Of a DNA stretch of 64,000 bases, positions 1 through 64,000 are shown piece by piece. The translations under genes were made by a program, and so were the position numbers. Position 1 is the first letter of the stretch. Each line of letters opens with the position of its first letter. The stretch is from Eubacteriales bacterium. GTDB taxonomy: Bacteria > Bacillota > Clostridia > Acetivibrionales > JANLFN01. Below the pieces are notes generated by a model that saw only the letters and a program-made list of their open reading frames with translations, was not told the origin of the DNA and made no database searches. The DNA is taken from positions 1 to 64,000 of the forward strand of contig JANLFN010000004.1 in the NCBI GenBank assembly GCA_024655885.1. Direction: 5' to 3'.

Positions 1-114
1 ATGCGCCTTTTCCTTTTTTATTCTCCCTTTTTTTACTTTATGTTTGTTTTTGCTCCCTGCTGAAATTCGCTGCATTTAACATAAGAAAGGCTGTAAATAT
101 GGGGTTTTGGCATA

Positions 115-139
115 ATGCGCAATAGAATAGTTTTACCAC
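115..139. repeat. 25-bp direct repeat, copy 1
   Basis: These 25 bases recur at 1007-1031 in the same orientation with one mismatch. The two copies flank the MarR-type gene, about 890 bp apart. The core reads ATGCGCAATAGAATAG. This copy lacks the inverted arm that makes copy 2 a hairpin. Function is unknown; it could be a regulator site or the scar of an insertion. Confidence 0.6.
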
Positions 140-267
140 CCTGTACTTCAGCACTCATAAGTTTCCCCTGAAAAATGCTTTCCTTATTTATATAATAGTG
201 TTGTACAAAAGATAACCTTATATCTCTATAAGGCTTAAAGTGGAACAAAATCGTTTTGTCCTTATCT

Positions 268-720
268 TTACGGCAGCTTCATCAAAACTTCATCAATTAC
301 ATTGAGGGCATGATAGAGTTCGGACAATTGATTCTCCGGTATAGTCTCAATCTTTTGCTTTAGCAGGTCAAACATCTCTTTATCTTTTTGATGCAAAAAA
401 TTCTTCCCTGCGGTGGTTAAATAAATGTATATAACGCGGCGGTCTTTTTCGCTGATTTCCCGTCCCAAAAATCCTGTTTCGATCAGCTTGTCTATTAAAG
501 GAGTGAGCTGTGATTTCGATATATACAATGCTTTTGCCAGTTCCGTCATAGTAAGCCTGTTCTCTTCGCACAGCAGAACTAGAACATAGTGCTGCAAAGG
601 ACTTAAAGTATGTTTGGTAACCTGTTCGACAGGCTTGATAATTTTTTTTTGAAATAAAGGCAACAAGCTCAATAAGTTTGCAGTTATGCGACACACATCA
701 TTGTTGTTTTCCACAATCAT
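268..720 (-). CDS. MarR-family transcriptional regulator
   Basis: This is a 150-residue winged-helix DNA-binding protein of the MarR type, which usually represses a neighbouring gene and responds to small phenolic or oxidative ligands. The middle of the protein carries the typical pattern LTMTELAKALYISKSQLTPL (recognition helix) followed by the wing with DRRVIYIYLT. I chose the ATG at 720 because an AAGGAG lies seven bases upstream; a TTG at 726 is an in-frame alternative. The gene stands alone between two copies of a 25-bp direct repeat. Its target cannot be read from the sequence. Confidence 0.85.
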   Translation of the reverse strand: MIVENNNDVCRITANLLSLLPLFQKKIIKPVEQVTKHTLSPLQHYVLVLLCEENRLTMTELAKALYISKSQLTPLIDKLIETGFLGREISEKDRRVIYIYLTTAGKNFLHQKDKEMFDLLKQKIETIPENQLSELYHALNVIDEVLMKLP

Positions 721-992
721 ATTCAAACTCCTTATATCTTTTGCAATTTGAATTGACAGTAATGGACCACAGCCCTATAATATAGTTAATAAATATTAAT
801 TATAAGTATTTATTTATATTTAATGTTTGTTACCTATATAAAACTTCTATTTTTATTTATTTTACCATGAAGTTATTTAAAAGTCTATGGACTAAGTTTT
901 TAGTATTTTAATGCCGGTTTAACCGGCACAACAGGGGCCTATAAATAATTGCAAAAACAATTTTTTATAATTGTGGAGCCCCGGCATAGAGC

Positions 993-1031
993 GGTGAAAT
1001 TATTTTATGCGCAATAGAATAGTTTCACCAC
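993..1031. repeat. 25-bp direct repeat copy 2 inside a hairpin
   Basis: Copy 2 of the repeat (1007-1031) is embedded in an inverted repeat. The left arm GGTGAAATTATT (993-1004) pairs with AATAGTTTCACC (1018-1029) with one G-U type mismatch, leaving a 13-base loop. It lies between the MarR gene and the groESL promoter. Confidence 0.55.
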
Positions 1032-1140
1032 AAATAATAAAATTTTGAAAAATATTGAGAAAATCAATGATATATGATTATCTATCCAGATAAATAGTGT
1101 AAATTCCCAAAATACCATATATTTTCGGAAAAACGCATAT

Positions 1141-1170
1141 TTGATAATAAATTAGGAATTATATTATATT
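1141..1170 (+). promoter_or_regulatory. groESL vegetative promoter
   Basis: TTGATA at 1141-1146 and TATATT at 1165-1170 are separated by 18 bases. They lie just upstream of the CIRCE operator, where the groESL promoter is normally found in Firmicutes. Confidence 0.6.
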
Positions 1171-1180
1171 ATAGATATAA

Positions 1181-1526
<346 letters not shown>

Positions 1527-1560
1527 ACCCGGACTCACGTCAAGGAACGGACCGGCTTGA

Positions 1561-1635
1561 GTTTAATGTTTAATGCTTGATTTCCATTCTTATCCCCCTG
1601 AAAATTACTTATACCCAAAACATTAAACCTTAAAC
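1561..1635. repeat. Inverted repeat between groES and groEL
   Basis: GTTTAATGTTTAATG at 1561-1575 and its near-perfect complement at 1621-1635 (one mismatch in 15) could fold the groES-groEL mRNA into a stem with a 45-base loop. No U-tract follows, so it is more likely a processing or stability element than a terminator. The right arm overlaps a SigB-like promoter on the minus strand. Confidence 0.5.
1611..1635 (-). promoter_or_regulatory. SigB-type promoter motif, antisense to groES
   Basis: On the minus strand this reads GTTTAA, a 13-base spacer, then GGGTAT, an exact match to the Bacillus SigB consensus. It points left, so a transcript would run antisense across groES. A sigB gene is present at 11361. 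Chance occurrence in AT-rich DNA cannot be excluded. Confidence 0.35.
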
Positions 1636-1702
1636 TTTTACATTCAGCCGAGGGATGGCAAATCTTACTCAACAATTATTACTTATAGCACTTATAGTAT
1701 AA

Positions 1703-3352
<1,650 letters not shown>

Positions 3353-3390
3353 TACCTCCTCCAGTAAATACGAATAGGAATATAGAAAAT

Positions 3391-3425
3391 AAAAAGGCTC
3401 ATGGTGTTCATGGGCCTTTTTATTT
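3391..3425 (+). terminator. groESL terminator
   Basis: AGGCTCATG and CATGGGCCT form a stem around a short loop, followed by TTTTTATTT. It lies about 40 bases after the groEL stop codon. Confidence 0.8.
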
Positions 3426-3596
3426 CCCGTCTTTATACTGTTTGGGGGCATTTCCCATGGGCCTTACCTAATGATTGTGCTATATTCTGCAATGAATTTT
3501 TTGGCGGTTTCACCTGTTCCCACTTTTCCCCCGTTTTATCTTTAATGATTTAATGCTATAATTTTTATATACAAGAAGAATAATGGGGGTCATGTC

Positions 3597-5357
3597 TTGA
3601 AGAAAAGAGGTCCGACTGTTTTAATCATTCTTTTTATCGCCGGTTGCGCTGCAGTGCTTTACTGGCTGTACATACCCAATAGCAAAACGGTTCCTGCCTT
3701 TGATGAAGGTACGACCAGCCTGGTTGTGGGAGGAGACATTGTCACCTCCAGGGTTTCTCCCGAAATTGTGGATGAGCAGATTCTTTTGCCCTTGGACCTC
3801 GTGAAAAAATATTTTGACCCCAATATATACTGGGACGGCAAAGCAAAAAAGGTAACCATAACCACCAGGGATAAAGTGATAAGGATGAAAACCGAAAGCT
3901 TAAGCGCCCTGATCAATAATAAGCCTGTAAGCCTCAACATCCCTGTTTCGGAGAAAGGCGGCACCGTGCTTATCCCCATAGAATTCCTGAGCGACTTCTA
4001 CAACATAAAAACCACCTATATCAAAGAAAACAACGTAATTGTCATAGACTACAAAAACAGCCCTATACAGCTTGCCCGCCCTATAAGTGAAAAAGCGGTC
4101 ATGAGAAACGGCCGCTCCATCCATAATCCCATAGTAAAAAATATGGGCACCCGGGGCGGTGAAGCAGGGGATGCGGCCTTAAGGATTTTCGGAGAGTACG
4201 ACCGATGGTACAAAGTGCGTGCGTCCGACGGAACCGTGGGTTTTATAGAGAAGCGCTTTGTCTCTGTAAGTCCCCCGGTGGTACCGGAAGCGCCGGCAAC
4301 AGACACAAGCACTCCCCCCTGGAAGCCCGCAAAGGGGAAAATAAATCTTGTGTGGGAGTTTGATTACGGTGAGGGACCCGATGTCTCAAAAATCAAAAAG
4401 ATGGATGGACTTGACGTTGTCTCCCCTACCTGGTTTCACATCGCCGATGAAAAAGGAAACATAAGCAACAGAGCCGACATTAAATATGTCAATTGGGCTC
4501 ATAAAAACGGTTATAAGGTATGGGCCCTCTTAAACAACGATGTCAGCCCCGCCACCACCGGCAAGTTTTTAAACAATACGGATGTCCGTGACTATATTAT
4601 GAGGCAGGTGCTTTCCTACGCTTCCCTCTATAAGCTGGACGGGATAAACATTGATTTTGAAAACATCAACGTGGGAGATAAGGATGCTTTAACCCAGTTT
4701 GTGAGAGAAATAACCCCCCTGCTGAAGAACCAAGGTCTTGTGGTGTCTATGGACGTGGGAGTTCCCGACGGGAGTGAAAATTATTCCCTGTGCTACGACT
4801 TTAAAGCCCTTGGACAGATAGTGGATTATATCATGTTAATGGCGTACGACCAGCATTGGACCAGCAGCCCCCAAGCCGGCTCCACCGCTCAGATTACCTG
4901 GGTGGAGCAAAAGCTGAAAAAGACTCTCCAATCCGTTCCCCAACAAAAGCTGATCCTGGGCCTGCCTTTTTATACGCGCCTGTGGAAGGAAGACACCGGC
5001 AAGGACGGCAAAACAACCGTAACCTGCCTGAAATCCCTGTCCATGGAAGACTCCAAAAAGCTGGTGGAGGACAATCATGTCCAGGCGAAATGGGATGAGG
5101 AAAGCGGTCAATTCTATGCACAATACGAGAAAGATAACTCAATCTATAAAATCTGGCTGGAGGATGAAAATTCAATTAACCTTAAATCCTCCCTGGTGCA
5201 AAAATACGGTCTTGCAGGCGCCGCTTCATGGAGAAGGAACTTTGAGACTCCTTCAATCTGGGAGGTTCTGAATAAAAACCTGAAGGGGATTTCCAGCTAT
5301 CAGGAATGGATTGCGGCAAACGGAGGTAAAAAGTATTCCTACAACCCGCTTAACTAA
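3597..5357 (+). CDS. Glycoside hydrolase family 18 protein with cell-wall domains
   Basis: This 586-residue exported or membrane-anchored GH18 protein likely cuts N-acetylglucosamine bonds in peptidoglycan or chitin. A hydrophobic segment lies at residues 8-24. Then come a copper-amine-oxidase-N-like stalk domain (about 40-160), an SH3-like domain (about 165-225), a Pro/Thr linker, and the GH18 barrel (about 250-560). The catalytic signature DGINIDFE spans residues 348-355, with Glu355 as proton donor. The start is TTG at 3597, since the nearby ATG at 3592 hits a stop at once, and a GGGGG site precedes it. The layout resembles spore-cortex or cell-wall glucosaminidases of the YaaH/SleL type, but the true substrate is not shown. 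Confidence 0.85.
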   Translation: MKKRGPTVLIILFIAGCAAVLYWLYIPNSKTVPAFDEGTTSLVVGGDIVTSRVSPEIVDEQILLPLDLVKKYFDPNIYWDGKAKKVTITTRDKVIRMKTESLSALINNKPVSLNIPVSEKGGTVLIPIEFLSDFYNIKTTYIKENNVIVIDYKNSPIQLARPISEKAVMRNGRSIHNPIVKNMGTRGGEAGDAALRIFGEYDRWYKVRASDGTVGFIEKRFVSVSPPVVPEAPATDTSTPPWKPAKGKINLVWEFDYGEGPDVSKIKKMDGLDVVSPTWFHIADEKGNISNRADIKYVNWAHKNGYKVWALLNNDVSPATTGKFLNNTDVRDYIMRQVLSYASLYKLDGINIDFENINVGDKDALTQFVREITPLLKNQGLVVSMDVGVPDGSENYSLCYDFKALGQIVDYIMLMAYDQHWTSSPQAGSTAQITWVEQKLKKTLQSVPQQKLILGLPFYTRLWKEDTGKDGKTTVTCLKSLSMEDSKKLVEDNHVQAKWDEESGQFYAQYEKDNSIYKIWLEDENSINLKSSLVQKYGLAGAASWRRNFETPSIWEVLNKNLKGISSYQEWIAANGGKKYSYNPLN

Positions 5358-5362
5358 AATAT

Positions 5363-5391
5363 TTGACATCCCCGGATTATTAATGTAAAAT
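5363..5391 (+). promoter_or_regulatory. Promoter of the IMP dehydrogenase gene
   Basis: TTGACA at 5363-5368 and TAAAAT at 5386-5391 with a 17-base spacer. It implies a leader of about 130 nt before the start codon; I recognise no riboswitch in that leader. Confidence 0.6.
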
Positions 5392-5524
5392 TTTCTTTAA
5401 ACTATTATGACACTAGTTTTCTACGCATTCAGATTAGGGATGCGCTCATAGATTACTTTGATAAAATTTCTTTTTTAGACATGCGATGCAATAAATTCTG
5501 TGTGCTTTGTAAGGAGGAAATGAA

Positions 5525-7027
5525 ATGGCTTTTTTTTACAGTGAGCCTTCAAGAACTTTTAATGAATATCTTCTAATACCAAATTTGACCAGGAAAGACT
5601 GCATTTCAGAAAATGTGGTTCTAAAGACCCCTATAGTAAGATTCAAGGAGGGCGAAAAGTCCCCCCTGGAAATTAACCTTCCCTTTGCTTCAGCCATCAT
5701 GCAGTCGGTGTCCGACCACAACATGGCCATTGCTCTCGCAAGGTGCGGAGGCATATCCTTTATCTACGCATCCCAGCCTGTGGAAAAGCAGGCTGAAATG
5801 GTGAGCAAGGTAAAAAAGTATAAAGCCGGCTTTGTCATAAGCGACTCCAACCTGACGCCGGAAAACACCCTGGAGGATGTTGTATCGCTCAAGGAAAAGA
5901 CGGGCCATTCCACCATTGCAGTCACCGAAAACGGTTTGCCCACGGGCCGCCTGCTTGGTATAGTAACAAGCAGGGATTACAGGCTGAGCAGGTATCCTTT
6001 AAGTATGAAGGTGAAGGAGTTTATGACGCCCTTCTCTTCTCTTATATACGGCAAGGAAGGCGTTACATTGAAGGAAGCCAATGATATGATATGGGCCCAT
6101 AAGCTGAACTGCCTCCCTATCATAGACAATAATCAGAACCTCCTATACCTTGTCTTTAGAAAGGATTACGACAGTCACAAAGAAAACCCCAATGAACTGC
6201 TGGACCGGAACAAGAGGCTTATAACCGGGGCAGGAATAAATACAAGGGATTACAGGGAAAGGGTGCCGGCACTTGTGGACGCCGGCGTGGATATCCTCTG
6301 CATAGACTCCTCCGATGGCTACAGCGAGTGGCAAAACGATACCATAAGATATATAAAGGAAGAATACAACGGGGCCGTAAAGGTTGGAGCAGGCAATGTA
6401 GTTGACCGGGAAGGTTTTTTATACCTTGCGGAAGCGGGAGCGGACTTTGTAAAGGTGGGAATAGGCGGCGGCTCCATCTGCATCACCAGAGAGCAGAAAG
6501 GGATTGGGCGTGGCCAGGCAACAGCCGTTATCGAAGTGGCCCAGGCCAGGGATGAATATTTCAAGAAAACGGGGATTTATGTGCCCATCTGTTCGGACGG
6601 CGGCATAGTGCATGACTACCACATCGTTCTGGCGCTGGCCATGGGGGCCGATTTTGTAATGCTGGGCAGGTACTTCGCAAGGTTTGACGAAAGCCCGGGA
6701 AGGAAGCTCAAGGTGGGTGGAAACTTCGTGAAGGAATACTGGGGTGAAGGCTCAAACCGCGCGCGCAACTGGCAGCGATATGACCTTGGAAGCGGACAGA
6801 AGCTGGAATTTGAGGAAGGCGTGGATTCCTATGTGCCCTATGCCGGCAAGCTGAAAGACAACCTGGATATAACCGTAAGCAAGATCAAGTCCACCATGTG
6901 CAACTGCGGTGCCCTCACCATAAAGGAGCTGCAAAAAAATGCGCGGATTTCACTGGTGTCGGCCACCAGCATTATAGAGGGCGGAGCTCATGATGTAATC
7001 CTAAAGGAGAGCGATTTCTCTTCATAA
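5525..7027 (+). CDS. guaB: IMP dehydrogenase, protozoan (Tritrichomonas)-like type
   Basis: Converts IMP to XMP with NAD, the committed step of GMP synthesis. It has 500 residues: a TIM barrel interrupted by a CBS pair (about residues 100-220). The loop [17 protein letters not shown] places the catalytic cysteine at residue 319. The flap segment NWQRYDLG places the Arg-Tyr pair at 418-419. From memory, these numbers and long stretches of sequence match Tritrichomonas foetus IMPDH better than the usual bacterial GuaB. TREQKGIG replaces the usual TTRxVxGVG pattern. The ATG follows AAGGAGG. No other purine gene is adjacent, although purC lies in the his operon. Confidence 0.93.
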
Positions 7028-7043
7028 AGGGATGGATTTTCCA

Positions 7044-7072
7044 TTTTTTGGCCGGTCGGACCGGCCAAAAAA
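7044..7072. repeat. Perfect palindrome after guaB
   Basis: T6-GGCCGGTC followed by its complement and A6 forms a strong stem 17 bases after the guaB stop. A stretch of A rather than T follows the stem on both strands. It is therefore not a textbook terminator, although the A/T arms could pair. Confidence 0.6.
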
Positions 7073-7128
7073 CTTGCATATTCCGGTACATACTTAAATA
7101 CAAATAGATAGCAAAACAAATTTAAGGG

Positions 7129-8148
7129 ATGAAAAGCAGTTATATGAGCGATTTTGCTTTGGTCATCTGTCCCAGGGAGAACCCGGAATTGCTAAAGAAG
7201 GATTTTTTCCAAAAAATATTTTCCAGTATATTTCATCTGTTAAAAAAGAAGCCCGAACCTGCCGGTCTTACCAGAAAAGTTGAAATTGACGAGAATCTCG
7301 GGGTTTACGTCATCACTCTTCCCTACACCATAAACCAGCTGAAAAAATTGAAAGAAAAAAAACTCAAGGCTACAGGTATGCTTATTTCAGGCATATGCGT
7401 CCAAAACAGGGCGGAAGATTGTTTCCTACCCCAACAGGTCAGGGACATATGCCTTTTTGAAGGATGCAAATACAACCCCTATAAGGGGAAATTTCTATAC
7501 AGGTCCCTCCTCCCCAACCTTTTAAGCCAGATCAGCCATAAGAGAGGAATGAAAACAGGGGATGTGGATATTGCCGTTGTCCAGGGGGAAAGCCATGAGG
7601 AGCTGAATGCGGTTTTGTGGCTCATTTCTCCCCACATAAAATACGTGACAGTGGTTGTCAATGACAAAAAAGCAGTAGAAACCATGCTTGAGCAATTATA
7701 CAGTGAAACCGGGCTGTCGGTTGGAGTCACCGAGGACTATGCAGCAGGCATGAAGGATGCGGATTTTATTATCAACCTGGGAGGGCTCAGGTCCTCGCCT
7801 CCATACCCTAAAATGGCGCCCTCCGCCGTTGTGCTCAACTGCGGGGAGCGGGATATAACCGATTTGCCGTCGAATAACATCATAGTCAACGGCATACAGG
7901 TGAATCTTCCTTCCAATATATTATTCCAGTTTGACAAAGGAATATACGAGTATTTCAGCAAGCAGGAGCTATCCGAAATCCTTCTCCTGCACAGGTTAGG
8001 CATCCGACAGGAGACACCCGGCATTTATGGCAGCCATGAAGCCATGAGAAAAATTTCGGAAGAGTTTGTAAAATGTGGTTTTAAGGTCACCGGGTTTGCC
8101 GGAAGGCACGGATACCTCAAAATGGAGGATATGGAAACCCTCCGGTAG
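7129..8148 (+). CDS. Conserved-looking protein of unknown function
   Basis: I do not recognise this 339-residue protein. It is soluble, with no signal peptide or membrane segment. The N-terminal third is basic (KKKPEPAG, KLKEKKLKATG). The middle (about residues 145-225) alternates strands and helices in a Rossmann-like way: DVDIAVVQGES, KYVTVVVNDKK, DADFIINLGG. A short run with Cys-Val-Gln and Asp-Ile-Cys near residues 88-110 could bind metal but is not conclusive. The ATG at 7129 has its purine-rich site directly abutting it, so the ATG at 7144 (MSDFALVICPREN) may be the true start. A stand-alone gene between guaB and the greA promoter. Confidence 0.6.
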   Translation: MKSSYMSDFALVICPRENPELLKKDFFQKIFSSIFHLLKKKPEPAGLTRKVEIDENLGVYVITLPYTINQLKKLKEKKLKATGMLISGICVQNRAEDCFLPQQVRDICLFEGCKYNPYKGKFLYRSLLPNLLSQISHKRGMKTGDVDIAVVQGESHEELNAVLWLISPHIKYVTVVVNDKKAVETMLEQLYSETGLSVGVTEDYAAGMKDADFIINLGGLRSSPPYPKMAPSAVVLNCGERDITDLPSNNIIVNGIQVNLPSNILFQFDKGIYEYFSKQELSEILLLHRLGIRQETPGIYGSHEAMRKISEEFVKCGFKVTGFAGRHGYLKMEDMETLR

Positions 8149-8241
8149 CCCATGGAAGCCCCATGCCATCCCCATAGGGGAAAAGGCTTGTCGAAACGCA
8201 AAATAAATTTTGCGGCCGCGCGTATATGTTAAATAGACTTC

Positions 8242-8270
8242 TTGACAAGGGATAGTTTGTATTCTATAAT
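8242..8270 (+). promoter_or_regulatory. Consensus SigA promoter of greA-lysS
   Basis: TTGACA at 8242-8247 and TATAAT at 8265-8270 with a 17-base spacer, a perfect vegetative promoter. It lies about 235 bases upstream of the greA start. Confidence 0.85.
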
Positions 8271-8276
8271 AGTGTA

Positions 8277-8504
8277 AACAAAAACGAATTGTTAATTTTA
8301 GGCACTGTTTGTCAATATCAGTGCTGTTTATATTTCTAGTTGAATGAAGTGCAAACCGGCCGGGGAGTTTTCTGTTTAGCCGGTTTGTCCGGTTGTTCCG
8401 CAGCTTTTCCCCAAGCAAAAACAGGATGGGAGCAGCCAGAATAATTAGGACATAAATGCATATATTATCAAAAAATCTTTTTAAGTAAAGGAGAGGCTTC
8501 AAAT
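8277..8504 (+). other. Long structured 5' leader of greA
   Basis: About 228 nt separate the predicted transcription start from greA. A stem can form between CAAACCGG near 8353 and CCGGTTTG near 8380, followed by further CCGGTTG sequence. No T-box signature and no riboswitch that I recognise is present. The 8149-8241 stretch upstream of the promoter holds nothing recognisable. Confidence 0.45.
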
Positions 8505-8981
8505 ATGGCCAACAAGGAAGTTGTACTGACTTACGAGGGCTTAAAAAAATTAGAAGAAGAACTGGAATATCTCAAGGGTATTAAAAGAAGAGAAGTAGCG
8601 GAAAGAATCAAACAGGCACTTTCATTTGGGGATATATCGGAAAACTCTGAGTATGATGAGGCAAAAAATGAGCAAGCCCAGGTGGAAGGTCGGATAGCCC
8701 AGTTAGAGACCATGTTAAAGCACGCCAAGGTAATCGATGAGGATGAGGTCAACACCGAGGTTGTCAGTCTTGGTTCAAAGGTAAAGCTTCTGGACATGGA
8801 ATTCAACGAAGAAGTGCAGTATTTTATTGTTGGCTCCGCTGAAGCCGACCCCAGCAAATTCAAAATTTCAAACGAGTCCCCTGTGGGCAGCGCCCTTATA
8901 GGGAAAAAAACCGGGAGCATCGTTGAAGTCACTGTACCTGACGGGGTTATAAAGTTCAAAATTTTAGAAATTCACAAGTAA
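8505..8981 (+). CDS. greA: Transcription elongation factor GreA
   Basis: Rescues backtracked RNA polymerase by stimulating its intrinsic RNA cleavage. It has 158 residues: an N-terminal antiparallel coiled coil (about 1-75) and a C-terminal FKBP-like domain (about 80-155). The coiled-coil tip [16 protein letters not shown] carries the acidic residues that reach the polymerase active site. The ATG follows AAAGGAG. It is followed by lysS, with a promoter-like sequence and hairpin in between. Confidence 0.96.
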
Positions 8982-8986
8982 AAATA

Positions 8987-9016
8987 TTGTACTATTAATT
9001 TAATTTAAGATATAAT
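8987..9016 (+). promoter_or_regulatory. Possible lysS promoter
   Basis: TTGTAC at 8987-8992 and TATAAT at 9011-9016 with an 18-base spacer, between greA and lysS. A transcript from here would begin almost at the hairpin at 9024. Confidence 0.45.
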
Positions 9017-9023
9017 GGATTAG

Positions 9024-9059
9024 AAATAACAGTTTACAGTGAATGTAAACTGTTATTTT
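9024..9059 (+). terminator. Hairpin between greA and lysS
   Basis: A 15-bp perfect stem AAATAACAGTTTACA / TGTAAACTGTTATTT with a five-base loop, then TTG. It could end the greA transcript or cap the 5' end of lysS mRNA. Confidence 0.6.
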
Positions 9060-9090
9060 GTAATTCTTACTTTTATTTAGGAGGACTTAT

Positions 9091-10584
9091 ATGTCGGATA
9101 ACGTGGATAACAGCCCGGAACTGCAGGATATGAACGAATTATTGAGGATCAGAAGGATCAAACTGCAAGAGTTAAAGGAAAATGGCCGGGATCCTTTCAA
9201 AATAGTCAAGTATGATGTAACCAATTCATCGGAGGAAATCATCGGCAGCTTTGATACTATGGAAGGCAAATTCGTCTCCATCGCCGGAAGAGTAATGTCG
9301 AAAAGAGGTATGGGCAAAGCCAGCTTCTGTGATGTCCAGGACAGGGACGGCAAGATACAGGTTTATGTAAGGATGGACGAAGTCGGAGAAGAATACTACG
9401 AGGAGTTCAAAAAGTACGACATAGGCGATGTGGTCGGTGTAAAAGGCACTGTCTTCAAAACCCATAAAGGGGAAATTTCGGTCAAGGCAAAGGAAATAAC
9501 CCTCCTTTCCAAATCCCTGCAGCTTCTGCCTGAAAAGTGGCATGGCTTGAAGGACATGGATTTAAGATACAGGCAAAGGTATGTGGACCTTATTGTCAAC
9601 CCGGAGGTGAGGAAAACCTTTATAGTCCGGAGCAAAATTATCAAGGCCATAAGAAAGTTCCTGGACGACAGGGGTTTTCTGGAGGTAGATACTCCCCTCT
9701 TGAACACCATACCCGGAGGAGCGGCCGCAAGGCCATTCATTACGCACCATAACACCCTGGATATCGATTTATATTTGAGAATTGCTCCCGAGTTGTACTT
9801 AAAGCGTCTTATCGTAGGCGGTCTGGAAAAAGTCTATGAAATGGGCAGGATGTTCAGGAATGAGGGTATGTCCATAAAGCATAATCCGGAATTCACCCTG
9901 ATGGAGGTATACGAAGCCTATACCGATTACCGGGGAATGGCGGAATTAACTGAAAACCTCATTTCAACCGTAGCCAATGAAGTTCTCGGAACCACCAAGG
10001 TGGTATACCAGGGCCAGGAAATAGACCTCACTCCTCCATGGACCCGGATGACAATGACTGAAGCGGTTAAAAAGTACACCGGTATTGATTTTGACACGGT
10101 GAGCTCCCATGAGGAAGCACGCAAAATAGCACTGGAAAAAAAGGTTGAAATAAAAGGCAATTTAACCAAAGGTGAAATCCTCAGTCTGATGTTTGAGGAG
10201 TTTGTGGAAGAACATCTGGTACAGCCCACTTTCATCCTGGACTATCCGGTGGAGGTTTCGCCCCTGACAAAAAGGAAGCCGGACAAGCCTGAACTGACCG
10301 AGAGGTTTGAAGTATTCATCGCCTGCAGGGAAATGGCAAACGCCTATTCCGAATTAAACGATCCTATAGACCAGAGGGAGCGGTTTGTAAACCAGATGAA
10401 AAAAAGGGAAGCAGGGGACGAAGAGGCCAATATGATGGATGAGGATTTTATCACTGCCCTGGAGTACGGCATGCCTCCCACAGGCGGCTTAGGCATCGGC
10501 ATAGACCGGCTTGTAATGCTTCTTACTGACTCATATTCCATCAGGGACGTAATATTGTTCCCTACCATGAAACCCAGGGATTAA
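9091..10584 (+). CDS. lysS: Lysyl-tRNA synthetase (class II)
   Basis: Charges tRNA-Lys with lysine using ATP. It has 497 residues: an N-terminal OB-fold anticodon-binding domain (about 60-160), then the class II catalytic core. Motif 2 ([13 protein letters not shown]) and motif 3 ([15 protein letters not shown] near the C-terminus) are intact. The ATG follows AGGAGG. The gene sits directly after greA, a common pairing in Clostridia. No T-box was found upstream. Confidence 0.97.
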
Positions 10585-10643
10585 GGCGGTACGCCGGCCG
10601 ACGGCAAGCGAGAATTAATTTTTTATAAGGAGGGTTTATAGCA

Positions 10644-10961
10644 ATGTCTAGTGAGTTAAAAATAAGGGAAGAGCAGTTAAGCGATTCAATGACGGTTTAT
10701 ATTTCCGGAGAAGTGGATATATATACCTCTCAGGCTCTAAAAGACAAGCTGTACGAAATCATTGACTCCACTCCCACCGACCTGGTCATTGACTGCAGAG
10801 AGCTGAAGTATATAGACAGCACCGGATTGGGCATATTCGTAGGTGCTTTAAAGAAAGCGAAGCAGCGTGAAAAGAAAATATGCATATCCAATCTTAAAGA
10901 AAACATAAAAAAGCTGTTTATAATTACAGGGCTGGATAAGCTGTTTATAATAAAGGAGTGA
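10644..10961 (+). CDS. rsbV: Anti-sigma factor antagonist (STAS domain), RsbV type
   Basis: A 105-residue single STAS-domain protein. In its unphosphorylated form such a protein binds the anti-sigma kinase and frees the sigma factor. The phospho-acceptor motif YIDSTGLGIFVG puts the target serine at residue 59. AAGGAGGG precedes the ATG by a good distance. Its stop overlaps the Shine-Dalgarno zone of the anti-sigma gene, and sigB follows. This order (antagonist, anti-sigma, sigma) matches rsbV-rsbW-sigB. The same family includes SpoIIAA, but the sigma factor here is SigB-like. Confidence 0.88.
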   Translation: MSSELKIREEQLSDSMTVYISGEVDIYTSQALKDKLYEIIDSTPTDLVIDCRELKYIDSTGLGIFVGALKKAKQREKKICISNLKENIKKLFIITGLDKLFIIKE

Positions 10962-10972
10962 CAGGTGCCGCA

Positions 10973-11359
10973 ATGAAGTGCGAGAGTGTAGAACTGGTAC
11001 TGCCGTTCAAGGCAGAATATGTAAGTATAGCCAGACTTACGGCGTCAGGCGTTGCCAGCAGAGTGGGCTTTGATATTGATACCATTGAGGATATAAAGGT
11101 TTCCATCTCAGAGGTGTGCAACAAGCTTGTCAGCACAGGCAGCCAATCCGCGGAAAACTACAGGATTGTTTTTAAAGTGTCCGATACCGCTTTAAATGTG
11201 ACCTTCCAGTGTGAGGACCACTCGCTAAAGTCTGTTTTTGACCAAAACGGCGATGAACTGGGCATTTCAATAATAACTGCTTTAATGGATGACATTGAGT
11301 TTTGCGGGTGTGGCAGCAATTTGTTATCCATGTCGAAAAAGCTTGAGGGGAATATCTGA
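10973..11359 (+). CDS. rsbW: Anti-sigma factor / serine kinase-like protein, RsbW type, divergent
   Basis: A 128-residue GHKL-fold protein in the RsbW position. An N-box-like helix EDIKVSISEVCNKLV is present, and the C-terminal half (GISIITALMDDIEFCG) matches RsbW. The DxGxG ATP-lid motif is not visible: the stretch between strand and helix reads DQNGDELGIS. ATP binding and kinase activity are therefore doubtful, although sigma binding may remain. The ATG at 10973 is preferred over a GTG at 10958 that overlaps the ribosome site. The sigma gene starts one base after its stop. Confidence 0.75.
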   Translation: MKCESVELVLPFKAEYVSIARLTASGVASRVGFDIDTIEDIKVSISEVCNKLVSTGSQSAENYRIVFKVSDTALNVTFQCEDHSLKSVFDQNGDELGISIITALMDDIEFCGCGSNLLSMSKKLEGNI

Positions 11360-11360
11360 A

Positions 11361-12125
11361 ATGGAAGAAAATAAGGATGGCGTAGTGTTAACCAGCACAA
11401 ATGATGATAATGACGCGCTGTTTGTGAGGTACGGCTCCACCCCCGACATTGGCCTCAGAAACGAAATTGTAAGCAAATACATGTATCTGGCCGAGATCAT
11501 ATCCAAAAAGTTTTTAAACAGGGGGATTGACTACGAAGATATCTACCAGGTGGCCTGCATCGCTCTTATAAAAGCAGTGGAGAGGTACAGCCTGGATAAA
11601 GGGGTGAAGTTCGTCAGCTTTGCCACGCCTACCATTATCGGCGAAATAAAGAGGTTCTTCCGCGACAAGGGTTCGGTTATCAGAATACCCCGGAGGATCT
11701 ACGAGGTATACCGGAAGGTGAACCATGCACGGGAGTATCTGACCCAGGAGCTTCACAGGACCCCCCGGGTGGACGAGATTGCGCGGCACCTGAATATTGA
11801 TGAAGAAACCGTCCTGGAGATCCTTGAATCAGGCAGCGTTTACAATCTGCAGTCCTTTGACCAGCACGTCTTTAACGATGACGACCTGGAGCTCCATGAG
11901 ACCATAGGCAGTGAAGATGGCACCTTTGAGAAAATAGAGAACAGGGATTTTCTCGAAAAAAGCCTGGAAAAATTCAGCCAGGCGGAAAAAGAGTTTATCA
12001 AGATGAGGTATTTTCACCACAAGACCCAAAAGGAGATTGCCCAGAAGCTAAATGTCTCCCAGATGTACGTCTCCCGGCTGGAGCGCAAGATTCTGGAAAA
12101 GTTTAGAGCAATCCTGGAAAAATAG
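11361..12125 (+). CDS. sigB: RNA polymerase sigma factor, SigB/F/G family
   Basis: A 254-residue alternative sigma factor. Region 2 (DYEDIYQVACIALIKAVERY then SFATPTIIGEIKRFFRDKG), region 3 (IRIPRRIYEVYRKV...LHRTPRVDEIARHL) and region 4 (helix-turn-helix QKEIAQKLNVSQMYVSRLER) are complete. The PRRI segment and the partner genes favour a SigB-like general stress factor over SigF. The start at 11361 follows GAGGGG. A perfect SigB-type promoter lies 65 bases after its stop, which supports an active SigB regulon in this organism. Confidence 0.9.
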   Translation: MEENKDGVVLTSTNDDNDALFVRYGSTPDIGLRNEIVSKYMYLAEIISKKFLNRGIDYEDIYQVACIALIKAVERYSLDKGVKFVSFATPTIIGEIKRFFRDKGSVIRIPRRIYEVYRKVNHAREYLTQELHRTPRVDEIARHLNIDEETVLEILESGSVYNLQSFDQHVFNDDDLELHETIGSEDGTFEKIENRDFLEKSLEKFSQAEKEFIKMRYFHHKTQKEIAQKLNVSQMYVSRLERKILEKFRAILEK

Positions 12126-12189
12126 ACATGGAATACCTTATAAGCGGCAATCCTTCATGCGTAATATTTTATTCTATGCCCACATAAAT

Positions 12190-12215
12190 GTTTAACAGGA
12201 TATTTTCATGGGTAT
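12190..12215 (+). promoter_or_regulatory. SigB-type promoter of the second anti-sigma gene
   Basis: GTTTAA at 12190-12195, a 14-base spacer, and GGGTAT at 12210-12215 match the Bacillus SigB consensus exactly. The start codon of the next gene is 37 bases downstream. This implies feedback: SigB drives an inhibitor-type gene. Confidence 0.65.
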
Positions 12216-12251
12216 GACTATTATATATATTGCATAAGGGCGGGAATACCA

Positions 12252-12698
12252 TTGAAAACGATGAAATTATTTAGTTGTACAATATCCAGTGATCTTAGCA
12301 ACATACGCGGCATTGTCCAAAACGTTTTGGACTTTTTGGAAACATCCTTTGGTGAAATAGAAGAAAGCAATATCTTTGAAATAAAAGTAATCCTCAATGA
12401 ACTGATATTAAACGCCATAAAGCACGGAAATCATTGTGAAAGCTGTAAATGTGTGAAAATAACGGCGGGTCTGACCGAAGACGCATGTGTTTTTTTTATT
12501 GTGGAGGATGAAGGAGCAGGCTACGATTACACCGGTATTTTGGAAAACAGCCGCGCAGGTGCGCAGGACTTCGGTGATCTATGTAATATAAAGGAGACGG
12601 GCAGAGGCCTTTTAATAATAAAAAGCCTGTGCGATAAAATCAAGTTTAATCAAAAGGGCAATAAAGTGATTGTCCTAAAAAGGCTGCAAAAAATTTAA
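12252..12698 (+). CDS. GHKL ATPase, second RsbW-like anti-sigma factor
   Basis: A 148-residue serine-kinase-type anti-sigma protein with an intact ATP pocket: N-box NELILNAIKHGNH, G1 box DEGAGYD, G2 box GRGLLIIKSL. This contrasts with the degraded pocket of the RsbW-position protein at 10973. The start is TTG at 12252, spaced correctly from AAGGG; an ATG at 12261 is the alternative. A perfect SigB-type promoter precedes it. It probably restrains SigB or a related sigma factor. It ends six bases from the stop of hisIE on the other strand. Confidence 0.82.
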   Translation: MKTMKLFSCTISSDLSNIRGIVQNVLDFLETSFGEIEESNIFEIKVILNELILNAIKHGNHCESCKCVKITAGLTEDACVFFIVEDEGAGYDYTGILENSRAGAQDFGDLCNIKETGRGLLIIKSLCDKIKFNQKGNKVIVLKRLQKI

Positions 12699-12704
12699 AC
12701 GGTT

Positions 12705-13364
12705 TTACCTTCTTCCCCTTAATTCTTCATAGATGTCACCAAGCTTAACGCCTCTCTCCACCATAAGCACCATAAGGTGATAAAACAGGTCCGCCATTTC
12801 ATATTTTATCTCATCCTTGGACTTGTTTTTGGCTGCAATAATAACCTCCGCGGTTTCTTCACCCACCTTCTTCAGGATCTTGTCAAGCCCTTTCTCAAAG
12901 AGATAGTTGGTATAGGAACCCTCTTTGGGGTTAACGGTCCTGTCCACAATAACGTCATAGACTTCCTGCAGTATCTTATATCCGTCCGTGCTTTCCTGCT
13001 CCTGTCCCGGCCCTTCTTGAATGGAATCCTCCGAACCGCCCCTGTACAGTTCTCTGTAAAAGCAGGAGCAGTTTCCCGTATGGCAGGCCGCTCCCACCTG
13101 CTCCACCTGGATGAGCAGCGTATCCCCGTCACAGTCCACGCTCATGGACCGGATATTCTGGAAATGTCCCGAGGTCTCTCCCTTAAGCCAGAGTTTTTGC
13201 CTGCTCCGGCTCCAGAAATGCGTCCTGCCCGTTTCTATGGACTTCTGGAGAGATTCCATGTTCATGTACCCCACCATCAGGACCTCATTGGTCTTATAGT
13301 CCTGGATAACAGCAGGCACAAGACCGTTCTGGTCAAATTTTATTTCACTCAATATGTTATCCAT
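12705..13364 (-). CDS. hisIE: Bifunctional phosphoribosyl-AMP cyclohydrolase / phosphoribosyl-ATP pyrophosphatase
   Basis: Carries out steps 2 and 3 of histidine synthesis: PR-ATP hydrolysis, then opening of the adenine ring. The HisI domain (about residues 1-115) carries the metal motif [10 protein letters not shown] and the zinc cysteines CHTGNCSCF. The HisE domain (about 130-219) has the [17 protein letters not shown]-like helix and [18 protein letters not shown]. It has 219 residues, normal for the fusion. AAGGTGAGG precedes the ATG. It is the last gene of the his operon. Confidence 0.96.
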
Positions 13365-13471
13365 AATGCCTCACCTTCAAATCTATAGGGTTTTAAGGCG
13401 TATACCGGTATCCCGCCGAAAGCGCCTTAACTATACAGTTTTTTATGCTGCGGCAAATAACCTGCAGCCTG

Positions 13472-14233
13472 CTACATTCTCACTTGAATTCCTCTTCCTT
13501 GCAGGTACTTCTTTAAATTCATGATTTCCATTTCCCTGTAGTGAAACAGGGAAGCCGCCAGCACCGCGTCCGCCCTGCCTTCCGTCAGTGCTTCATAAAA
13601 ATGCTCCATGGTGCCCGCACCCCCTGAAGCGATGACAGGAATTTTGACACAATCGGAAATCTGCCGTGTCAATTCAATATCATAGCCGCTTTTTGTGCCG
13701 TCACAGTCCATGCTGGTCAGCAGGATTTCCCCTGCTCCCAGCTTCTCCGCTTCCACAGCCCATTCCACAGCGTCCTTCCCCGTATTCACCCTGCCTCCGT
13801 TCAGATAAACATCCCAGCCTGTTTTATCAGACCTTCTTTTTGCATCAATGGCTACGACTACGCACTGGCTTCCAAACCTCCATGCGGCCTCGGATATCAG
13901 CTCCGGCCTCTTTAAGGCGGCTGAATTGACGGATATCTTATCCGCTCCCGCCTTTAATATTTCCCTGAAGTCCTCAACAGTCCTTATGCCGCCTCCCACC
14001 GTAAAGGGGATGAAAACCTGTTCTGCAACCCTGCGGACTACATCCAGCATAATACTTCTTGCATGGGCGGAAGCGGTGATATCAAGGAATGTGAGTTCAT
14101 CCGCCCCCGCCTTGTCATAGACCGCCGCCACCTCCACAGGGTCGCCTGCATCCCTTATATTGATAAAGTTTACACCCTTAACCACCCTTCCCCCGTGAAC
14201 ATCCAGGCAAGGGATAATCCGCTTTGTTAACAT
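13472..14233 (-). CDS. hisF: Imidazole glycerol phosphate synthase cyclase subunit HisF
   Basis: Uses ammonia from HisH to close the imidazole ring, releasing IGP and AICAR. A 253-residue half-barrel-repeat TIM barrel. The two catalytic aspartates sit in [12 protein letters not shown] near the N-terminus and in VVAIDAKRR at mid-sequence; GGIRTVEDF and [11 protein letters not shown] are the phosphate sites. It starts 12 bases after the hisA stop. The 107-base gap to hisIE contains an inverted repeat, TTAAGGCG / CGCCTTAA (13393-13430). Confidence 0.97.
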
Positions 14234-14245
14234 GACAAATGCCCC

Positions 14246-14959
14246 TTACTTCGCTATTTCAATTGCTTCCCTTAAATCTATGTCACCGGTGTACAGCGCC
14301 TTTCCAATAATTACGCCGTGCATTCCGATCTCTCTCAGGTTCTTGATGTCCTGCAAGGTACTTACTCCACCGGAGGCAATCACTTCTATTTTCACCGAAT
14401 TCACCATTTCCTCCATGGCTTTAAGGTTTGGTCCCGACAGCGTTCCATCCTTGGATATATCGGTATAGATGATGGTCTTTGCACCCAGTTCCTCCATCTT
14501 CTTGGCAAATCCCACAGCCGTGAATTCGCTGGTCTTTGCCCACCCCTCAATGGCTACCATCCCGTCTCTCGCATCAATCCCTATAACAATATTGTTTTCA
14601 AAGGTTTTCACTGCATTTTTTACCAAATTGGGGTCTTTAACCGCAGAAGTCCCCAAAATGATACGTTGTATGCCCTTGCACAAAATGATTTCTATCATTT
14701 CTATGGTCCGTATTCCACCCCCAACCTGCAGTGGAATACCCAGGTTGACGGCCATTTCACTTATAACCGCAATATTCTGGGGCTGGCCTGTTCTGGCTCC
14801 GTCCAGATCCACTACATGCAGGTATTCGGCTCCAAGCCTCTCCCACTGGAGAGCCATATCCACCGGGTCATCCGAATACACGGTGACATTATTGAAATTC
14901 CCCTGTACCAGCCTTACACATTTTCCATTCTGCACATCGATTGCAGGATACACCTTCAT
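14246..14959 (-). CDS. hisA: ProFAR isomerase HisA
   Basis: Phosphoribosylformimino-5-aminoimidazole carboxamide ribotide isomerase, histidine step 4. It has 237 residues. The catalytic aspartates lie in AIDVQNGKCVRL and YTDISKDGTLSGPN; phosphate sites are GGGIRT and ASGGVST. The ATG at 14959 has GGTGGGGGGA at the right spacing. A start five codons upstream is possible but lies inside that site. It lies between hisH and hisF, as expected. Confidence 0.96.
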   Translation of the reverse strand: MKVYPAIDVQNGKCVRLVQGNFNNVTVYSDDPVDMALQWERLGAEYLHVVDLDGARTGQPQNIAVISEMAVNLGIPLQVGGGIRTIEMIEIILCKGIQRIILGTSAVKDPNLVKNAVKTFENNIVIGIDARDGMVAIEGWAKTSEFTAVGFAKKMEELGAKTIIYTDISKDGTLSGPNLKAMEEMVNSVKIEVIASGGVSTLQDIKNLREIGMHGVIIGKALYTGDIDLREAIEIAK

Positions 14960-14986
14960 AAAAAATCCCCCCACCTGACCATCAAT

Positions 14987-15601
14987 TTAATTTATGACAT
15001 CTGCAAAATTCCTTAGTACGGCAAGTCCTATGCTTCCGCTTTTTTCGGGATGAAACTGGGTGGCAAAAACATTTCCGCAGCAAACAGCCGCATCAAAATC
15101 AATGCCGTAGGAGGCAGTCGCTGAAACAATGTTTTTATCCGCCGCATCCAGGTAGTAGGAGTGAACGAAATAGACATAGGGGTGCTGGGGCAGGTTCCGA
15201 AAAAGGGGACACTCTTTTTTGAGCTCAAGGGCATTCCATCCCATATGGGGAACTTTCAGGCCCATGTTCAAAGGAAATTGCCTGATTTCTCCCCTGAAAA
15301 TGCCTAAGCCCTCAACCCTTTCCCCACCTTCCTCACTATAATCGAACAGAAGCTGCATTCCCAGGCAAATCCCTAAAAAAGGCTTGCCTTTATGGATGAC
15401 CTGCGTTACCACATCCGCCATACCGGCCTTTCTGAGGCTTGCCATCGCATCGGCAAAAGCACCTACGCCGGGCAGTACAACCGCATCCGAGTTGAGAATG
15501 AACTCTTTATCGGAGGAAATTTCAGCCTCACATCCGATAAACTTGAAAGCCTTCTCCACACTTTTCAAATTTCCAACACCGTAATCTATAACTGCAATCA
15601 A
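14987..15601 (-). CDS. hisH: Imidazole glycerol phosphate synthase glutaminase HisH
   Basis: Class I glutamine amidotransferase that feeds ammonia to HisF. It has 204 residues. The nucleophile is in GICLGMQLL and the His-Glu pair in FHPEKSG. The start is TTG at 15601 with GGAGG seven bases before it. It sits directly after purC in the operon. Confidence 0.96.
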   Translation of the reverse strand: MIAVIDYGVGNLKSVEKAFKFIGCEAEISSDKEFILNSDAVVLPGVGAFADAMASLRKAGMADVVTQVIHKGKPFLGICLGMQLLFDYSEEGGERVEGLGIFRGEIRQFPLNMGLKVPHMGWNALELKKECPLFRNLPQHPYVYFVHSYYLDAADKNIVSATASYGIDFDAAVCCGNVFATQFHPEKSGSIGLAVLRNFADVIN

Positions 15602-15620
15602 GGATAACCTCCACCCCGTC

Positions 15621-16508
15621 CTATAGTTTTTTGCCCGTGATGCGTTCGTAAGCTTCCATATACTTTGCTGCGGTTTTTTCTACCACCTCTTCCGGAAGCT
15701 CCGGTGCAGGAGGCTTTTTATCCCAGCCGGAGGATTCCAGGTAATCCCTCAGGTACTGCTTGTCAAAGCTCCTCTGGGGCCTTCCCGGCTCATATTCGTC
15801 TTCCGCCCAGAACCTGGAGGAATCGGGAGTAAACATTTCATCCGCCACAACCAGCTCGCCGTCTATGATGCCGAACTCAAACTTGGTGTCTGCCAGAAGC
15901 AATCCCTTTGTCTGTGCATACCTGCTGACTTTATCATACAGGGCAATACTCACATCCCTGAGTTTTTGCGCAAGCTCGGTCCCGATCCTATCCGCCAGCA
16001 CCTCAAAGGATACATTTTCGTCGTGTCCTGTGTGTGCCTTGGTGGAAGGGGTAAAAATAGGCTCAGGCAGCTTTTGGGCCTGTACTAACCCTGCAGGAAG
16101 CTTAATGCCGCATATGCTTCCTGTTTTAAGATACTCCTTCAACCCAGAGCCTTCCAGGTATCCTCTCACAATGCACTCCGCATTGACCATTTCTGCCTTT
16201 TTTACCAGCATAGACCTTCCCTCCAGCTCCTCCTGAAACCGTGAAAGCCCCCCGGGATATTGGCTCACATCGGTAGTAAGCATGTGGTTTCCTATAATGT
16301 CCCTGGTATAATTGAACCAGAACTCCGAGATGCTGTTCAGCACCTTTCCCTTATTGGGAATAAGATTTGGAAAAACCACGTCAAAGGCGGATATTCTATC
16401 TGTCGCTATGAACAAGAGCTTGTCGCCCAAATCATATACGTTTCTTACCTTTCCTTTTATAAACAGGGGCAGTTTTATAAAATCCGTGTCGTTGACCAGC
16501 TTTGCCAC
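15621..16508 (-). CDS. purC: SAICAR synthetase PurC
   Basis: Phosphoribosylaminoimidazole-succinocarboxamide synthase, joining CAIR and aspartate with ATP in purine synthesis. At 295 residues it is the longer variant of the family (many bacterial enzymes have about 240). Motifs KGKVRNVYDLGD, ATDRISAFDVV and LADTKFEFG are present. The start is GTG at 16508 behind AAGGAGG. It is unusual to find it between hisB and hisH. The link is logical, because HisHF releases AICAR, an intermediate just downstream of the PurC product. Confidence 0.95.
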   Translation of the reverse strand: MAKLVNDTDFIKLPLFIKGKVRNVYDLGDKLLFIATDRISAFDVVFPNLIPNKGKVLNSISEFWFNYTRDIIGNHMLTTDVSQYPGGLSRFQEELEGRSMLVKKAEMVNAECIVRGYLEGSGLKEYLKTGSICGIKLPAGLVQAQKLPEPIFTPSTKAHTGHDENVSFEVLADRIGTELAQKLRDVSIALYDKVSRYAQTKGLLLADTKFEFGIIDGELVVADEMFTPDSSRFWAEDEYEPGRPQRSFDKQYLRDYLESSGWDKKPPAPELPEEVVEKTAAKYMEAYERITGKKL

Positions 16509-16545
16509 ACAGATCCCTCCTTAATTCACTCTTAATTTTCATCTC

Positions 16546-17133
16546 TTACAGCATTCCCTTGGTGGACATTACTCCCTCAATCCTGGGGTCTATCCGTGAA
16601 GCTTCGCCCAGTGCCCTGGCAAAAGCCTTAAAAACCGCTTCCACCATGTGGTGATGGTTCTTTCCGTAAAGCACCTTGATATGTAAATTTATACCTGCAT
16701 TGAAAGCAAAGGCTTTAAAGAATTCCTCCACCAGCTCCATATCCATTTCTCCCACCTTACCCACGGCCGGCGGAGCGTCGAATACCAGGTAGGGTCTTCC
16801 CCCGATATCTACGGATACCATAGCTAAGGACTCATCCATGGGAACAAAGCAGGTCCCGTACCTCCGAATGGATCTTTTATCCCCCAGGGCCTGCTTTACC
16901 GCCAGCCCGGCTGCAATCCCCACATCCTCCACCGTATGGTGGGCATCAACCGCAAGATCTCCTACGGCTTTAATATTTACCTCAAAAAGCCCGTGCTTTG
17001 CAAACAGGGTGAGCATGTGGTCGAAAAATCCGATTCCCGTATCAATACGGCTTTTTCCTCCGCCATCCAGGTTTATGCAGAAATATATGTCCGTTTCTTC
17101 CGTTTTTCTTGTAATTTCACCTTTTCTATCCAT
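16546..17133 (-). CDS. hisB: Imidazoleglycerol-phosphate dehydratase HisB
   Basis: Removes water from IGP to give imidazole acetol phosphate. It has 195 residues, the monofunctional type without a phosphatase domain. Mn-binding histidine motifs [14 protein letters not shown] and [17 protein letters not shown] are intact. Its start lies three bases after a small open frame that fills the hisD-hisB gap. A histidinol-phosphate phosphatase is not encoded in this cluster. Confidence 0.97.
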
Positions 17134-17136
17134 CCA

Positions 17137-17322
17137 TTACCTCACATTATATGAAAAATGCACCGCATTTTTCAGTGTCTTAAGCGGCCTATCCATACTG
17201 CTCAATCTTAATGCGTCTATAACGCATTGCATACTCATTATACCAGATACCCTTGTTTCAATTCTACCACTTCTGCCAATTTCTTTGAAAATGCCCTTCA
17301 TCCCCTTGAGGTCGTCATTCAA
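17137..17322 (-). CDS. Small open frame between hisD and hisB
   Basis: A possible 61-residue protein starting with TTG that overlaps the hisD stop by eight bases and ends three bases before hisB, so it fills the gap exactly. No good ribosome site is visible and I recognise no domain. hisC, often found at this spot in clostridial his operons, is absent. The frame might be a remnant, a leader coupling hisD to hisB, or chance. Confidence 0.25.
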
Positions 17323-18607
17323 ACCTCACTTTTATGGCATTGGCATGGGCTGTCAGGCCCTCCGCTTCCGCGAAAAGAATTATGTCCTCTTTTACCCCCT
17401 CCAGGGCTTTTCTGGTGTAGGATATGATGCTTGACTTTTTGACAAAGTCACCCACATTCAACGGGGAGAAAAATCTGGCGGTCCCACTGGTGGGCAGGAC
17501 ATGGTTGGGGCCGGCGAAATAGTCTCCCAGGGGCTCGGACGCATAATGGCCGAGGAAAATGGCTCCCGCATTTTTTACGCCCCCCAGGATGTCAAAAGGC
17601 TCTTTTACGCACAGTTCAAGGTGCTCGGGCGCTATTTTGTTTACGACCTCCAGGGCTTCCTCCAGGCTCTCCGTTATCACGATAGCTCCATAGTCCTCTA
17701 TGGATTTGCTCAATATATCCTTTCTGGAAAGGTAGGCTGCCTGCCTTTCAATTTCCTGCTGAACTTCATCCGCCAGCTTTTCCGAGTCGGTCACCAGTAT
17801 GGCGGACGCCAGTACGTCATGCTCCGCCTGGGATAAAAGGTCTGCCGCTACAAACTTTGGATTTGCAGTATCATCCGCCACAACCGCAATCTCACTGGGA
17901 CCGGCGATCATGTCGATATCACAGTAGCCGTACACCAGGCGCTTCGCCATGGCCACATAGATATTGCCCGGCCCTACAATCTTATCCACTTTAGGAATGC
18001 TTTCGGAGCCAAAGGCCAAAGCAGCCACAGCCTGTGCGCCGCCTACCCGGTAAATCTCATCAACGCCTGCCTCCCTGGCGGACACAAGGATGGCGGGATT
18101 TACGCCCCCATCCTTTCCCGGCGGCGTCACCATGACCACCCTTTCCACACCGGCGACCTTGGCCGGAACCACGTTCATCAATACCGACGAAGGATAGGCG
18201 GCGGTCCCTCCCGGAACATAGACGCCTACCAGTTCCAGCGGCCTATACACCTGTCCCAGTATGACCCCGTCCTTTTCGGGCGATATCCATGAATTTCCCT
18301 TTTGCTTCTCATGGAAGCTTTCGATGTTCCTCTTCGCCCTCTTTATAACCTGGACCAGCCTATCATCCACCATGCCGTATGCCGCCTCTATTTCTTCCTC
18401 CCGCACCCTCAGGCTGTCCTGTGAAAGCCTGACTCCGTCGAATCGCTGGGTATATTCAAGGATGGCCCGGTCTCCTTTCAGCCTTACGCTTCGGATAATT
18501 TCTTCCACTCTCCCGGCAACGTCGCCCATATCCATGGGACTCCTGGCCATAAGCTTCTCATACATACCGCTTTTCTTGTTCTTTCTTATGTCGACTACTC
18601 TGATCAT
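17315..18607 (-). CDS. hisD: Histidinol dehydrogenase HisD
   Basis: Zinc-dependent NAD enzyme that oxidises histidinol to histidine in two steps. It has 430 residues. Key segments: LLSQAEHD (zinc ligands), APEHLEL (catalytic Glu-His) and [14 protein letters not shown]. Its ATG overlaps the hisG stop by four bases (ATGA), showing translational coupling. Confidence 0.97.
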
Positions 18608-19257
18608 CTGCCGTCCCCACTTTCTTCAAGCTTCCTTCTCACCCCGTCGATGAGACTGTTGATCCTTTCGCTTTGCATCTTCATGCTGACCCTGTTGACT
18701 ACCAGCCTGGCACTGATATCCGCTATGGTATCCAGGATAACAAGGCCGTTTTCCTTTAGAGTCCTTCCGCTCTCCACCAGGTCGACAATCACTTCGGACA
18801 GTCCCACCAGAGGCGCAAGCTCCACAGAACCGTTCAGCTTGATAATTTCTATGGATTCGCGCCTTTTATGCTCAAAGTACTCCCTGGCTATTCTGGGATA
18901 CTTGGTTGCCACACGCTTGTTGTTCAATTCATCCAGCTTCCCCTGCAGTTCCGGAGGCCCCGCCACTACCATCCTGCAGGCTGCAAAGCCCAGATTCAGC
19001 ACCTCGTACAGGTGCCTGCCCTCCTCCATTAAGGTGTCCTTTCCCACCACCCCCAGGTCCGCTGCCCCATACTCCACATAAGTAGGCACATCCCCGGGCT
19101 TTACGAGAAAGAACTTGATTTTATTATTTTCATCGGCAAATATCAGTTTTCTGGAAGGGTTTTTGAATCCCGAGCAGTCAATTCCCATTCCTTCGAACAA
19201 TTCTATAGATAAATCCGTCAGGCGCCCTTTGGACAGCGCTACGGTCAAATACCTCAT
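18604..19257 (-). CDS. hisG: ATP phosphoribosyltransferase, short form HisG
   Basis: First step of histidine synthesis. It has 217 residues, the short form that lacks the C-terminal histidine-sensing domain and needs HisZ as regulatory partner; hisZ is the preceding gene. The N-terminal SKGRL and the late [14 protein letters not shown] (PRPP site) are present. The ATG at 19257 starts [13 protein letters not shown]. Confidence 0.97.
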
Positions 19258-19337
19258 TTTAAAGCCTCCTGCTCCTATGTTATATGTCGAGTGTTTGATC
19301 TTTAAGTCCTATAGGGCTAAAAGAATGTATCTGTACC

Positions 19338-20600
19338 TCATAAGGCCTTATTCATAAGCTGTCCCATGGTTGCATCCGAAACCTCACCCGTGATTATATT
19401 ATGAAGCTGTATATGCTCATCGTCAAGTATATACAGAATTCCCCCTATTCCTTTGCTCCTTGCGTACTCCTTCAATTCCTCGATGCCGTATCCGGTAATG
19501 TCCATCTCCACACCCAGCCCCTGCTTTCTCAGCTCATCGGCAATCCTAAAGGCATTTCTCCTTCCTTTTTCCGTATAGCTGACCAGGCTGTCCACACAGG
19601 GCTTTTCCGCAGGAACTTTTTGCCTGTCCAGGGCGGTCATAACCATATTGATTCCCAGTGAAAAGCCTGTGGCAGGACACTTTTCACCATACTGCCCGAT
19701 AAGGTCGTCATACCTCCCGCCGCTTAAGATGGGAAAGCCCACACCGTAGGTAAAGCCCCTGAATATAATTCCCGTGTAATAGTTCAGGCTCTGGAGCATG
19801 CCCAGGTCTATGGATACATAATCGCTCAAGGAATAATCTTCCAGTATCCTAAGGACACTTCTCAAGTTTTCCAGGGCATGAATGGAACGTTCATTGACAG
19901 TGATTTTTTCCACCCTGTCAATAATATCGGCAGAGCCAAACAAACCCGGAAGATTGAAAATTAATTCCTTTAATTCTCCCGGAATATTATAGCCCTTCAC
20001 AATCTCCTCGATGCCGAGGAAGTCCTTCCTGTCGATCAATACCCTCATCTGCTCTATATCCTGTCCCGACAATCCCGTCTGCTCCATCAGGCCTTTAAAA
20101 AAATCCACCTGGCCTATATCAATCTGGAAATCCTTAAGACCTGCCGCCTTCACCGTGTGTATGGCCGTCGCAATGACCTCCGCATCAGCTTCCGGCGTAC
20201 TTGACCCCACAATTTCCACTCCCGCCTGGGTAAACTCCTTTTGCTTACCGCCTCCCAGTTCGTTGTACTTGAAGGCGTTCTGTATATAGGAAAACCTGAG
20301 GGGATACCGGGCACCTTTAAACTTGGTGGCAGCGATCCTGGCAATGGGTATGGTAATATCCGGCCTCAGCACCAGGATCCTTCCCTGCTGGTCGAAAAAC
20401 TTGAACATGGTCTCCTGGGGTGTGATATCCGATTCGGTAGAAAATGTATCGTAAAATTCCAGTGTAGGGGTTTCTACCTCAAGGTACCCGTACGAGTTGA
20501 ACAGCTTTCTTATTTTAGCCTCAAGGCTTCTTTTCAGGTAACATTCCTCAAAAAGTATATCCTGCACCCCTTCCGGGGTATATATCTTCCATTTGGCCAA
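19338..20600 (-). CDS. hisZ: ATP phosphoribosyltransferase regulatory subunit HisZ
   Basis: A histidyl-tRNA-synthetase-like protein of 420 residues that binds short HisG and confers feedback by histidine. It has the class II core (TPEGVQDIL, RPDITIPIARI, GRYDDLIGQYG) but sits in the his operon and drives short HisG, so it is not the housekeeping synthetase. The start is TTG at 20600 with AAAGGGG upstream. It is the first gene of the operon, behind a consensus promoter; an 80-base gap separates it from hisG. Confidence 0.94.
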   Translation of the reverse strand: MAKWKIYTPEGVQDILFEECYLKRSLEAKIRKLFNSYGYLEVETPTLEFYDTFSTESDITPQETMFKFFDQQGRILVLRPDITIPIARIAATKFKGARYPLRFSYIQNAFKYNELGGGKQKEFTQAGVEIVGSSTPEADAEVIATAIHTVKAAGLKDFQIDIGQVDFFKGLMEQTGLSGQDIEQMRVLIDRKDFLGIEEIVKGYNIPGELKELIFNLPGLFGSADIIDRVEKITVNERSIHALENLRSVLRILEDYSLSDYVSIDLGMLQSLNYYTGIIFRGFTYGVGFPILSGGRYDDLIGQYGEKCPATGFSLGINMVMTALDRQKVPAEKPCVDSLVSYTEKGRRNAFRIADELRKQGLGVEMDITGYGIEELKEYARSKGIGGILYILDDEHIQLHNIITGEVSDATMGQLMNKAL

Positions 20601-20671
20601 TTTGGACGCCCCTTTAGCGTTTTAATTTAATGTGATAAAGTTATAAAGTTATAAATTGATGAATTACTACT

Positions 20672-20700
20672 ATTATAGATACGAACGCCCCATTTGTCAA
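20672..20700 (-). promoter_or_regulatory. Consensus promoter of the histidine operon
   Basis: On the minus strand TTGACA (20695-20700) and TATAAT (20672-20677) are spaced by 17 bases, a perfect vegetative promoter. The leader to hisZ is only about 65 nt, too short for a T-box, and no T-box motif is present. Confidence 0.85.
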
Positions 20701-20741
20701 TAATTTTGCCATTTGAGAAATAAAAATTGATATTGATCCAT

Positions 20742-20790
20742 GGGGACACACCGCTGCTTTGCGGGTCAGCCCCTCTGCGGAATGTCCCCG
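20742..20790. repeat. GGGGACA...TGTCCCC hairpin
   Basis: A 49-base palindromic element bounded by GGGGACA and TGTCCCC, with inner complementary GC blocks. It lies between the his promoter and the esterase terminator. A similar GGGGAC-type palindrome occurs at 27735-27797. Confidence 0.5.
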
Positions 20791-20854
20791 ATATCCCAAT
20801 CTTAAAGTGCTCCACCTCTCAAACCCCAATTTTTAGCTACAGCATACGGTATCC

Positions 20855-20883
20855 ATAAAAAAAAGCCGGAATAAAGTAGCCGG
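20855..20883 (-). terminator. Terminator of the esterase gene
   Basis: Reading on the minus strand, GCCGG-CTACTTTATT-CCGGC is followed by eight T. It lies about 95 bases after the esterase stop. Confidence 0.85.
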
Positions 20884-20977
20884 CCCGAACATATATATAA
20901 CAGCGTTTTTTAATGGACAAGATGCCGTTTAAAAATCCTGTTTGTTAACAAACGTCTTTTCCTATCTCATTGAATTT

Positions 20978-21775
20978 TTAATAGTCCAAGGGCAGCCAAT
21001 TGATGGCCTTTTCAATGTATTTATCCCAGAATATCCAGTCGTGGATGCCGGGGCCTTCTTCATAGGTAAACTCCACCCCCTGCGCCTGCAAAAAGTCGCG
21101 GTAGTCCCGGTTTTGGCGGATCAGGAAGTCTTCGGACCCACAGGCCAGATATATTTTGGGGATGTCTGCGTTTTGCCGCTTCAGTATGGCAATCAAGGCT
21201 TCCGGATCCTTGTCGCTGCCCATGAGCTTTGTCAGGTCGCCAAACACACTCTCGTAATAGCCTCTCTTTGCAAAATTTACGGGCGCATCATGGGTGGAGA
21301 CCATGGCATCCCGCAAAATCAGGGCGGAAGACAGGGCTATAATGCAGCCGAAGGTATCATGGTACTTAAGGCCGTTCCGCAGTGCCCCGTACCCTCCCAT
21401 GGAAAGTCCCCCGATGAAGGTATCCTCCCGCCTGCAGGAAAGGTGAAACAGCTCCCTTGTCTGATCCACCAGCTCTCTGCCGATAAATTCCCCGTACATA
21501 TCGCCGGAGGCTTCATGGTCCACATAAAAGCTGTTGTCTCCGGAGGGCATAATCACTGCCAGATTCTTTCTCTGCGCCAGGCTCTGTATTGACGTGCCGC
21601 TAATCCAGTCGGTATAATTGCCGAAAATGCCGTGAAGAAGGTAAAGGGTCTTAAAGGGCTTCTTTTCAGGTGCGGGTTCTCCGGGAATAGGAAGGCTGTC
21701 TGTGGGAATGACCGCATTGAAAGTAACTGTGCGGCTTAAAGATTTGGATATAAAATTAACCTGTACCAGTGCCAT
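20978..21775 (-). CDS. Alpha/beta hydrolase esterase (EstA / tributyrin-esterase type)
   Basis: A 265-residue serine esterase of the D family (S-formylglutathione hydrolase / acetyl esterase relatives). The nucleophile elbow is GGLSMGGYGALR near residue 120, preceded by LLHGIFGNYTDW (oxyanion side). The acid is in ACGSEDFLI and the histidine in PGIHDWIFWD. No signal peptide, so it is cytoplasmic. AAGGAGG precedes the ATG. A single-gene unit; the natural substrate is unknown. Confidence 0.85.
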   Translation of the reverse strand: MALVQVNFISKSLSRTVTFNAVIPTDSLPIPGEPAPEKKPFKTLYLLHGIFGNYTDWISGTSIQSLAQRKNLAVIMPSGDNSFYVDHEASGDMYGEFIGRELVDQTRELFHLSCRREDTFIGGLSMGGYGALRNGLKYHDTFGCIIALSSALILRDAMVSTHDAPVNFAKRGYYESVFGDLTKLMGSDKDPEALIAILKRQNADIPKIYLACGSEDFLIRQNRDYRDFLQAQGVEFTYEEGPGIHDWIFWDKYIEKAINWLPLDY

Positions 21776-22158
21776 AAGAGTGTTTCCTCCTTATAACAAA
21801 ATTAGGTCTCCTTTCAGAATCCATCAAAACCGATGGGAAATCATGCAAGACCCATAAGCTTGCATTTATGTCCAAATAAATTGTAATACATCTGCGAAAA
21901 ATAAAATATTTAAAATTTGTTTTTATATAAAATAATATTTGCTGTTTTTCAGCCTTATAAAAGCAGAACCTCGCGCTTCTTTCCAATGGACAGCAAAACC
22001 GGCATCGGAGGCGCCTCCCCCTGCCCCGCGGAACTTGGGCAGAAAGCCGGAGGGCGGGTGGACCGCCGGGTTGAACATCCGTGGCAAAAAGTATATAATA
22101 TATAATATTTTATTGGATTTAAAGCCGGCCCAGGCCGGCGCAAAGGAGTTATCCCACA
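21776..22158. other. Intergenic region with gph promoter
   Basis: An AT-rich left half is followed by a GC-rich block (21990-22075) with no recognisable gene. A good promoter sits at 22071-22099. Confidence 0.5.
22071..22099 (+). promoter_or_regulatory. Promoter of the phosphatase gene
   Basis: TTGAAC at 22071-22076, 17-base spacer, TATAAT at 22094-22099. Confidence 0.7.
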
Positions 22159-22806
22159 ATGTTCAATGCAGTCATTTTCGATTTGGACGGAACACTGCTG
22201 AATACCATACAAGACCTGGCAAATTCTATGAATGCGGTTTTAAGCCATTTCGGCTTTCCAACCCACAGTGTGCAAAAGTATAAATACCTGGTGGGCATGG
22301 GAATGGCAAACCTGGTCAGAAGTGCGCTGCCAGAAGGAAGCTTCAATGAATCCGGCCTGCCCCGGTATATTGAGATGTTCCGTGAGGAATACGGCAAGCG
22401 CTGGGATGAAGCTGCCCGGCCCTATGAAGGGATCCCGGAGCTCCTGGATGAACTGGCGGGAAGAGGCCTGAAAATGGCTGTGTTGTCCAACAAGCCCGAC
22501 AATTTTACACAGCTTATAATAACCAAGCTCCTGCCCAGCTGGAAGTTCGACGCGGTTTACGGTGAGCGCCCTTCGGTGCCCAGGAAGCCGGACCCTGCAG
22601 GAGCCCTGGAAATTTCCCGGCTGCTCGGCATACCTCCCGTGGAATTCTTGTACCTGGGAGACAGCGGGACGGATATGGACACCGCCAATGCCGCCGGCAT
22701 GTATGCCGTCGGTGCTCTATGGGGATTCCGGGACAGGGCCGAACTGGTTGCCCACGGCGCAAAAGCGGTCATCGAAAAGCCGGAGGACCTGCTGAAATTT
22801 TTGTAA
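22159..22806 (+). CDS. HAD-family phosphatase, phosphoglycolate phosphatase-like
   Basis: A 215-residue HAD hydrolase of subclass IA with a helical cap. Motif I is FDLDGTLLNT (nucleophile Asp8, general acid Asp10), motif II LSNKPDN, motif III the lysine near RKPDP, motif IV GDSGTDMDTANAAG. It resembles Gph/PgmB-like enzymes that clear 2-phosphoglycolate or small sugar phosphates; the substrate is not fixed by sequence. AAGGAG precedes the ATG, and a terminator hairpin follows. Confidence 0.88.
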   Translation: MFNAVIFDLDGTLLNTIQDLANSMNAVLSHFGFPTHSVQKYKYLVGMGMANLVRSALPEGSFNESGLPRYIEMFREEYGKRWDEAARPYEGIPELLDELAGRGLKMAVLSNKPDNFTQLIITKLLPSWKFDAVYGERPSVPRKPDPAGALEISRLLGIPPVEFLYLGDSGTDMDTANAAGMYAVGALWGFRDRAELVAHGAKAVIEKPEDLLKFL

Positions 22807-22929
22807 TAAAGGTTTTAGGAGGTGTTTTTAGAGGACAGCTTTAGTATAAAGTCATAAAAAAGGGTGAACTTGCCGCAAAGGTAAATAAAAAATAACAATT
22901 CTAAAGGTCCCAAACAATAGTAAATCTGC

Positions 22930-22955
22930 AAGGAGTCTTTCGGCTCCTTTTCATT
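22930..22955 (+). terminator. Terminator after the phosphatase gene
   Basis: AAGGAG-TCTTTCGG-CTCCTT stem-loop followed by TTTCATTTT. Confidence 0.7.
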
Positions 22956-23079
22956 TTGGCTATATCCGGTGGGGAGAGCTAAAAAGCCAACAGCTTCGGA
23001 ATTTTTTTACAAAATTGTAATAAAAATTTATAGACCGCTCCCTGTGATATACTGTTAAATAATAACAGGAGGTGACGAT

Positions 23080-23208
23080 ATGTCGGCATTTGACACGTTA
23101 AACAAACTGTTAAGCAAAATACCGAAGCATAACGGCAAAGGCAGCGTGGAGAAAGACGCCAAGGTAAAAGATCCGCCGGACAAAAATGTGGGAAAAGCGA
23201 ATAAATAG
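23080..23208 (+). CDS. Small basic protein, 42 residues
   Basis: A short frame with an excellent ribosome site: CAGGAGGTGACGAT directly before ATG. The product begins MSAFDTLNKLLSKIPKH, then becomes Lys/Asp/Pro rich (KDAKVKDPPDKNVGKANK) and probably disordered. The N-terminal 15 residues could form an amphipathic helix. A weak TATACT box lies upstream at 23048. I recognise no family. It is convergent with pcrA, ending 71 bases from the pcrA stop. Confidence 0.6.
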   Translation: MSAFDTLNKLLSKIPKHNGKGSVEKDAKVKDPPDKNVGKANK

Positions 23209-23279
23209 ATGAAAGCCCTGGGAACGGCGTCCATGTATCCGGGAAGCTGTTCCCAGCCATAACCGGGTAAGAAATATGG

Positions 23280-25493
23280 TCAATTCAACTTCTTCAAGTT
23301 TGCAAAAGCGGCCATGAGCCTTTTCATGCCGGCATTTTCAAACTGGATTTCCAGCTTGAAATCGCCGTTCTCCTCTTCCGCGGAAGTTATAATTCCCACT
23401 CCGAATTTTTTGTGCTCCACCCTGTCGCCCACATGAAAACTCATCCGGTCCAGGTCTCTTTCAGCTTGAAAGGCCGCTGCAGGTCTTGAATTGCCCGGCA
23501 CCTCATAATTATACCCGAAGGCTCCCTTTGTATTCCTTCCGGTCAGGGCCGGACTGTTTTTTGTTTTTTTAACTTTCCCCTCAATCAGCTCCTCCGGTAT
23601 CTCTCTTAAGAATCTGGAAGCCCTGTTATAGGTGGTATTACCGAAAAGTGTCCTGCTGTGGGTGCTTGTCAGGTACAGCTTTTCCTTTGAGCGGGTGATC
23701 CCCACATAACACAGTCTTCTTTCTTCTTCCAGCTCATTTTCATCGGTCATGGACCGGTATCCGGGAAAAACGCCTTCCTCCATGCCCACCATGAAGACTA
23801 CGGGAAACTCCAGTCCCTTGGCGCCATGAAGCGTCATAAGGACCACACTGTTGTTTTCATTCTCAAGGTCGTCCACCTCAGATACCAGGGATATGTGGGC
23901 AAGGAAATCTTCCAATCCTTTTTCTTCGCTTTGCCCTTCAAATTCCAGGGCAACGGATATCAGCTCCTTGATATTTTCTATCCGTGTTTCGGACTCCACC
24001 GTATTGTCTTCCTGCAGCTCCCCCAGTATGCCGGACTGCTGGATTACATCTTCTATCAGGTCGGGGACCGGAGTAGTTTCCTTCAGGGCCCGGAACCTGG
24101 AAATCAGTGAAACAAAGCCCTTCAGCCTGGAAGAAGCCCTTTGAAGCTCAGGGATGTCGGCTGCGGAGGAAATAATGCTGAACAGGCTGCAGCCCCTTTT
24201 TGACGCGATACTCTCCGCAGTTTCCAGGGTGGCGCTTCCTATGCCTCTTTTGGGAACATTGATGATTCTCTTCAGACTGATATCGTCAGAAGGGTTTTGT
24301 ATGACCCTTAAATAGGCGATGACATCCTTAATTTCCTTCCTGTCATAAAACCGGAGTCCCGCAAATATTTTATACGGAATCCCCTCACGCATGAAAGACT
24401 CCTCCATCACACGGGATTGCGCATTGATTCTATAAAGCACGGCAAAGTCCTTATACTGCCTGTTTTCATATTTCACAAGCTCTTTGATCTCATTGGCCAC
24501 AAAAAAGGCCTCGTCATGCTCATTATTGCCTTCGTAGCACTGTATTTTTTCGCCCTTCGGATTATCCGTCCACAATTTTTTCTTTTTTCTCCCCATATTG
24601 TTCTTTATAACACTGTTTGCGGCGTCCAATATGGTCTGGGTAGAGCGGTAGTTTTGCTCAAGCTTTATGACCCTGCAGCCCTTGAACTCCTTCTCGAAGT
24701 CCAGTATATTCCTTATGTTGGCTCCTCTCCAGCTGTAAATCCCCTGGTCGTCATCCCCCACCACGCACAGGTTCCTGTGGTCCTGTGCAAGCAAGCTCAC
24801 GAAAGAGTACTGTGCCGTATTGGTGTCCTGATACTCGTCCACAAGCACGTACTTGAATTTTCTCCGGTAAAACTCCAGCACCGGAGGAAAATCCTGGAAC
24901 AGCTTTATGGTAAGCATGATAATATCGTCAAAGTCAAGGGCATTGTTTTGTTTCAGTTTTTTTTGATAGAGCTGGTAAACAGCCGCTATCTTTGACATTC
25001 TGAAATCGGATGCATACATTTTGGCGTACGTCTCCGCCTCAATAAGCTCGTCTTTTGCCTTACCCACCATGTCGAGAACGGCTTTGGGAGGAAAATTCTT
25101 CTCATTCAGGTTCAATTCCTTAAGGCAGTCCTTGACCACCGTCTGCTGGTCCGCAGAGTCATAAATTACAAAGCTCCTATCATAGCCCAGCTTCTCAATA
25201 TCCCTTCTTAAAATTCTTACACATGCGGAGTGAAAGGTGCTGATCCAGATAGCCTCACTTTGTTCCCCCACAAGGAGGTCTACCCTCTCCCTCATCTCTC
25301 TGGCGGCCTTGTTGGTAAACGTAATTGCCAGTATGCTCCCAGGGAGTACACCTTTCTCTTTTATAAGATAGGCAATCCTGTGGGTCAAAACCCTGGTTTT
25401 GCCCGAACCTGCCCCGGCCAGGATAAGCAGCGGCCCTTCGGTGTGTAAAACCGCTTCCTCCTGTTGCTTGTTCAATCCATTCAGTAGCTCCAT
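23280..25493 (-). CDS. pcrA: ATP-dependent DNA helicase PcrA (UvrD/Rep family)
   Basis: A 737-residue superfamily 1A 3'-5' helicase acting in repair, rolling-circle replication and removal of RecA or RNA polymerase. Walker A AGAGSGKT is at residues 26-33, motif II is VDEYQDTN, and motif III GDDDQGIYSWRGA, motif IV QNYRS and motif VI CYVGITRSKEKLY are present. The C-terminal VGDRVEHKKFGVGIITS is the Tudor-like RNA-polymerase-binding domain. AGGAGAGG precedes the ATG. Confidence 0.97.
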   Translation of the reverse strand: MELLNGLNKQQEEAVLHTEGPLLILAGAGSGKTRVLTHRIAYLIKEKGVLPGSILAITFTNKAAREMRERVDLLVGEQSEAIWISTFHSACVRILRRDIEKLGYDRSFVIYDSADQQTVVKDCLKELNLNEKNFPPKAVLDMVGKAKDELIEAETYAKMYASDFRMSKIAAVYQLYQKKLKQNNALDFDDIIMLTIKLFQDFPPVLEFYRRKFKYVLVDEYQDTNTAQYSFVSLLAQDHRNLCVVGDDDQGIYSWRGANIRNILDFEKEFKGCRVIKLEQNYRSTQTILDAANSVIKNNMGRKKKKLWTDNPKGEKIQCYEGNNEHDEAFFVANEIKELVKYENRQYKDFAVLYRINAQSRVMEESFMREGIPYKIFAGLRFYDRKEIKDVIAYLRVIQNPSDDISLKRIINVPKRGIGSATLETAESIASKRGCSLFSIISSAADIPELQRASSRLKGFVSLISRFRALKETTPVPDLIEDVIQQSGILGELQEDNTVESETRIENIKELISVALEFEGQSEEKGLEDFLAHISLVSEVDDLENENNSVVLMTLHGAKGLEFPVVFMVGMEEGVFPGYRSMTDENELEEERRLCYVGITRSKEKLYLTSTHSRTLFGNTTYNRASRFLREIPEELIEGKVKKTKNSPALTGRNTKGAFGYNYEVPGNSRPAAAFQAERDLDRMSFHVGDRVEHKKFGVGIITSAEEENGDFKLEIQFENAGMKRLMAAFANLKKLN

Positions 25494-25689
25494 AATCCTC
25501 TCCTAAAACGACTATACGCCTACAATTTTCGATTAATACTACAATGACATACTTTGTAAAGAAAACATATCTGAAGGACGATTTTCCAGCGAAACAAAAT
25601 AGTATTCATTTCGGCATTCGCATTATTATAATTATAGATTAATTTTTATCTGCGGGCAACAAAGAAAAGAGAACCATAAAATATTCTCC

Positions 25690-25726
25690 TATAGGAGGCT
25701 GTGAAAAAAGAGACCAGCCTCCTATA
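25690..25726. repeat. Palindromic repeat, short copy A
   Basis: TATAGGAGGCT (25690-25700) and AGCCTCCTATA (25716-25726) form perfect 11-bp inverted repeats around GTGAAAAAAG. These ends match the termini of two longer elements at 41657-41766 and 54092-54200, so this looks like a deleted derivative. Confidence 0.7.
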
Positions 25727-25786
25727 ATTCCATTCCAATCCGGGTATATAATAATAGAATATATTCTGCAGTTTGGGAGGTCTATG

Positions 25787-25951
25787 ATGGACGACACTTT
25801 AAACAAAAAGGAAAGGGAAATTCTTGAAAAAATCGAGGAGACCAAAAAGCGCTTTCCATACCATTCGGTACAGCCTTACCTGATTCAAGAGCTGGAAGAG
25901 CTTGAAGAGCAGTTGGAGGAAATAAGGAAGAAAAAAAGAGCTGAAGGATGA
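25787..25951 (+). CDS. Small charged helical protein, 54 residues
   Basis: GGGAGG lies six bases before the ATG at 25787 (an in-frame ATG at 25784 is also possible). The product starts MDDTLNKKEREILEKIEE and ends ELEELEEQLEEIRKKKRAEG, a strong heptad-like coiled coil broken by a middle FPYHSVQPYL segment. It is likely a small soluble dimer. Family unknown to me. A TATAAT-like box lies about 30 bases upstream, next to repeat copy A. It is convergent with hpf. Confidence 0.65.
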   Translation: MDDTLNKKEREILEKIEETKKRFPYHSVQPYLIQELEELEEQLEEIRKKKRAEG

Positions 25952-26032
25952 CTGCAAAAGGAAAACCCGGCGGCCCGCCGGGTGCTTCCTTTCAACCGAT
26001 ATTCTATGGTCTGCTTGCTCATTGCCGTTGAC

Positions 26033-26566
26033 TCAAGATTCAGGCTCAATTAATCCGTAATTGCCGTCCTTTCTTTTGTAAACCACATTAACCTGCTTTG
26101 AATCCGCATTGGAAAACACGAAAAACTCATGTCCTATCAGATTCATTTGCAATATGGCCTCTTCCACCGTCATAGGTTTAATGGCGAACTTTTTAGTCCT
26201 TAAAACCTTGAACTCCTGTTCCTCTTCCACATCCTGACTGAAGCCGGAGCCGCCATCAAGCTTGAAAGCATTTGCATGCAGCTTTTTTTGCAGCCTGGTT
26301 TTATATTTGCTTATCTGCCTTTCAACGATATCCGCCGCTTTGTCAATGGACGTATACATGTCGCTGTCCGCAACTTCCGCTCTAATGACCATCCCGTTGA
26401 AAGGAATGGTAACCTCCACAATTTGCCTGTTCTTCTGGACACTCATTGTTACCTGAGCCTCGGTATCCTCATTGAAAAATTTCTCAATTTTCCCCAGTTT
26501 CTTTTTTACCTTTTCTTGTAAGGCTTCTGTAATATCCATATTCTTTCCGCTGACTTTAAATCTCAT
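26033..26566 (-). CDS. hpf: Ribosome hibernation promoting factor, long form
   Basis: Binds the 30S decoding channel and joins ribosomes into inactive 100S dimers in stationary phase. It has 177 residues: an N-terminal S30AE domain (1-105), a linker, and the C-terminal dimerisation domain (about 122-177, FAIKPMTVEEAILQMNLIGHEFFVF). The ATG at 26566 (MRFKVSGKN) is 12 bases from AAAGGAG; a GTG three codons earlier is too close to it. It is transcribed away from the DnaA-box region. Confidence 0.95.
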   Translation of the reverse strand: MRFKVSGKNMDITEALQEKVKKKLGKIEKFFNEDTEAQVTMSVQKNRQIVEVTIPFNGMVIRAEVADSDMYTSIDKAADIVERQISKYKTRLQKKLHANAFKLDGGSGFSQDVEEEQEFKVLRTKKFAIKPMTVEEAILQMNLIGHEFFVFSNADSKQVNVVYKRKDGNYGLIEPES

Positions 26567-27285
26567 ATGCACCACTGGCTCCTTTCATTTTTTTGTTTAG
26601 TATTGCAAAAATCGGTTTTGTATATAATAAGATAAGCCAAATTTTCCAAAGAATCGTAAAATTCTTTATACCGGGTATTTTCAATCCAATTGAGAAAATT
26701 TGATCATCTTACGGGTCGAGCAATACATGGTAAAGTCTTGTGCACAAATATTATTTCTACATCAAGCAGATAGATTCCTCTTAATAAATATAATATGCAT
26801 GAAATTTTGCTTTAATAATTTGTAAGACCCACAACCCTGTTTTATGAATTTACCTCCGGCTTATCCACAGTTCTTTCACAAAACAGGTGTTTTGTGCATA
26901 TAAGTTCTGTGGATAATGTGAATAAAACTGTGAATAATTTAAATCAGCTTGTTTTGGCTGTGGATAACAATGTTGCTTTCTATTTTTATTTTTTTGTTGT
27001 TATGTAAAGTACAGTAAAACGCAGAATTAAAAAAATGTAACATTCATATATTTTTTATTGTTTTAATTGTTTATATTGAAAAAAATGCGCCACACTCCTA
27101 TGGAAACCAGAATAGAATACCCTGGGTAAACAAAGTGCTCCGCAGCAGAATTCAATTCGGGAAGCGGAGCACAAGAATCAGAATGTGCATTTTTAATATT
27201 TTGAACACACTAAAAATTCGGTGTGTTGAAAAACACCAGAATGTCCATAGAAAAACTATTTTTCTCTTCTTTACGCAGTAAGGGA
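26567..27285. other. 700-bp intergenic region with DnaA boxes and hairpins
   Basis: No gene of convincing length is present. It contains the hpf leader, a cluster of five DnaA boxes (26861-26967), a very AT-rich stretch (about 26985-27085), and two hairpins: GTGCTCCGC / GCGGAGCAC at 27135-27172 and AACACAC / GTGTGTT at 27204-27227. The latter are close to the end of the zinc-ribbon gene and may serve as its terminator. Confidence 0.7.
26861..26967. promoter_or_regulatory. Cluster of five DnaA boxes
   Basis: All five match TTATNCACA exactly. They are TTATCCACA on the plus strand at 26861-26869 and, on the minus strand, boxes at 26908-26916, 26917-26925, 26929-26937 and 26959-26967. Two are directly adjacent. 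AT-rich DNA follows. dnaA and dnaN are not in the window and gene orientation does not switch here. A DnaA titration or regulation site is therefore more likely than the main origin. Confidence 0.75.
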
Positions 27286-27573
27286 TTATTTATGATTTGA
27301 AAAGCATGAACTGCAATATACAGGCTTATCCAAATGTGGTTTGAAAGGAATTTTTGTCGGGGCCCCACAATCTGCACACACTGCATCATACATTTCCCTA
27401 TCCTTCTTCATGGATGAGTCTTTCCCCATCTGAGCTTTTCTGATACTTCTGCACTCCTTGCACCTGGTAGGCTCGTTCTGAAACCCTTTTTCGGCATAGA
27501 ACTCCTGCTCCCCTGCAGTAAATATGAACTCGCTGCCACAATCCTTACAAACCAAACTTTTGTCCTGGAACAT
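27286..27573 (-). CDS. Small zinc-ribbon protein with four CxxC motifs
   Basis: A 95-residue protein with CKDC (near residue 9), CKEC (near 38), CADC (near 67) and CSSC (near 88), which make two four-cysteine zinc sites. It matches the probable zinc-ribbon family in which CxxC pairs enclose an aromatic-rich AGEQEFYAEKGF segment. Function unknown; nucleic acid or protein binding is likely. A TTGACA-17-TATTAT promoter lies about 100 bases upstream. It is a monocistronic minus-strand gene. Confidence 0.8.
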   Translation of the reverse strand: MFQDKSLVCKDCGSEFIFTAGEQEFYAEKGFQNEPTRCKECRSIRKAQMGKDSSMKKDREMYDAVCADCGAPTKIPFKPHLDKPVYCSSCFSNHK

Positions 27574-27675
27574 AAAAGAATCGCCTCACTTTGAAATAAA
27601 TAATGGAGCCCTCTATTAGAGTCGCACGGATCATCATTAGAAAACAGTGACATGCAGGCATCTAGGGCAAGTTAT

Positions 27676-27704
27676 ATAATATTACAAAAACCAAGTATTG
27701 TCAA
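27676..27704 (-). promoter_or_regulatory. Promoter of the zinc-ribbon gene
   Basis: Minus-strand TTGACA (27699-27704), 17-base spacer, TATTAT (27676-27681). The leader is about 95 nt. Confidence 0.7.
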
Positions 27705-27734
27705 GGATTTTAGAGAAGCGCAGAGACGGTGGGA

Positions 27735-27797
27735 AAAGGGCGGGGACAGTGGTTCCCCTTCCATGAGGTGGAAGGAGGAGCACCGTCCCCGCCCTTT
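27735..27797. terminator. Long GC-rich palindrome after metF
   Basis: AAAGGGCGGGGAC pairs with GTCCCCGCCCTTT across about 63 bases, with further pairing CTTCCA/TGGAAG near the centre. It lies 20 bases past the metF stop and is followed on the minus strand by TTTTCCC. It resembles the GGGGAC hairpin near 20742, so it may belong to a repeat family. Confidence 0.6.
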
Positions 27798-27817
27798 CCT
27801 TTTTCAGTTCTCCCGTC

Positions 27818-29410
27818 CTATTTCGTCTCCGGTCCTTTCTTTTCCAGCTCGTCAAAGTTCCTTACATAGTCCGGCCTGCTGGTGAAGTCCTTGCCGGTAA
27901 AATAGTTGATCCAAGCCGCTGTCTTATAGAGAGATCCGTCCACAGGCGGAATATAGTCTCTTCTCAGCTTATCCGCGTCTTTTACGCAGTCCTTCAGCCT
28001 GTCATAGGCCAGAACATAAGCACACTTCTGTTTGTTGGGGTACACCTCGCACCAGCCGTTGTAGCTGCCGCCGCAGGGTCCGTTTCTCTGCTGCTTGGGA
28101 CACTTGGACATGGGGCATACGTACCCGCGCTCAACCATGGCACAGTCGCCGCAGAAACGGCATCCGTTTCCGAAAAATTTCAGCATGTGCTCAAACCACT
28201 CAAAAGGCTTTTCCAGCGGTGAATCCGCTATGAGCTTAATGGCAGCTTTCCCCAGTTCATGGAAAGGCGCTCCGTGTTCGAAAACCAAAACGTGCAGTAG
28301 ATGGAACATCCTGAAACCCAGGTGGAACTTTTTATCTCCGGTCTTGCTGAGGTCTACGGGCTTTTCGGTATTCCAGTTGGAATCAGGCTGCTTTTCATAG
28401 TAATAAAAATGAGCGCCCTCTTTGTGCAGGGACTGGAACTCCTCGGCAATATCCTGCCAGTTCTTGGTGAGCTCTTCTCCCTTTTCAATGATATACTGGA
28501 CATCCGAATATTTCAGGCCGTGTCCGCCGATATTAATCCCATCCGTTTTCAGACCTCTGCAAACCGCATACAATTTGGCAGACCTTAAAAGCTGAGCTTC
28601 CTTGTGGTTGCTGTACCTGCCGCGTTCCTTGTCAATTTCCCACAGCATTTCGTCGGGAATATAGCAGCCCGGGATCTTGTTCTCGTTCATCATCTTTGCA
28701 ACCCCATAGGGCAGCAGGAATACGTTTCCTACCAGAGGAACATTGAGGCCGTTCTGTTTCATGAAGATTTTGAGCTCTTCAATTTTTCTCGGGTCATAGC
28801 CTATCTGGCTAATGACAAACTGTGCACCCATTTTTACCTTCTTGAAAAGCTTGTAGTACTGGGTCACCTGCTCCTGCTCCGTCCTTTTGAAGGGAGACAC
28901 CACAACCCCCGGGAAAAAGTGGGTGGGGGGCAGCTTGGTTACGCCTTTTCCGGCCGGAATCTCCTCGCCCTTGTTCATGTCGCTGATCATTTTGACCGCC
29001 TGCACCGAATCGATGTCAAAAACTTTACCCGCCTGGCTTGAGTATCCTTCCACGGGATAGTCTCCCGTCATGACAAGCAGATAATTCAGTCCTGCCCTTT
29101 CTAAAGCATACAGATCGCTGTGGATGCTGTTCCTGTTTTTATCTTTGCAGGTAAAGTGTATCAAAGGGTCAATGCCCATTTTTTTAATCTCCTGAGCCAG
29201 GGCATAAGGAAGTATGGCAGGTTTTCCCCCGGGATTGTCGGTCAGTGTGACACCATGAATCCTCGGGTCCTTGGCTGCAAGCTCAGCCATTTTAAGAGCC
29301 TCTTCCTGGTGCTTGTCAAAGGATCCCCGGCCGGGAATCAATTCCCATGTGATGGATACTGTATCGGGACTTGTCAATGCTTCACGCAATGATAATTTTT
29401 TCTCCTCCAT
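27818..29410 (-). CDS. metF: Methylenetetrahydrofolate reductase, MetF fused to a MetV-like C-terminal domain
   Basis: Reduces methylene-THF to methyl-THF. The first 300 residues form the MetF barrel (SITWELIPGRG, GVTLTDNPGG, LVMTGDYPVEGYSSQ, GAQFVISQIGYD). The rest is the MTHFR C-terminal, cysteine-rich domain: CRFCGDC, CPMSKCPKQ, GPCGG, WCEVYP, KCAY. In acetogens this domain is the separate protein MetV. The ATG at 29410 has AAGGAG at eight bases; a start two codons earlier is too close. The total is 530 residues. It follows the complex I genes on the same strand, 38 bases after nuoN. This suggests a link between methyl-THF formation and electron transfer, but NADH, ferredoxin or another donor cannot be told from the sequence. 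Confidence 0.93.
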   Translation of the reverse strand: MEEKKLSLREALTSPDTVSITWELIPGRGSFDKHQEEALKMAELAAKDPRIHGVTLTDNPGGKPAILPYALAQEIKKMGIDPLIHFTCKDKNRNSIHSDLYALERAGLNYLLVMTGDYPVEGYSSQAGKVFDIDSVQAVKMISDMNKGEEIPAGKGVTKLPPTHFFPGVVVSPFKRTEQEQVTQYYKLFKKVKMGAQFVISQIGYDPRKIEELKIFMKQNGLNVPLVGNVFLLPYGVAKMMNENKIPGCYIPDEMLWEIDKERGRYSNHKEAQLLRSAKLYAVCRGLKTDGINIGGHGLKYSDVQYIIEKGEELTKNWQDIAEEFQSLHKEGAHFYYYEKQPDSNWNTEKPVDLSKTGDKKFHLGFRMFHLLHVLVFEHGAPFHELGKAAIKLIADSPLEKPFEWFEHMLKFFGNGCRFCGDCAMVERGYVCPMSKCPKQQRNGPCGGSYNGWCEVYPNKQKCAYVLAYDRLKDCVKDADKLRRDYIPPVDGSLYKTAAWINYFTGKDFTSRPDYVRNFDELEKKGPETK

Positions 29411-29448
29411 ATACATAACTCCTTTATATAAAATTTCCTATGCAATAC

Positions 29449-30876
29449 TTACTTTACAAACATGGACGCAACGGATGACGTCCAGCTTGTCAGCGGTCCG
29501 GCATAAACCCCCAGAAAAATGGTGGCCGCAGAGGAGACAACCATTACGGTTTTGAGGGATGCCGGCACTGTAACAGGTTCATCGGATTTCACCTGTCCTG
29601 TGAGCATTACCCGGATAACCATAACGTAGTAGTAGAGGGACACCACACTCATGCCTATTGCAACCAGGGCCAGCCATACATACCCTTCCTTGATTATAGA
29701 AGCGAATAAATAGAATTTCCCTACAAAACCTGCCGCCGGAGGAATTCCCGCCATTGAAAGAAGGCTTATCATAAGGACGGCGGTGACCAAGGGGGAACGT
29801 TTCCACATGCCGCCGAAGTCTTCTATTTCATCGCTGCCCGTTATATTCGAAAGGGCTGTGACCGACGCAAAGGCCCCTGCGTTTGCAAATATATAGATGA
29901 AGATGTAGTAGAGCATGGCTCCCACACCCATCCCTGTAAAAGCTACCAGGCCCAGCAGGATGTATCCTGCATGGGCAATGCTTGAGAAAGCAAGCATCCT
30001 TTTAATATTCTTTTGCGGTATGGCAATCAGGTTGCCTACAATGATTGTCAATACAGCCAGCATTATAATTATACCAGAAAAGTTCACATGTTGCGATGGA
30101 AGAACCTGCAACAGCAGACGGATCAGTACGGCAAAACCCGCCGCTTTTGAGCCCGTGGCCAGAAACGCCGTAATGGGCGTAGGCGCTCCCTCATAGATAT
30201 CAGGAGACCACATGTGGAACGGAACAGCGGATATTTTAAACCCAAAACCGGCTAAAACCATAACAATAGCCAGTATCAGGGCCGGGCCCAGCCCACCGCT
30301 TTGCAGGCAGGTTATAAAGCCTGCATATTCCGTGGTCCCGCTAAGGCCGTAAAAGATGCTCAAGCCGTATAAAAGCACGGCTGAAGACATTGCACTCAGC
30401 AAAACATATTTTACGCCCGCTTCGGAGGACTTTAGACTGGACCGGTCGAAAGCCGTCAGTATCACAAAGGAGATGGTCATCAGCTCAAGCCCGATATACA
30501 GCGTGATAAAATCATTGGACGACACCATAACCATCATGCCCAGCAGGGCAAACAGCAAAATGGAGAAGTACTCGCCCTTGCCTTCCCGGAACCGCTTTGT
30601 ATAGCTCAAGGACATCAAGATCACCAGTATGGCGGCAATCATAAAAATTTCCTTAAAGTATTTGGACAGTGAGTCCAGCGTATACAGCCCGTAAAGGAAT
30701 GTGCCGCTCCTGCCCGCATCGCCGGATAAACTGAAGGCCAGTATGCCCAGAAGGCCCACGACCGCAATGTAGCCGTTTGCTTTTTTGTGGTCCGGCGGAA
30801 GCAGCAAGCCTGTCACCAGCAGCACCAATCCAAGGAGAGCAACAAGAATTTCTATTGTAACAGCACTGAAATCCAT
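29449..30876 (-). CDS. nuoN: Complex I subunit NuoN
   Basis: A 475-residue antiporter-like proton-pumping membrane subunit with about 14 transmembrane helices. Conserved features include GLELMTISFVILTAFDR, the lysine-rich GFGFKISAVPFHMWSPDIYEGAPTPITAF signature, and GIPPAAGFVGKFYLF. Its start overlaps the nuoM stop by one base. It is the last membrane-arm subunit in the cluster. Confidence 0.95.
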   Translation of the reverse strand: MDFSAVTIEILVALLGLVLLVTGLLLPPDHKKANGYIAVVGLLGILAFSLSGDAGRSGTFLYGLYTLDSLSKYFKEIFMIAAILVILMSLSYTKRFREGKGEYFSILLFALLGMMVMVSSNDFITLYIGLELMTISFVILTAFDRSSLKSSEAGVKYVLLSAMSSAVLLYGLSIFYGLSGTTEYAGFITCLQSGGLGPALILAIVMVLAGFGFKISAVPFHMWSPDIYEGAPTPITAFLATGSKAAGFAVLIRLLLQVLPSQHVNFSGIIIMLAVLTIIVGNLIAIPQKNIKRMLAFSSIAHAGYILLGLVAFTGMGVGAMLYYIFIYIFANAGAFASVTALSNITGSDEIEDFGGMWKRSPLVTAVLMISLLSMAGIPPAAGFVGKFYLFASIIKEGYVWLALVAIGMSVVSLYYYVMVIRVMLTGQVKSDEPVTVPASLKTVMVVSSAATIFLGVYAGPLTSWTSSVASMFVK

Positions 30877-32381
30877 TAGAATATCCCTCCTATTTTTAAG
30901 GATACAAATTTTTCAGCCAGCGGCGCCACACCACTGTTGATCATATCCATAATCAAGTGAGGGAAAAAGCCGAACAGGAGCAATACCCCTCCTAAAAGCA
31001 CAATCGGTACCATTTCTACACCTTTCGCATCTTTAATATGGTCCCATTTTTCATTCCTTGGCCCGAAAAAGGTCTGCTTCATAACCCGCAGCGCATAAAT
31101 CGCCGTTACTACAACCGCAAAGATGGAAATTACTGAAAGCACTTTGAAAACCTGAACAGCTCCCACAAAAATGGCGAACTCGGACACAAAGTTGAACATT
31201 CCGGGCAAACCCAGGGAAGCGAGACTGGCAATCATAAAGCCTGCGGCAACCCTTGGCATCTGGTGGGCCAGGCCGCCGTAGTCCGCGATTTCCCGGGTAT
31301 GAGTTTTATCATAGATATTCCCCACAAGGGAGAAGAACAGGGCCGCCATAATTCCGTGGGCAAACATCTGTCCCACGGCCCCGTCGATGGCCGCCGCATT
31401 CAGGGAGGCAATGCCTATGAGCACATAGCCCATATGGCTCACCGAAGAGTTTGCCACCACATATTTTATATCCTTCTGCACCATGGCCACCACAGCGATA
31501 TAGACCGCATTGACGGTAGCCAGCGCGGCGATGAGCGGAGCCCAGAATTTTGCCCCCTCAGGCAGAAAGTTGATGCCTATGCGGATGATGGCATATCCGC
31601 CCAGCTTCATAATAACACCCGCCAGCAGCATGCTGATGGCCGTAGGGGCCGCCGAGTGCCCATCCGGCGTCCAGCGGTGCAGCGGGAACATGGGCACCAG
31701 CACTCCGAACCCGATGATCAGCAGGAAAAACGCAAATTTCTGAAAGGCCGGGTCATACTTGACCGAGGCAAGAGTGGCAATGTCAAAGGTATAATAGCCA
31801 AGTCCCCTGGACGGATCGGCAGCATAGAGGAAAATGGTTATGAGCCCGATGAGCGCGATGGCGCTTCCTCCCAGCAAATACAGCGTATACTTCATGGACG
31901 CGTATTCCTTGTACTTGCTCCCCCATACGTTAATCAGTATGAACTTAGGTATAACGGCCATCTCAAGGAAGAAGAACATGAAAAACATGTCCCTGGACAT
32001 GAATACCCCGAACACTCCTCCCACAAGGAACAGCATGTAAAAGAAGAACTCCTTCGGCCGGTCTTCCAGCTTCCAGGACACAAATACGCCGCTGAAAAGG
32101 ATGATGGCTGTCAGAAGCACCATGGGCATGCTCAGGCCGTCCACACCCAGGGCGTAATTCACTCCAAAAGTCTTGACCCACGGAATGTTCTCAACATACT
32201 GCATTCCACCTACAGTCCTGTCATATCCCGCATAGGCCAGTACCGCAAGTATCAAGGATACGGACGAAAACAGGGCTGCGGTCACCTTTATGGCTTTGGA
32301 ATTCTTCCCCGGGATGAGAAGCACCGCGATGGAACCTATGACGGGTGCCAATAGTATTGTTGAAAGAATAGGAAAACCCAT
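30876..32381 (-). CDS. nuoM: Complex I subunit NuoM
   Basis: A 501-residue antiporter-like proton channel subunit. The diagnostic helix FPLHRWTPDGHSAAPTAISMLLAGVIMKLGGY, the catalytic Glu helix FFFLEMAVIPKFILI, and the terminal FVSEFAIFVGAVQ segment are present. It overlaps nuoL and nuoN by one base at each end. Confidence 0.95.
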   Translation of the reverse strand: MGFPILSTILLAPVIGSIAVLLIPGKNSKAIKVTAALFSSVSLILAVLAYAGYDRTVGGMQYVENIPWVKTFGVNYALGVDGLSMPMVLLTAIILFSGVFVSWKLEDRPKEFFFYMLFLVGGVFGVFMSRDMFFMFFFLEMAVIPKFILINVWGSKYKEYASMKYTLYLLGGSAIALIGLITIFLYAADPSRGLGYYTFDIATLASVKYDPAFQKFAFFLLIIGFGVLVPMFPLHRWTPDGHSAAPTAISMLLAGVIMKLGGYAIIRIGINFLPEGAKFWAPLIAALATVNAVYIAVVAMVQKDIKYVVANSSVSHMGYVLIGIASLNAAAIDGAVGQMFAHGIMAALFFSLVGNIYDKTHTREIADYGGLAHQMPRVAAGFMIASLASLGLPGMFNFVSEFAIFVGAVQVFKVLSVISIFAVVVTAIYALRVMKQTFFGPRNEKWDHIKDAKGVEMVPIVLLGGVLLLFGFFPHLIMDMINSGVAPLAEKFVSLKIGGIF

Positions 32382-34273
32382 TACTTTATTACACCTCCCA
32401 GCAGCGGTGTGGACGCGAGAAGTACGAAGAATACTACCGCTCCGAAAATAACCAGTGCATAATTTTGCAAAGCCCCCGTCTGGGTCAGGCGAAGTTTGGA
32501 ACCCGTAAAGCCTACCAGTTTTGCAAACCCGTCAAAGAATCCGTCTATGATGTGATGGTCCACCCAATCCAGTGCTTTGCCTGTCATAAACATAACCTTG
32601 TCAAAAAGCCATTGATAAAAATCATCTATATAATACTTGTTCCACAAAAGCTTATACAAGCCGCTGAATTTCTTCGCGATGCTTTCGGCAGGAATGGCTT
32701 TCCTGCTGTAAATCAGCCACGCAGTAAAGATGCCGGCCAGCGCCGCCACCGTGGACAATCCGGCCACCCCCAAATCCAGGTGCGGAATTTCGGGCTCCCC
32801 GAAAAACACAAAGGTACTGAAGCTCTTTCCGAAAGCCTCATAAAACCAGGGTGAATTCAGGAACCCTGCCAGCACTGCAAAGACCGAAAGCAGCACCAGG
32901 GGAAGGGTCATGAGCCAGGAGGTCTCGTGGGCGTGGTGGTCCGACTTCTTCTCTCCGAAGAAGGCGACGAAGATGAGGCGGAACATGTAAAACGCCGTCA
33001 TAAAGGCCACAATTACCCCCAGCACAAACAATCCCGTAAAATTGTGATGCTGTGCTGCCAGCAGTATTTCATCCTTGCTCCAGAAGCCGGCCAGAGGGAA
33101 AACACCTGCCAGGGCCAGGGAGCCGATGACAAAGGTCCACGTGGTCACGGGCATTTTTTTGCTTAAGGCACCCATTTTAAACATGTCCTGCTCATGGTGC
33201 ATGGCATGAATCACACTGCCTGCGCCAAGAAAGAGGAGGGCCTTGAAAAATGCGTGGGTGGTCAGGTGGAACATACCGGCCGTCAGGCTGCCCACCCCCA
33301 TAGCCATAACCATATAGCCCAGCTGGCTTAAGGTGGAATAGGCCAGCACCCGTTTGATATCCTTCTGCACAATGGCTATGGATGCGGCGAACAGGGCGGT
33401 AAAACCGCCTATATATGCAATAACGAGCATCGTTGTCTCAGAGCTTTCAAACAGTATAAAGCCGCGGGCGATCAGGTACACACCGGCGGCAACCATGGTG
33501 GCCGCATGGATGAATGCACTGACGGGCGTGGGGCCCTCCATGGCATCAGGCAGCCACACGTGCAGCGGGAATTGGGCGGATTTCCCCACAGGTCCTATAA
33601 AAATTAATATGCCGATCAGGGTAATAAAGGCGGCATCCTTTGTGTGTTCAATGGCTGGCCCCAGTTCCGCAAAGTTGAAGGTGCCGAAGTATACGAACAG
33701 CAGAATGATGCCCACCATAAAGGCAAAGTCGGCCCAGCGGTTTGTAATGAACGCTTTTTGGGCTGCATCCGCCGCACTGGGCTTGTGGTACCAGAAGCCG
33801 ATGAGCAGATAGGAGGACAAACCGACCAGCTCCCAGAAAACGAACATCTGAAAGTAATTATTTGCCACCACCAAACCCAGCATGGAAAATGCAAACAGGG
33901 AAAGGTAGGCAAAGTACCTGGAAAATCCTTCATCCCCTTCCATGTACCCTATGGAAAAGAGGGTCACCAGTATGGCTATAAAGGTGACGATAAAAAGCAT
34001 TGCGGCCGACAGCGGATCAATCAGCAGCCCCATTTGAACATTCAAGCCCCTGAAGTTTCCCATCTCAGGAATGTTCAGCCAATTTACCGCTATTTCAATT
34101 GCTTTTGGATCCTGCACCTTCTCTATGAGGATGCCCAAAGCCACTACAAACGATGCTACCATCGAAGCAAGCGCATAAGCGGCACTGGCCGCCTTGGACT
34201 TTTTTAACAAGAAAACAATAGCTACAAAAGATGAGAACGGTAACACCGGAATCAACCAAGCGTATTGACTCAT
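32381..34273 (-). CDS. nuoL: Complex I subunit NuoL
   Basis: A 630-residue distal proton-pumping subunit. Core motifs: FWELVGLSSYLLIGFW, QFPLHVWLPDAMEGPTPVSAFIHAATMVAAGVYL, and KDIKRVLAYSTLSQLGYM. The C-terminal lateral helix is present (long DDFYQWLFDKV region followed by a last TM helix near residue 610). It starts 31 bases after the nuoK stop. Confidence 0.96.
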   Translation of the reverse strand: MSQYAWLIPVLPFSSFVAIVFLLKKSKAASAAYALASMVASFVVALGILIEKVQDPKAIEIAVNWLNIPEMGNFRGLNVQMGLLIDPLSAAMLFIVTFIAILVTLFSIGYMEGDEGFSRYFAYLSLFAFSMLGLVVANNYFQMFVFWELVGLSSYLLIGFWYHKPSAADAAQKAFITNRWADFAFMVGIILLFVYFGTFNFAELGPAIEHTKDAAFITLIGILIFIGPVGKSAQFPLHVWLPDAMEGPTPVSAFIHAATMVAAGVYLIARGFILFESSETTMLVIAYIGGFTALFAASIAIVQKDIKRVLAYSTLSQLGYMVMAMGVGSLTAGMFHLTTHAFFKALLFLGAGSVIHAMHHEQDMFKMGALSKKMPVTTWTFVIGSLALAGVFPLAGFWSKDEILLAAQHHNFTGLFVLGVIVAFMTAFYMFRLIFVAFFGEKKSDHHAHETSWLMTLPLVLLSVFAVLAGFLNSPWFYEAFGKSFSTFVFFGEPEIPHLDLGVAGLSTVAALAGIFTAWLIYSRKAIPAESIAKKFSGLYKLLWNKYYIDDFYQWLFDKVMFMTGKALDWVDHHIIDGFFDGFAKLVGFTGSKLRLTQTGALQNYALVIFGAVVFFVLLASTPLLGGVIK

Positions 34274-34304
34274 GTAAACAATTCACCTGCCCTTTTGTTT
34301 ATAC

Positions 34305-34613
34305 TTACCATTTCAGCAAATTCAGGTCATCTACAGCGGTAGACTTGCGATGACGGTAGATAGATATAATCAAAGCCAGACCGACGGCGACCTCTGCCGC
34401 TGCCACCACCATAATAAATATTGCAAATACGTGCCCTGTCAATTTCGCAGGTGCTAAAAAACGGTTAAAGGCCACAAGGTTGATATTCACCGAATTGAGC
34501 ATCAGTTCTATCCCCATGAAAACGGCAATGGCGTTTTTCTTTGTAACGGCTCCGAACAGCCCGATGCAAAAAAGCGCCGCAGCCAGAATCAAATAGTGCT
34601 GTAAAGTGATCAT
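34305..34613 (-). CDS. nuoK: Complex I subunit NuoK
   Basis: A 102-residue, three-helix membrane subunit. Conserved glutamates lie in [18 protein letters not shown] and [12 protein letters not shown]. Its ATG overlaps the nuoJ stop as ATGA. Confidence 0.95.
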
Positions 34614-35140
34614 TTGGATTGGTCCACTCCTTTCCCCAGGATGATTGCGCCCACCATGGCTACCAGGAGCAGCAGGCCGGCGGCCTCAAACGCCACCATA
34701 TTGGGTCCCAGAAGGAGGTCGGCAATTTGGCCTGCCGTTGATTCCACCGGTCGTGTTGAGACAAGCCCTATCCACTCGGTAGCCACCATCAAGCGGGTAA
34801 TAATTACAAAAAGAAAGGCCGCGACGAAAAATGCCGCCACTCCGAAGCTGTTGTTCAGATTGCTTCTGTCCATGTTGTCCCTTCGTGAAAGCATGACTCC
34901 GAAGACAAGCAGTATGGATATGGCTCCAATATAGACCATAATCTGGACCACCGCCAGGAAGTCCGCCTGCAGCATGACATAGATGCCAGCCACACCCAGG
35001 AAGGTGACAATCATGAACAGGGCGCTGTGCACCAGATTTTTGGAAGTCACCATCATCAGGGCGAAGACGATGATGATGAAAGCCAGCAGATAAAACACTA
35101 TATTAGACATTACCGCTGAAACAATCGCATTAAAATCCAT
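34610..35140 (-). CDS. nuoJ: Complex I subunit NuoJ
   Basis: A 176-residue, five-helix membrane subunit of complex [41 protein letters not shown] is the family signature around helix 3, which carries the pi-bulge. It lies 12 bases after nuoI. Confidence 0.95.
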
Positions 35141-35152
35141 TCTCTATCCCCC

Positions 35153-35590
35153 CTATTCTCCGGCTGCCGTTTTGGCATCCCCCGGTTGTGCAGGCGTCTC
35201 TTCGGGCCTGGGTTCTTTTCCTTTCCAGGTGTAGATTGCTCCCTCTCTGGAGAAGCAAGCCAGCTCAAAATCCGTTTTGAAGCTCAAGGCACCCTTAGGG
35301 CAGGCATTTACGCACAACCCGCAAAACAGGCAGTATCCAAGATTTATGCTGTATTTTTCGAGGACTTTTTTCCCCTGTTCGTTTTTAAAAGTATCCAGCT
35401 TAATACAGCTATTGGGACATTCATTGGCGCAAATCCCGCAGGTTATGCACTTCTCCGCGTCAAAATCCAAAGAGCCGTGGGAACGCGGTGTAATCACCGG
35501 CATCACATCGGGATAATCCTGCGTAATCTTCTTGCTGAAAAACCTTTTCAATGTTATACCCATTCCTTTCAGTATACCGGTTCCAATCAT
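35153..35590 (-). CDS. nuoI: Complex I iron-sulfur subunit NuoI
   Basis: A 145-residue subunit with two 4Fe-4S clusters: CITCGICANECPNSC (near residue 46) and CLFCGLCVNACPKGA (near 89). It passes electrons to NuoB. In complexes without NuoEFG this subunit, or one bound to it, is the likely entry point. It overlaps no neighbour, with a three-base gap to nuoH. Confidence 0.95.
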   Translation of the reverse strand: MIGTGILKGMGITLKRFFSKKITQDYPDVMPVITPRSHGSLDFDAEKCITCGICANECPNSCIKLDTFKNEQGKKVLEKYSINLGYCLFCGLCVNACPKGALSFKTDFELACFSREGAIYTWKGKEPRPEETPAQPGDAKTAAGE

Positions 35591-35593
35591 GTC

Positions 35594-36625
35594 CTACACC
35601 CCCCCCATTCCGGTAAAATATTGATAGAGCTTGATTCCGATACCCGTTAAGAAAATATTCAGGATGGATAGGGGTATCAGCACTTTCCAGTTCAGCTTCA
35701 TCATTTTATCAATTCTTATACGCGGCAGTGTCCAGCGAATCCACATAATAAAGAAAACCATCAGCAGCGTTTTGATGAGGAACCACAGCCAGGACGGGAG
35801 CAGCGGGCCCTGCCACCCGCCGAAGAAAAGCGTGACTGCGATGGCGGCCATGCTGAACATGTTTGCATACTCCGCCAGGTAAACCAGTCCGAATTTCATT
35901 CCCGCATATTCGGTGATAAAACCCGCCACCAGCTCCGACTCCGCTTCGGGCAAGTCAAAGGGCGACTTGTTCAGTTCAGCCATGGCCGTGATCATGAAAA
36001 CCACGAAGGCTAAAGGCTGCAAGAACACAAACCACACGTTTTTCTGGGCGTTGATGATATCGGTCATATTCATGGATCCCGTGAGCATAATGATTCCAAG
36101 CAGTGAAAAAGCAAAGGGAATCTCATAGCTGATAATCATTGCCACGGTTCTCATTCCACCAATCAGGGAATACTTGTTGTTGGACCCCCAGCCACCCATC
36201 AGTATGGCAATTGTGGCAGTTGAAGAGATTGCAATCAGATAGAGGACTCCCACATTTAAATTCACAACGGTCAGGTTCTTGCCATATGGAAGTGCGGCAT
36301 AAACCAGCAGTGTGGTCATAAAAATCAGCATTGGTGCAAGGTTGTAAACCAGCTTGTCAACATTTCTGGGCGTGATGTTTCCTTTGCTCACCATCTTGAC
36401 CGCATCAAAAACCGGCTGCAGCAATCCCTGGGGGCCATACTTGATAGGACCAAGGCGTTCCTGGAAGAAGGCCGCAACCCTTCTGTCCATCCACATCAGG
36501 ATTATTACCAGCACGGTAATGAAAGCCGCAATGGCTGCAAAGTAAACAACCCCAATTAACAGGTTCATTATAATTGGGTTTTGGAAGAAATCCCATATGC
36601 TTGTGATGTTATTATTTGAATCCAT
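35594..36625 (-). CDS. nuoH: Complex I subunit NuoH
   Basis: A 343-residue membrane subunit joining the quinone chamber to the proton pumps. Motifs: WMDRRVAAFFQERLGPIKYGPQGLLQPVFDAVK, the acidic loop ELNKSPFDLPEAESELVAGFITEYAGMKFG, and LPRIRIDKMMKLNWK. A 103-base gap separates it from nuoD; NuoG would be here or upstream in a 14-subunit operon, but is missing. Confidence 0.96.
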   Translation of the reverse strand: MDSNNNITSIWDFFQNPIIMNLLIGVVYFAAIAAFITVLVIILMWMDRRVAAFFQERLGPIKYGPQGLLQPVFDAVKMVSKGNITPRNVDKLVYNLAPMLIFMTTLLVYAALPYGKNLTVVNLNVGVLYLIAISSTATIAILMGGWGSNNKYSLIGGMRTVAMIISYEIPFAFSLLGIIMLTGSMNMTDIINAQKNVWFVFLQPLAFVVFMITAMAELNKSPFDLPEAESELVAGFITEYAGMKFGLVYLAEYANMFSMAAIAVTLFFGGWQGPLLPSWLWFLIKTLLMVFFIMWIRWTLPRIRIDKMMKLNWKVLIPLSILNIFLTGIGIKLYQYFTGMGGV

Positions 36626-36728
36626 GCAAACTTCCCCTCTTTTTTAAGGTTACTATCAGGTATTTATGCTCAATACCGTCAGTCCTTGAACGATTTATGT
36701 TTACTTGTAAATTGCCGTCAATCAGCCC

Positions 36729-37862
36729 TTATCTGTCCACTTCACCCATGTCCACATCAATAGTCGCAAATGCGGCAAGGAAATCCTGAAGAAGCATTCC
36801 CGGGGCAATGGCGGGCATGATTCCGATATTGACGAAGCTGGGGCCATGAATGTGCAGCCTGTACGGTTTTGGTCCTCCATCACTTACAAGATGGAAGCCA
36901 AGAATCCCCCGGGCACCTTCCATTTTGTGAAACACTTCGCCTGCCGGAGGCTTTATAAGTTTCGGCACTTTGGCCATAATGGGACCTTCGGGCAGCTGTT
37001 GGACGGCTTGCTCTATGATCCGGAGAGACTGCTTGATTTCCATTAAACGGATTTGGTAGCGGTCAAAAGCGTCCCCGTTTTTAAGCACCGGTACCTCAAA
37101 GTCTATTTTCCCGTACGCGCTGTATGGGGCAACCTTTCTGAGGTCAAAGCGGACGCCTGCCGCACGGAGGTTTGGTCCGGTAACACCATAGTCCAAAGCC
37201 ATCTGGGCCGTTATTACGCCCACATTTTTCATCCTTTCCTGGAAAATCTCATTACCCAAAATCAGCGTTTCCATCATTTCCAGCCTTCCGGGAAGGTAAG
37301 CCAGGAACTCCTTCACTTTCGGAAAAAATTCCTCGGGCAAATCGTCAATAACGCCGCCAATGCGCATGTAATTGCTGGTCAACCGCGCTCCTGTAACCAT
37401 CTCCAGTAAATCCAGCACCTTTTCCCTGTCATGCATATAGTAAAGAAAACCGGTTACTGCGTTTACATCGTTGGTAGTGGACCCAAGCATCAGGTAGTGG
37501 CTGGCAATCCTCTGGAGTTCGGCTATGATGACACGCAGATATTCCGCACGCTCGGGTACTTCGATGCCCATCAGTTTCTCCACCGTCTGTACATATCCCA
37601 TATTGTTCAAGGCTGAAGCAAGGTAATCCAGACGGGCGGTATATGGAACAAACTGGCTGTAAGTGCGTGTTTCCGCAATCTTGTCCATCCCACGGTGCAA
37701 ATATCCCAGTACATTCTCCTCTTTTACTATGACCTCGCCGTCCAGCGTCAATACAGCCCTGAAAACGCCATGTGTGCTGGGATGATAAGGTCCCATGTTT
37801 ATAGTAAATTCCTGTGTATTTAAATCATCTACCAGATTCAAATTATCTGAATCCATTGACAT
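36729..37862 (-). CDS. nuoD: Complex I subunit NuoD (49-kDa)
   Basis: A 377-residue quinone-site subunit. MGPYHPSTHGVFRAVLTLDGE is the quinone-head histidine loop, and the protein ends in the usual DMGEVDR. It is separate from NuoC here. The start at 37862 is preceded by GGGAGGG. Confidence 0.96.
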   Translation of the reverse strand: MSMDSDNLNLVDDLNTQEFTINMGPYHPSTHGVFRAVLTLDGEVIVKEENVLGYLHRGMDKIAETRTYSQFVPYTARLDYLASALNNMGYVQTVEKLMGIEVPERAEYLRVIIAELQRIASHYLMLGSTTNDVNAVTGFLYYMHDREKVLDLLEMVTGARLTSNYMRIGGVIDDLPEEFFPKVKEFLAYLPGRLEMMETLILGNEIFQERMKNVGVITAQMALDYGVTGPNLRAAGVRFDLRKVAPYSAYGKIDFEVPVLKNGDAFDRYQIRLMEIKQSLRIIEQAVQQLPEGPIMAKVPKLIKPPAGEVFHKMEGARGILGFHLVSDGGPKPYRLHIHGPSFVNIGIMPAIAPGMLLQDFLAAFATIDVDMGEVDR

Positions 37863-37918
37863 TCCAAAATCCCTCCCCCACTTTGTTGATTGATGAGGTG
37901 TACTGCTGCAAAATTGCT

Positions 37919-38365
37919 TTAAAAACGGCTGACCGTTTTCATATTGAAGCTTTTCCTCAGCGGGTGCCCGTTGAAATCGTCGGGGCAGAGAATCCTCCTG
38001 AGGTCGGGATGCCCCGAGAACCGGATGCCCATCAGGTCAAAAGCTTCCCGCTCCTGCACATTGGCCGCCTTCCAGACATCGACGATGGAGGGCACCGTCG
38101 GCGCATCCAGGGGCAGTGCCACCTTGATTCTTATGTCCTGGGCATCCGTCAGCTTCATGACGTGATACACCACCTCATACCTGTCTTCATACTCTACTGC
38201 GGATAAATCGGCCAGCATTACATATTCATACTGGTTTTTCAGCATATCCATCAGCTTCACTATACACTCCGCAGGCACATAAATCGCCTGTCCGTCGTCA
38301 GAAAGCTTCAAAGCATTGTCAAAAGATGGGTTCAGCTTTTCGATTAAAACAGAAATATTATCCAT
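37919..38365 (-). CDS. nuoC: Complex I subunit NuoC (30-kDa)
   Basis: A 148-residue hydrophilic subunit that packs against NuoD. The family end VQEREAFDLMGIRFSGHPDLRRILCPDDFNGHPLRKSF is intact. It overlaps the nuoB stop by eight bases. Confidence 0.95.
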   Translation of the reverse strand: MDNISVLIEKLNPSFDNALKLSDDGQAIYVPAECIVKLMDMLKNQYEYVMLADLSAVEYEDRYEVVYHVMKLTDAQDIRIKVALPLDAPTVPSIVDVWKAANVQEREAFDLMGIRFSGHPDLRRILCPDDFNGHPLRKSFNMKTVSRF

Positions 38366-38879
38366 GCCTTTTCACCTTCGCTATCTCTGGATTGTTGATC
38401 ATATCCCGCAGCTGCAAAAGACCCCTGGTGATCGCTTCAGGCCTTGGAGGACATCCGGGTACATAGACATCCACAGGGAACAGCTTGTCGGCCCCCTGCG
38501 TGACACAGTAGGAATCCGCAAAAGGCCCGCCGCTTATGGCACAGCTTCCGATGGCAATCACCCATTTGGGATCAGGGATCTGGTCATAGAGACGTTTGGC
38601 AACGGCTGCCATCTTATTGGTGATGGTCCCTGCCACAAGCATAACGTCCGTCTGACGCGGCGTCGCCCGGACCGCTTCAAAGCCATAGCGTGCAAGGTCA
38701 TACCTTCCGTTCATTGCCTGCATCAGCTCCATGGCACAGCAAGCGGGTCCGAACAAAAAAGGATGCAGAGACCTGGAACGGCAGAAATCCAATGCTTTTT
38801 CAATGGTTGTAATGATAATGTTGTTTTCAAATGCTTCATGGAACTCATTCGGATTGTAGCGACCCCTCGTTACTTCCAT
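38358..38879 (-). CDS. nuoB: Complex I subunit NuoB (PSST)
   Basis: A 173-residue subunit holding cluster N2, the last iron-sulfur centre before the quinone. Ligands are the tandem cysteines in GPACCAMELMQ (residues 47-48), GSCAISGGPFADSYC and VPGCPPRPEA. I place the start at ATG 38879, which follows AAGGGGG by seven bases and overlaps the nuoA end; an upstream start would lack a ribosome site. Confidence 0.95.
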   Translation of the reverse strand: MEVTRGRYNPNEFHEAFENNIIITTIEKALDFCRSRSLHPFLFGPACCAMELMQAMNGRYDLARYGFEAVRATPRQTDVMLVAGTITNKMAAVAKRLYDQIPDPKWVIAIGSCAISGGPFADSYCVTQGADKLFPVDVYVPGCPPRPEAITRGLLQLRDMINNPEIAKVKRHG

Positions 38880-39229
38880 TCCAATGCCCCCTTCTTCCAT
38901 GCATACCACAGGCCAAGGGCCAGGATAGCAATAAAGATAATCATTTCAACAAGTGCAAATACACCTAGAGAATTAAACCGGACTGCCCACGGATAGAGAA
39001 AAACCGTTTCAATGTCGAACACGACAAAGATTAAGGCATATAAAAAATAGTTGATCCTGAACTGAACCCACGTGGGACCCCTGGTATCCAGTCCGCATTC
39101 AAATGTTGACGTAGCATTCTCGTTGTGATGCTCCTTAGGTCTTATAATCCAGTTGGTGAGCAGCGCAGCTCCAGTAAAAAACAGACCTCCCAGTACAAAA
39201 ATACCGATGATGCCGAAATCCTTTAACAC
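38870..39229 (-). CDS. nuoA: Complex I subunit NuoA
   Basis: A 119-residue, three-helix membrane subunit. FECGLDTRGPTWVQFRINYFLYALIFVVFDIETVFLYPWA is the family signature. The start is GTG at 39229 behind GGGGG. It is the first gene of the A-B-C-D-H-I-J-K-L-M-N cluster; no nuoE, F or G follows. Confidence 0.95.
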   Translation of the reverse strand: MLKDFGIIGIFVLGGLFFTGAALLTNWIIRPKEHHNENATSTFECGLDTRGPTWVQFRINYFLYALIFVVFDIETVFLYPWAVRFNSLGVFALVEMIIFIAILALGLWYAWKKGALEWK

Positions 39230-39752
39230 AAATTTGCCCCCCCTTTCTCAGTGCTGTGGAAAATATATATTTTATTACAATTAGGCCGCGGGCATTGCCG
39301 ATGTGCATAAAAAATCAACCATGCCCAACTACAATTATAACCGCAACATAAAAAAAAATATATACTTTTTTAATATTGAATACACGCAAAAACTGTACTG
39401 ATTTAATTTTTTTGAACAATTGCTCTGATTGCGGCAAACAATCATTCTATGTCTATATCGGAAGTAAAAATGCTTGAGAAATCCATTTAAACCTAAAATC
39501 ATTCTATAATTTTATAATTATAAAATCATGAAAATATATCTTAATTTTTGTATTTTTTTACGTACTTTGTCTCAGATATAATGAAACGACAATGCGTTTT
39601 TTTATAGAAATAAGCTGTCACGCTAAAAAATTAGGGGATTTTTTTGTATTAAAACCAGTACATTTCTATAAAGGGATTGCAAATAAAACCATCATAAAAA
39701 ACATTAAATCTATTAAAACTAAAAGAGAAAAATTAAAAGAGGGGGTTTTAAT
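39230..39752. other. AT-rich divergent region between nuoA and hsp20
   Basis: About 520 bases, more than 70 percent A/T by eye, without a convincing gene. A palindrome ATTTTATAATTATAAAAT lies near 39508-39526 and a GATATAATG box near 39575 may be the hsp20 -10 element. I see no CIRCE here. Confidence 0.5.
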
Positions 39753-40181
39753 ATGAGCCTTGTACCGTGGAATCCCTTCAGAGATATTGACAATATCGGT
39801 AGGGAAATGACCAATTTTTTAGAGAACACACCTTTTGGCTTTTTTGGAAAGGCGACTTCTCCCAGGGTAGACGTATACCAGACCGAGAAAGACGTGGTGG
39901 TAAAGGCCGAAATACCGGGAGTCTCCAAGGAAGACCTGAATGTGTATGTGGATGAAAACTCCATAAGGCTTTCAGGCCAGACCAAAAGAGACGATGAGTT
40001 CAAAAGTGAAAACATGTACAGGACCGAAAGGTACTACGGCAGTTTTTCCAGAACCATTCCCCTGCCTGTGGAAGTAAAGTCCGAACAGGCCAGCGCGGAA
40101 TACAAGGATGGGATACTGTCCATCACTGTTCCCAAAATCGAAGCCTCAAAAATGAAAGGCAGAAGAATCGATATCCATTAA
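39753..40181 (+). CDS. Small heat-shock protein Hsp20
   Basis: A 142-residue alpha-crystallin-domain holdase that keeps unfolding proteins soluble. The N-terminal part SLVPWNPFRDIDNIGREM is typical of the HSP20 class. The domain spans about residues 35-125, with AEIPGVSKEDLNVYVDENSI and the GILSITVPK C-terminal end. AGAGGGGG precedes the ATG. No CIRCE is seen, so its heat control differs from groESL. Confidence 0.94.
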   Translation: MSLVPWNPFRDIDNIGREMTNFLENTPFGFFGKATSPRVDVYQTEKDVVVKAEIPGVSKEDLNVYVDENSIRLSGQTKRDDEFKSENMYRTERYYGSFSRTIPLPVEVKSEQASAEYKDGILSITVPKIEASKMKGRRIDIH

Positions 40182-40216
40182 TAAAGCCTCTATTCCCTGC
40201 GGGTCTGTGGCAGGGG

Positions 40217-40248
40217 AAAACCCGGCGGGCCGCCCCTGCCGGGTTTTT
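40217..40248 (+). terminator. hsp20 terminator
   Basis: AAAACCCGGC / GCCGGGTTTT stem around a GC-rich loop, ending in TTTTTA. It is symmetrical enough to serve the htrA gene from the other side too. Confidence 0.85.
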
Positions 40249-40261
40249 ACAATAAATAGGA

Positions 40262-41557
40262 CTACCGCTCTTCGGAAAATGTGAGGCTTAGCTTGATCCT
40301 TTCACCATTCCTTACCACAACGGCATTCACCGTGTCCCCTGCTTTATAATTTTTCTTTATGGTGTCGATATCCTTCATGGTACGGACATCCTTATCCGCA
40401 AGGCTTACAAGAATATCTCCCTTTTTGATTCCCGCCTTATCGGCGCCGCTGCCCGAAGTGACCTGCTGGATATAAATTCCTACCGTCAGGTCATATTGCC
40501 TTGCCATCACTTCGGTTATTTCCAGTCCGGAGATACCGATAAACGGCCTTCCTTTAACATAGCCAAACAGGATCAGCTGGTCGACAATGGGTTTCGCATC
40601 GTTGATGGGGATGGCAAATCCCAGACCCTCCACGCCGGTTACAGAGATCTTGACCGTGTTTATGCCGATAACCTGCCCCCTGGAGTTCACAAGGGCGCCT
40701 CCGCTGTTTCCGGGATTGATTGCCGCATCGGTTTGTATAAGATTCAGTGTCTTATCTTCTACATTCACAACCCTGTTCAAGGCACTGATTACCCCCACGG
40801 TGACGGAGCCCTGGAACTCCATGCCCAGAGGATTGCCTATGGCAACAGCCTGCTCTCCCACTTCAAGGGCCGATGAATCTCCCAGCTCGGCTGCCGGCAG
40901 GCCGGTAAGGCCAACCTTTATCACAGCCAGGTCATTGCTTTCATCCCCACCGATGAATTTGGCTTTCACCTGTCTTTTGTCGGACAGGAATACCTCCAGG
41001 GTGGTATTCTGGCTGTATGCGCTTTTGGGGTCCGCGTATTGCACCACATGGTAGTTCGTCATAACATAGCCGTCAGAAGATATAATGATGCCTGAGCCCT
41101 CCACAGTGGATTGTCCCGCTCCCCCATCCAGATACCATCTGCGGGGGCTTTCGGTGACCACCCTGATGCCCACAATGGAAGGGCCCACCTTCTTAGCTAT
41201 TGCAGTGACCGGAGAGCCCGGGTCAAGGGCAAGATTCACCGCGCCTTTCAAAGGGGAGCTGCTGGAAACGGGGCTGACCCCGGATAGAGTGGCACCCCCC
41301 TGGGAAACGCCCTTTAGAGCCTTCATATCGCCGGCAAACTTGTAATAAAGTCCTCCTCCTACCAGCGCGCTGCTTACCAATGAGCTTGCCAAAACCAGGC
41401 AAACACTTTTCATGAACCCCTGCTTTCTCCCGGATTTTGCTCCATGACCCCCACCCTGGCAAACAGGCACCAAAGAACCGGCCTGCCCTGGGCCATGGCC
41501 GTCTTCACCTCCCCCATTCGTTTTTTTGTTATGTAAGAATTGGCTGAAAATTCCCAT
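40262..41557 (-). CDS. htrA: HtrA/DegP-type serine protease with PDZ domain
   Basis: A membrane-anchored protease for damaged envelope proteins. It has 431 residues: a Gly-rich cytoplasmic tail, one membrane helix near residue 55, and the trypsin-like domain. The triad lies in MTNYHVVQ (His), SNDLAVIKV (Asp) and NPGNSGGALVN (Ser). A PDZ domain follows from about residue 325 (VTSGSGADKAGIKKGDILVSL). The ATG at 41557 has AGGAGG at seven bases; a start seven codons earlier lacks one. Confidence 0.94.
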   Translation of the reverse strand: MGIFSQFLHNKKTNGGGEDGHGPGQAGSLVPVCQGGGHGAKSGRKQGFMKSVCLVLASSLVSSALVGGGLYYKFAGDMKALKGVSQGGATLSGVSPVSSSSPLKGAVNLALDPGSPVTAIAKKVGPSIVGIRVVTESPRRWYLDGGAGQSTVEGSGIIISSDGYVMTNYHVVQYADPKSAYSQNTTLEVFLSDKRQVKAKFIGGDESNDLAVIKVGLTGLPAAELGDSSALEVGEQAVAIGNPLGMEFQGSVTVGVISALNRVVNVEDKTLNLIQTDAAINPGNSGGALVNSRGQVIGINTVKISVTGVEGLGFAIPINDAKPIVDQLILFGYVKGRPFIGISGLEITEVMARQYDLTVGIYIQQVTSGSGADKAGIKKGDILVSLADKDVRTMKDIDTIKKNYKAGDTVNAVVVRNGERIKLSLTFSEER

Positions 41558-41656
41558 AAAACACACCTCCTGTTCCAATTAGATCATAGCATGAATTTAT
41601 TAAAAAAGTTTTACAAAATTTTGAACAATCCTTGCATAAGTTTTACGCTTTGCACC

Positions 41657-41766
41657 AGATGGGAAGCTGTGAAAAAAGGGAGTCCATAGGTTTTGTCATA
41701 CCGCGTATAGCAGTCTATAAGCGGCCCGCAAAAAAGAACGCCTATATTTTTCACAGCCTCCTATAG
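41657..41766. repeat. Palindromic repeat element, copy B (about 110 bp)
   Basis: The left end GGAAGCTGTGAAAAAAGG and the right end TTTTTCACAGCCTCCTATA are imperfect inverted repeats. The interior (TAGGTTTTGTCATACCGC...GCGGCCCGCAAAAAAGAA) matches copy C at 54092-54200 throughout. Confidence 0.75.
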
Positions 41767-41780
41767 GCTGAAAAGACAGA

Positions 41781-41816
41781 CTGCCGCAGGGATTCAACCG
41801 TAAATCCCTGCGGCAG
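41781..41816. terminator. Terminator between repeat B and the aldo/keto reductase
   Basis: A perfect 14-bp stem CTGCCGCAGGGATT / AATCCCTGCGGCAG with an eight-base loop, 34 bases after the reductase stop. On the minus strand TCTGTCTTTT follows. Confidence 0.7.
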
Positions 41817-41849
41817 CCGTCATTTTAAGGTATCATCCTGTCATTCCCT

Positions 41850-42989
41850 TTATGCCAGCGCCTCATGTACTTTGGGCATCCATTGGCTGATGGGTATTTT
41901 CTGAGGACATTTTTCTTCACAGGCCCTGCACTGGACACAGGCACCGGCCCGGCTCTTCTCTTCAAGAAACCTTAGGTAGGTACCCCGGGCGCTCTGCAAA
42001 TCGTCGTGCACAATCCCGTCATTATAGATTTTAAAATTCCTGGGTATCTCCACATTGTTGGGGCATGGCATGCAGTAGCTGCAGCCCGTGCACGGGATGG
42101 CTGTCCTTTCCAGGTATCTCACTCTTACGTTCTCCACAAGCTTTAATTCCTCCGCACCCAGGGAATTTACCCCCGATGCGTCGGCAGAATTGAGATTTTC
42201 CTCCACCTGCGCCATTGTGCTCATTCCGCTTAATACTACCGACACCTCCGGCTGGTTCCACACCCACTGCAGTGCCAAATCGGCAGGAGTATGCTTTTTT
42301 CCGGCTCCTTCGAACAATTCTCCGATGGCTTTGGGCGGATTCGCCAGTTTTCCTCCAAGCAAAGGCTCCATAACGGAAACCGCCAGTCCCTTGGAAGCCG
42401 CAAGCTTCAAGCCTTTTATCCCGGCTTGATGCTCCACATCCATATAGTTGTACTGTATCTGGCAGAATGTCCACCCGTCATACCCGTTGATGATTTCCTC
42501 AAAGACATCATAGCTGTCATGGAAGGAAAACCCTATATACCCGATTCTGCCGTCTTTCACCGCTGCTTCCGCCCTATTTAACAGGTTTAAGCTCTTCACA
42601 AGCTCCCATGATTTTTTTGAAAGGCCATGAAGCAGGTAATAATCAATGTGGTCGATCTGCAATCTGTCTAACTGTTCCTCCAGGATCCTGTCGAAATCCC
42701 CTGTTTTTTTGATGATCATCATTGGAGATTTCGTCGCCACTCTTACCTTTTCCCGGTATCCGTCCTTCAGGGCCTTGCCTAAAACGACTTCACTCTTGCC
42801 CTGATGGTAAAGATAAGCGGAATCCACATAATTTACACCTCTATCAATGGCATGGCGGATCATCCGTATAGCTTCATCTTCATTTATATTCGCGCTCATC
42901 GGATTTCCGTCCACCGTGGGCAGTCTCATGCATCCAAATCCCAATGCGGAAACCTTCCAATCCAAGCTCCCAAATTTCCTGTACTGCAA
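41850..42989 (-). CDS. Aldo/keto reductase with C-terminal ferredoxin domain
   Basis: A 379-residue NADPH-type aldo/keto reductase barrel (about 1-280) with an added 4Fe-4S tail. Active-site residues: NYVDSAYLYHQGKSE (Asp, Tyr), VATKSPMM (Lys) and YYLLHGLSK (His). The tail carries CTGCSYCMPCPNNVEIP and CVQCRACEEKCPQKIPI. This fusion is common in anaerobes and may use ferredoxin. The start is TTG at 42989 with AGGAGG six bases before it. Substrate unknown. Confidence 0.9.
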   Translation of the reverse strand: MQYRKFGSLDWKVSALGFGCMRLPTVDGNPMSANINEDEAIRMIRHAIDRGVNYVDSAYLYHQGKSEVVLGKALKDGYREKVRVATKSPMMIIKKTGDFDRILEEQLDRLQIDHIDYYLLHGLSKKSWELVKSLNLLNRAEAAVKDGRIGYIGFSFHDSYDVFEEIINGYDGWTFCQIQYNYMDVEHQAGIKGLKLAASKGLAVSVMEPLLGGKLANPPKAIGELFEGAGKKHTPADLALQWVWNQPEVSVVLSGMSTMAQVEENLNSADASGVNSLGAEELKLVENVRVRYLERTAIPCTGCSYCMPCPNNVEIPRNFKIYNDGIVHDDLQSARGTYLRFLEEKSRAGACVQCRACEEKCPQKIPISQWMPKVHEALA

Positions 42990-43212
42990 TCTTACTCCTC
43001 CTTTTATCTTTGACGCGTCTACAAATTTTATTAAGCGTATCCCCGCCCATAAGTTTATAGGTCATATAAACCCATGGTCTTAATTGGGGCATATTTTTCA
43101 CATGCTTTGCCAATTTTTAAAACAGCTTTTTTATTACAAGACAGCAATAAGTTACCCAGCTTTTAGAGCCCCGTTTCTTCGCCATATTTTCAAACAACAC
43201 GCATTTTCTTCA

Positions 43213-43791
43213 TCATTCATGCTTTAAATTTTTTAATACCCAGGCCATATTTTTCCCTAAAGTCCTGAAAGTAGCTATTCCTTCCCCATCTTTTTGTATG
43301 TCCCCCGGATCACGGGATAAAGTCATATTCCAATAGCTGGACCCGGGAACAATCATCTGGGATATTCCGAAGAAGAAATTGATGGCCGAGTATACGAAGT
43401 TTGCACCCGCTCTCCTGACCGAAACCACGGCAGCGCCCACTTTTCTCTTCAGCATGTCGTCATTGGCCTTGGCAACAAAACCGCAGCGGTCTATCAGCGC
43501 TTTTACTTCGGTAGTGACATTGCTGAAATAAGTGGGAGACCCGATGATAATCCCGTCCGCATCGGCCATCTTCTGAATAAAAAAGTTCATGTCATCATCC
43601 TCTCTGGCGCAGCGTTTATTCCTGTTTTGTCCGCATTTCCCGCACGCCAGGCAGCCAAATACCTTTCTGCCTCCCAACTGCAGCAATTCGGTGTCAATCC
43701 CTTCCTTTTGCAGTTCCTCCAGAACTATTTTCAGGCCCTGGTATGTATTCCCGTTTGCCCTGGGACTTCCATTAATGGCAATTACCTTCAT
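43213..43791 (-). CDS. Flavodoxin-like NAD(P)H-dependent FMN reductase / iron-sulfur flavoprotein
   Basis: A 192-residue flavodoxin-fold protein. The FMN phosphate loop is INGSPRANGNTYQG (residues 5-18). CLACGKCGQNRNKRC is the compact cysteine motif of iron-sulfur flavoproteins of anaerobes. SPTYFSNVTTEVKALIDR and GAAVVSVRRAGA line the flavin. The ATG is at 43791. It probably detoxifies oxygen species or moves electrons; the substrate is unknown. Confidence 0.85.
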   Translation of the reverse strand: MKVIAINGSPRANGNTYQGLKIVLEELQKEGIDTELLQLGGRKVFGCLACGKCGQNRNKRCAREDDDMNFFIQKMADADGIIIGSPTYFSNVTTEVKALIDRCGFVAKANDDMLKRKVGAAVVSVRRAGANFVYSAINFFFGISQMIVPGSSYWNMTLSRDPGDIQKDGEGIATFRTLGKNMAWVLKNLKHE

Positions 43792-43822
43792 TTAAACCAT
43801 CTCCTCTATTTAAATTTGAAAT

Positions 43823-44173
43823 TTAAAACGAATTATTGGATGAGCTATCCCCAAAAGAACTGCCGCTGTCAAAGCTGCCGCATGAATCAAAGCTGCCGCC
43901 GACGTCAATGCTGTTTGCGGAATCCAGACTGCTGTCAAGGGATACCGGACTTGCCTCCAAACTGTCCGGTATGCCGTTATTGTTTATGTCACCATATCCA
44001 TGGCCGTTCATTGGGTCCCCGTGCATGATTTGGTCATGCATGATTTGCCGGTGGATAAAATCATCGCTTTCGTTTTTGCTCCCACTGCTTGCGGTGTCAC
44101 CCTGGCCTTTTATTAAAGACACCAAAATAAGGGTTGCAATGCCTGCAAAAAATATTAAAAATATTGGGCTCAT
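43823..44173 (-). CDS. Small membrane protein with Ser/Asp-rich tail and a calcium-loop motif
   Basis: A 116-residue protein of unknown function. The first 20 residues (SPIFLIFFAGIATLILVSLI) form a single membrane helix. The middle GYGDINNNGIPDSLE is a DxNxxGxxD loop like a dockerin or EF-hand calcium site. The tail is low complexity, with repeats of SFDS, GSFDSCGSFDSGSSFGDSS. I prefer the ATG at 44173 with GAGGT upstream; an ATG at 44209 would add 12 residues. It is likely exported and anchored. Confidence 0.6.
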   Translation of the reverse strand: MSPIFLIFFAGIATLILVSLIKGQGDTASSGSKNESDDFIHRQIMHDQIMHGDPMNGHGYGDINNNGIPDSLEASPVSLDSSLDSANSIDVGGSFDSCGSFDSGSSFGDSSSNNSF

Positions 44174-44292
44174 CAGAGTTACCTCGTCTAAATAATCTGG
44201 ATAATTCATTGCTTATCTTTGTATATAATATACCACATTTCACTGAAATAGGAAATATGCTGATGATGTTTTAGCTTCACCGGACACCCCAT

Positions 44293-44316
44293 AAAAAAAG
44301 AGCCCCTTGAGGCTCT
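44293..44316 (-). terminator. Terminator of the Fur-family gene
   Basis: AGAGCC-TCAAGG-GGCTCT then seven T, reading on the minus strand just past the stop. Confidence 0.85.
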
Positions 44317-44322
44317 GGAAGC

Positions 44323-44793
44323 TTATTTTTCTTCCTGTCTGCAGTCCCGGCAATATCCATATATCTCCAGCTTGTGTCCCTTGATGTCAAAGCCCAGCTT
44401 TTCTGTCAAGGCCTTCTCATAATCGTCCAGCGGGCACCCGTCCACCGAAATCATATTCCTGCATTTAACGCAGAGGAGATGGTGTCTGTGCTCCATCCGG
44501 TTTATTTCAAAAAGCGCTTTGTTATCGTCCGCCAGAATGGATTTAAGCACAATCCCCTTCGAAACAAGCGCTTCAAGCACCCTGTATACCGTCGAAAGGC
44601 TTATCTCCACACCCTGCTCTTTAAGCTTCAAAAATACGGCTTCGGCAGTGATGGGCTGGCCATTTCCTTCTATTACCTCAAGAATGGAATTGCGGTGTTT
44701 GGTGTTTCTCAAATTCTCCTTTTTGAGCAAGTCTTTATAGTCTTTTGTTCCTTGCAAGCCAGTCTCATCCTTTCCCTCTTTCATGGGACGCAT
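44323..44793 (-). CDS. Fur-family metalloregulator (Zur-like)
   Basis: A 156-residue repressor. The N-terminal winged helix has ITAEAVFLKLKEQGVEISLSTVYRVLEALV. The dimer and metal domain starts at HRHHLLCVKC, with a second CxxC (YCRDCRQ) for structural zinc. It stands downstream of the zinc uptake operon on the same strand, and a 7-1-7 palindrome lies in front of znuA, so zinc sensing is likely; PerR or Fur cannot be excluded. The ribosome site is weak and ATG 44784 is an alternative start. Confidence 0.85.
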   Translation of the reverse strand: MRPMKEGKDETGLQGTKDYKDLLKKENLRNTKHRNSILEVIEGNGQPITAEAVFLKLKEQGVEISLSTVYRVLEALVSKGIVLKSILADDNKALFEINRMEHRHHLLCVKCRNMISVDGCPLDDYEKALTEKLGFDIKGHKLEIYGYCRDCRQEEK

Positions 44794-44941
44794 CCATCAC
44801 TATCTTCACATCCTCTGACAATATTGTATCAGTTTATACTGCATGATGCAAATCGAAAGAGAGAGAGAACGCAGTCTTAAGACCAATACAGGTAGACATA
44901 TTCATTCTGGGGTTTACCTGCATGGCCTATGCTTTCAGCGG

Positions 44942-45115
44942 CTATAACCGGAGTTTTTCCCCCTGATAGCCGACTATTTTAATTGTGCCCGTCACACTGA
45001 CCCATGTGCCATGTGTTAATTCGGCGGCTTTATCATAAACGTTAACGAAGGATGAATTTGGGTGAAAATCTTTTTTCCTTCCGACGATTGCTTTTCCTGT
45101 GGGCAGCCCCTTCAA
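44942..45115 (-). pseudogene. Remnant of a TIGR03943-family protein (C-terminal OB-fold)
   Basis: A 57-codon minus-strand frame starts with TTG overlapping the znuB stop. It encodes KAAELTHGTWVSVTGTIKIV followed by GYQGEKLRL. From memory this matches the C-terminal OB-fold of TIGR03943-family proteins, which pair with a permease and are often Zur-regulated. The rest of the protein is absent, so this is either a decayed gene or a very short OB-fold product. The 44794-44941 part upstream of the Fur gene holds nothing else. Confidence 0.5.
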
Positions 45116-45948
45116 TCCTTTGTGTCTGCCGCACTCTTCAAAAAGATTTTGCTGAAAACATTTTTATAGATTAAAATAGAAACAAGGGTTATGACCCCTA
45201 CCATGACAATTGTCCCTCCGGGTTTAAAATCAGCATAATAGGAGATATACAGTCCCGATATGGTAAACATTACGGCGAAAATAACGGCAAAAATCACCGT
45301 CTGCTTATAGCTTTTGGCGACCTGCATGGCGGATGCCACAGGCAGAACCATGAGAGAGGATATGACGAGGGTTCCCACTGTCCTGGCGGATATGGATATG
45401 GTAATGGCGGTAAGCAGCGTAAATATAAAATTGACAGCCCGGATAGGCACTCCCGCAAGCCTTGCCGCCTCTTCGTCAAATGTGATGTAAAACAATTCCT
45501 TGTATAGCAGCACCACTGCCAATATAACAACGGCACTCAGCCCGATGACCATATAGAGCTCGAAATCCGTTATGGCCACGATGCTGCCGAAAAGGAAGCT
45601 GCTGAAACTGGCGCTGTTTTTTACAAAACCCGACAGTATGCCGGCAAGCCCGATGCCCGTAGACATTATAACGGCGATGGCAATTTCGGAGTATTTAGGA
45701 AAGGATTTCCGTATCTTCTCTATTCCAAAAGCGGAAACAACCGAAAACACAACCGCCCCCAGGATGGGATTGATTCCGAAGGCCAATCCGGCAGCCACCC
45801 CGGCCAGTGAACTGTGGGAAAGGGAGTCCCCAATCATGGAAAGCCTTTTCAGCACCACGATAACCCCTATAAAGGGAGTGGTCACCGCGATTAAGATGCC
45901 CACAACAAAAGCCTTTTGCATAAAATCGTATTGAAAAATGCTTAACAC
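45112..45948 (-). CDS. znuB: Zinc/manganese ABC transporter permease
   Basis: A 278-residue membrane subunit of the ABC-3 family with about eight helices. RLSMIGDSLSHSSLAGVAAG is the family signature near residue 35. The GTG start overlaps the end of the ATPase gene by seven bases. It forms an importer with ZnuA and ZnuC. Confidence 0.92.
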   Translation of the reverse strand: MLSIFQYDFMQKAFVVGILIAVTTPFIGVIVVLKRLSMIGDSLSHSSLAGVAAGLAFGINPILGAVVFSVVSAFGIEKIRKSFPKYSEIAIAVIMSTGIGLAGILSGFVKNSASFSSFLFGSIVAITDFELYMVIGLSAVVILAVVLLYKELFYITFDEEAARLAGVPIRAVNFIFTLLTAITISISARTVGTLVISSLMVLPVASAMQVAKSYKQTVIFAVIFAVMFTISGLYISYYADFKPGGTIVMVGVITLVSILIYKNVFSKIFLKSAADTKD

Positions 45949-46721
45949 GAGCTTACCTCTTTTCTACAGCAGTTCTCGCAGTCGTGCATGTGCAGGTTTA
46001 CACCGTATCCGTAAATTTCCGTAACAAACTCCTTTGTCAGGCCCTCTTTCGGGTTGTGCTCGAACAGCCCGTTTTCTCCCAGGCAAATGAGCCTGTTGGC
46101 ATGGACCGTTATGGCTCCTATATCGTGGGTAACCATGACAACGGTTAATCCAAGCTCCCTGTTAAGCCGTGCCAGCAGGCAGTAAACCGCCTCCTCCGAC
46201 TTTGCGTCGATCCCCACCGTGGGTTCGTCTAAAAACAGGATTTCAGGCTCACTGACAAGAACCCTGGCGATAAACACCCTTTGCTGCTGGCCTCCCGATA
46301 AATTCCCTATCAGCCTCTTTCCGTAATCCTGCATCCCCACCTTTTCCAGGGCCTGGTACACCATTTCCTTATGGTGCCTTTTGGGCAGCTTAAAAAGACC
46401 GATTTTGGGAAACAGGTTGGCCTGGACAACCTCTTCAACAGTGGCCGGAAAGCTGCCGTTGAAAGAGCTTGCCTTCTGGGAAATGTATCCTAATTTATCC
46501 CATTTCTTGAAGCTGTTTATGTCCTCGCCCAAGAGCCTGATGCTTCCGCCCAGGGGCGTAAGTATTTTGAGCATTAACTTTACCAGGGTGCTTTTCCCCG
46601 ACCCGTTGGCCCCTATAATGCCTAAAAAATCACCCTTCTCCACCGAAAAACTGATGTTTTTCAGCACAAGCCTTCCGTCGTATCCGAAACTCAGGTTGTC
46701 CACTTCAACGATTTTGCCCAT
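45942..46721 (-). CDS. znuC: Zinc/manganese ABC transporter ATPase
   Basis: A 259-residue ATPase: Walker A GANGSGKST, signature LSGGQQQRVFIARVL, Walker B ILFLDEPTVGID. A C-terminal HMHDCENCCRKEVSSC tail, rich in His and Cys, could bind metal and is not found in all homologues. The ATG at 46721 is nine bases from AGGAG; a start three codons earlier abuts it. Confidence 0.92.
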   Translation of the reverse strand: MGKIVEVDNLSFGYDGRLVLKNISFSVEKGDFLGIIGANGSGKSTLVKLMLKILTPLGGSIRLLGEDINSFKKWDKLGYISQKASSFNGSFPATVEEVVQANLFPKIGLFKLPKRHHKEMVYQALEKVGMQDYGKRLIGNLSGGQQQRVFIARVLVSEPEILFLDEPTVGIDAKSEEAVYCLLARLNRELGLTVVMVTHDIGAITVHANRLICLGENGLFEHNPKEGLTKEFVTEIYGYGVNLHMHDCENCCRKEVSSC

Positions 46722-46736
46722 TCCATGCATCTCCTG

Positions 46737-47687
46737 TCACTGCAGTGCCCGTTTCAACGCTTCAAGGTTTTCCCTCATGACCGAGAAATATTCTTTTCCT
46801 GCCTGGACCTGGCCTTCCTCAAGCCCTTCCAGGGGATTTAAAACCTCTGTCTTCGCACCTACCTCTTTTGCAATGGCTTCCGCCACCTTCGGGCTGATCA
46901 GCTCTTCAAAGAAAATATATTTCACATTGTTTTCCTTCGCGAATTTTGTGATTTCAGCCATTTTGGCGGGAGAAGGCTCCGACTCCGCATTCAGGCCTTC
47001 GATGGCCACCTGCCTTAAGCCGTAGGCATTGCATATGTATCCAAAGGCCTGGTGGGCTACAATGATGTCCTTCTTCGTGAATTTTGCCGCAGCGTCCCTA
47101 TATTCCTTATCCAGGTCGTCAAGTTTCTTTGCATTATCCGCGTAATTTTTCTCGTAATAATCCTTATTGGAGGGGTCGGCCGTCACAAGCGCATTTTTTA
47201 TGGCTTCCATTTGCTTCTTGGCATTCATGGGATTCAGCCAGACATGGGAGTCATACTTTAAATCCCCGCCTTTATCCGCGTTTTCCAGAAGCTTTATCTC
47301 CTTTGAGGTCTCCACCGCAATCAGCTTTTTGTTTTTAAGGGTTTCCAGCACCTTGTCAAGCCAGCCTTCCATTCCGGCACCATTATATACTAAAACGTCG
47401 GCTTTTTCAAGATTGGCGATGTCGTTAGGCGTGGGCTCCCAATCGTGGGGTTCGGTTCCGGCCGGCACAAGATTTGTCACGTCAATCTTATCGCCGCCTA
47501 TTTTTTTCGTAAAATCATACATGACATAAAAGCTGGTATAAACCGAGGGTTTCTTTGCGCTTGCAGTGCCGGTGCCGGAGCTGTCGGCGGGATTTTTCTC
47601 AGCACTTGGTTTTGCAGAGCAGCCTGGAAGAATCAGCAGGCTTAATGCAGTCACCAGACACAGAATCTTAACAATGGTTTTTTTCAT
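46737..47687 (-). CDS. znuA: Zinc/manganese-binding lipoprotein
   Basis: A 316-residue cluster A-I substrate-binding protein. The signal peptide ends at the lipobox LILPGC, giving an anchored lipoprotein. Metal ligand segments: GTEPHDWEP (His), SHVWLNPMNAKKQ (His), AHQAFGYICNAYGL (His) and FFEELISP. The long His-rich loop of some zinc proteins is absent. It is the first gene of znuA-C-B. A Zur-type palindrome sits 28 bases upstream. Confidence 0.92.
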   Translation of the reverse strand: MKKTIVKILCLVTALSLLILPGCSAKPSAEKNPADSSGTGTASAKKPSVYTSFYVMYDFTKKIGGDKIDVTNLVPAGTEPHDWEPTPNDIANLEKADVLVYNGAGMEGWLDKVLETLKNKKLIAVETSKEIKLLENADKGGDLKYDSHVWLNPMNAKKQMEAIKNALVTADPSNKDYYEKNYADNAKKLDDLDKEYRDAAAKFTKKDIIVAHQAFGYICNAYGLRQVAIEGLNAESEPSPAKMAEITKFAKENNVKYIFFEELISPKVAEAIAKEVGAKTEVLNPLEGLEEGQVQAGKEYFSVMRENLEALKRALQ

Positions 47688-47714
47688 CTTCCATCCATCC
47701 TCCGCAATGCTATT

Positions 47715-47729
47715 TGCAAATAATTTGCA
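47715..47729. promoter_or_regulatory. Zur/Fur-type 7-1-7 palindrome in front of znuA
   Basis: TGCAAAT-A-ATTTGCA is a perfect 15-bp palindrome with the 7-1-7 shape of Fur-family boxes (Bacillus Zur is TCGTAAT-N-ATTACGA). Further TTTGCAA half-sites flank it and a TATATT box lies beside it on the minus strand. Confidence 0.65.
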
Positions 47730-48154
47730 TTTGCAATATAATATATACTATAATTCATTGATGAAAAAAATGCAAGACATTTTTTAATTCCCGGGAGCAC
47801 TGTTTTTTTAAGTTCCTGCCACTCCATGCGCTTTATGGCCTTCAAAACAGTTTTTGTTTACAAAATGTTCATATAATCCATGAAATTTATTAACACATAG
47901 CGTGTAACATAGAATTTGCAAAATGTTTCTTTTTCATTCTTGCCCTTTAAAATATAAAAGCCCTGGTGACAGTGCCGGGGCTTTCTGCTTTCCGCCGGAG
48001 GCATGAGGAAAAAATAAGCCCCAAATGATTCGGGGCTGTTTCTCCTGTGGCAGCAGGAGTACAGAGATATGAATATACATATATATAATTATACGCCAGA
48101 GCGGTAATAAAATGAATAATTTCCTGAAATTATTCCCATAAGCCATACTAGGCC

Positions 48155-48201
48155 AAAAAAGTCCGCAATCCTTTGCTATACCTTGGATTACAGACTTTTT
48201 T
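48155..48201. terminator. Bidirectional terminator-like hairpin
   Basis: AAAAAAGTC...CAATCC pairs with GGATTACAGACTTTTTT. It is T-rich on both strands. Confidence 0.6.
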
Positions 48202-48258
48202 CAGGTTTGTTTACTGCAAGAGGGGGATAAGGGGACAGGAGCCCTGCCCCTTTGCCCC

Positions 48259-48597
48259 TCACTTGCCTGTCATTACCGCATCAATGAGGCCGTAGGCCTT
48301 TGCCTCTTCCGCCGTCATAAAATAGTCCCTTTCAACATCTTTTTCAATTCTTTCCAGCGGCTGGCCCGTCCGCTCACTGTAGATCCTGTTTATTTTTGCC
48401 TTGGTCTTCAGCAGCCAATCGGTATGTATTTTTATATCCGTGGCCTGCCCCTTGATTCCACCCTCCACCCAGGGCTGATGAATCAATATTTCGCTGTTGG
48501 GCAGGGCATATCTTTTCCCTTTGGCGCCCGCCGCCAATAAAAAGGATCCTATACTCGCCGCCATGCCGAAGCAGATGTATGTCCGTAATTTTCTCAT
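48259..48597 (-). pseudogene. ClpP fragment lacking its N-terminus
   Basis: A 112-residue minus-strand frame equal to the last 60 percent of ClpP. It keeps the catalytic serine ([10 protein letters not shown]), histidine (ILIHQP) and aspartate ([11 protein letters not shown]) but lacks the N-terminal axial-loop part and first strands. Insert WVEGGIKGQ replaces the usual GGAQGQ. Upstream, in another frame, the DNA encodes the start of an AraC-type regulator, so a deletion fused two genes. Whether the fragment is expressed is unknown. Confidence 0.75.
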
Positions 48598-48805
48598 CGG
48601 TGCGGGACAGTTCCGCAGCCGCTTCGGATAGCCTTCTCCTCCTCACATATTCCATTACCGATACTCCTACGGTTTTACGGAAAAGCCTATGGAAATGGAA
48701 CTCCGAGAAATAGGACTGCTTCGCTATTTCATCCAGTTTAATGTCCTCGCACAGGTTCTTTTCAATATAGCTGATGGAATTTTGAATCTTTAATTTACAG
48801 TCCAT
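48575..48805 (-). pseudogene. AraC-family HTH fragment fused to the ClpP remnant
   Basis: This frame starts at 48805 with MDCKLKIQNSISYIEKNLCE and encodes the first two helix-turn-helix parts of an AraC/Rob-type regulator (IAKQSYFSEFHFHRLFRKTVG). Homology stops after [12 protein letters not shown]. The frame then runs out in noise, while ClpP coding begins in another frame. The regulator is therefore broken. Confidence 0.7.
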
Positions 48806-48944
48806 AGGATTCCTCCCTCATCCGCTTTCATATGGATATCCCGCTTCAGAAAAATTTAAAGCGATTTATCTATAGTATATTATAATAGATATTCCACTAA
48901 ATTACCTGACATTCTTTGCTGATTTGACCCCGTCCCCAATATAC

Positions 48945-49691
48945 TCACGGCAGTATTAACTCATAGGTCTGTTCGACGAGCACCTTGCCCCAGGTTTCAT
49001 TTTTTGATTCGGACACTTTTTTAAATCCCGCTTTCACATACATATTTATCGCGGTCCTCTGGTCTTCGGTAGTCTCCAGAAAAACCTGCTTATAGTCCAT
49101 CTCGCGGCAGTATCTCAAGGCATTATCCAGTAAGGTTCTGCCAAGACCCATGCCCCTGAAGGCCGGATGAACGATAAACCACCGCAGCTGCGCCTTCACA
49201 GGGGAATGCCCCACAATGGCAATGGCCCCCACCATTTCCCCCTTTGCTTCGGCAATCCATACCCGGTCCTTCCGGGGGCTGTAGTTTTCAAGGAAGTCAT
49301 GAAGGGTTTTGCATACATAGCCCTCAAACCTGTGGTTATAGCCGCACTCTTCGGAATAAATCCAGCCGTGCAGGTAAATCAGGTATCCCGCATCTCCGGG
49401 CTTCAAATCACACCGTATATTCACTTCAGGAATAGGGGCCGCCTCTCCTGCTAGAACTGCTTCTATTGTCTTCATACTCTCCACAACGGCTGTTTTATCT
49501 TTATCGGCTAAGCCGCGGATGAGCAGATAAATTTGATGGTCGGAAAGCTCATCAAGATTTGAAAGCGTATTCTTTCCCTTATCGGTCAGGTAAAGATAAT
49601 ACAACCGTCCATCCTCGGTAGATTGTGTCCTGTACAAGAGCTTTTCCCGTTCAAAGCGCTTGATAATTCTGCTTAAATACCCCGAATCCAT
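48945..49691 (-). pseudogene. MarR-GNAT fusion protein, N-terminus missing
   Basis: A 248-residue frame matching the bifunctional MarR/GNAT family (usually about 310 residues). It starts inside the MarR domain at MDSGYLSRIIKRFEREKLLYR, so the first 50-60 residues are lost. The acetyltransferase half (about 100-248) is complete, with VHPAFRGMGLGRTLLDNAL as the acetyl-CoA site and QVFLETTEDQRTAINMYVKAGF. Upstream, coding switches to a WecA-like frame. The acetyltransferase could still be made. Confidence 0.7.
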
Positions 49692-49719
49692 CTTCAGTTT
49701 TTCTATCAGCTTTTTCGCC

Positions 49720-49971
49720 GTACAATTCGTCTACCATTCCGGTCCCAAAGATTAAAAAAGAACTGATAAAGATAAAAAAGGTTTTGGTGCTTAAATCCCT
49801 TATGAATATGAGATACGAAATCCAGAAGGTAAAAAATATTCCTACAGCCGCCAGATACGGCTTGGGCTCTTTATGGACCTTTCGTTCGTTATCTAAATGC
49901 GGTTTTTCAAGATAGTCAATCTTAAAAGCGAGTTTTCTGAGTTGAGGGGTTATACACAGCATAACAATCAA
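49720..49971 (-). pseudogene. WecA/TagO-like transferase fragment
   Basis: The frame from a TTG at 49971 (possibly starting a little upstream) encodes LRKLAFKIDYLEKP...NERKVHKEPKPYLAAVGIFF and IFGTGMVDELYG. This is the N-terminal quarter of an undecaprenyl-phosphate GlcNAc-1-phosphate transferase. The match ends near 49725, where the MarR-GNAT frame takes over. The rest of the enzyme is missing. Confidence 0.7.
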
Positions 49972-50359
49972 AGCAAATATAAAAGCAAAAAAATAAATTA
50001 TATGCAGCTCCTTGCAATTTCGCTTTCGTAGTTTTCCAGTACCACCGGGAAAATATTTCTTCCCTTTAATAATTTATACCAGAGGCAATCATTTTTCAAG
50101 TAAAAAGGAAAAGCAATTGCCTCCATACACCCTCATTTTGGGTTGATTGAGTGGAAAGAGACAAAACAGGAATTATATATGTTATGGTGTACCGTCAGCA
50201 CTTTGTCTCTTGTTTCATTCACTGCAAACGCAGAGCGGTTTATTGTCATTGTGATAAATTGACGTAAATAAAAAGAAGTAATATTAATGGCATATATCAC
50301 GGAACATTCCGGAACTTTGGCGCAATGAGGCGGACAGGTGGAAAAGCGTATTGCTGCTC
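49972..50359. other. Non-coding stretch in the decayed region
   Basis: AT-rich DNA without a supported gene. The only notable item is the extension of the WecA-like frame (LHIIYFFAFIFALIVMLCITP) to about 50010. Confidence 0.4.
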
Positions 50360-50662
50360 TTAATTCGTTTTAAGCAGACCTGTATAGGTCTGTATTTCAT
50401 TTTCTTTTTCTGTTCGGAGAACGAACAGGTAATAGACCCTTTCCCCAGGCAATATAATCTTCCCATTTTCATTTGTGCGAATGAGGGCAAGGCTGTCCTG
50501 GCCTATTTCTTTATCAACGGTTTGCGCTGTTAATCTTAAAATGCGGCAATCCAATAATTTTCTTTGTTGGGGATATACCACTTGAACTGTTTCACCGGCT
50601 GAAAATTTTACCGACTCCAGATAATGATAGGAAAGATAAAGGGGTCTGATATCCTGGAGCAA
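50360..50662 (-). pseudogene. Unrecognised protein or gene remnant, about 100 residues
   Basis: A minus-strand frame with coding-like composition: DIRPLYLSYHYLESVKFSAGETVQVVYPQ then RLTAQTVDKEIGQDSLALIRTNENG and GERVYYLFVLRTEKE. It has only a TTG start with no good ribosome site. Open reading continues a few codons upstream (TISFILL) to a stop, so its start may be lost. The beta-rich pattern weakly recalls the C-terminal barrel of membrane-fusion proteins. I would not name it. Confidence 0.35.
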
Positions 50663-50873
50663 AATAAATGAAATAGTATAGACTGCTCAAATTTCTAAAG
50701 AGTTCCCCCGGGACTGAGGCCATCCCACCTGTGCTCCGGTATATCAGGTTTTTTCTATAATATTTTATGAAAAACCTTTTATATTTTCATTCAGATTTCG
50801 TAAAACATATTCCTCAGCCGTTATTGTATACGCAAATCTACTCTGTAAATTCTTTAGCGTATTCAAAAAAATA

Positions 50874-50918
50874 ATAACCACGGGCAGTGCCGTTCCTTGC
50901 GGCATCTCTCCGTGGTTT
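50874..50918 (-). terminator. Terminator of the copper operon
   Basis: AACCACGG / CCGTGGTT stem with an inner TGCCG/CGGCA pairing. On the minus strand it is followed by ATTATTTTTTT. It lies just after the copZ stop. Confidence 0.8.
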
Positions 50919-50928
50919 GATGAAGCCT

Positions 50929-51147
50929 CTATCCTACTTTTTCAATATGGGTTACTTCGTATCCCGCATCCTCTACCGCCTTTTTAAGCAGTTCTCCCGG
51001 GACCTCCCGGTCAAGCTGGATGACGGCAAATTTGCCGTCCAAATCGGCTTTTGCCTCAGTGACTCCTTCCACCTCCTTTAATGCGTCCTGCACATGCATT
51101 ACGCAGTGCATGCAGCTCATACCCTCCACCGACAGTTTCATTTTCAT
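50929..51147 (-). CDS. copZ: Copper chaperone CopZ (HMA domain)
   Basis: A 72-residue ferredoxin-like fold that carries Cu(I) to the copper ATPase. The metal site is MSCMHC, with Cys12 and Cys15. It is the last gene of csoR-copA-copZ. AGGAGGG precedes the ATG. Confidence 0.92.
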   Translation of the reverse strand: MKMKLSVEGMSCMHCVMHVQDALKEVEGVTEAKADLDGKFAVIQLDREVPGELLKKAVEDAGYEVTHIEKVG

Positions 51148-51173
51148 ATAAAACCCTCCTATTTGTTTATTCT

Positions 51174-53630
51174 TTATTGAACAGGTTTAAACTTTTTTAA
51201 CCTCAAAGCATTGCTGATAACCGATACCGAGCTCAAGGACATGGCGGCGGCGGCAATCATGGGGTTCAGTTTTATCCCCAAGGGAATGTACAGCAGTCCG
51301 GCGGCTATTGGGATCCCTATAATGTTATAGCCAAAAGCCCAGGCAAGATTTTGTTTGATGTTGGTGATGGTCTTTTTGCTTAATTGTATGGCGGTGGATA
51401 CATCCCTCAAATCATTTTTCATCAATAGGATATCCGCAGATTCTATGGCCACATCGGTACCGGAGCCTATGGCAATGCCGACGTCGGCCTGTGCCAGAGC
51501 AGGTGCGTCATTGATGCCGTCGCCGACCATGGCCACCTTATAGCCGTCTTTCTGCAGCTTTTTTATTTCATCCGCCTTATCCCCCGGCAAAACCTCCGCC
51601 AGGACACGGTCAATGCCTACCTGGGAGGCAATGGCTTCAGCCGTCCGCCTGTTATCCCCCGTAAGCATTGCCACCTGGATCCCCATTTGGTGGAGCTTTT
51701 CAAAGGCCTTGCCGCTGCTTTCCTTCACCACATCCGCAACCGCTATGATCCCGGCCAGTTCTCCGTTCCGAGCGGCATACATGGGCGTCTTGCCCTGGCT
51801 TGCAAGCCTATGGGAAATAGCCTCGCAGTTTTTCAGAGAAATGCCACTGCTCTCCATAAACGTCCTATTCCCAAGCAGGTGTTCGGTCCCGTCCATGACC
51901 GCCCTGATCCCCTGTCCCGGTATGGCCTCAAAAGAATCCGGTTTTATCAGGGACATATTCCGCTCTGCTGCCGCCCTTACGATTGCTTCTCCCAGAGGAT
52001 GCTCCGAGCCTTTTTCCGCTGAAGCCGCAAGCTGAAGCAGGGCCTCCTCTCCTATACTCCCAAAGGGGATTATATCCGTTACTTTTGGCTTTCCCTCGGT
52101 AATGGTGCCGGTTTTATCAAACACAATCATATTCACCTTATGCGCTGTTTCAAGGGCTTCTCCGCCTTTAATCAGAACCCCGTATTCCGCTCCGCGCCCC
52201 GTACCCACCATAATCGCCGTCGGAGTGGCCAGCCCCAGGGCACAGGGGCAGGCTATCACCAGTACGGAGATGAATATGGTCAGAGAGAATACGGCGGAAT
52301 GTCCCGTGAAATACCATGCCAACCCGGAAATCACGGCTAAAGAGATGACAACAGGAACAAAGTACCCCGAAATAACATCCGCCAGCTTTGCGATGGGCGC
52401 CTTTTCTCCCTGGGCCTTCTCAACAAGCTTTATGATTTGGGATAAAGCTGTATCCTTCCCCACTTTTGAAGCCCTGAACCTGAGGGTTCCGTTCTTATTC
52501 ATGGTTGCCCCTACCACCATGTCGCCCGGCTTTTTTTCTACCGGAATGCTTTCACCGGTCAGCATGGATTCATCCACAGAGGACAGGCCTTCTAAAACCG
52601 TACCGTCCACCGGGATTTTTTCGCCGGGCCGCACCAGGACAATATCTCCCACCTCCACCTCATCAACAGGAACCTCCACCTCTTGGTCGTTTCTAATAAT
52701 AATTGCGGTCTTGGGGGCCAGGCTCATCAGCTTTTTTATGGCTTCCGACGTCCTGCCTTTTGCCACCGATTCAAGGTATTTGCCCATGGATATCAGCGTG
52801 ATAATGGTGGCTGCGCTTTCAAAATACATGTCTTCTACAAAAGCGCTATTGCCCTGAAGTATTTGATAGATAGAAAACAATCCGTATATGACTGCCGCGG
52901 ATGTGCCCACCGCAACCAGTGAATCCATGTTGGGAGACAATGTGAGCAGGGACCTGAACCCAACCGTATAAAATTTATAGCCCAATGCGACCACCGGTAT
53001 TGTCAGCGCAAGCTGGACCGCGGCAAAAGCCACCGGGTGGTGATGGGGCGATATGGCTTCGGGTAAACTTAAGCCCACCATATGCCCCATGGCAATAACC
53101 AGCAGGGGAACCGTAAACCCAATGCAAAATATAAGTTTTATTTTTAGTATTTTCAGTTCATGCTCTTTTTTTTCTTGGTCCTTGTCCGTCCTCTTCTCCG
53201 CTTCCATCTCAAGGGGCTGATAGCCCGCTTTTCTCACGGCATTTTTGATCTCCGACAATCTGACTTTTGAGGGATCATAGGTGACCGAAAGCTTTTCGGT
53301 CGCAAAGTTGACAGAAGCCTTTTCCACCCCTTCCAGCTTTTTTACGCTTCTTTCCACCCTATTCGCGCACGCCGTACAGGTCATACCCGCAACCGGTATC
53401 ACTGCCTCCTTATTTCCTGTTTCCCTGCTGGCACCGTATCCGGCTTTTCTTACCGCATCCACTATATCTTCTACCGTTACCGCATTTTCATCAAATTTGA
53501 CGAATAATTTTTCCGCTGCAAAGTTTACATTGGATTCATAGATTCCTTCCAGCTTTTTTGTACTTCTTTCTACCGCTTTTGCACAGGCGGTGCAGCTCAT
53601 GCCTGATATTGCGAAAGTCTCCTCCCTCAT
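51174..53630 (-). CDS. copA: Copper-exporting P-type ATPase CopA
   Basis: Pumps Cu(I) out of the cell. It has 818 residues: two N-terminal HMA domains (GMSCTAC, Cys13/16; GMTCTAC, Cys85/88), then eight membrane helices. The membrane metal site is [12 protein letters not shown], the phosphorylation site [13 protein letters not shown], with [10 protein letters not shown] (HP motif) and [16 protein letters not shown]. It starts 14 bases after the csoR stop and shares its operator. Confidence 0.95.
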
Positions 53631-53644
53631 GGTTACTCTCCTTT

Positions 53645-53920
53645 TTACGACCTGTCTATATACTTTTCAAGGATATAGACAATTTCATCGATTTTCTCAT
53701 TTCCTTTTCCTTCTTTAATCGCACTGATCACACAGGAGTACATGTGATCTTTCAGGATCTTCATGTTCGCCTTCTTCAACAGGGATTGTACTGCAAATAT
53801 CTGCTTTGATATGTCGATACAGTACCTCTCTTCATGGATCATTTTTAAAATTCCGTCAATCTGCCCTCTGGCTGTCTTCAGACTGTTCATGACTTCATCG
53901 TCGCTTTTATGGCTTACCAT
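53645..53920 (-). CDS. csoR: Copper-sensing repressor CsoR
   Basis: A 91-residue all-helical DNA-binding protein that leaves the DNA when it binds Cu(I). The expected ligands are Cys34 (ERYCIDIS), His59 and Cys63 (KDHMYSCV). It is the first gene of the copper operon. A G-tract operator lies 67 bases upstream. Confidence 0.93.
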
Positions 53921-53986
53921 TTAAATCCTCCCTGTTTTTGATAAATTCAGCAAAAATTCCTGCTGTAGTTATTAATTTTATTCATT

Positions 53987-54012
53987 TACCCCACCCCTAT
54001 AGTGGGGGGGTA
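53987..54012. promoter_or_regulatory. CsoR operator
   Basis: TACCCCACCCC-TATA-GTGGGGGGGTA is a near-palindrome with paired G/C tracts and flanking TA, as in CsoR and RcnR-class sites. It lies in the csoR leader. Confidence 0.8.
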
Positions 54013-54091
54013 ATGTAATTAAATAATAACACACTCTTCAAGTTTCTGCAATAAAAAAATAATTATTACCGCACAATCATTTGAATCCATA

Positions 54092-54200
54092 TATAGGAGG
54101 CTGTGAAAAAAAGGATTCTATAGATTTTGCCACACCGCATGCAGTGTGATTAAAAGCGGTCCGCAAAAAAGAATCCCCGGGTTTTTCACATCCTCCTATA
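54092..54200. repeat. Palindromic repeat element, copy C (109 bp)
   Basis: The ends TATAGGAGGCTGTGAAAAA and TTTTTCACATCCTCCTATA are inverted repeats. The interior is almost a full hairpin (AAGGATTC / GAATCC; ACACCGCATGCAGTGT). It is homologous along its length to copy B at 41657. Confidence 0.8.
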
Positions 54201-54206
54201 ACGCAC

Positions 54207-54242
54207 AAGAGAACCTTAAAGCAGATGCTCAAAGGTTCTCTT
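54207..54242. repeat. Hairpin downstream of the DUF1638 gene
   Basis: AAGAGAACCTT / AAGGTTCTCTT, perfect 11-bp arms with a 14-base loop. T6 follows on the plus strand only, while the adjoining gene is on the minus strand. Confidence 0.5.
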
Positions 54243-54262
54243 ATTTTTTATCTTTAATGAAC

Positions 54263-54952
54263 TTATGTCTGGAGAATCTCTTCTTTACCGTAGAGGTGTT
54301 CGGGGACAATGGTCTCCCCGGGATTTATAATAATAAAATCATCGTCCCATGGCCCGGTTAGGAATTTCCTCAAGAAATTCAAAGTGCCGGGGATAACTTC
54401 ACAATTTAAGCCCATCATCTCTGCGTGTTGCCTGGCCTTAACCATCATTTTCTCAAGGTCGAAGTCGCCTGTGTCTATCACGCCCATCCTTTTATAGTGC
54501 TTGAAGGCTAATCTCATGAATCTGTTTGCCCTCTCCTTGCCGTATTTTTCCTCAGTTCTCCTTATTTCATCAAACATAGTCTTTTCCATATCTTCCCAAT
54601 AATCCAGCCAGCCTCTGGAAAAAAAGTAAGTAGCAGCCTCATTTTGAACTTCCTTGCGTCTTTTTGAGGAACCAAGCAGCATGGTTATACAATCATCGGC
54701 TCTGGGGATGATAAGTCTGAAGTTTTCGGGTTTTAGCCCCATTACTGAATTTCCGCAGTAACCCATGACAAGAAGCACCTGTTCCACGTTGGAGGTCCTG
54801 AAAAGCAGTTCTCCCAAAACACTTTTCAGCTTTTCAGGTTCATTGTGAAGTCCGGATTCGACATACAATACCGGGTAGTTGCAGCCCGTCTCCTCGATGA
54901 CCTTATCAACCTCCGCTTTGATGGTACGGCATGAGATGATCAAAGATTTCAT
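54263..54952 (-). CDS. DUF1638 protein linked to corrinoid methyltransferases
   Basis: A 229-residue soluble protein of the DUF1638 type, often found next to corrinoid-dependent methyltransferase genes. It starts MKSLIISCRTIKAEVDKVIE, with conserved-looking LLVMGYCGNSVMGL and IIPRADDCITMLLGS segments (Cys and Asp-Asp). No cofactor motif is certain. AAGGGAGG precedes the ATG. It lies on the same strand as the methyltransferase operon, 525 bases downstream of it. Role unknown. Confidence 0.75.
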   Translation of the reverse strand: MKSLIISCRTIKAEVDKVIEETGCNYPVLYVESGLHNEPEKLKSVLGELLFRTSNVEQVLLVMGYCGNSVMGLKPENFRLIIPRADDCITMLLGSSKRRKEVQNEAATYFFSRGWLDYWEDMEKTMFDEIRRTEEKYGKERANRFMRLAFKHYKRMGVIDTGDFDLEKMMVKARQHAEMMGLNCEVIPGTLNFLRKFLTGPWDDDFIIINPGETIVPEHLYGKEEILQT

Positions 54953-55188
54953 AAGTTTATTCCTCCCTTATTCTATTTCAACCCTGGATTATTTCCTTTG
55001 ATATTATTCGATATTATTAAGCCATCCTTTTTCATTTCCCCGGTGCGCATAAGCGCCGCTGCAGTTTGCTTTAAAGCATGTCACGCCGTCGGTGCGCCTT
55101 TGAATGCTCCATCCGCTCCTATGATTCTGCATTAATAGCCCTGCAATCACAGGTCCCGGCACAAGCCCTCAATAGTATCGACAGCAAA

Positions 55189-55235
55189 TATATCTATAAT
55201 TTATATATCGTTTAAACATATAAATTATAGATATA
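55189..55235. repeat. Perfect 17-bp AT-rich inverted repeat
   Basis: TATATCTATAATTTATA (55189-55205) and TATAAATTATAGATATA (55219-55235), separated by 13 bases. It lies 237 bases upstream of the DUF1638 start and could be an operator or a cruciform. Confidence 0.65.
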
Positions 55236-55407
55236 TAATAGACTAAAATTACTTCCCTGTCAATATTCCGTATTATTATTTGTATATATAATATTAAAAA
55301 AGGCTGTGCTTCAAACAAAGGAGCTGTGTCTTAAATGAAAATAAGTATTGAGATGCTTTTTGACCTGTTAAAATGCTATAGCCCCGTTTTTTATTTACAG
55401 GAAAAAA

Positions 55408-55447
55408 CAGGGCGGAGCCATCCAGGAACAAAAGGACGGCTCCGCGG
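55408..55447 (-). terminator. Terminator of the methyltransferase operon
   Basis: GCGGAGCCGTCC / GGATGGCTCCGC stem around TTTTGTTCCT. On the minus strand it is followed by CCTGTTTTTT. Confidence 0.85.
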
Positions 55448-55477
55448 CCTGAAAAAACATGATTCAAGCGGGCATGC

Positions 55478-56614
55478 CTACTTGCCCAATGTAGCCAAAA
55501 TGACGGCCTCAATATTTTCTCTCTTTGCATTGGGAGGCACAGAGCAGCCGGCACTCATAATGAAGCCTGTATCCCCCATTAAATCGCAGAGGTCCTTGGC
55601 ATACTTGTAGCACTCATCCGGCGTGCCGACGGCCAGTAGTCCGGGAGGGACGTCACCCTCGATGCACATTTTGTCTCCCAGCACTTCTTTGATCTTGGCC
55701 ATGCCGGTCATCTGGTCGGGATCCCAGATGCACTGGGCTTTGTCGAATTCTCTGAAGTAGTGGAGGAACGCGCCCCAGTCCGAATCCTGATGCAGCCACG
55801 ACTTAACGTTGATCTTCTGCATCGCCGGAATTACCTTCCGGTAAAAGGGGAAGTGGAATTTCTCAAATACTTTCGGGGAGATGAAGTCACATCCTGCGCG
55901 GGTGCCGCCGATAAATCCGTACACAGCCGGCGGGCCGGACTTCAATGCTTTAATGGTCTCGTCCACGGCATAGTCTTCCATGATTTCCAGCACCGCTCTC
56001 ACCTTGTCGGGCATGCGGCGGAGGTCCTTGAAGAACTGGGGCAGTTTGCGGGCACCGCTTAAGACTTCAAAGGACGGGAAAGGCAGCAGTCCTCCCATTC
56101 CGATGCTTGCCTTTCCAAGAGCGGCCACCTTTTGCATCAGCTCGCCCATGTATTCCATATCCGGCGGAGGAAGGCTGGCGGGATCAAAGCCGATCCTCTT
56201 GTTGAGTTCCGCGGTCATATAGCCCCAGCCTTTATCGAGGACCGTGTCATAATCCTCTTCGGTCATGGGACCCTGTTCGTCTATATTCCACAGGGCATCC
56301 TCGGCCAGCTCACGTCCGGGAAGCTTTATCTTGGCAAAATACATGGCTGCAAAGGCCGTCTGTCCTGCCTCGGTGGTAAACCCAACCATGGGCGCCTGAT
56401 CTATTTCGTCGATGATTGGCAGTTGGGCTGCCTGTATAAGCAAGTCGTCAATATACTTGGGCCTTCTGAAATAATCTGCCAGTACGGCCGTAGGGTCTAT
56501 AAACTTGAAGAAGCCCAGTCCGCTTAAGTTAATGGGTATCCTGTCCGGCTTTTCCATGTTTAATGCAGCCATCATTCTCTTATTGCGTATTTCTGTCATT
56601 TCTTGCGGCGTCAT
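55478..56614 (-). CDS. UroD-family corrinoid methyltransferase
   Basis: A 378-residue protein of the uroporphyrinogen decarboxylase fold, in the methyltransferase branch (MtaA/MtbA/CmuA/O-demethylase relatives) rather than a haem enzyme. NMEKPDRIPINLSG at the start and the late cysteines are typical. Residues Glu289, Cys317 and Cys357 fit the spacing E-X27-C-X39-C. From memory this resembles the zinc pattern D-X27-C-X39-C of the vanillate O-demethylase methyltransferase I of Acetobacterium. It starts four bases after the corrinoid protein stop, with GGGGGTG before ATG 56614. It likely moves methyl groups to or from that protein; the substrate is unknown. Confidence 0.8.
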   Translation of the reverse strand: MTPQEMTEIRNKRMMAALNMEKPDRIPINLSGLGFFKFIDPTAVLADYFRRPKYIDDLLIQAAQLPIIDEIDQAPMVGFTTEAGQTAFAAMYFAKIKLPGRELAEDALWNIDEQGPMTEEDYDTVLDKGWGYMTAELNKRIGFDPASLPPPDMEYMGELMQKVAALGKASIGMGGLLPFPSFEVLSGARKLPQFFKDLRRMPDKVRAVLEIMEDYAVDETIKALKSGPPAVYGFIGGTRAGCDFISPKVFEKFHFPFYRKVIPAMQKINVKSWLHQDSDWGAFLHYFREFDKAQCIWDPDQMTGMAKIKEVLGDKMCIEGDVPPGLLAVGTPDECYKYAKDLCDLMGDTGFIMSAGCSVPPNAKRENIEAVILATLGK

Positions 56615-56618
56615 TCTA

Positions 56619-57242
56619 TTACACCCCCATATATTTTTTAGCGTATTCCACGGTTTCCTGGGCATTCCTGCAGACGTGGTCCGCCTTTACATACTTGCAG
56701 GTGGCCTCGTCCACAGGACCTCCCCCAATAAGGATCTTAACGCTGTCGCGAAGACCTGCGGCCTCAATGGAGCTGATGCACTCCTTCACATTGTCGAAGG
56801 CGGTGGTCAGCAGGCAGGATATGCCGATGACCTTGGGCTTGTATTCCTTGATGGCTTCAATATACTTGGCTGTGGGTACGTCTACCCCCAGGTCCACCAC
56901 ATGAAAGCCGTTGCTGCTCATTACGGTGGTGACAATATTTTTACCTATGTCATGGATATCATCATAGATGGTTCCCATAACAAAGGTTCCATATTTGGAT
57001 GAAGCTGCGCCGCCAATGCCTCCAAGTAACGCAGATGCCGTATTGAACAGCTCTGCGGACATGATCAGCTCGGAGAGGAAGTATTCCTTCTGTTCAAACC
57101 TCTTTCCCACAATCCCCATGCCTTCCTGCAGGTATGAGATGATTTCCAGTGTCGGTACCTTCTTCTCTACCAGAGCCTTTACCTCTGATACTATCAAGTC
57201 TTCATCCAGGTCTGCCATAGCGTCAATTAATTTCTGGCTCAT
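56619..57242 (-). CDS. Corrinoid protein of a methyltransferase system
   Basis: A 207-residue methyl carrier: an N-terminal helical cap (about 1-85) and a Rossmann-type B12-binding domain. DDIHDIGKN gives the axial ligand His97 in the D-x-H-x-x-G motif. VVDLGVDVPTAKYIEAIKEYKPKVIGISCLLTT and ILIGGGPVDEATCKYVKADH complete the site. It relates to MtaC/MtbC/MttC and O-demethylase corrinoid proteins. It is the first gene of the operon and divergent from a PucR-type regulator. Confidence 0.92.
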   Translation of the reverse strand: MSQKLIDAMADLDEDLIVSEVKALVEKKVPTLEIISYLQEGMGIVGKRFEQKEYFLSELIMSAELFNTASALLGGIGGAASSKYGTFVMGTIYDDIHDIGKNIVTTVMSSNGFHVVDLGVDVPTAKYIEAIKEYKPKVIGISCLLTTAFDNVKECISSIEAAGLRDSVKILIGGGPVDEATCKYVKADHVCRNAQETVEYAKKYMGV

Positions 57243-57379
57243 CTTGTATTCCCCCTAAAAAAAGTTAATACTAAAAGCTTATCATCTATATGTCCCTAAT
57301 TCATCCAACAAACTCTATGAATAATATCGTGATTTTTCCTATGCTTTGTTGTATAATGGTGAAAAGGAGGTGCCTACAT

Positions 57380-58960
57380 ATGGGATTGAACCTGGAAATA
57401 CTTATGAGCGAATTGAGCCAACATCATCCCGAACTATACCTGTCCAGCCAGACACCGGTGTCAATCCATGGGGTAAAATTCCTTGCATGCGGTCAGACCA
57501 CCTTTGTCCCGGGTTATCTGTACATCGGGATGGCTTCCCAGCTCTCAAACCTGGCCCCCTTTCAATTCCATGCCAATATTCTGTGTATTTCAGACTGCGA
57601 TATCCCTGAGGACTGCAAGCAGGACCCAAAGTTAAACCTGGTTGTACTGGAAGGAAAGGCCGACTTACGGGAGATTTTCAATAAAATTATGGACCTTTTA
57701 TGGGCTGACCAGAAACTCGCACAAGGCTCGAAGAAGCTTTTAGATGCACTGTTTCATGGAGAGGGAATCTCCAGAATAATCGACATTGGATGCGAACTGC
57801 TTGGAAATCCCATCTTTTTAGGAGACTCCAGCAGCAAAATCATTGTATATCCAAAACACGCCTCAATAGAAGGGACTCTGTTGGATGAACACTTAAAGAA
57901 GGGTTATCTGTCCTATGATACCCTTCACTCCCCGGAATATAAAAACATGTCGGAAAAGGTCAGCAGAAGCAAATCTCCGGTTTTATTCAAGGGAGTGGGA
58001 AAATACGACCACATTACGGCAAAGGTCACCATTGATAATACAGTTGTAGGCTATTTACTGGTATTTGGAGTGCAAAAGAAATTAGACCACCAAGATATTG
58101 ACTTAATGGCGCTTTTAAGTGATGTTATTGCGTCGGAAATGCAAAAGGACAAATTCTACAAAAATACGAAAGGTGCCATACATGAAAATATTATCCGGGA
58201 TTTGCTGGAAGAACGTTTAAGGGACAAAAAGGTCATTGAGGAACGGGTAAGATCTATGGATTTGAACCCTGATGAGCCTCACTGCATTATTGCCGTGGAT
58301 GTCAGGCAATTTTACGCCTCACGCTTCTTTCTGTCATTCTTAAGGAGTTCTCTGGAGAATATTATTCCTTCAAGCAAATCCGTCATATTTGAAGACTACA
58401 TCGTTATGGTGGCCGGCTGCAGCAAAGAAAGCAGCCTTTCTGAGAAGGAATTGACCGCTCTGGAGAAATTTCTGGCGAACAGCCGGCTGTACGCAGGGAT
58501 AAGCCGTAGTTTCAAAAGCTTTGAGAAGCTCCGCTATCATTTTAACCAATCGCTGATATCCATTGAACTGGGCATACGGGTGAATGAGAACAAAACGGTG
58601 TTTTTTTATGAGGATTACGCAATAAGCCATCTCATAGATATTGGCTCAAGCTGCGAAAACTTAAAGGAATTGTGTCATCCTTCTCTATTTAAGCTGGCGG
58701 ACTATGACGCTAAAAACAAGACCCTTTATATGCAAACGCTGTATATTTACCTTCTGAATCAAGGCAATCACTTTGATACTTCAAAAATGCTGCATATTCA
58801 CGTCTCCTCCTTATATTACCGCATAGCAAGGATTGAAGAAATCATGGGGGTTAAGCTGAATGATATTCACAGGATGCACTATTTATTCCTTTCCTTAAAA
58901 ATATTAAGCCACATGAATGTGTTAGAACCTTTGGATGTTCCTGATATTGCTGTCCTGTAA
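57380..58960 (+). CDS. PucR-type transcriptional regulator 1
   Basis: A 526-residue regulator with an N-terminal PucR-like domain (about 1-130), a middle sensor part, and a C-terminal helix-turn-helix of the PucR/CdaR kind (LYIYLLNQGNHFDTSKMLHIHVSSLYYRIARIEEI). The start is ATG 57380 with AAGGAGG nine bases before; an in-frame ATG at 57290 would reach into the promoter zone. A TATAAT box lies at 57352. It is divergent from the corrinoid operon and probably activates it. A paralogue follows. Confidence 0.85.
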   Translation: MGLNLEILMSELSQHHPELYLSSQTPVSIHGVKFLACGQTTFVPGYLYIGMASQLSNLAPFQFHANILCISDCDIPEDCKQDPKLNLVVLEGKADLREIFNKIMDLLWADQKLAQGSKKLLDALFHGEGISRIIDIGCELLGNPIFLGDSSSKIIVYPKHASIEGTLLDEHLKKGYLSYDTLHSPEYKNMSEKVSRSKSPVLFKGVGKYDHITAKVTIDNTVVGYLLVFGVQKKLDHQDIDLMALLSDVIASEMQKDKFYKNTKGAIHENIIRDLLEERLRDKKVIEERVRSMDLNPDEPHCIIAVDVRQFYASRFFLSFLRSSLENIIPSSKSVIFEDYIVMVAGCSKESSLSEKELTALEKFLANSRLYAGISRSFKSFEKLRYHFNQSLISIELGIRVNENKTVFFYEDYAISHLIDIGSSCENLKELCHPSLFKLADYDAKNKTLYMQTLYIYLLNQGNHFDTSKMLHIHVSSLYYRIARIEEIMGVKLNDIHRMHYLFLSLKILSHMNVLEPLDVPDIAVL

Positions 58961-59051
58961 CGGGCGTCCTTTTTATAAGGGGCCATGGGACATAAGGTCC
59001 AGAAGGATGCTCTCCTTCCCCAGTACGGCAAAATTTCAAAGAGGTGCTTTT

Positions 59052-60617
59052 ATGGGCATAAGTTTACAGACAATCTATGAAAAATTCCATCACTGCTGTC
59101 CAAAACTATTCATATCCCAAGAATCCCGTGCATTTGTGAAATCCGCCAGGTTTTTGACCGACAGTTGTGTACCCGACGATCCGGAAATTTTATATGTGGG
59201 AAAGGTTTCTGACCTGGCAGGAATATTGGCCTCTGGCCAAGTTGTTAATGTCCTTTGTGTTGCTGATGAGGAAATTTCTGCCGCCTATAGGCAAAAAAGC
59301 AGTTTGAACCTGTTGCTGCTGGAAAAAGCGGAAGACATTACAACCGTTTTTAATGAGGTCCTGGACATCTTTTATTCATCCGGTACCTTTACCCCAAGCT
59401 ATGATAAATTGCTGGATGCCATCCTGCACACGAAAGGCATTCAACAGCTGATCCATACAGGATATGAGCTCTTCGGGAATCCTCTCTGTATTTTTGAGCC
59501 AACGGGGAGACTTATTGCACTAACCGAAGCCGACAGTGTCCCCGAGTCCTATTGGGATGAACTGGTGAAAGACGGGCAGTTGTCCTATGAAACTATGAGC
59601 TGCATGGAATATAAAAATATCATCAGCAGAACAAACAGAAGCAGGCTTCCAATTGTTATTAAGGAACCCCATGGTTTAAGCAAAATTTCGGGGAAAATCA
59701 AGATAGGAAAAATTATTGTGGGGTATGTCTGGCTAATCGGTGCTGAAAAAGAGCTTTGCGATGCGGATATAGATATTGTATCCTTTTTTTGCCATTCAAT
59801 TTCTCTGGAAATCCAAAAAAGCAGGCCTAATAAAAGCTTCATGGAAGGAGTGCACGAAAACCTCATAAAAGAACTCCTGAAAGGGAGCAGGAAAAACAAT
59901 AAGCTGGTGAACGAATGGATAAAATCCCTCGGTTTTAATGCAAATGACAGCTTTTTTGTACTTACAATAGCTGCAAAACAATATGACCTGTCCACCAGCC
60001 CCTTATCTTATCCCGTTTACTTGATGAACCTGCTGGAAAATTCCATTGACGGCAGCAAAGGCGTCATTTACAAAGACCATATTGTTGTGCTGGTCAGAAG
60101 CAATCCTTCAAATCCTCTCACTGATTTGAAGCTCAACAAACTTGAAAGCTTCCTGGAAAAATACAAATTAAAAGGAGGAATGAGCCACGACTTCTCTGAT
60201 CTAAACGACACCTACTACTTTTACAGGCAGTCCCTAAAAGCCATTGACCTGGGGTCCCGGGAAAATAAAGAGAGGGGTCTCTACCTTTATAATGATTGTG
60301 CAATCATGCATTTCCTCGACATCTGCTCCAAAAAAGCAGATTTGTTTGAATTTTGCCATCCTTCAATTTTTCTGCTTATGAACGCCGACAATAAAAACAG
60401 CACCTCATACCTACAAACTTTATACACGTATATCTTGTATAACGGAAACCAGATAAAATCAGCAGCAGCCTTGAATATCAACCGGGCCACCATTATCTAT
60501 CGTATTCAGAAAATAGAGGAAATTATGAAGCTGAAGCTATGCGGTTTTAATATCATGCACCGGCTGTACCTTTCCTTTATGATCCTCCGTTACCTGAACA
60601 AATTGCCTTTTATATAG
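59052..60617 (+). CDS. PucR-type transcriptional regulator 2
   Basis: A 521-residue paralogue of the preceding gene, colinear along its whole length (MGISLQTIYEKFHHCCPKLF at the start, LYTYILYNGNQIKSAAALNINRATIIYRIQKIEEI at the HTH). I chose ATG 59052 with GAGGTG before it; the open frame extends upstream but overlaps the first gene. The tandem pair suggests duplication, with different effectors or a heteromeric regulator. Confidence 0.85.
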   Translation: MGISLQTIYEKFHHCCPKLFISQESRAFVKSARFLTDSCVPDDPEILYVGKVSDLAGILASGQVVNVLCVADEEISAAYRQKSSLNLLLLEKAEDITTVFNEVLDIFYSSGTFTPSYDKLLDAILHTKGIQQLIHTGYELFGNPLCIFEPTGRLIALTEADSVPESYWDELVKDGQLSYETMSCMEYKNIISRTNRSRLPIVIKEPHGLSKISGKIKIGKIIVGYVWLIGAEKELCDADIDIVSFFCHSISLEIQKSRPNKSFMEGVHENLIKELLKGSRKNNKLVNEWIKSLGFNANDSFFVLTIAAKQYDLSTSPLSYPVYLMNLLENSIDGSKGVIYKDHIVVLVRSNPSNPLTDLKLNKLESFLEKYKLKGGMSHDFSDLNDTYYFYRQSLKAIDLGSRENKERGLYLYNDCAIMHFLDICSKKADLFEFCHPSIFLLMNADNKNSTSYLQTLYTYILYNGNQIKSAAALNINRATIIYRIQKIEEIMKLKLCGFNIMHRLYLSFMILRYLNKLPFI

Positions 60618-60767
60618 GAGGAATGTCCCCCTGGCTGTATGGAAAGAGCCAAAGGGGATGGTCCTTCTTTTCTTTGTACTATTGATATTGTGTTTTTCCT
60701 TCTTTCAACGGCAGCTTCTGTTTTAAACTGCCTATATATTTAACACTATTCTTCTTTTAGAATAAAA

Positions 60768-60917
60768 TTATCCCTTTAAAGCTGCCGCGACGATGGGGAT
60801 TGTCCCTGCCGCGTTGGAATAGAGAGGGACGCCGATAACAACAGCAACAAACACGGCAAAGGGATTGCTTTTCCCTGCATATTTTGCAAGCCAGCCTTCC
60901 GGAGCCCAACCGTGCAT
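60768..60917 (-). pseudogene. Permease fragment (ArsP/TIGR03943-partner type)
   Basis: A 49-codon minus-strand frame encoding MHGWAPEGWLAKYAGKSNPF then VIGVPLYSNAAGTIPIV. From memory this is the conserved core of the permease that pairs with TIGR03943 proteins. Full-length permeases have about 300 residues, so this is a remnant. A TIGR03943-like remnant lies at 44942 in the zinc cluster. Confidence 0.55.
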
Positions 60918-60952
60918 AATCCCACTTTATTGCATGAACTATGCGCTTTTAG

Positions 60953-62068
60953 TTACGGCAGTGTCAGCTTTTTAAACCCGCCGTAATCCTTTGCCATCTG
61001 CGCATAAAGTTCTTTTCCAAGCAGAGTTTTATAAATCTCGTCAGCCTTCTTTTCAGGGTCAACATCCTTAAACTGTTCGGGGTACAGAACCTTACCCATG
61101 TAATACGCATCTGCGATGGAAGTGTCTATGTTTGTAGTGTAAAAATTATAGGGCAGCAGTAAGTAAACCTCTCCATTTTTGAATGCTGAAAGGGTTTGAT
61201 AGTACGCAGGGTTTTTCTTATAGTCCTCCTGAAGCATTGAAAGCCCGCTTCCATCTATAAAAATCCTGTCGGGGTTCCACTGAATCAGCTTTTCCTTGTC
61301 AATCATGACAGAACCCGTTTTTCCTGTTTCGTCAACCACATTTTTCGCATGCAGTATGTTGAACAGGGAATAGTTTCCCTGGGTACTTTCAATGCCGTGA
61401 GTCCCTTTCATTCCAAGTCCGCCCACATATGCACTGGGTTTTTTACTGTCGGGTATATCCTTTGTCCTTGTATCAAGATCGGTTTTCCATTTTTCAAGAT
61501 TGTCTATGATCTCCTGGGCCTTCTGGTCCTTTCCGGTAACTTTTCCTATAAGCTTGAGGGAGTTGTTTACCTCAGGATCAAAAGTGGAGGTCTTTCCATA
61601 GCTTAATGCAATCACAGGTATTCCTGTCTTTTCTTGAAGATTGTCTGCCGCAGCTTTCTCAGCAGCATATGTTGTGAAAATAACATCAGGTTTCGCCGAG
61701 AGTATTTTTTCCGGATCAGGCGCGTTATTGGGTCCGCCCGGTCCGATAACAGGCAGATCTGCCAGTGCAGGATACGCCATAACATACGGCTTGCCTGTTG
61801 CGCTGTCCTTATCCATCTGTTCTATCCCTGCCATCATTTCAATACTGTTGAAATACATGCAAAGTCTCAATGCTCCCGGACCAATGGCCACAACTTTTTT
61901 TGCCTGTGCACTTATTTCAACCTGTCTTCCAAGGCTGTCTGTAACTGAGATTGTTTGTGCTGCCGGTGCAGCTTGTCCCTGTGACGGATTATTGGCAGAA
62001 CACCCTGTAAATAAGGCACTTGCCAGGAATATCATAGCTGTCATCAAGGAAATCATTCTTTTTTTCAT
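60953..62068 (-). CDS. ABC transporter substrate-binding lipoprotein (iron-complex or corrinoid type)
   Basis: A 371-residue cluster A-II binding protein. The lipobox is ALFTGC near residue 23. SVTDSLGRQVEISAQAKKVVAIGPGALR marks the first lobe, and PDPEKILSAKPDVIFTTYA the second. It is the last gene of an importer operon (permease, ATPase, binding protein). The ligand could be a siderophore, haem, corrinoid or oxyanion. The nearby corrinoid genes favour B12 but do not prove it. Confidence 0.85.
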   Translation of the reverse strand: MKKRMISLMTAMIFLASALFTGCSANNPSQGQAAPAAQTISVTDSLGRQVEISAQAKKVVAIGPGALRLCMYFNSIEMMAGIEQMDKDSATGKPYVMAYPALADLPVIGPGGPNNAPDPEKILSAKPDVIFTTYAAEKAAADNLQEKTGIPVIALSYGKTSTFDPEVNNSLKLIGKVTGKDQKAQEIIDNLEKWKTDLDTRTKDIPDSKKPSAYVGGLGMKGTHGIESTQGNYSLFNILHAKNVVDETGKTGSVMIDKEKLIQWNPDRIFIDGSGLSMLQEDYKKNPAYYQTLSAFKNGEVYLLLPYNFYTTNIDTSIADAYYMGKVLYPEQFKDVDPEKKADEIYKTLLGKELYAQMAKDYGGFKKLTLP

Positions 62069-62094
62069 TTCTTACCCCCCCACAGAATTTTTTA

Positions 62095-62847
62095 TTATAA
62101 AGGAACGACTATTGGAACATGGTCTATCTCATGGATTTTTACCGGAACTGAATACACGCTTTCGATGTTTTCAGGTGTTATTACCTCAAGACCTCCTGCT
62201 GCAAATATTGTCCCGTTTTTTACAAGCATGAACTTGTCGGCAAAGCGCAGTGCAAGATTAAGGTCGTGCATTGTCACTATAGCCGACATTTCCTGATTTT
62301 TTACTACACTTTTTATGATTCCCGCAACCTCCAGCTGATTTTTCAGGTCGAGGCTGCTTGTAGGCTCGTCAAGCAAAAGTATTTCAGGTTCCTGTGCCAG
62401 AGCTCTGGCAATGACAACCTTCTGCTGTTCACCTCCGCTCAGCTCATTGAGATAGCGCAGGGCATAGTCCTCCAATTTAAGGATTTTCATGGCATTCTGA
62501 GCAATTTCCATATCTTTTTTTGTGGCTTCCCACTGAATGTACGGTTTTCTGCCAAGCAATACAGCATCAAAGACTGTTGCCCTTGAACTTTCCTGGCGCT
62601 GGGCCACATAGCCGATCCTTTTGGCCAGATCTCTCCTGCTGAGCCTGAAAACTTCGTCCTCATTGATAAAAACACTGCCTTTGTGAGGCTTCAGCACTCT
62701 GTTAATGCATTTCAGCAGTGTGGATTTGCCTGCCCCGTTGACGCCGAGGATTGCAAGAAATTCGCCTTTTGAGAGTGTGAAATTTATATCGTTAAGCACA
62801 TGGCGGCTTGGATATTTGAATGCAAGGCCTTCTACAGTAAGCTTCAT
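62095..62847 (-). CDS. ABC transporter ATPase (FecE/BtuD type)
   Basis: A 250-residue ATPase: Walker [10 protein letters not shown], signature [15 protein letters not shown], Walker [16 protein letters not shown] 62847 overlaps the permease stop by three bases. A much longer open frame reads upstream in the permease region, but only this start fits the family. Confidence 0.92.
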
Positions 62848-63929
62848 TTTTTCTGGTACCCCCTTGCGAGAAGATAAAGAAACAACGGTGCTCCAAAAAA
62901 CGAGGTTATGACTCCGACCGGAAGGACTACGGGGGAAATCACGGTTCTGGCAAGAGTATCCGAGACCAGAAGCAGCAAAGCTCCCATCAATGCGGAAGAA
63001 GGAATCAGATAGCGGTGGTCGCTGCCTATCACCCTTCTCATAATCTGAGGACCTACAAGTCCGATAAATCCTATAATGCCAAGGAAGGACACTGCAACCG
63101 CAGTTATAAGGGAAGATATGAACACTCCGCCAAGACGGATATTTTCCACATGCACCCCCAGACTCTTCGCTGTCTCTTCCCCGCAATCCAGTGCATTATA
63201 GTCCCATCTCCTGAACATGAAATATATAAATGAAGCTCCTGTTAAAACAGCCAGTATGATGACTTCGTTCCACGCAGCCCTCCCGAGGTCCCCAAAGGTC
63301 CAGAAAACAACCGCCGCTACCTGAACATCCTGAGCAAAATATTGAATCAGTATGGTTCCTGCCGAGAAAAGCGAGCTTAAGGCTACACCTGCCAAAACCA
63401 TTGCTTCAGGTGAAAAACCCTTGAATCTCGCAAGAAGAAGTATCGCAAATGCAGCAGCCATAGACCATATGAAGGCGGAGAAAGTAACCACATACGGATT
63501 GTTGATGGCTACGGCATCAGCACTGGTACTTTGAATGCTTCCTGCCCCGAATACAATAATAGCCACGTTTGCGCCAAAAGCAGCCGCATTGGATATCCCC
63601 AGCGTTGACGGTGAAGCCAGTGGATTTCTCAGATTGTTCTGCATTACACAGCCCGCCACCGACAGCCCGGCTCCGGCAATGACAGCTGCCAGTATTCTCG
63701 GCAGGCGGATCTGCCATACTACAATGTCGGAAATGTTGCTGCCTTTTCCAAAAATTGTCTGCATCACCTGGGCCGGGTTCAGATTGGTAGAACCTGCATT
63801 GACTGCAAATACCGCCACTATAGCAATCAGTAAACCCAAGAGTATTACTGCTAATTTTTTCTTTGCCGTATATCTCTGATAGATATCTGTCTGTTTTAAA
63901 CCGTCAACGGTAGCTAATCCATCCTTCAA
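62844..63929 (-). CDS. ABC transporter permease (FecCD/BtuC family)
   Basis: A 361-residue membrane subunit with about ten helices. The family motifs AGAGLSVAGCVMQNNLRNPLASPSTLGI and FIGLVGPQIMRRVIGSDHRYLIPSSALMGALLLLVSDTLAR are present. The start is TTG at 63929; the ribosome site is weak. Any regulatory leader lies at the window edge. Confidence 0.9.
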   Translation of the reverse strand: MKDGLATVDGLKQTDIYQRYTAKKKLAVILLGLLIAIVAVFAVNAGSTNLNPAQVMQTIFGKGSNISDIVVWQIRLPRILAAVIAGAGLSVAGCVMQNNLRNPLASPSTLGISNAAAFGANVAIIVFGAGSIQSTSADAVAINNPYVVTFSAFIWSMAAAFAILLLARFKGFSPEAMVLAGVALSSLFSAGTILIQYFAQDVQVAAVVFWTFGDLGRAAWNEVIILAVLTGASFIYFMFRRWDYNALDCGEETAKSLGVHVENIRLGGVFISSLITAVAVSFLGIIGFIGLVGPQIMRRVIGSDHRYLIPSSALMGALLLLVSDTLARTVISPVVLPVGVITSFFGAPLFLYLLARGYQKK

Positions 63930-64000
63930 ATTCTTTCAATCCCCTTTTTAAGCTAAACCTTCCAATACAGCCGGGCGGTTTTTGACCGGATTTCCTCCCT

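Follow-up and report, generated by a model that had tools for sequence, protein, structure and literature searches.

A conserved DnaA-box array upstream of hpf in Clostridia and related Firmicutes, a candidate DnaA-sequestering element outside the origin

A tight cluster of DnaA boxes upstream of a ribosome-hibernation gene, away from dnaA, raises the question of what DnaA would do at such a place. The locus lies in a 64,000-nucleotide stretch of DNA from Eubacteriales bacterium (contig JANLFN010000004.1), the whole of which was analyzed and is called the window here. An earlier note on this DNA had described five exact DnaA boxes in an intergenic region of roughly 700 bp, and both statements hold: the region covers 26576-27285 (about 710 bp, 31% GC), and all five exact matches to TTATNCACA fall within 26861-26967, starting at 26861 on the plus strand and at 26908, 26917, 26929, and 26959 on the minus strand. 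These coordinates reproduce its span of 107 bp, its four boxes on one strand and its abutting pair (26908 and 26917), and only two other exact boxes occur in the whole window (39302 and 49950). The region is bounded downstream by hpf, encoding long-form ribosome hibernation-promoting factor (26036..26575, minus strand; Pfam PF02482 and PF16321), for which the alignment of relatives makes the ATG at 26566 a more probable start than the GTG at 26575. Upstream of the array stands the gene for a small zinc-ribbon (treble-clef) protein (27286..27573, minus strand; Pfam PF13451 and PF23477). Between the zinc-ribbon gene and a methylenetetrahydrofolate reductase gene sits a long, near-perfect inverted repeat (GGGCGGGGACAGTGG...CACCGTCCCCGCCC, 27729-27807), present in one copy in the window. 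A known RNA element was rejected for the locus, as Rfam matches were at chance level only, and so was a mobile, phage or plasmid origin, as a 116-bp block had no blastn match in plasmid and phage collections.

Read along the hpf strand, the array begins with box 1 (exact TTATCCACA, 26959..26967, minus strand), followed by box 2 (TTATTCACA, or TTATNAACA in many relatives; 26929..26937, minus strand), which forms the first half of a 3-bp-spaced double box with box 3 (exact TTATTCACA, 26917..26925, minus strand), and then by box 4 (TTATCCACA, 26908..26916, minus strand), which abuts box 3 and is the best-conserved stretch (mean 1.86 bits/column). Two features absent from the earlier note come next: a 20-bp perfect palindrome CACAAAACAggTGTTTTGTG (26877..26896), unique in the genome, and a weak box 5 with one mismatch (ATATGCACA, 26893..26901, minus strand), which overlaps one palindrome arm. 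Beyond the palindrome lies the reverse-facing box (TTATCCACA, 26861..26869, plus strand), which is conserved in part. The general layout is thus box1-N21/23-box2-N3-box3-(0)-box4 on the hpf strand and then a palindrome CACAAAACAnnTGTTTTGTG, with start-to-start distances of 30 or 32 bp from box 1 to box 2 (about three helical turns upstream of the double box), 12 bp from box 2 to box 3, and 9 bp from box 3 to box 4. Genome-wide, exact boxes number 194 versus 72 for the reversed control, and two boxes lie at most 30 bp apart on one strand at eight places: three in the hpf array, two at oriC, one in a second cluster on contig C4 (see below), and two others.

The same box register recurs in the hpf upstream regions of essentially all 29 same-order relatives, some boxes being degenerate, and conservation of the boxes beside hpf, which the earlier note had proposed as a check, is therefore found, with fixed spacings. 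Across 32 aligned loci, information content reaches 1.4-1.9 bits/column in boxes 2-4 and 1.1 in the palindrome versus about 0.2 in the flanks, which are saturated among the aligned relatives while the array spacings stay fixed. Box 4 is followed by the palindrome core AAAACAnnTGTTTT at a constant 13-14 bp (measured to AAAACA) in 30 of these 32 loci, and the palindrome CACAAAACAnnTGTTTTGTG was found with at most one mismatch in 48/58 genomes of the order, usually in one copy. A role as operator for a broad regulon was rejected, since this genome has a single exact copy and genomes of the order have approximately one each, almost always located at the array. The palindrome's arms coincide in part with weak DnaA-like half sites in inverted orientation (including the weak box 5 of the window), and two Tissierellia-type loci (L079 and L084) carry two perfect inverted boxes in its place; on these grounds the palindrome may be a pair of DnaA sites or else the site of a separate protein. 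Other stretches follow the boxes elsewhere. In Desulfotomaculia-type and related arrays (L102, L104, L118, L119, L120, L129, L147, and L099), TTCGACA (reverse complement TGTCGAA, Spo0A-box-like) occurs approximately 40-50 bp after box 4 in place of the palindrome, and a GTCAAnnnRAACAnnYGTTTTGT-like stretch follows Lachnospiraceae-type arrays (L170, L171, L105, L115, L135, L145, L146, and L150), even beside unrelated neighbor genes. A looser version, GTCAANNNRAACANNYGTTTTGT, with 2 mismatches allowed, was no more frequent in Lachnospiraceae than its reversed control, so nothing is built on it here.

The triple-box motif TTATNNACANNNTTATNCACATTATCCACA extends well beyond the order. Allowing at most 3 mismatches, it was found in 141/291 Clostridia genomes, roughly half being without a match, versus only a handful for the reversed control; allowing one mismatch, it was found in 130/299 genomes across the phylum, versus 0 for the reversed pattern. 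Among the matches listed for Clostridia, 45 of 55 same-contig pairings place the array on the hpf strand and no more than 1 kb upstream of that gene, and nine further pairings place it 2.4-3.8 kb upstream. Thirty phylum-wide loci were examined, with 16 at hpf (window included), 1 at a comF-glnH block, 7 beside tsaD/gcp, and 6 elsewhere. Genomes with the triple box upstream of hpf include Lachnospiraceae-type (e.g., Anaerobutyricum hallii) and Desulfotomaculaceae-type members (Desulfoscipio and Pelotomaculum) and a Moorella MAG, as well as Thermobrachium, Caloranaerobacter, Thermohalobacter, Sporosalibacterium, and Alkaliphilus, Tissierellia-type loci among them. Since many families, in Clostridia and in related Firmicutes, keep the same spacing, the hpf array is very probably a real control site.

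Its neighbors are less constant. In three genomes of one family (L159-L161) the array has kept its place after the zinc-ribbon gene while hpf is elsewhere, the gene next to the array being convergent in L160, and in L162-L165 an ABC transporter stands between array and hpf. A strict tie between array and hpf was therefore rejected, as L159-L161 and other loci keep the array without an adjoining hpf. The zinc-ribbon gene flanks the array in many relatives, but a strict tie to it was rejected as well, since many array-bearing hpf loci are without this gene in the flank examined. In two loci of one family (L166 and L167) an array lies just downstream of a spo0A-like gene and not at hpf. Two complete genomes of one genus (L174-L177) have two extra arrays with the same triple-box geometry, the first lying between exoA and mrnC, the second near galU and a glycosidase gene, at 2.6-6.6% of the genome from dnaA.

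The window's own genome contains a sister site. Five further exact boxes are clustered on contig C4 (74784-75071), where they come right after tsaD/gcp in the gap between convergent genes, and at least 3 exact boxes occur within 800 bp downstream of tsaD in 24/30 relatives. In Bacillus subtilis, the strongest DnaA-bound regions include those "downstream of gcp; downstream of ydiF" (PMC4447404). The recovery of a homologous tsaD/gcp site with experimental support makes it more likely, by analogy, that the hpf array also binds DnaA. Like the B. subtilis DBCs, the sites described here are groups of several boxes clustered outside oriC, and the position downstream of gcp/tsaD is occupied again in this genome and its relatives; the hpf array differs in its fixed triple-box geometry and palindrome, and among the strong sites that PMC4447404 names for B. 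subtilis in its main text, none is an hpf-side array. The origin-proximal position of the DBCs is likewise seen in complete relatives, in which distances were measured, the window's assembly being in 65 contigs: the distance to dnaA is mostly 3-16% of genome length for hpf-linked arrays (or hpf), a single case reaching 25%, and 0.3-16% for arrays at non-hpf loci. However, hpf is origin-proximal even in genomes where no array was found (G174 and G118), which makes synteny part of the reason for where hpf-linked arrays lie, and only the non-hpf arrays test origin proximity independently.

We propose, with a probability of roughly 0.6, that the array is a non-origin, origin-proximal DnaA-box cluster working like the B. 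subtilis DBCs and E. coli datA, and the best reading of its sequence and distribution is that of a Firmicutes-wide, datA/DBC-like element that would sequester DnaA. Of the three possibilities that the earlier note had offered (a DnaA titration site, a control site for hpf, or an accessory origin), the titration site is the best supported, as the array is conserved, is origin-proximal in complete genomes, outlasts changes of its neighbors and recurs beside tsaD/gcp. Initiation comes early in B. subtilis when six DBCs are deleted, according to reviews citing Okumura 2012 (PMC13220808, PMC5295017), and E. coli DnaA in vivo prefers box pairs 2-3 bp apart, a kind to which the double box of boxes 2 and 3 belongs (PMC11317965). 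We infer that DnaA would occupy the array by binding this double box and spreading from it as a head-to-tail oligomer over boxes 1-4, and that array-bound DnaA would be kept away from oriC; doubling of the array soon after initiation would then damp premature reinitiation. The palindrome and the reverse box would probably shape or cap the complex, through a partner protein or through weak DnaA sites in inverted orientation. Simple titration needs neither fixed spacing nor a palindrome, which counts against sequestration in its plainest form, and the two features suggest a complex more specific than plain titration.

A possible but doubtful alternative is that DnaA acts as a transcription factor of hpf, binding upstream of a sigma-H-like promoter and repressing or activating it, such that hibernation would follow the replication state. 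The array stands next to hpf far more often than next to any other gene, and the sigma-H-like hpf promoter AGAGGAATCTATCTGCTTGATGTAGAAATA (26752..26781, minus strand, the window copy with 2 mismatches) is conserved, occurring with at most one mismatch in 26/30 relatives when about 2 are expected by shuffling. Within the window's order, box 4 precedes the -35 element by a median of about 132 bp (interquartile range, 125-167), a distance tighter than that from array to start. In Desulfotomaculia-type loci, however, the same promoter lies about 450-600 bp downstream of the array, and where the array stands upstream of the ABC transporter or faces a convergent gene, hpf is kilobases distant or at another locus. 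In B. subtilis, sda is under DnaA control, and the sda promoter resembles the present locus in having DnaA boxes upstream of a gene for the transition to a resting state, but the candidate target here is hpf, and the array survives without it. A search of mainly open-access literature found neither a DnaA link to hpf nor a DnaA site at hpf. A side role of the array in timing hpf transcription, compatible with the promoter arrangement, is possible.

We consider it unlikely that the array instead acts on the nucleotide state of DnaA in the manner of datA or DARS, with the palindrome serving as a partner-protein site or as inverted weak DnaA sites, although some of its features point that way. 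The fixed spacing and a nearly genome-unique palindrome at a set distance from box 4 exceed the needs of titration. The same-direction boxes with conserved spacing recall E. coli datA (PMC5742627), which also has same-direction boxes with a required spacing, an origin-proximal position and a 3-bp-spaced double box (PMC5742627, PMC11317965), whereas other genes surround the hpf array. On the far side of the palindrome, the opposed box is reminiscent of the head-to-head DARS core (PMC5742627), E. coli DARS1 and DARS2 likewise having a short core of boxes, fixed in spacing, in which one faces the rest; in contrast, the array here consists of three tandem boxes and a palindrome, and its opposed box is only partly conserved among relatives. 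The tsaD array of this genome is without the palindrome, and B. subtilis is stated to be without IHF, datA, and DARS in a 2026 review, which also regards the existence of a B. subtilis system balancing DnaA-ATP versus DnaA-ADP as unknown (PMC13220808). A fuller version is similarly improbable: a Firmicutes-wide element at comF-hpf-secA with a sister at tsaD would carry a defined DnaA complex, built on four tandem boxes and on a palindrome that may recruit a partner, and this complex would alter DnaA activity or nucleotide state and couple initiation to hpf expression, making the element a Gram-positive counterpart of datA/DARS.

That the locus is an accessory or former chromosomal replication origin is highly improbable. 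Clustered DnaA boxes near AT-rich DNA would fit an origin, and the AT-rich flank reported in the earlier note is real (19% GC at 26968-27067), but it lies 5' of the four tandem boxes, opposite the side expected for an unwinding element, the 3' side having 31% GC. The true oriC is found at dnaA, on another contig (C10:91633-92115), in agreement with the claim that no dnaA or dnaN is near the array; it has the canonical dnaN-dnaA-rpmH order, boxes on both sides and a DnaA-trio TAGTAATAATAGTAATAA in the dnaA-dnaN interval, whereas no trio was found in the hpf region. Within the window, GC skew keeps its sign across 26.9 kb, and gene orientation, as had been observed, does not flip at the array. 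The accessory-origin reading is thus disfavored by the missing trio, the misplaced AT-rich side, the absence of a flip and a bipartite oriC elsewhere. Finally, a short, AT-rich pattern such as the DnaA box could recur by chance as a common 9-mer where the DNA is AT-rich, but such a fortuitous cluster has a negligible probability, since none of 20,000 first-order Markov simulations of the intergenic region gave more than 3 boxes and conservation of the box spacing across many families already refutes it.

To our knowledge, DnaA limitation in Firmicutes outside Bacillus is poorly known, and a DnaA control site on the hpf side, as proposed here from comparative sequence analysis, is very probably undescribed. 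A short DNA element with position and geometry conserved phylum-wide, paired with the experimentally known gcp site, provides a concrete target. If functional, its conserved place beside a ribosome-hibernation gene would link replication control to dormancy.
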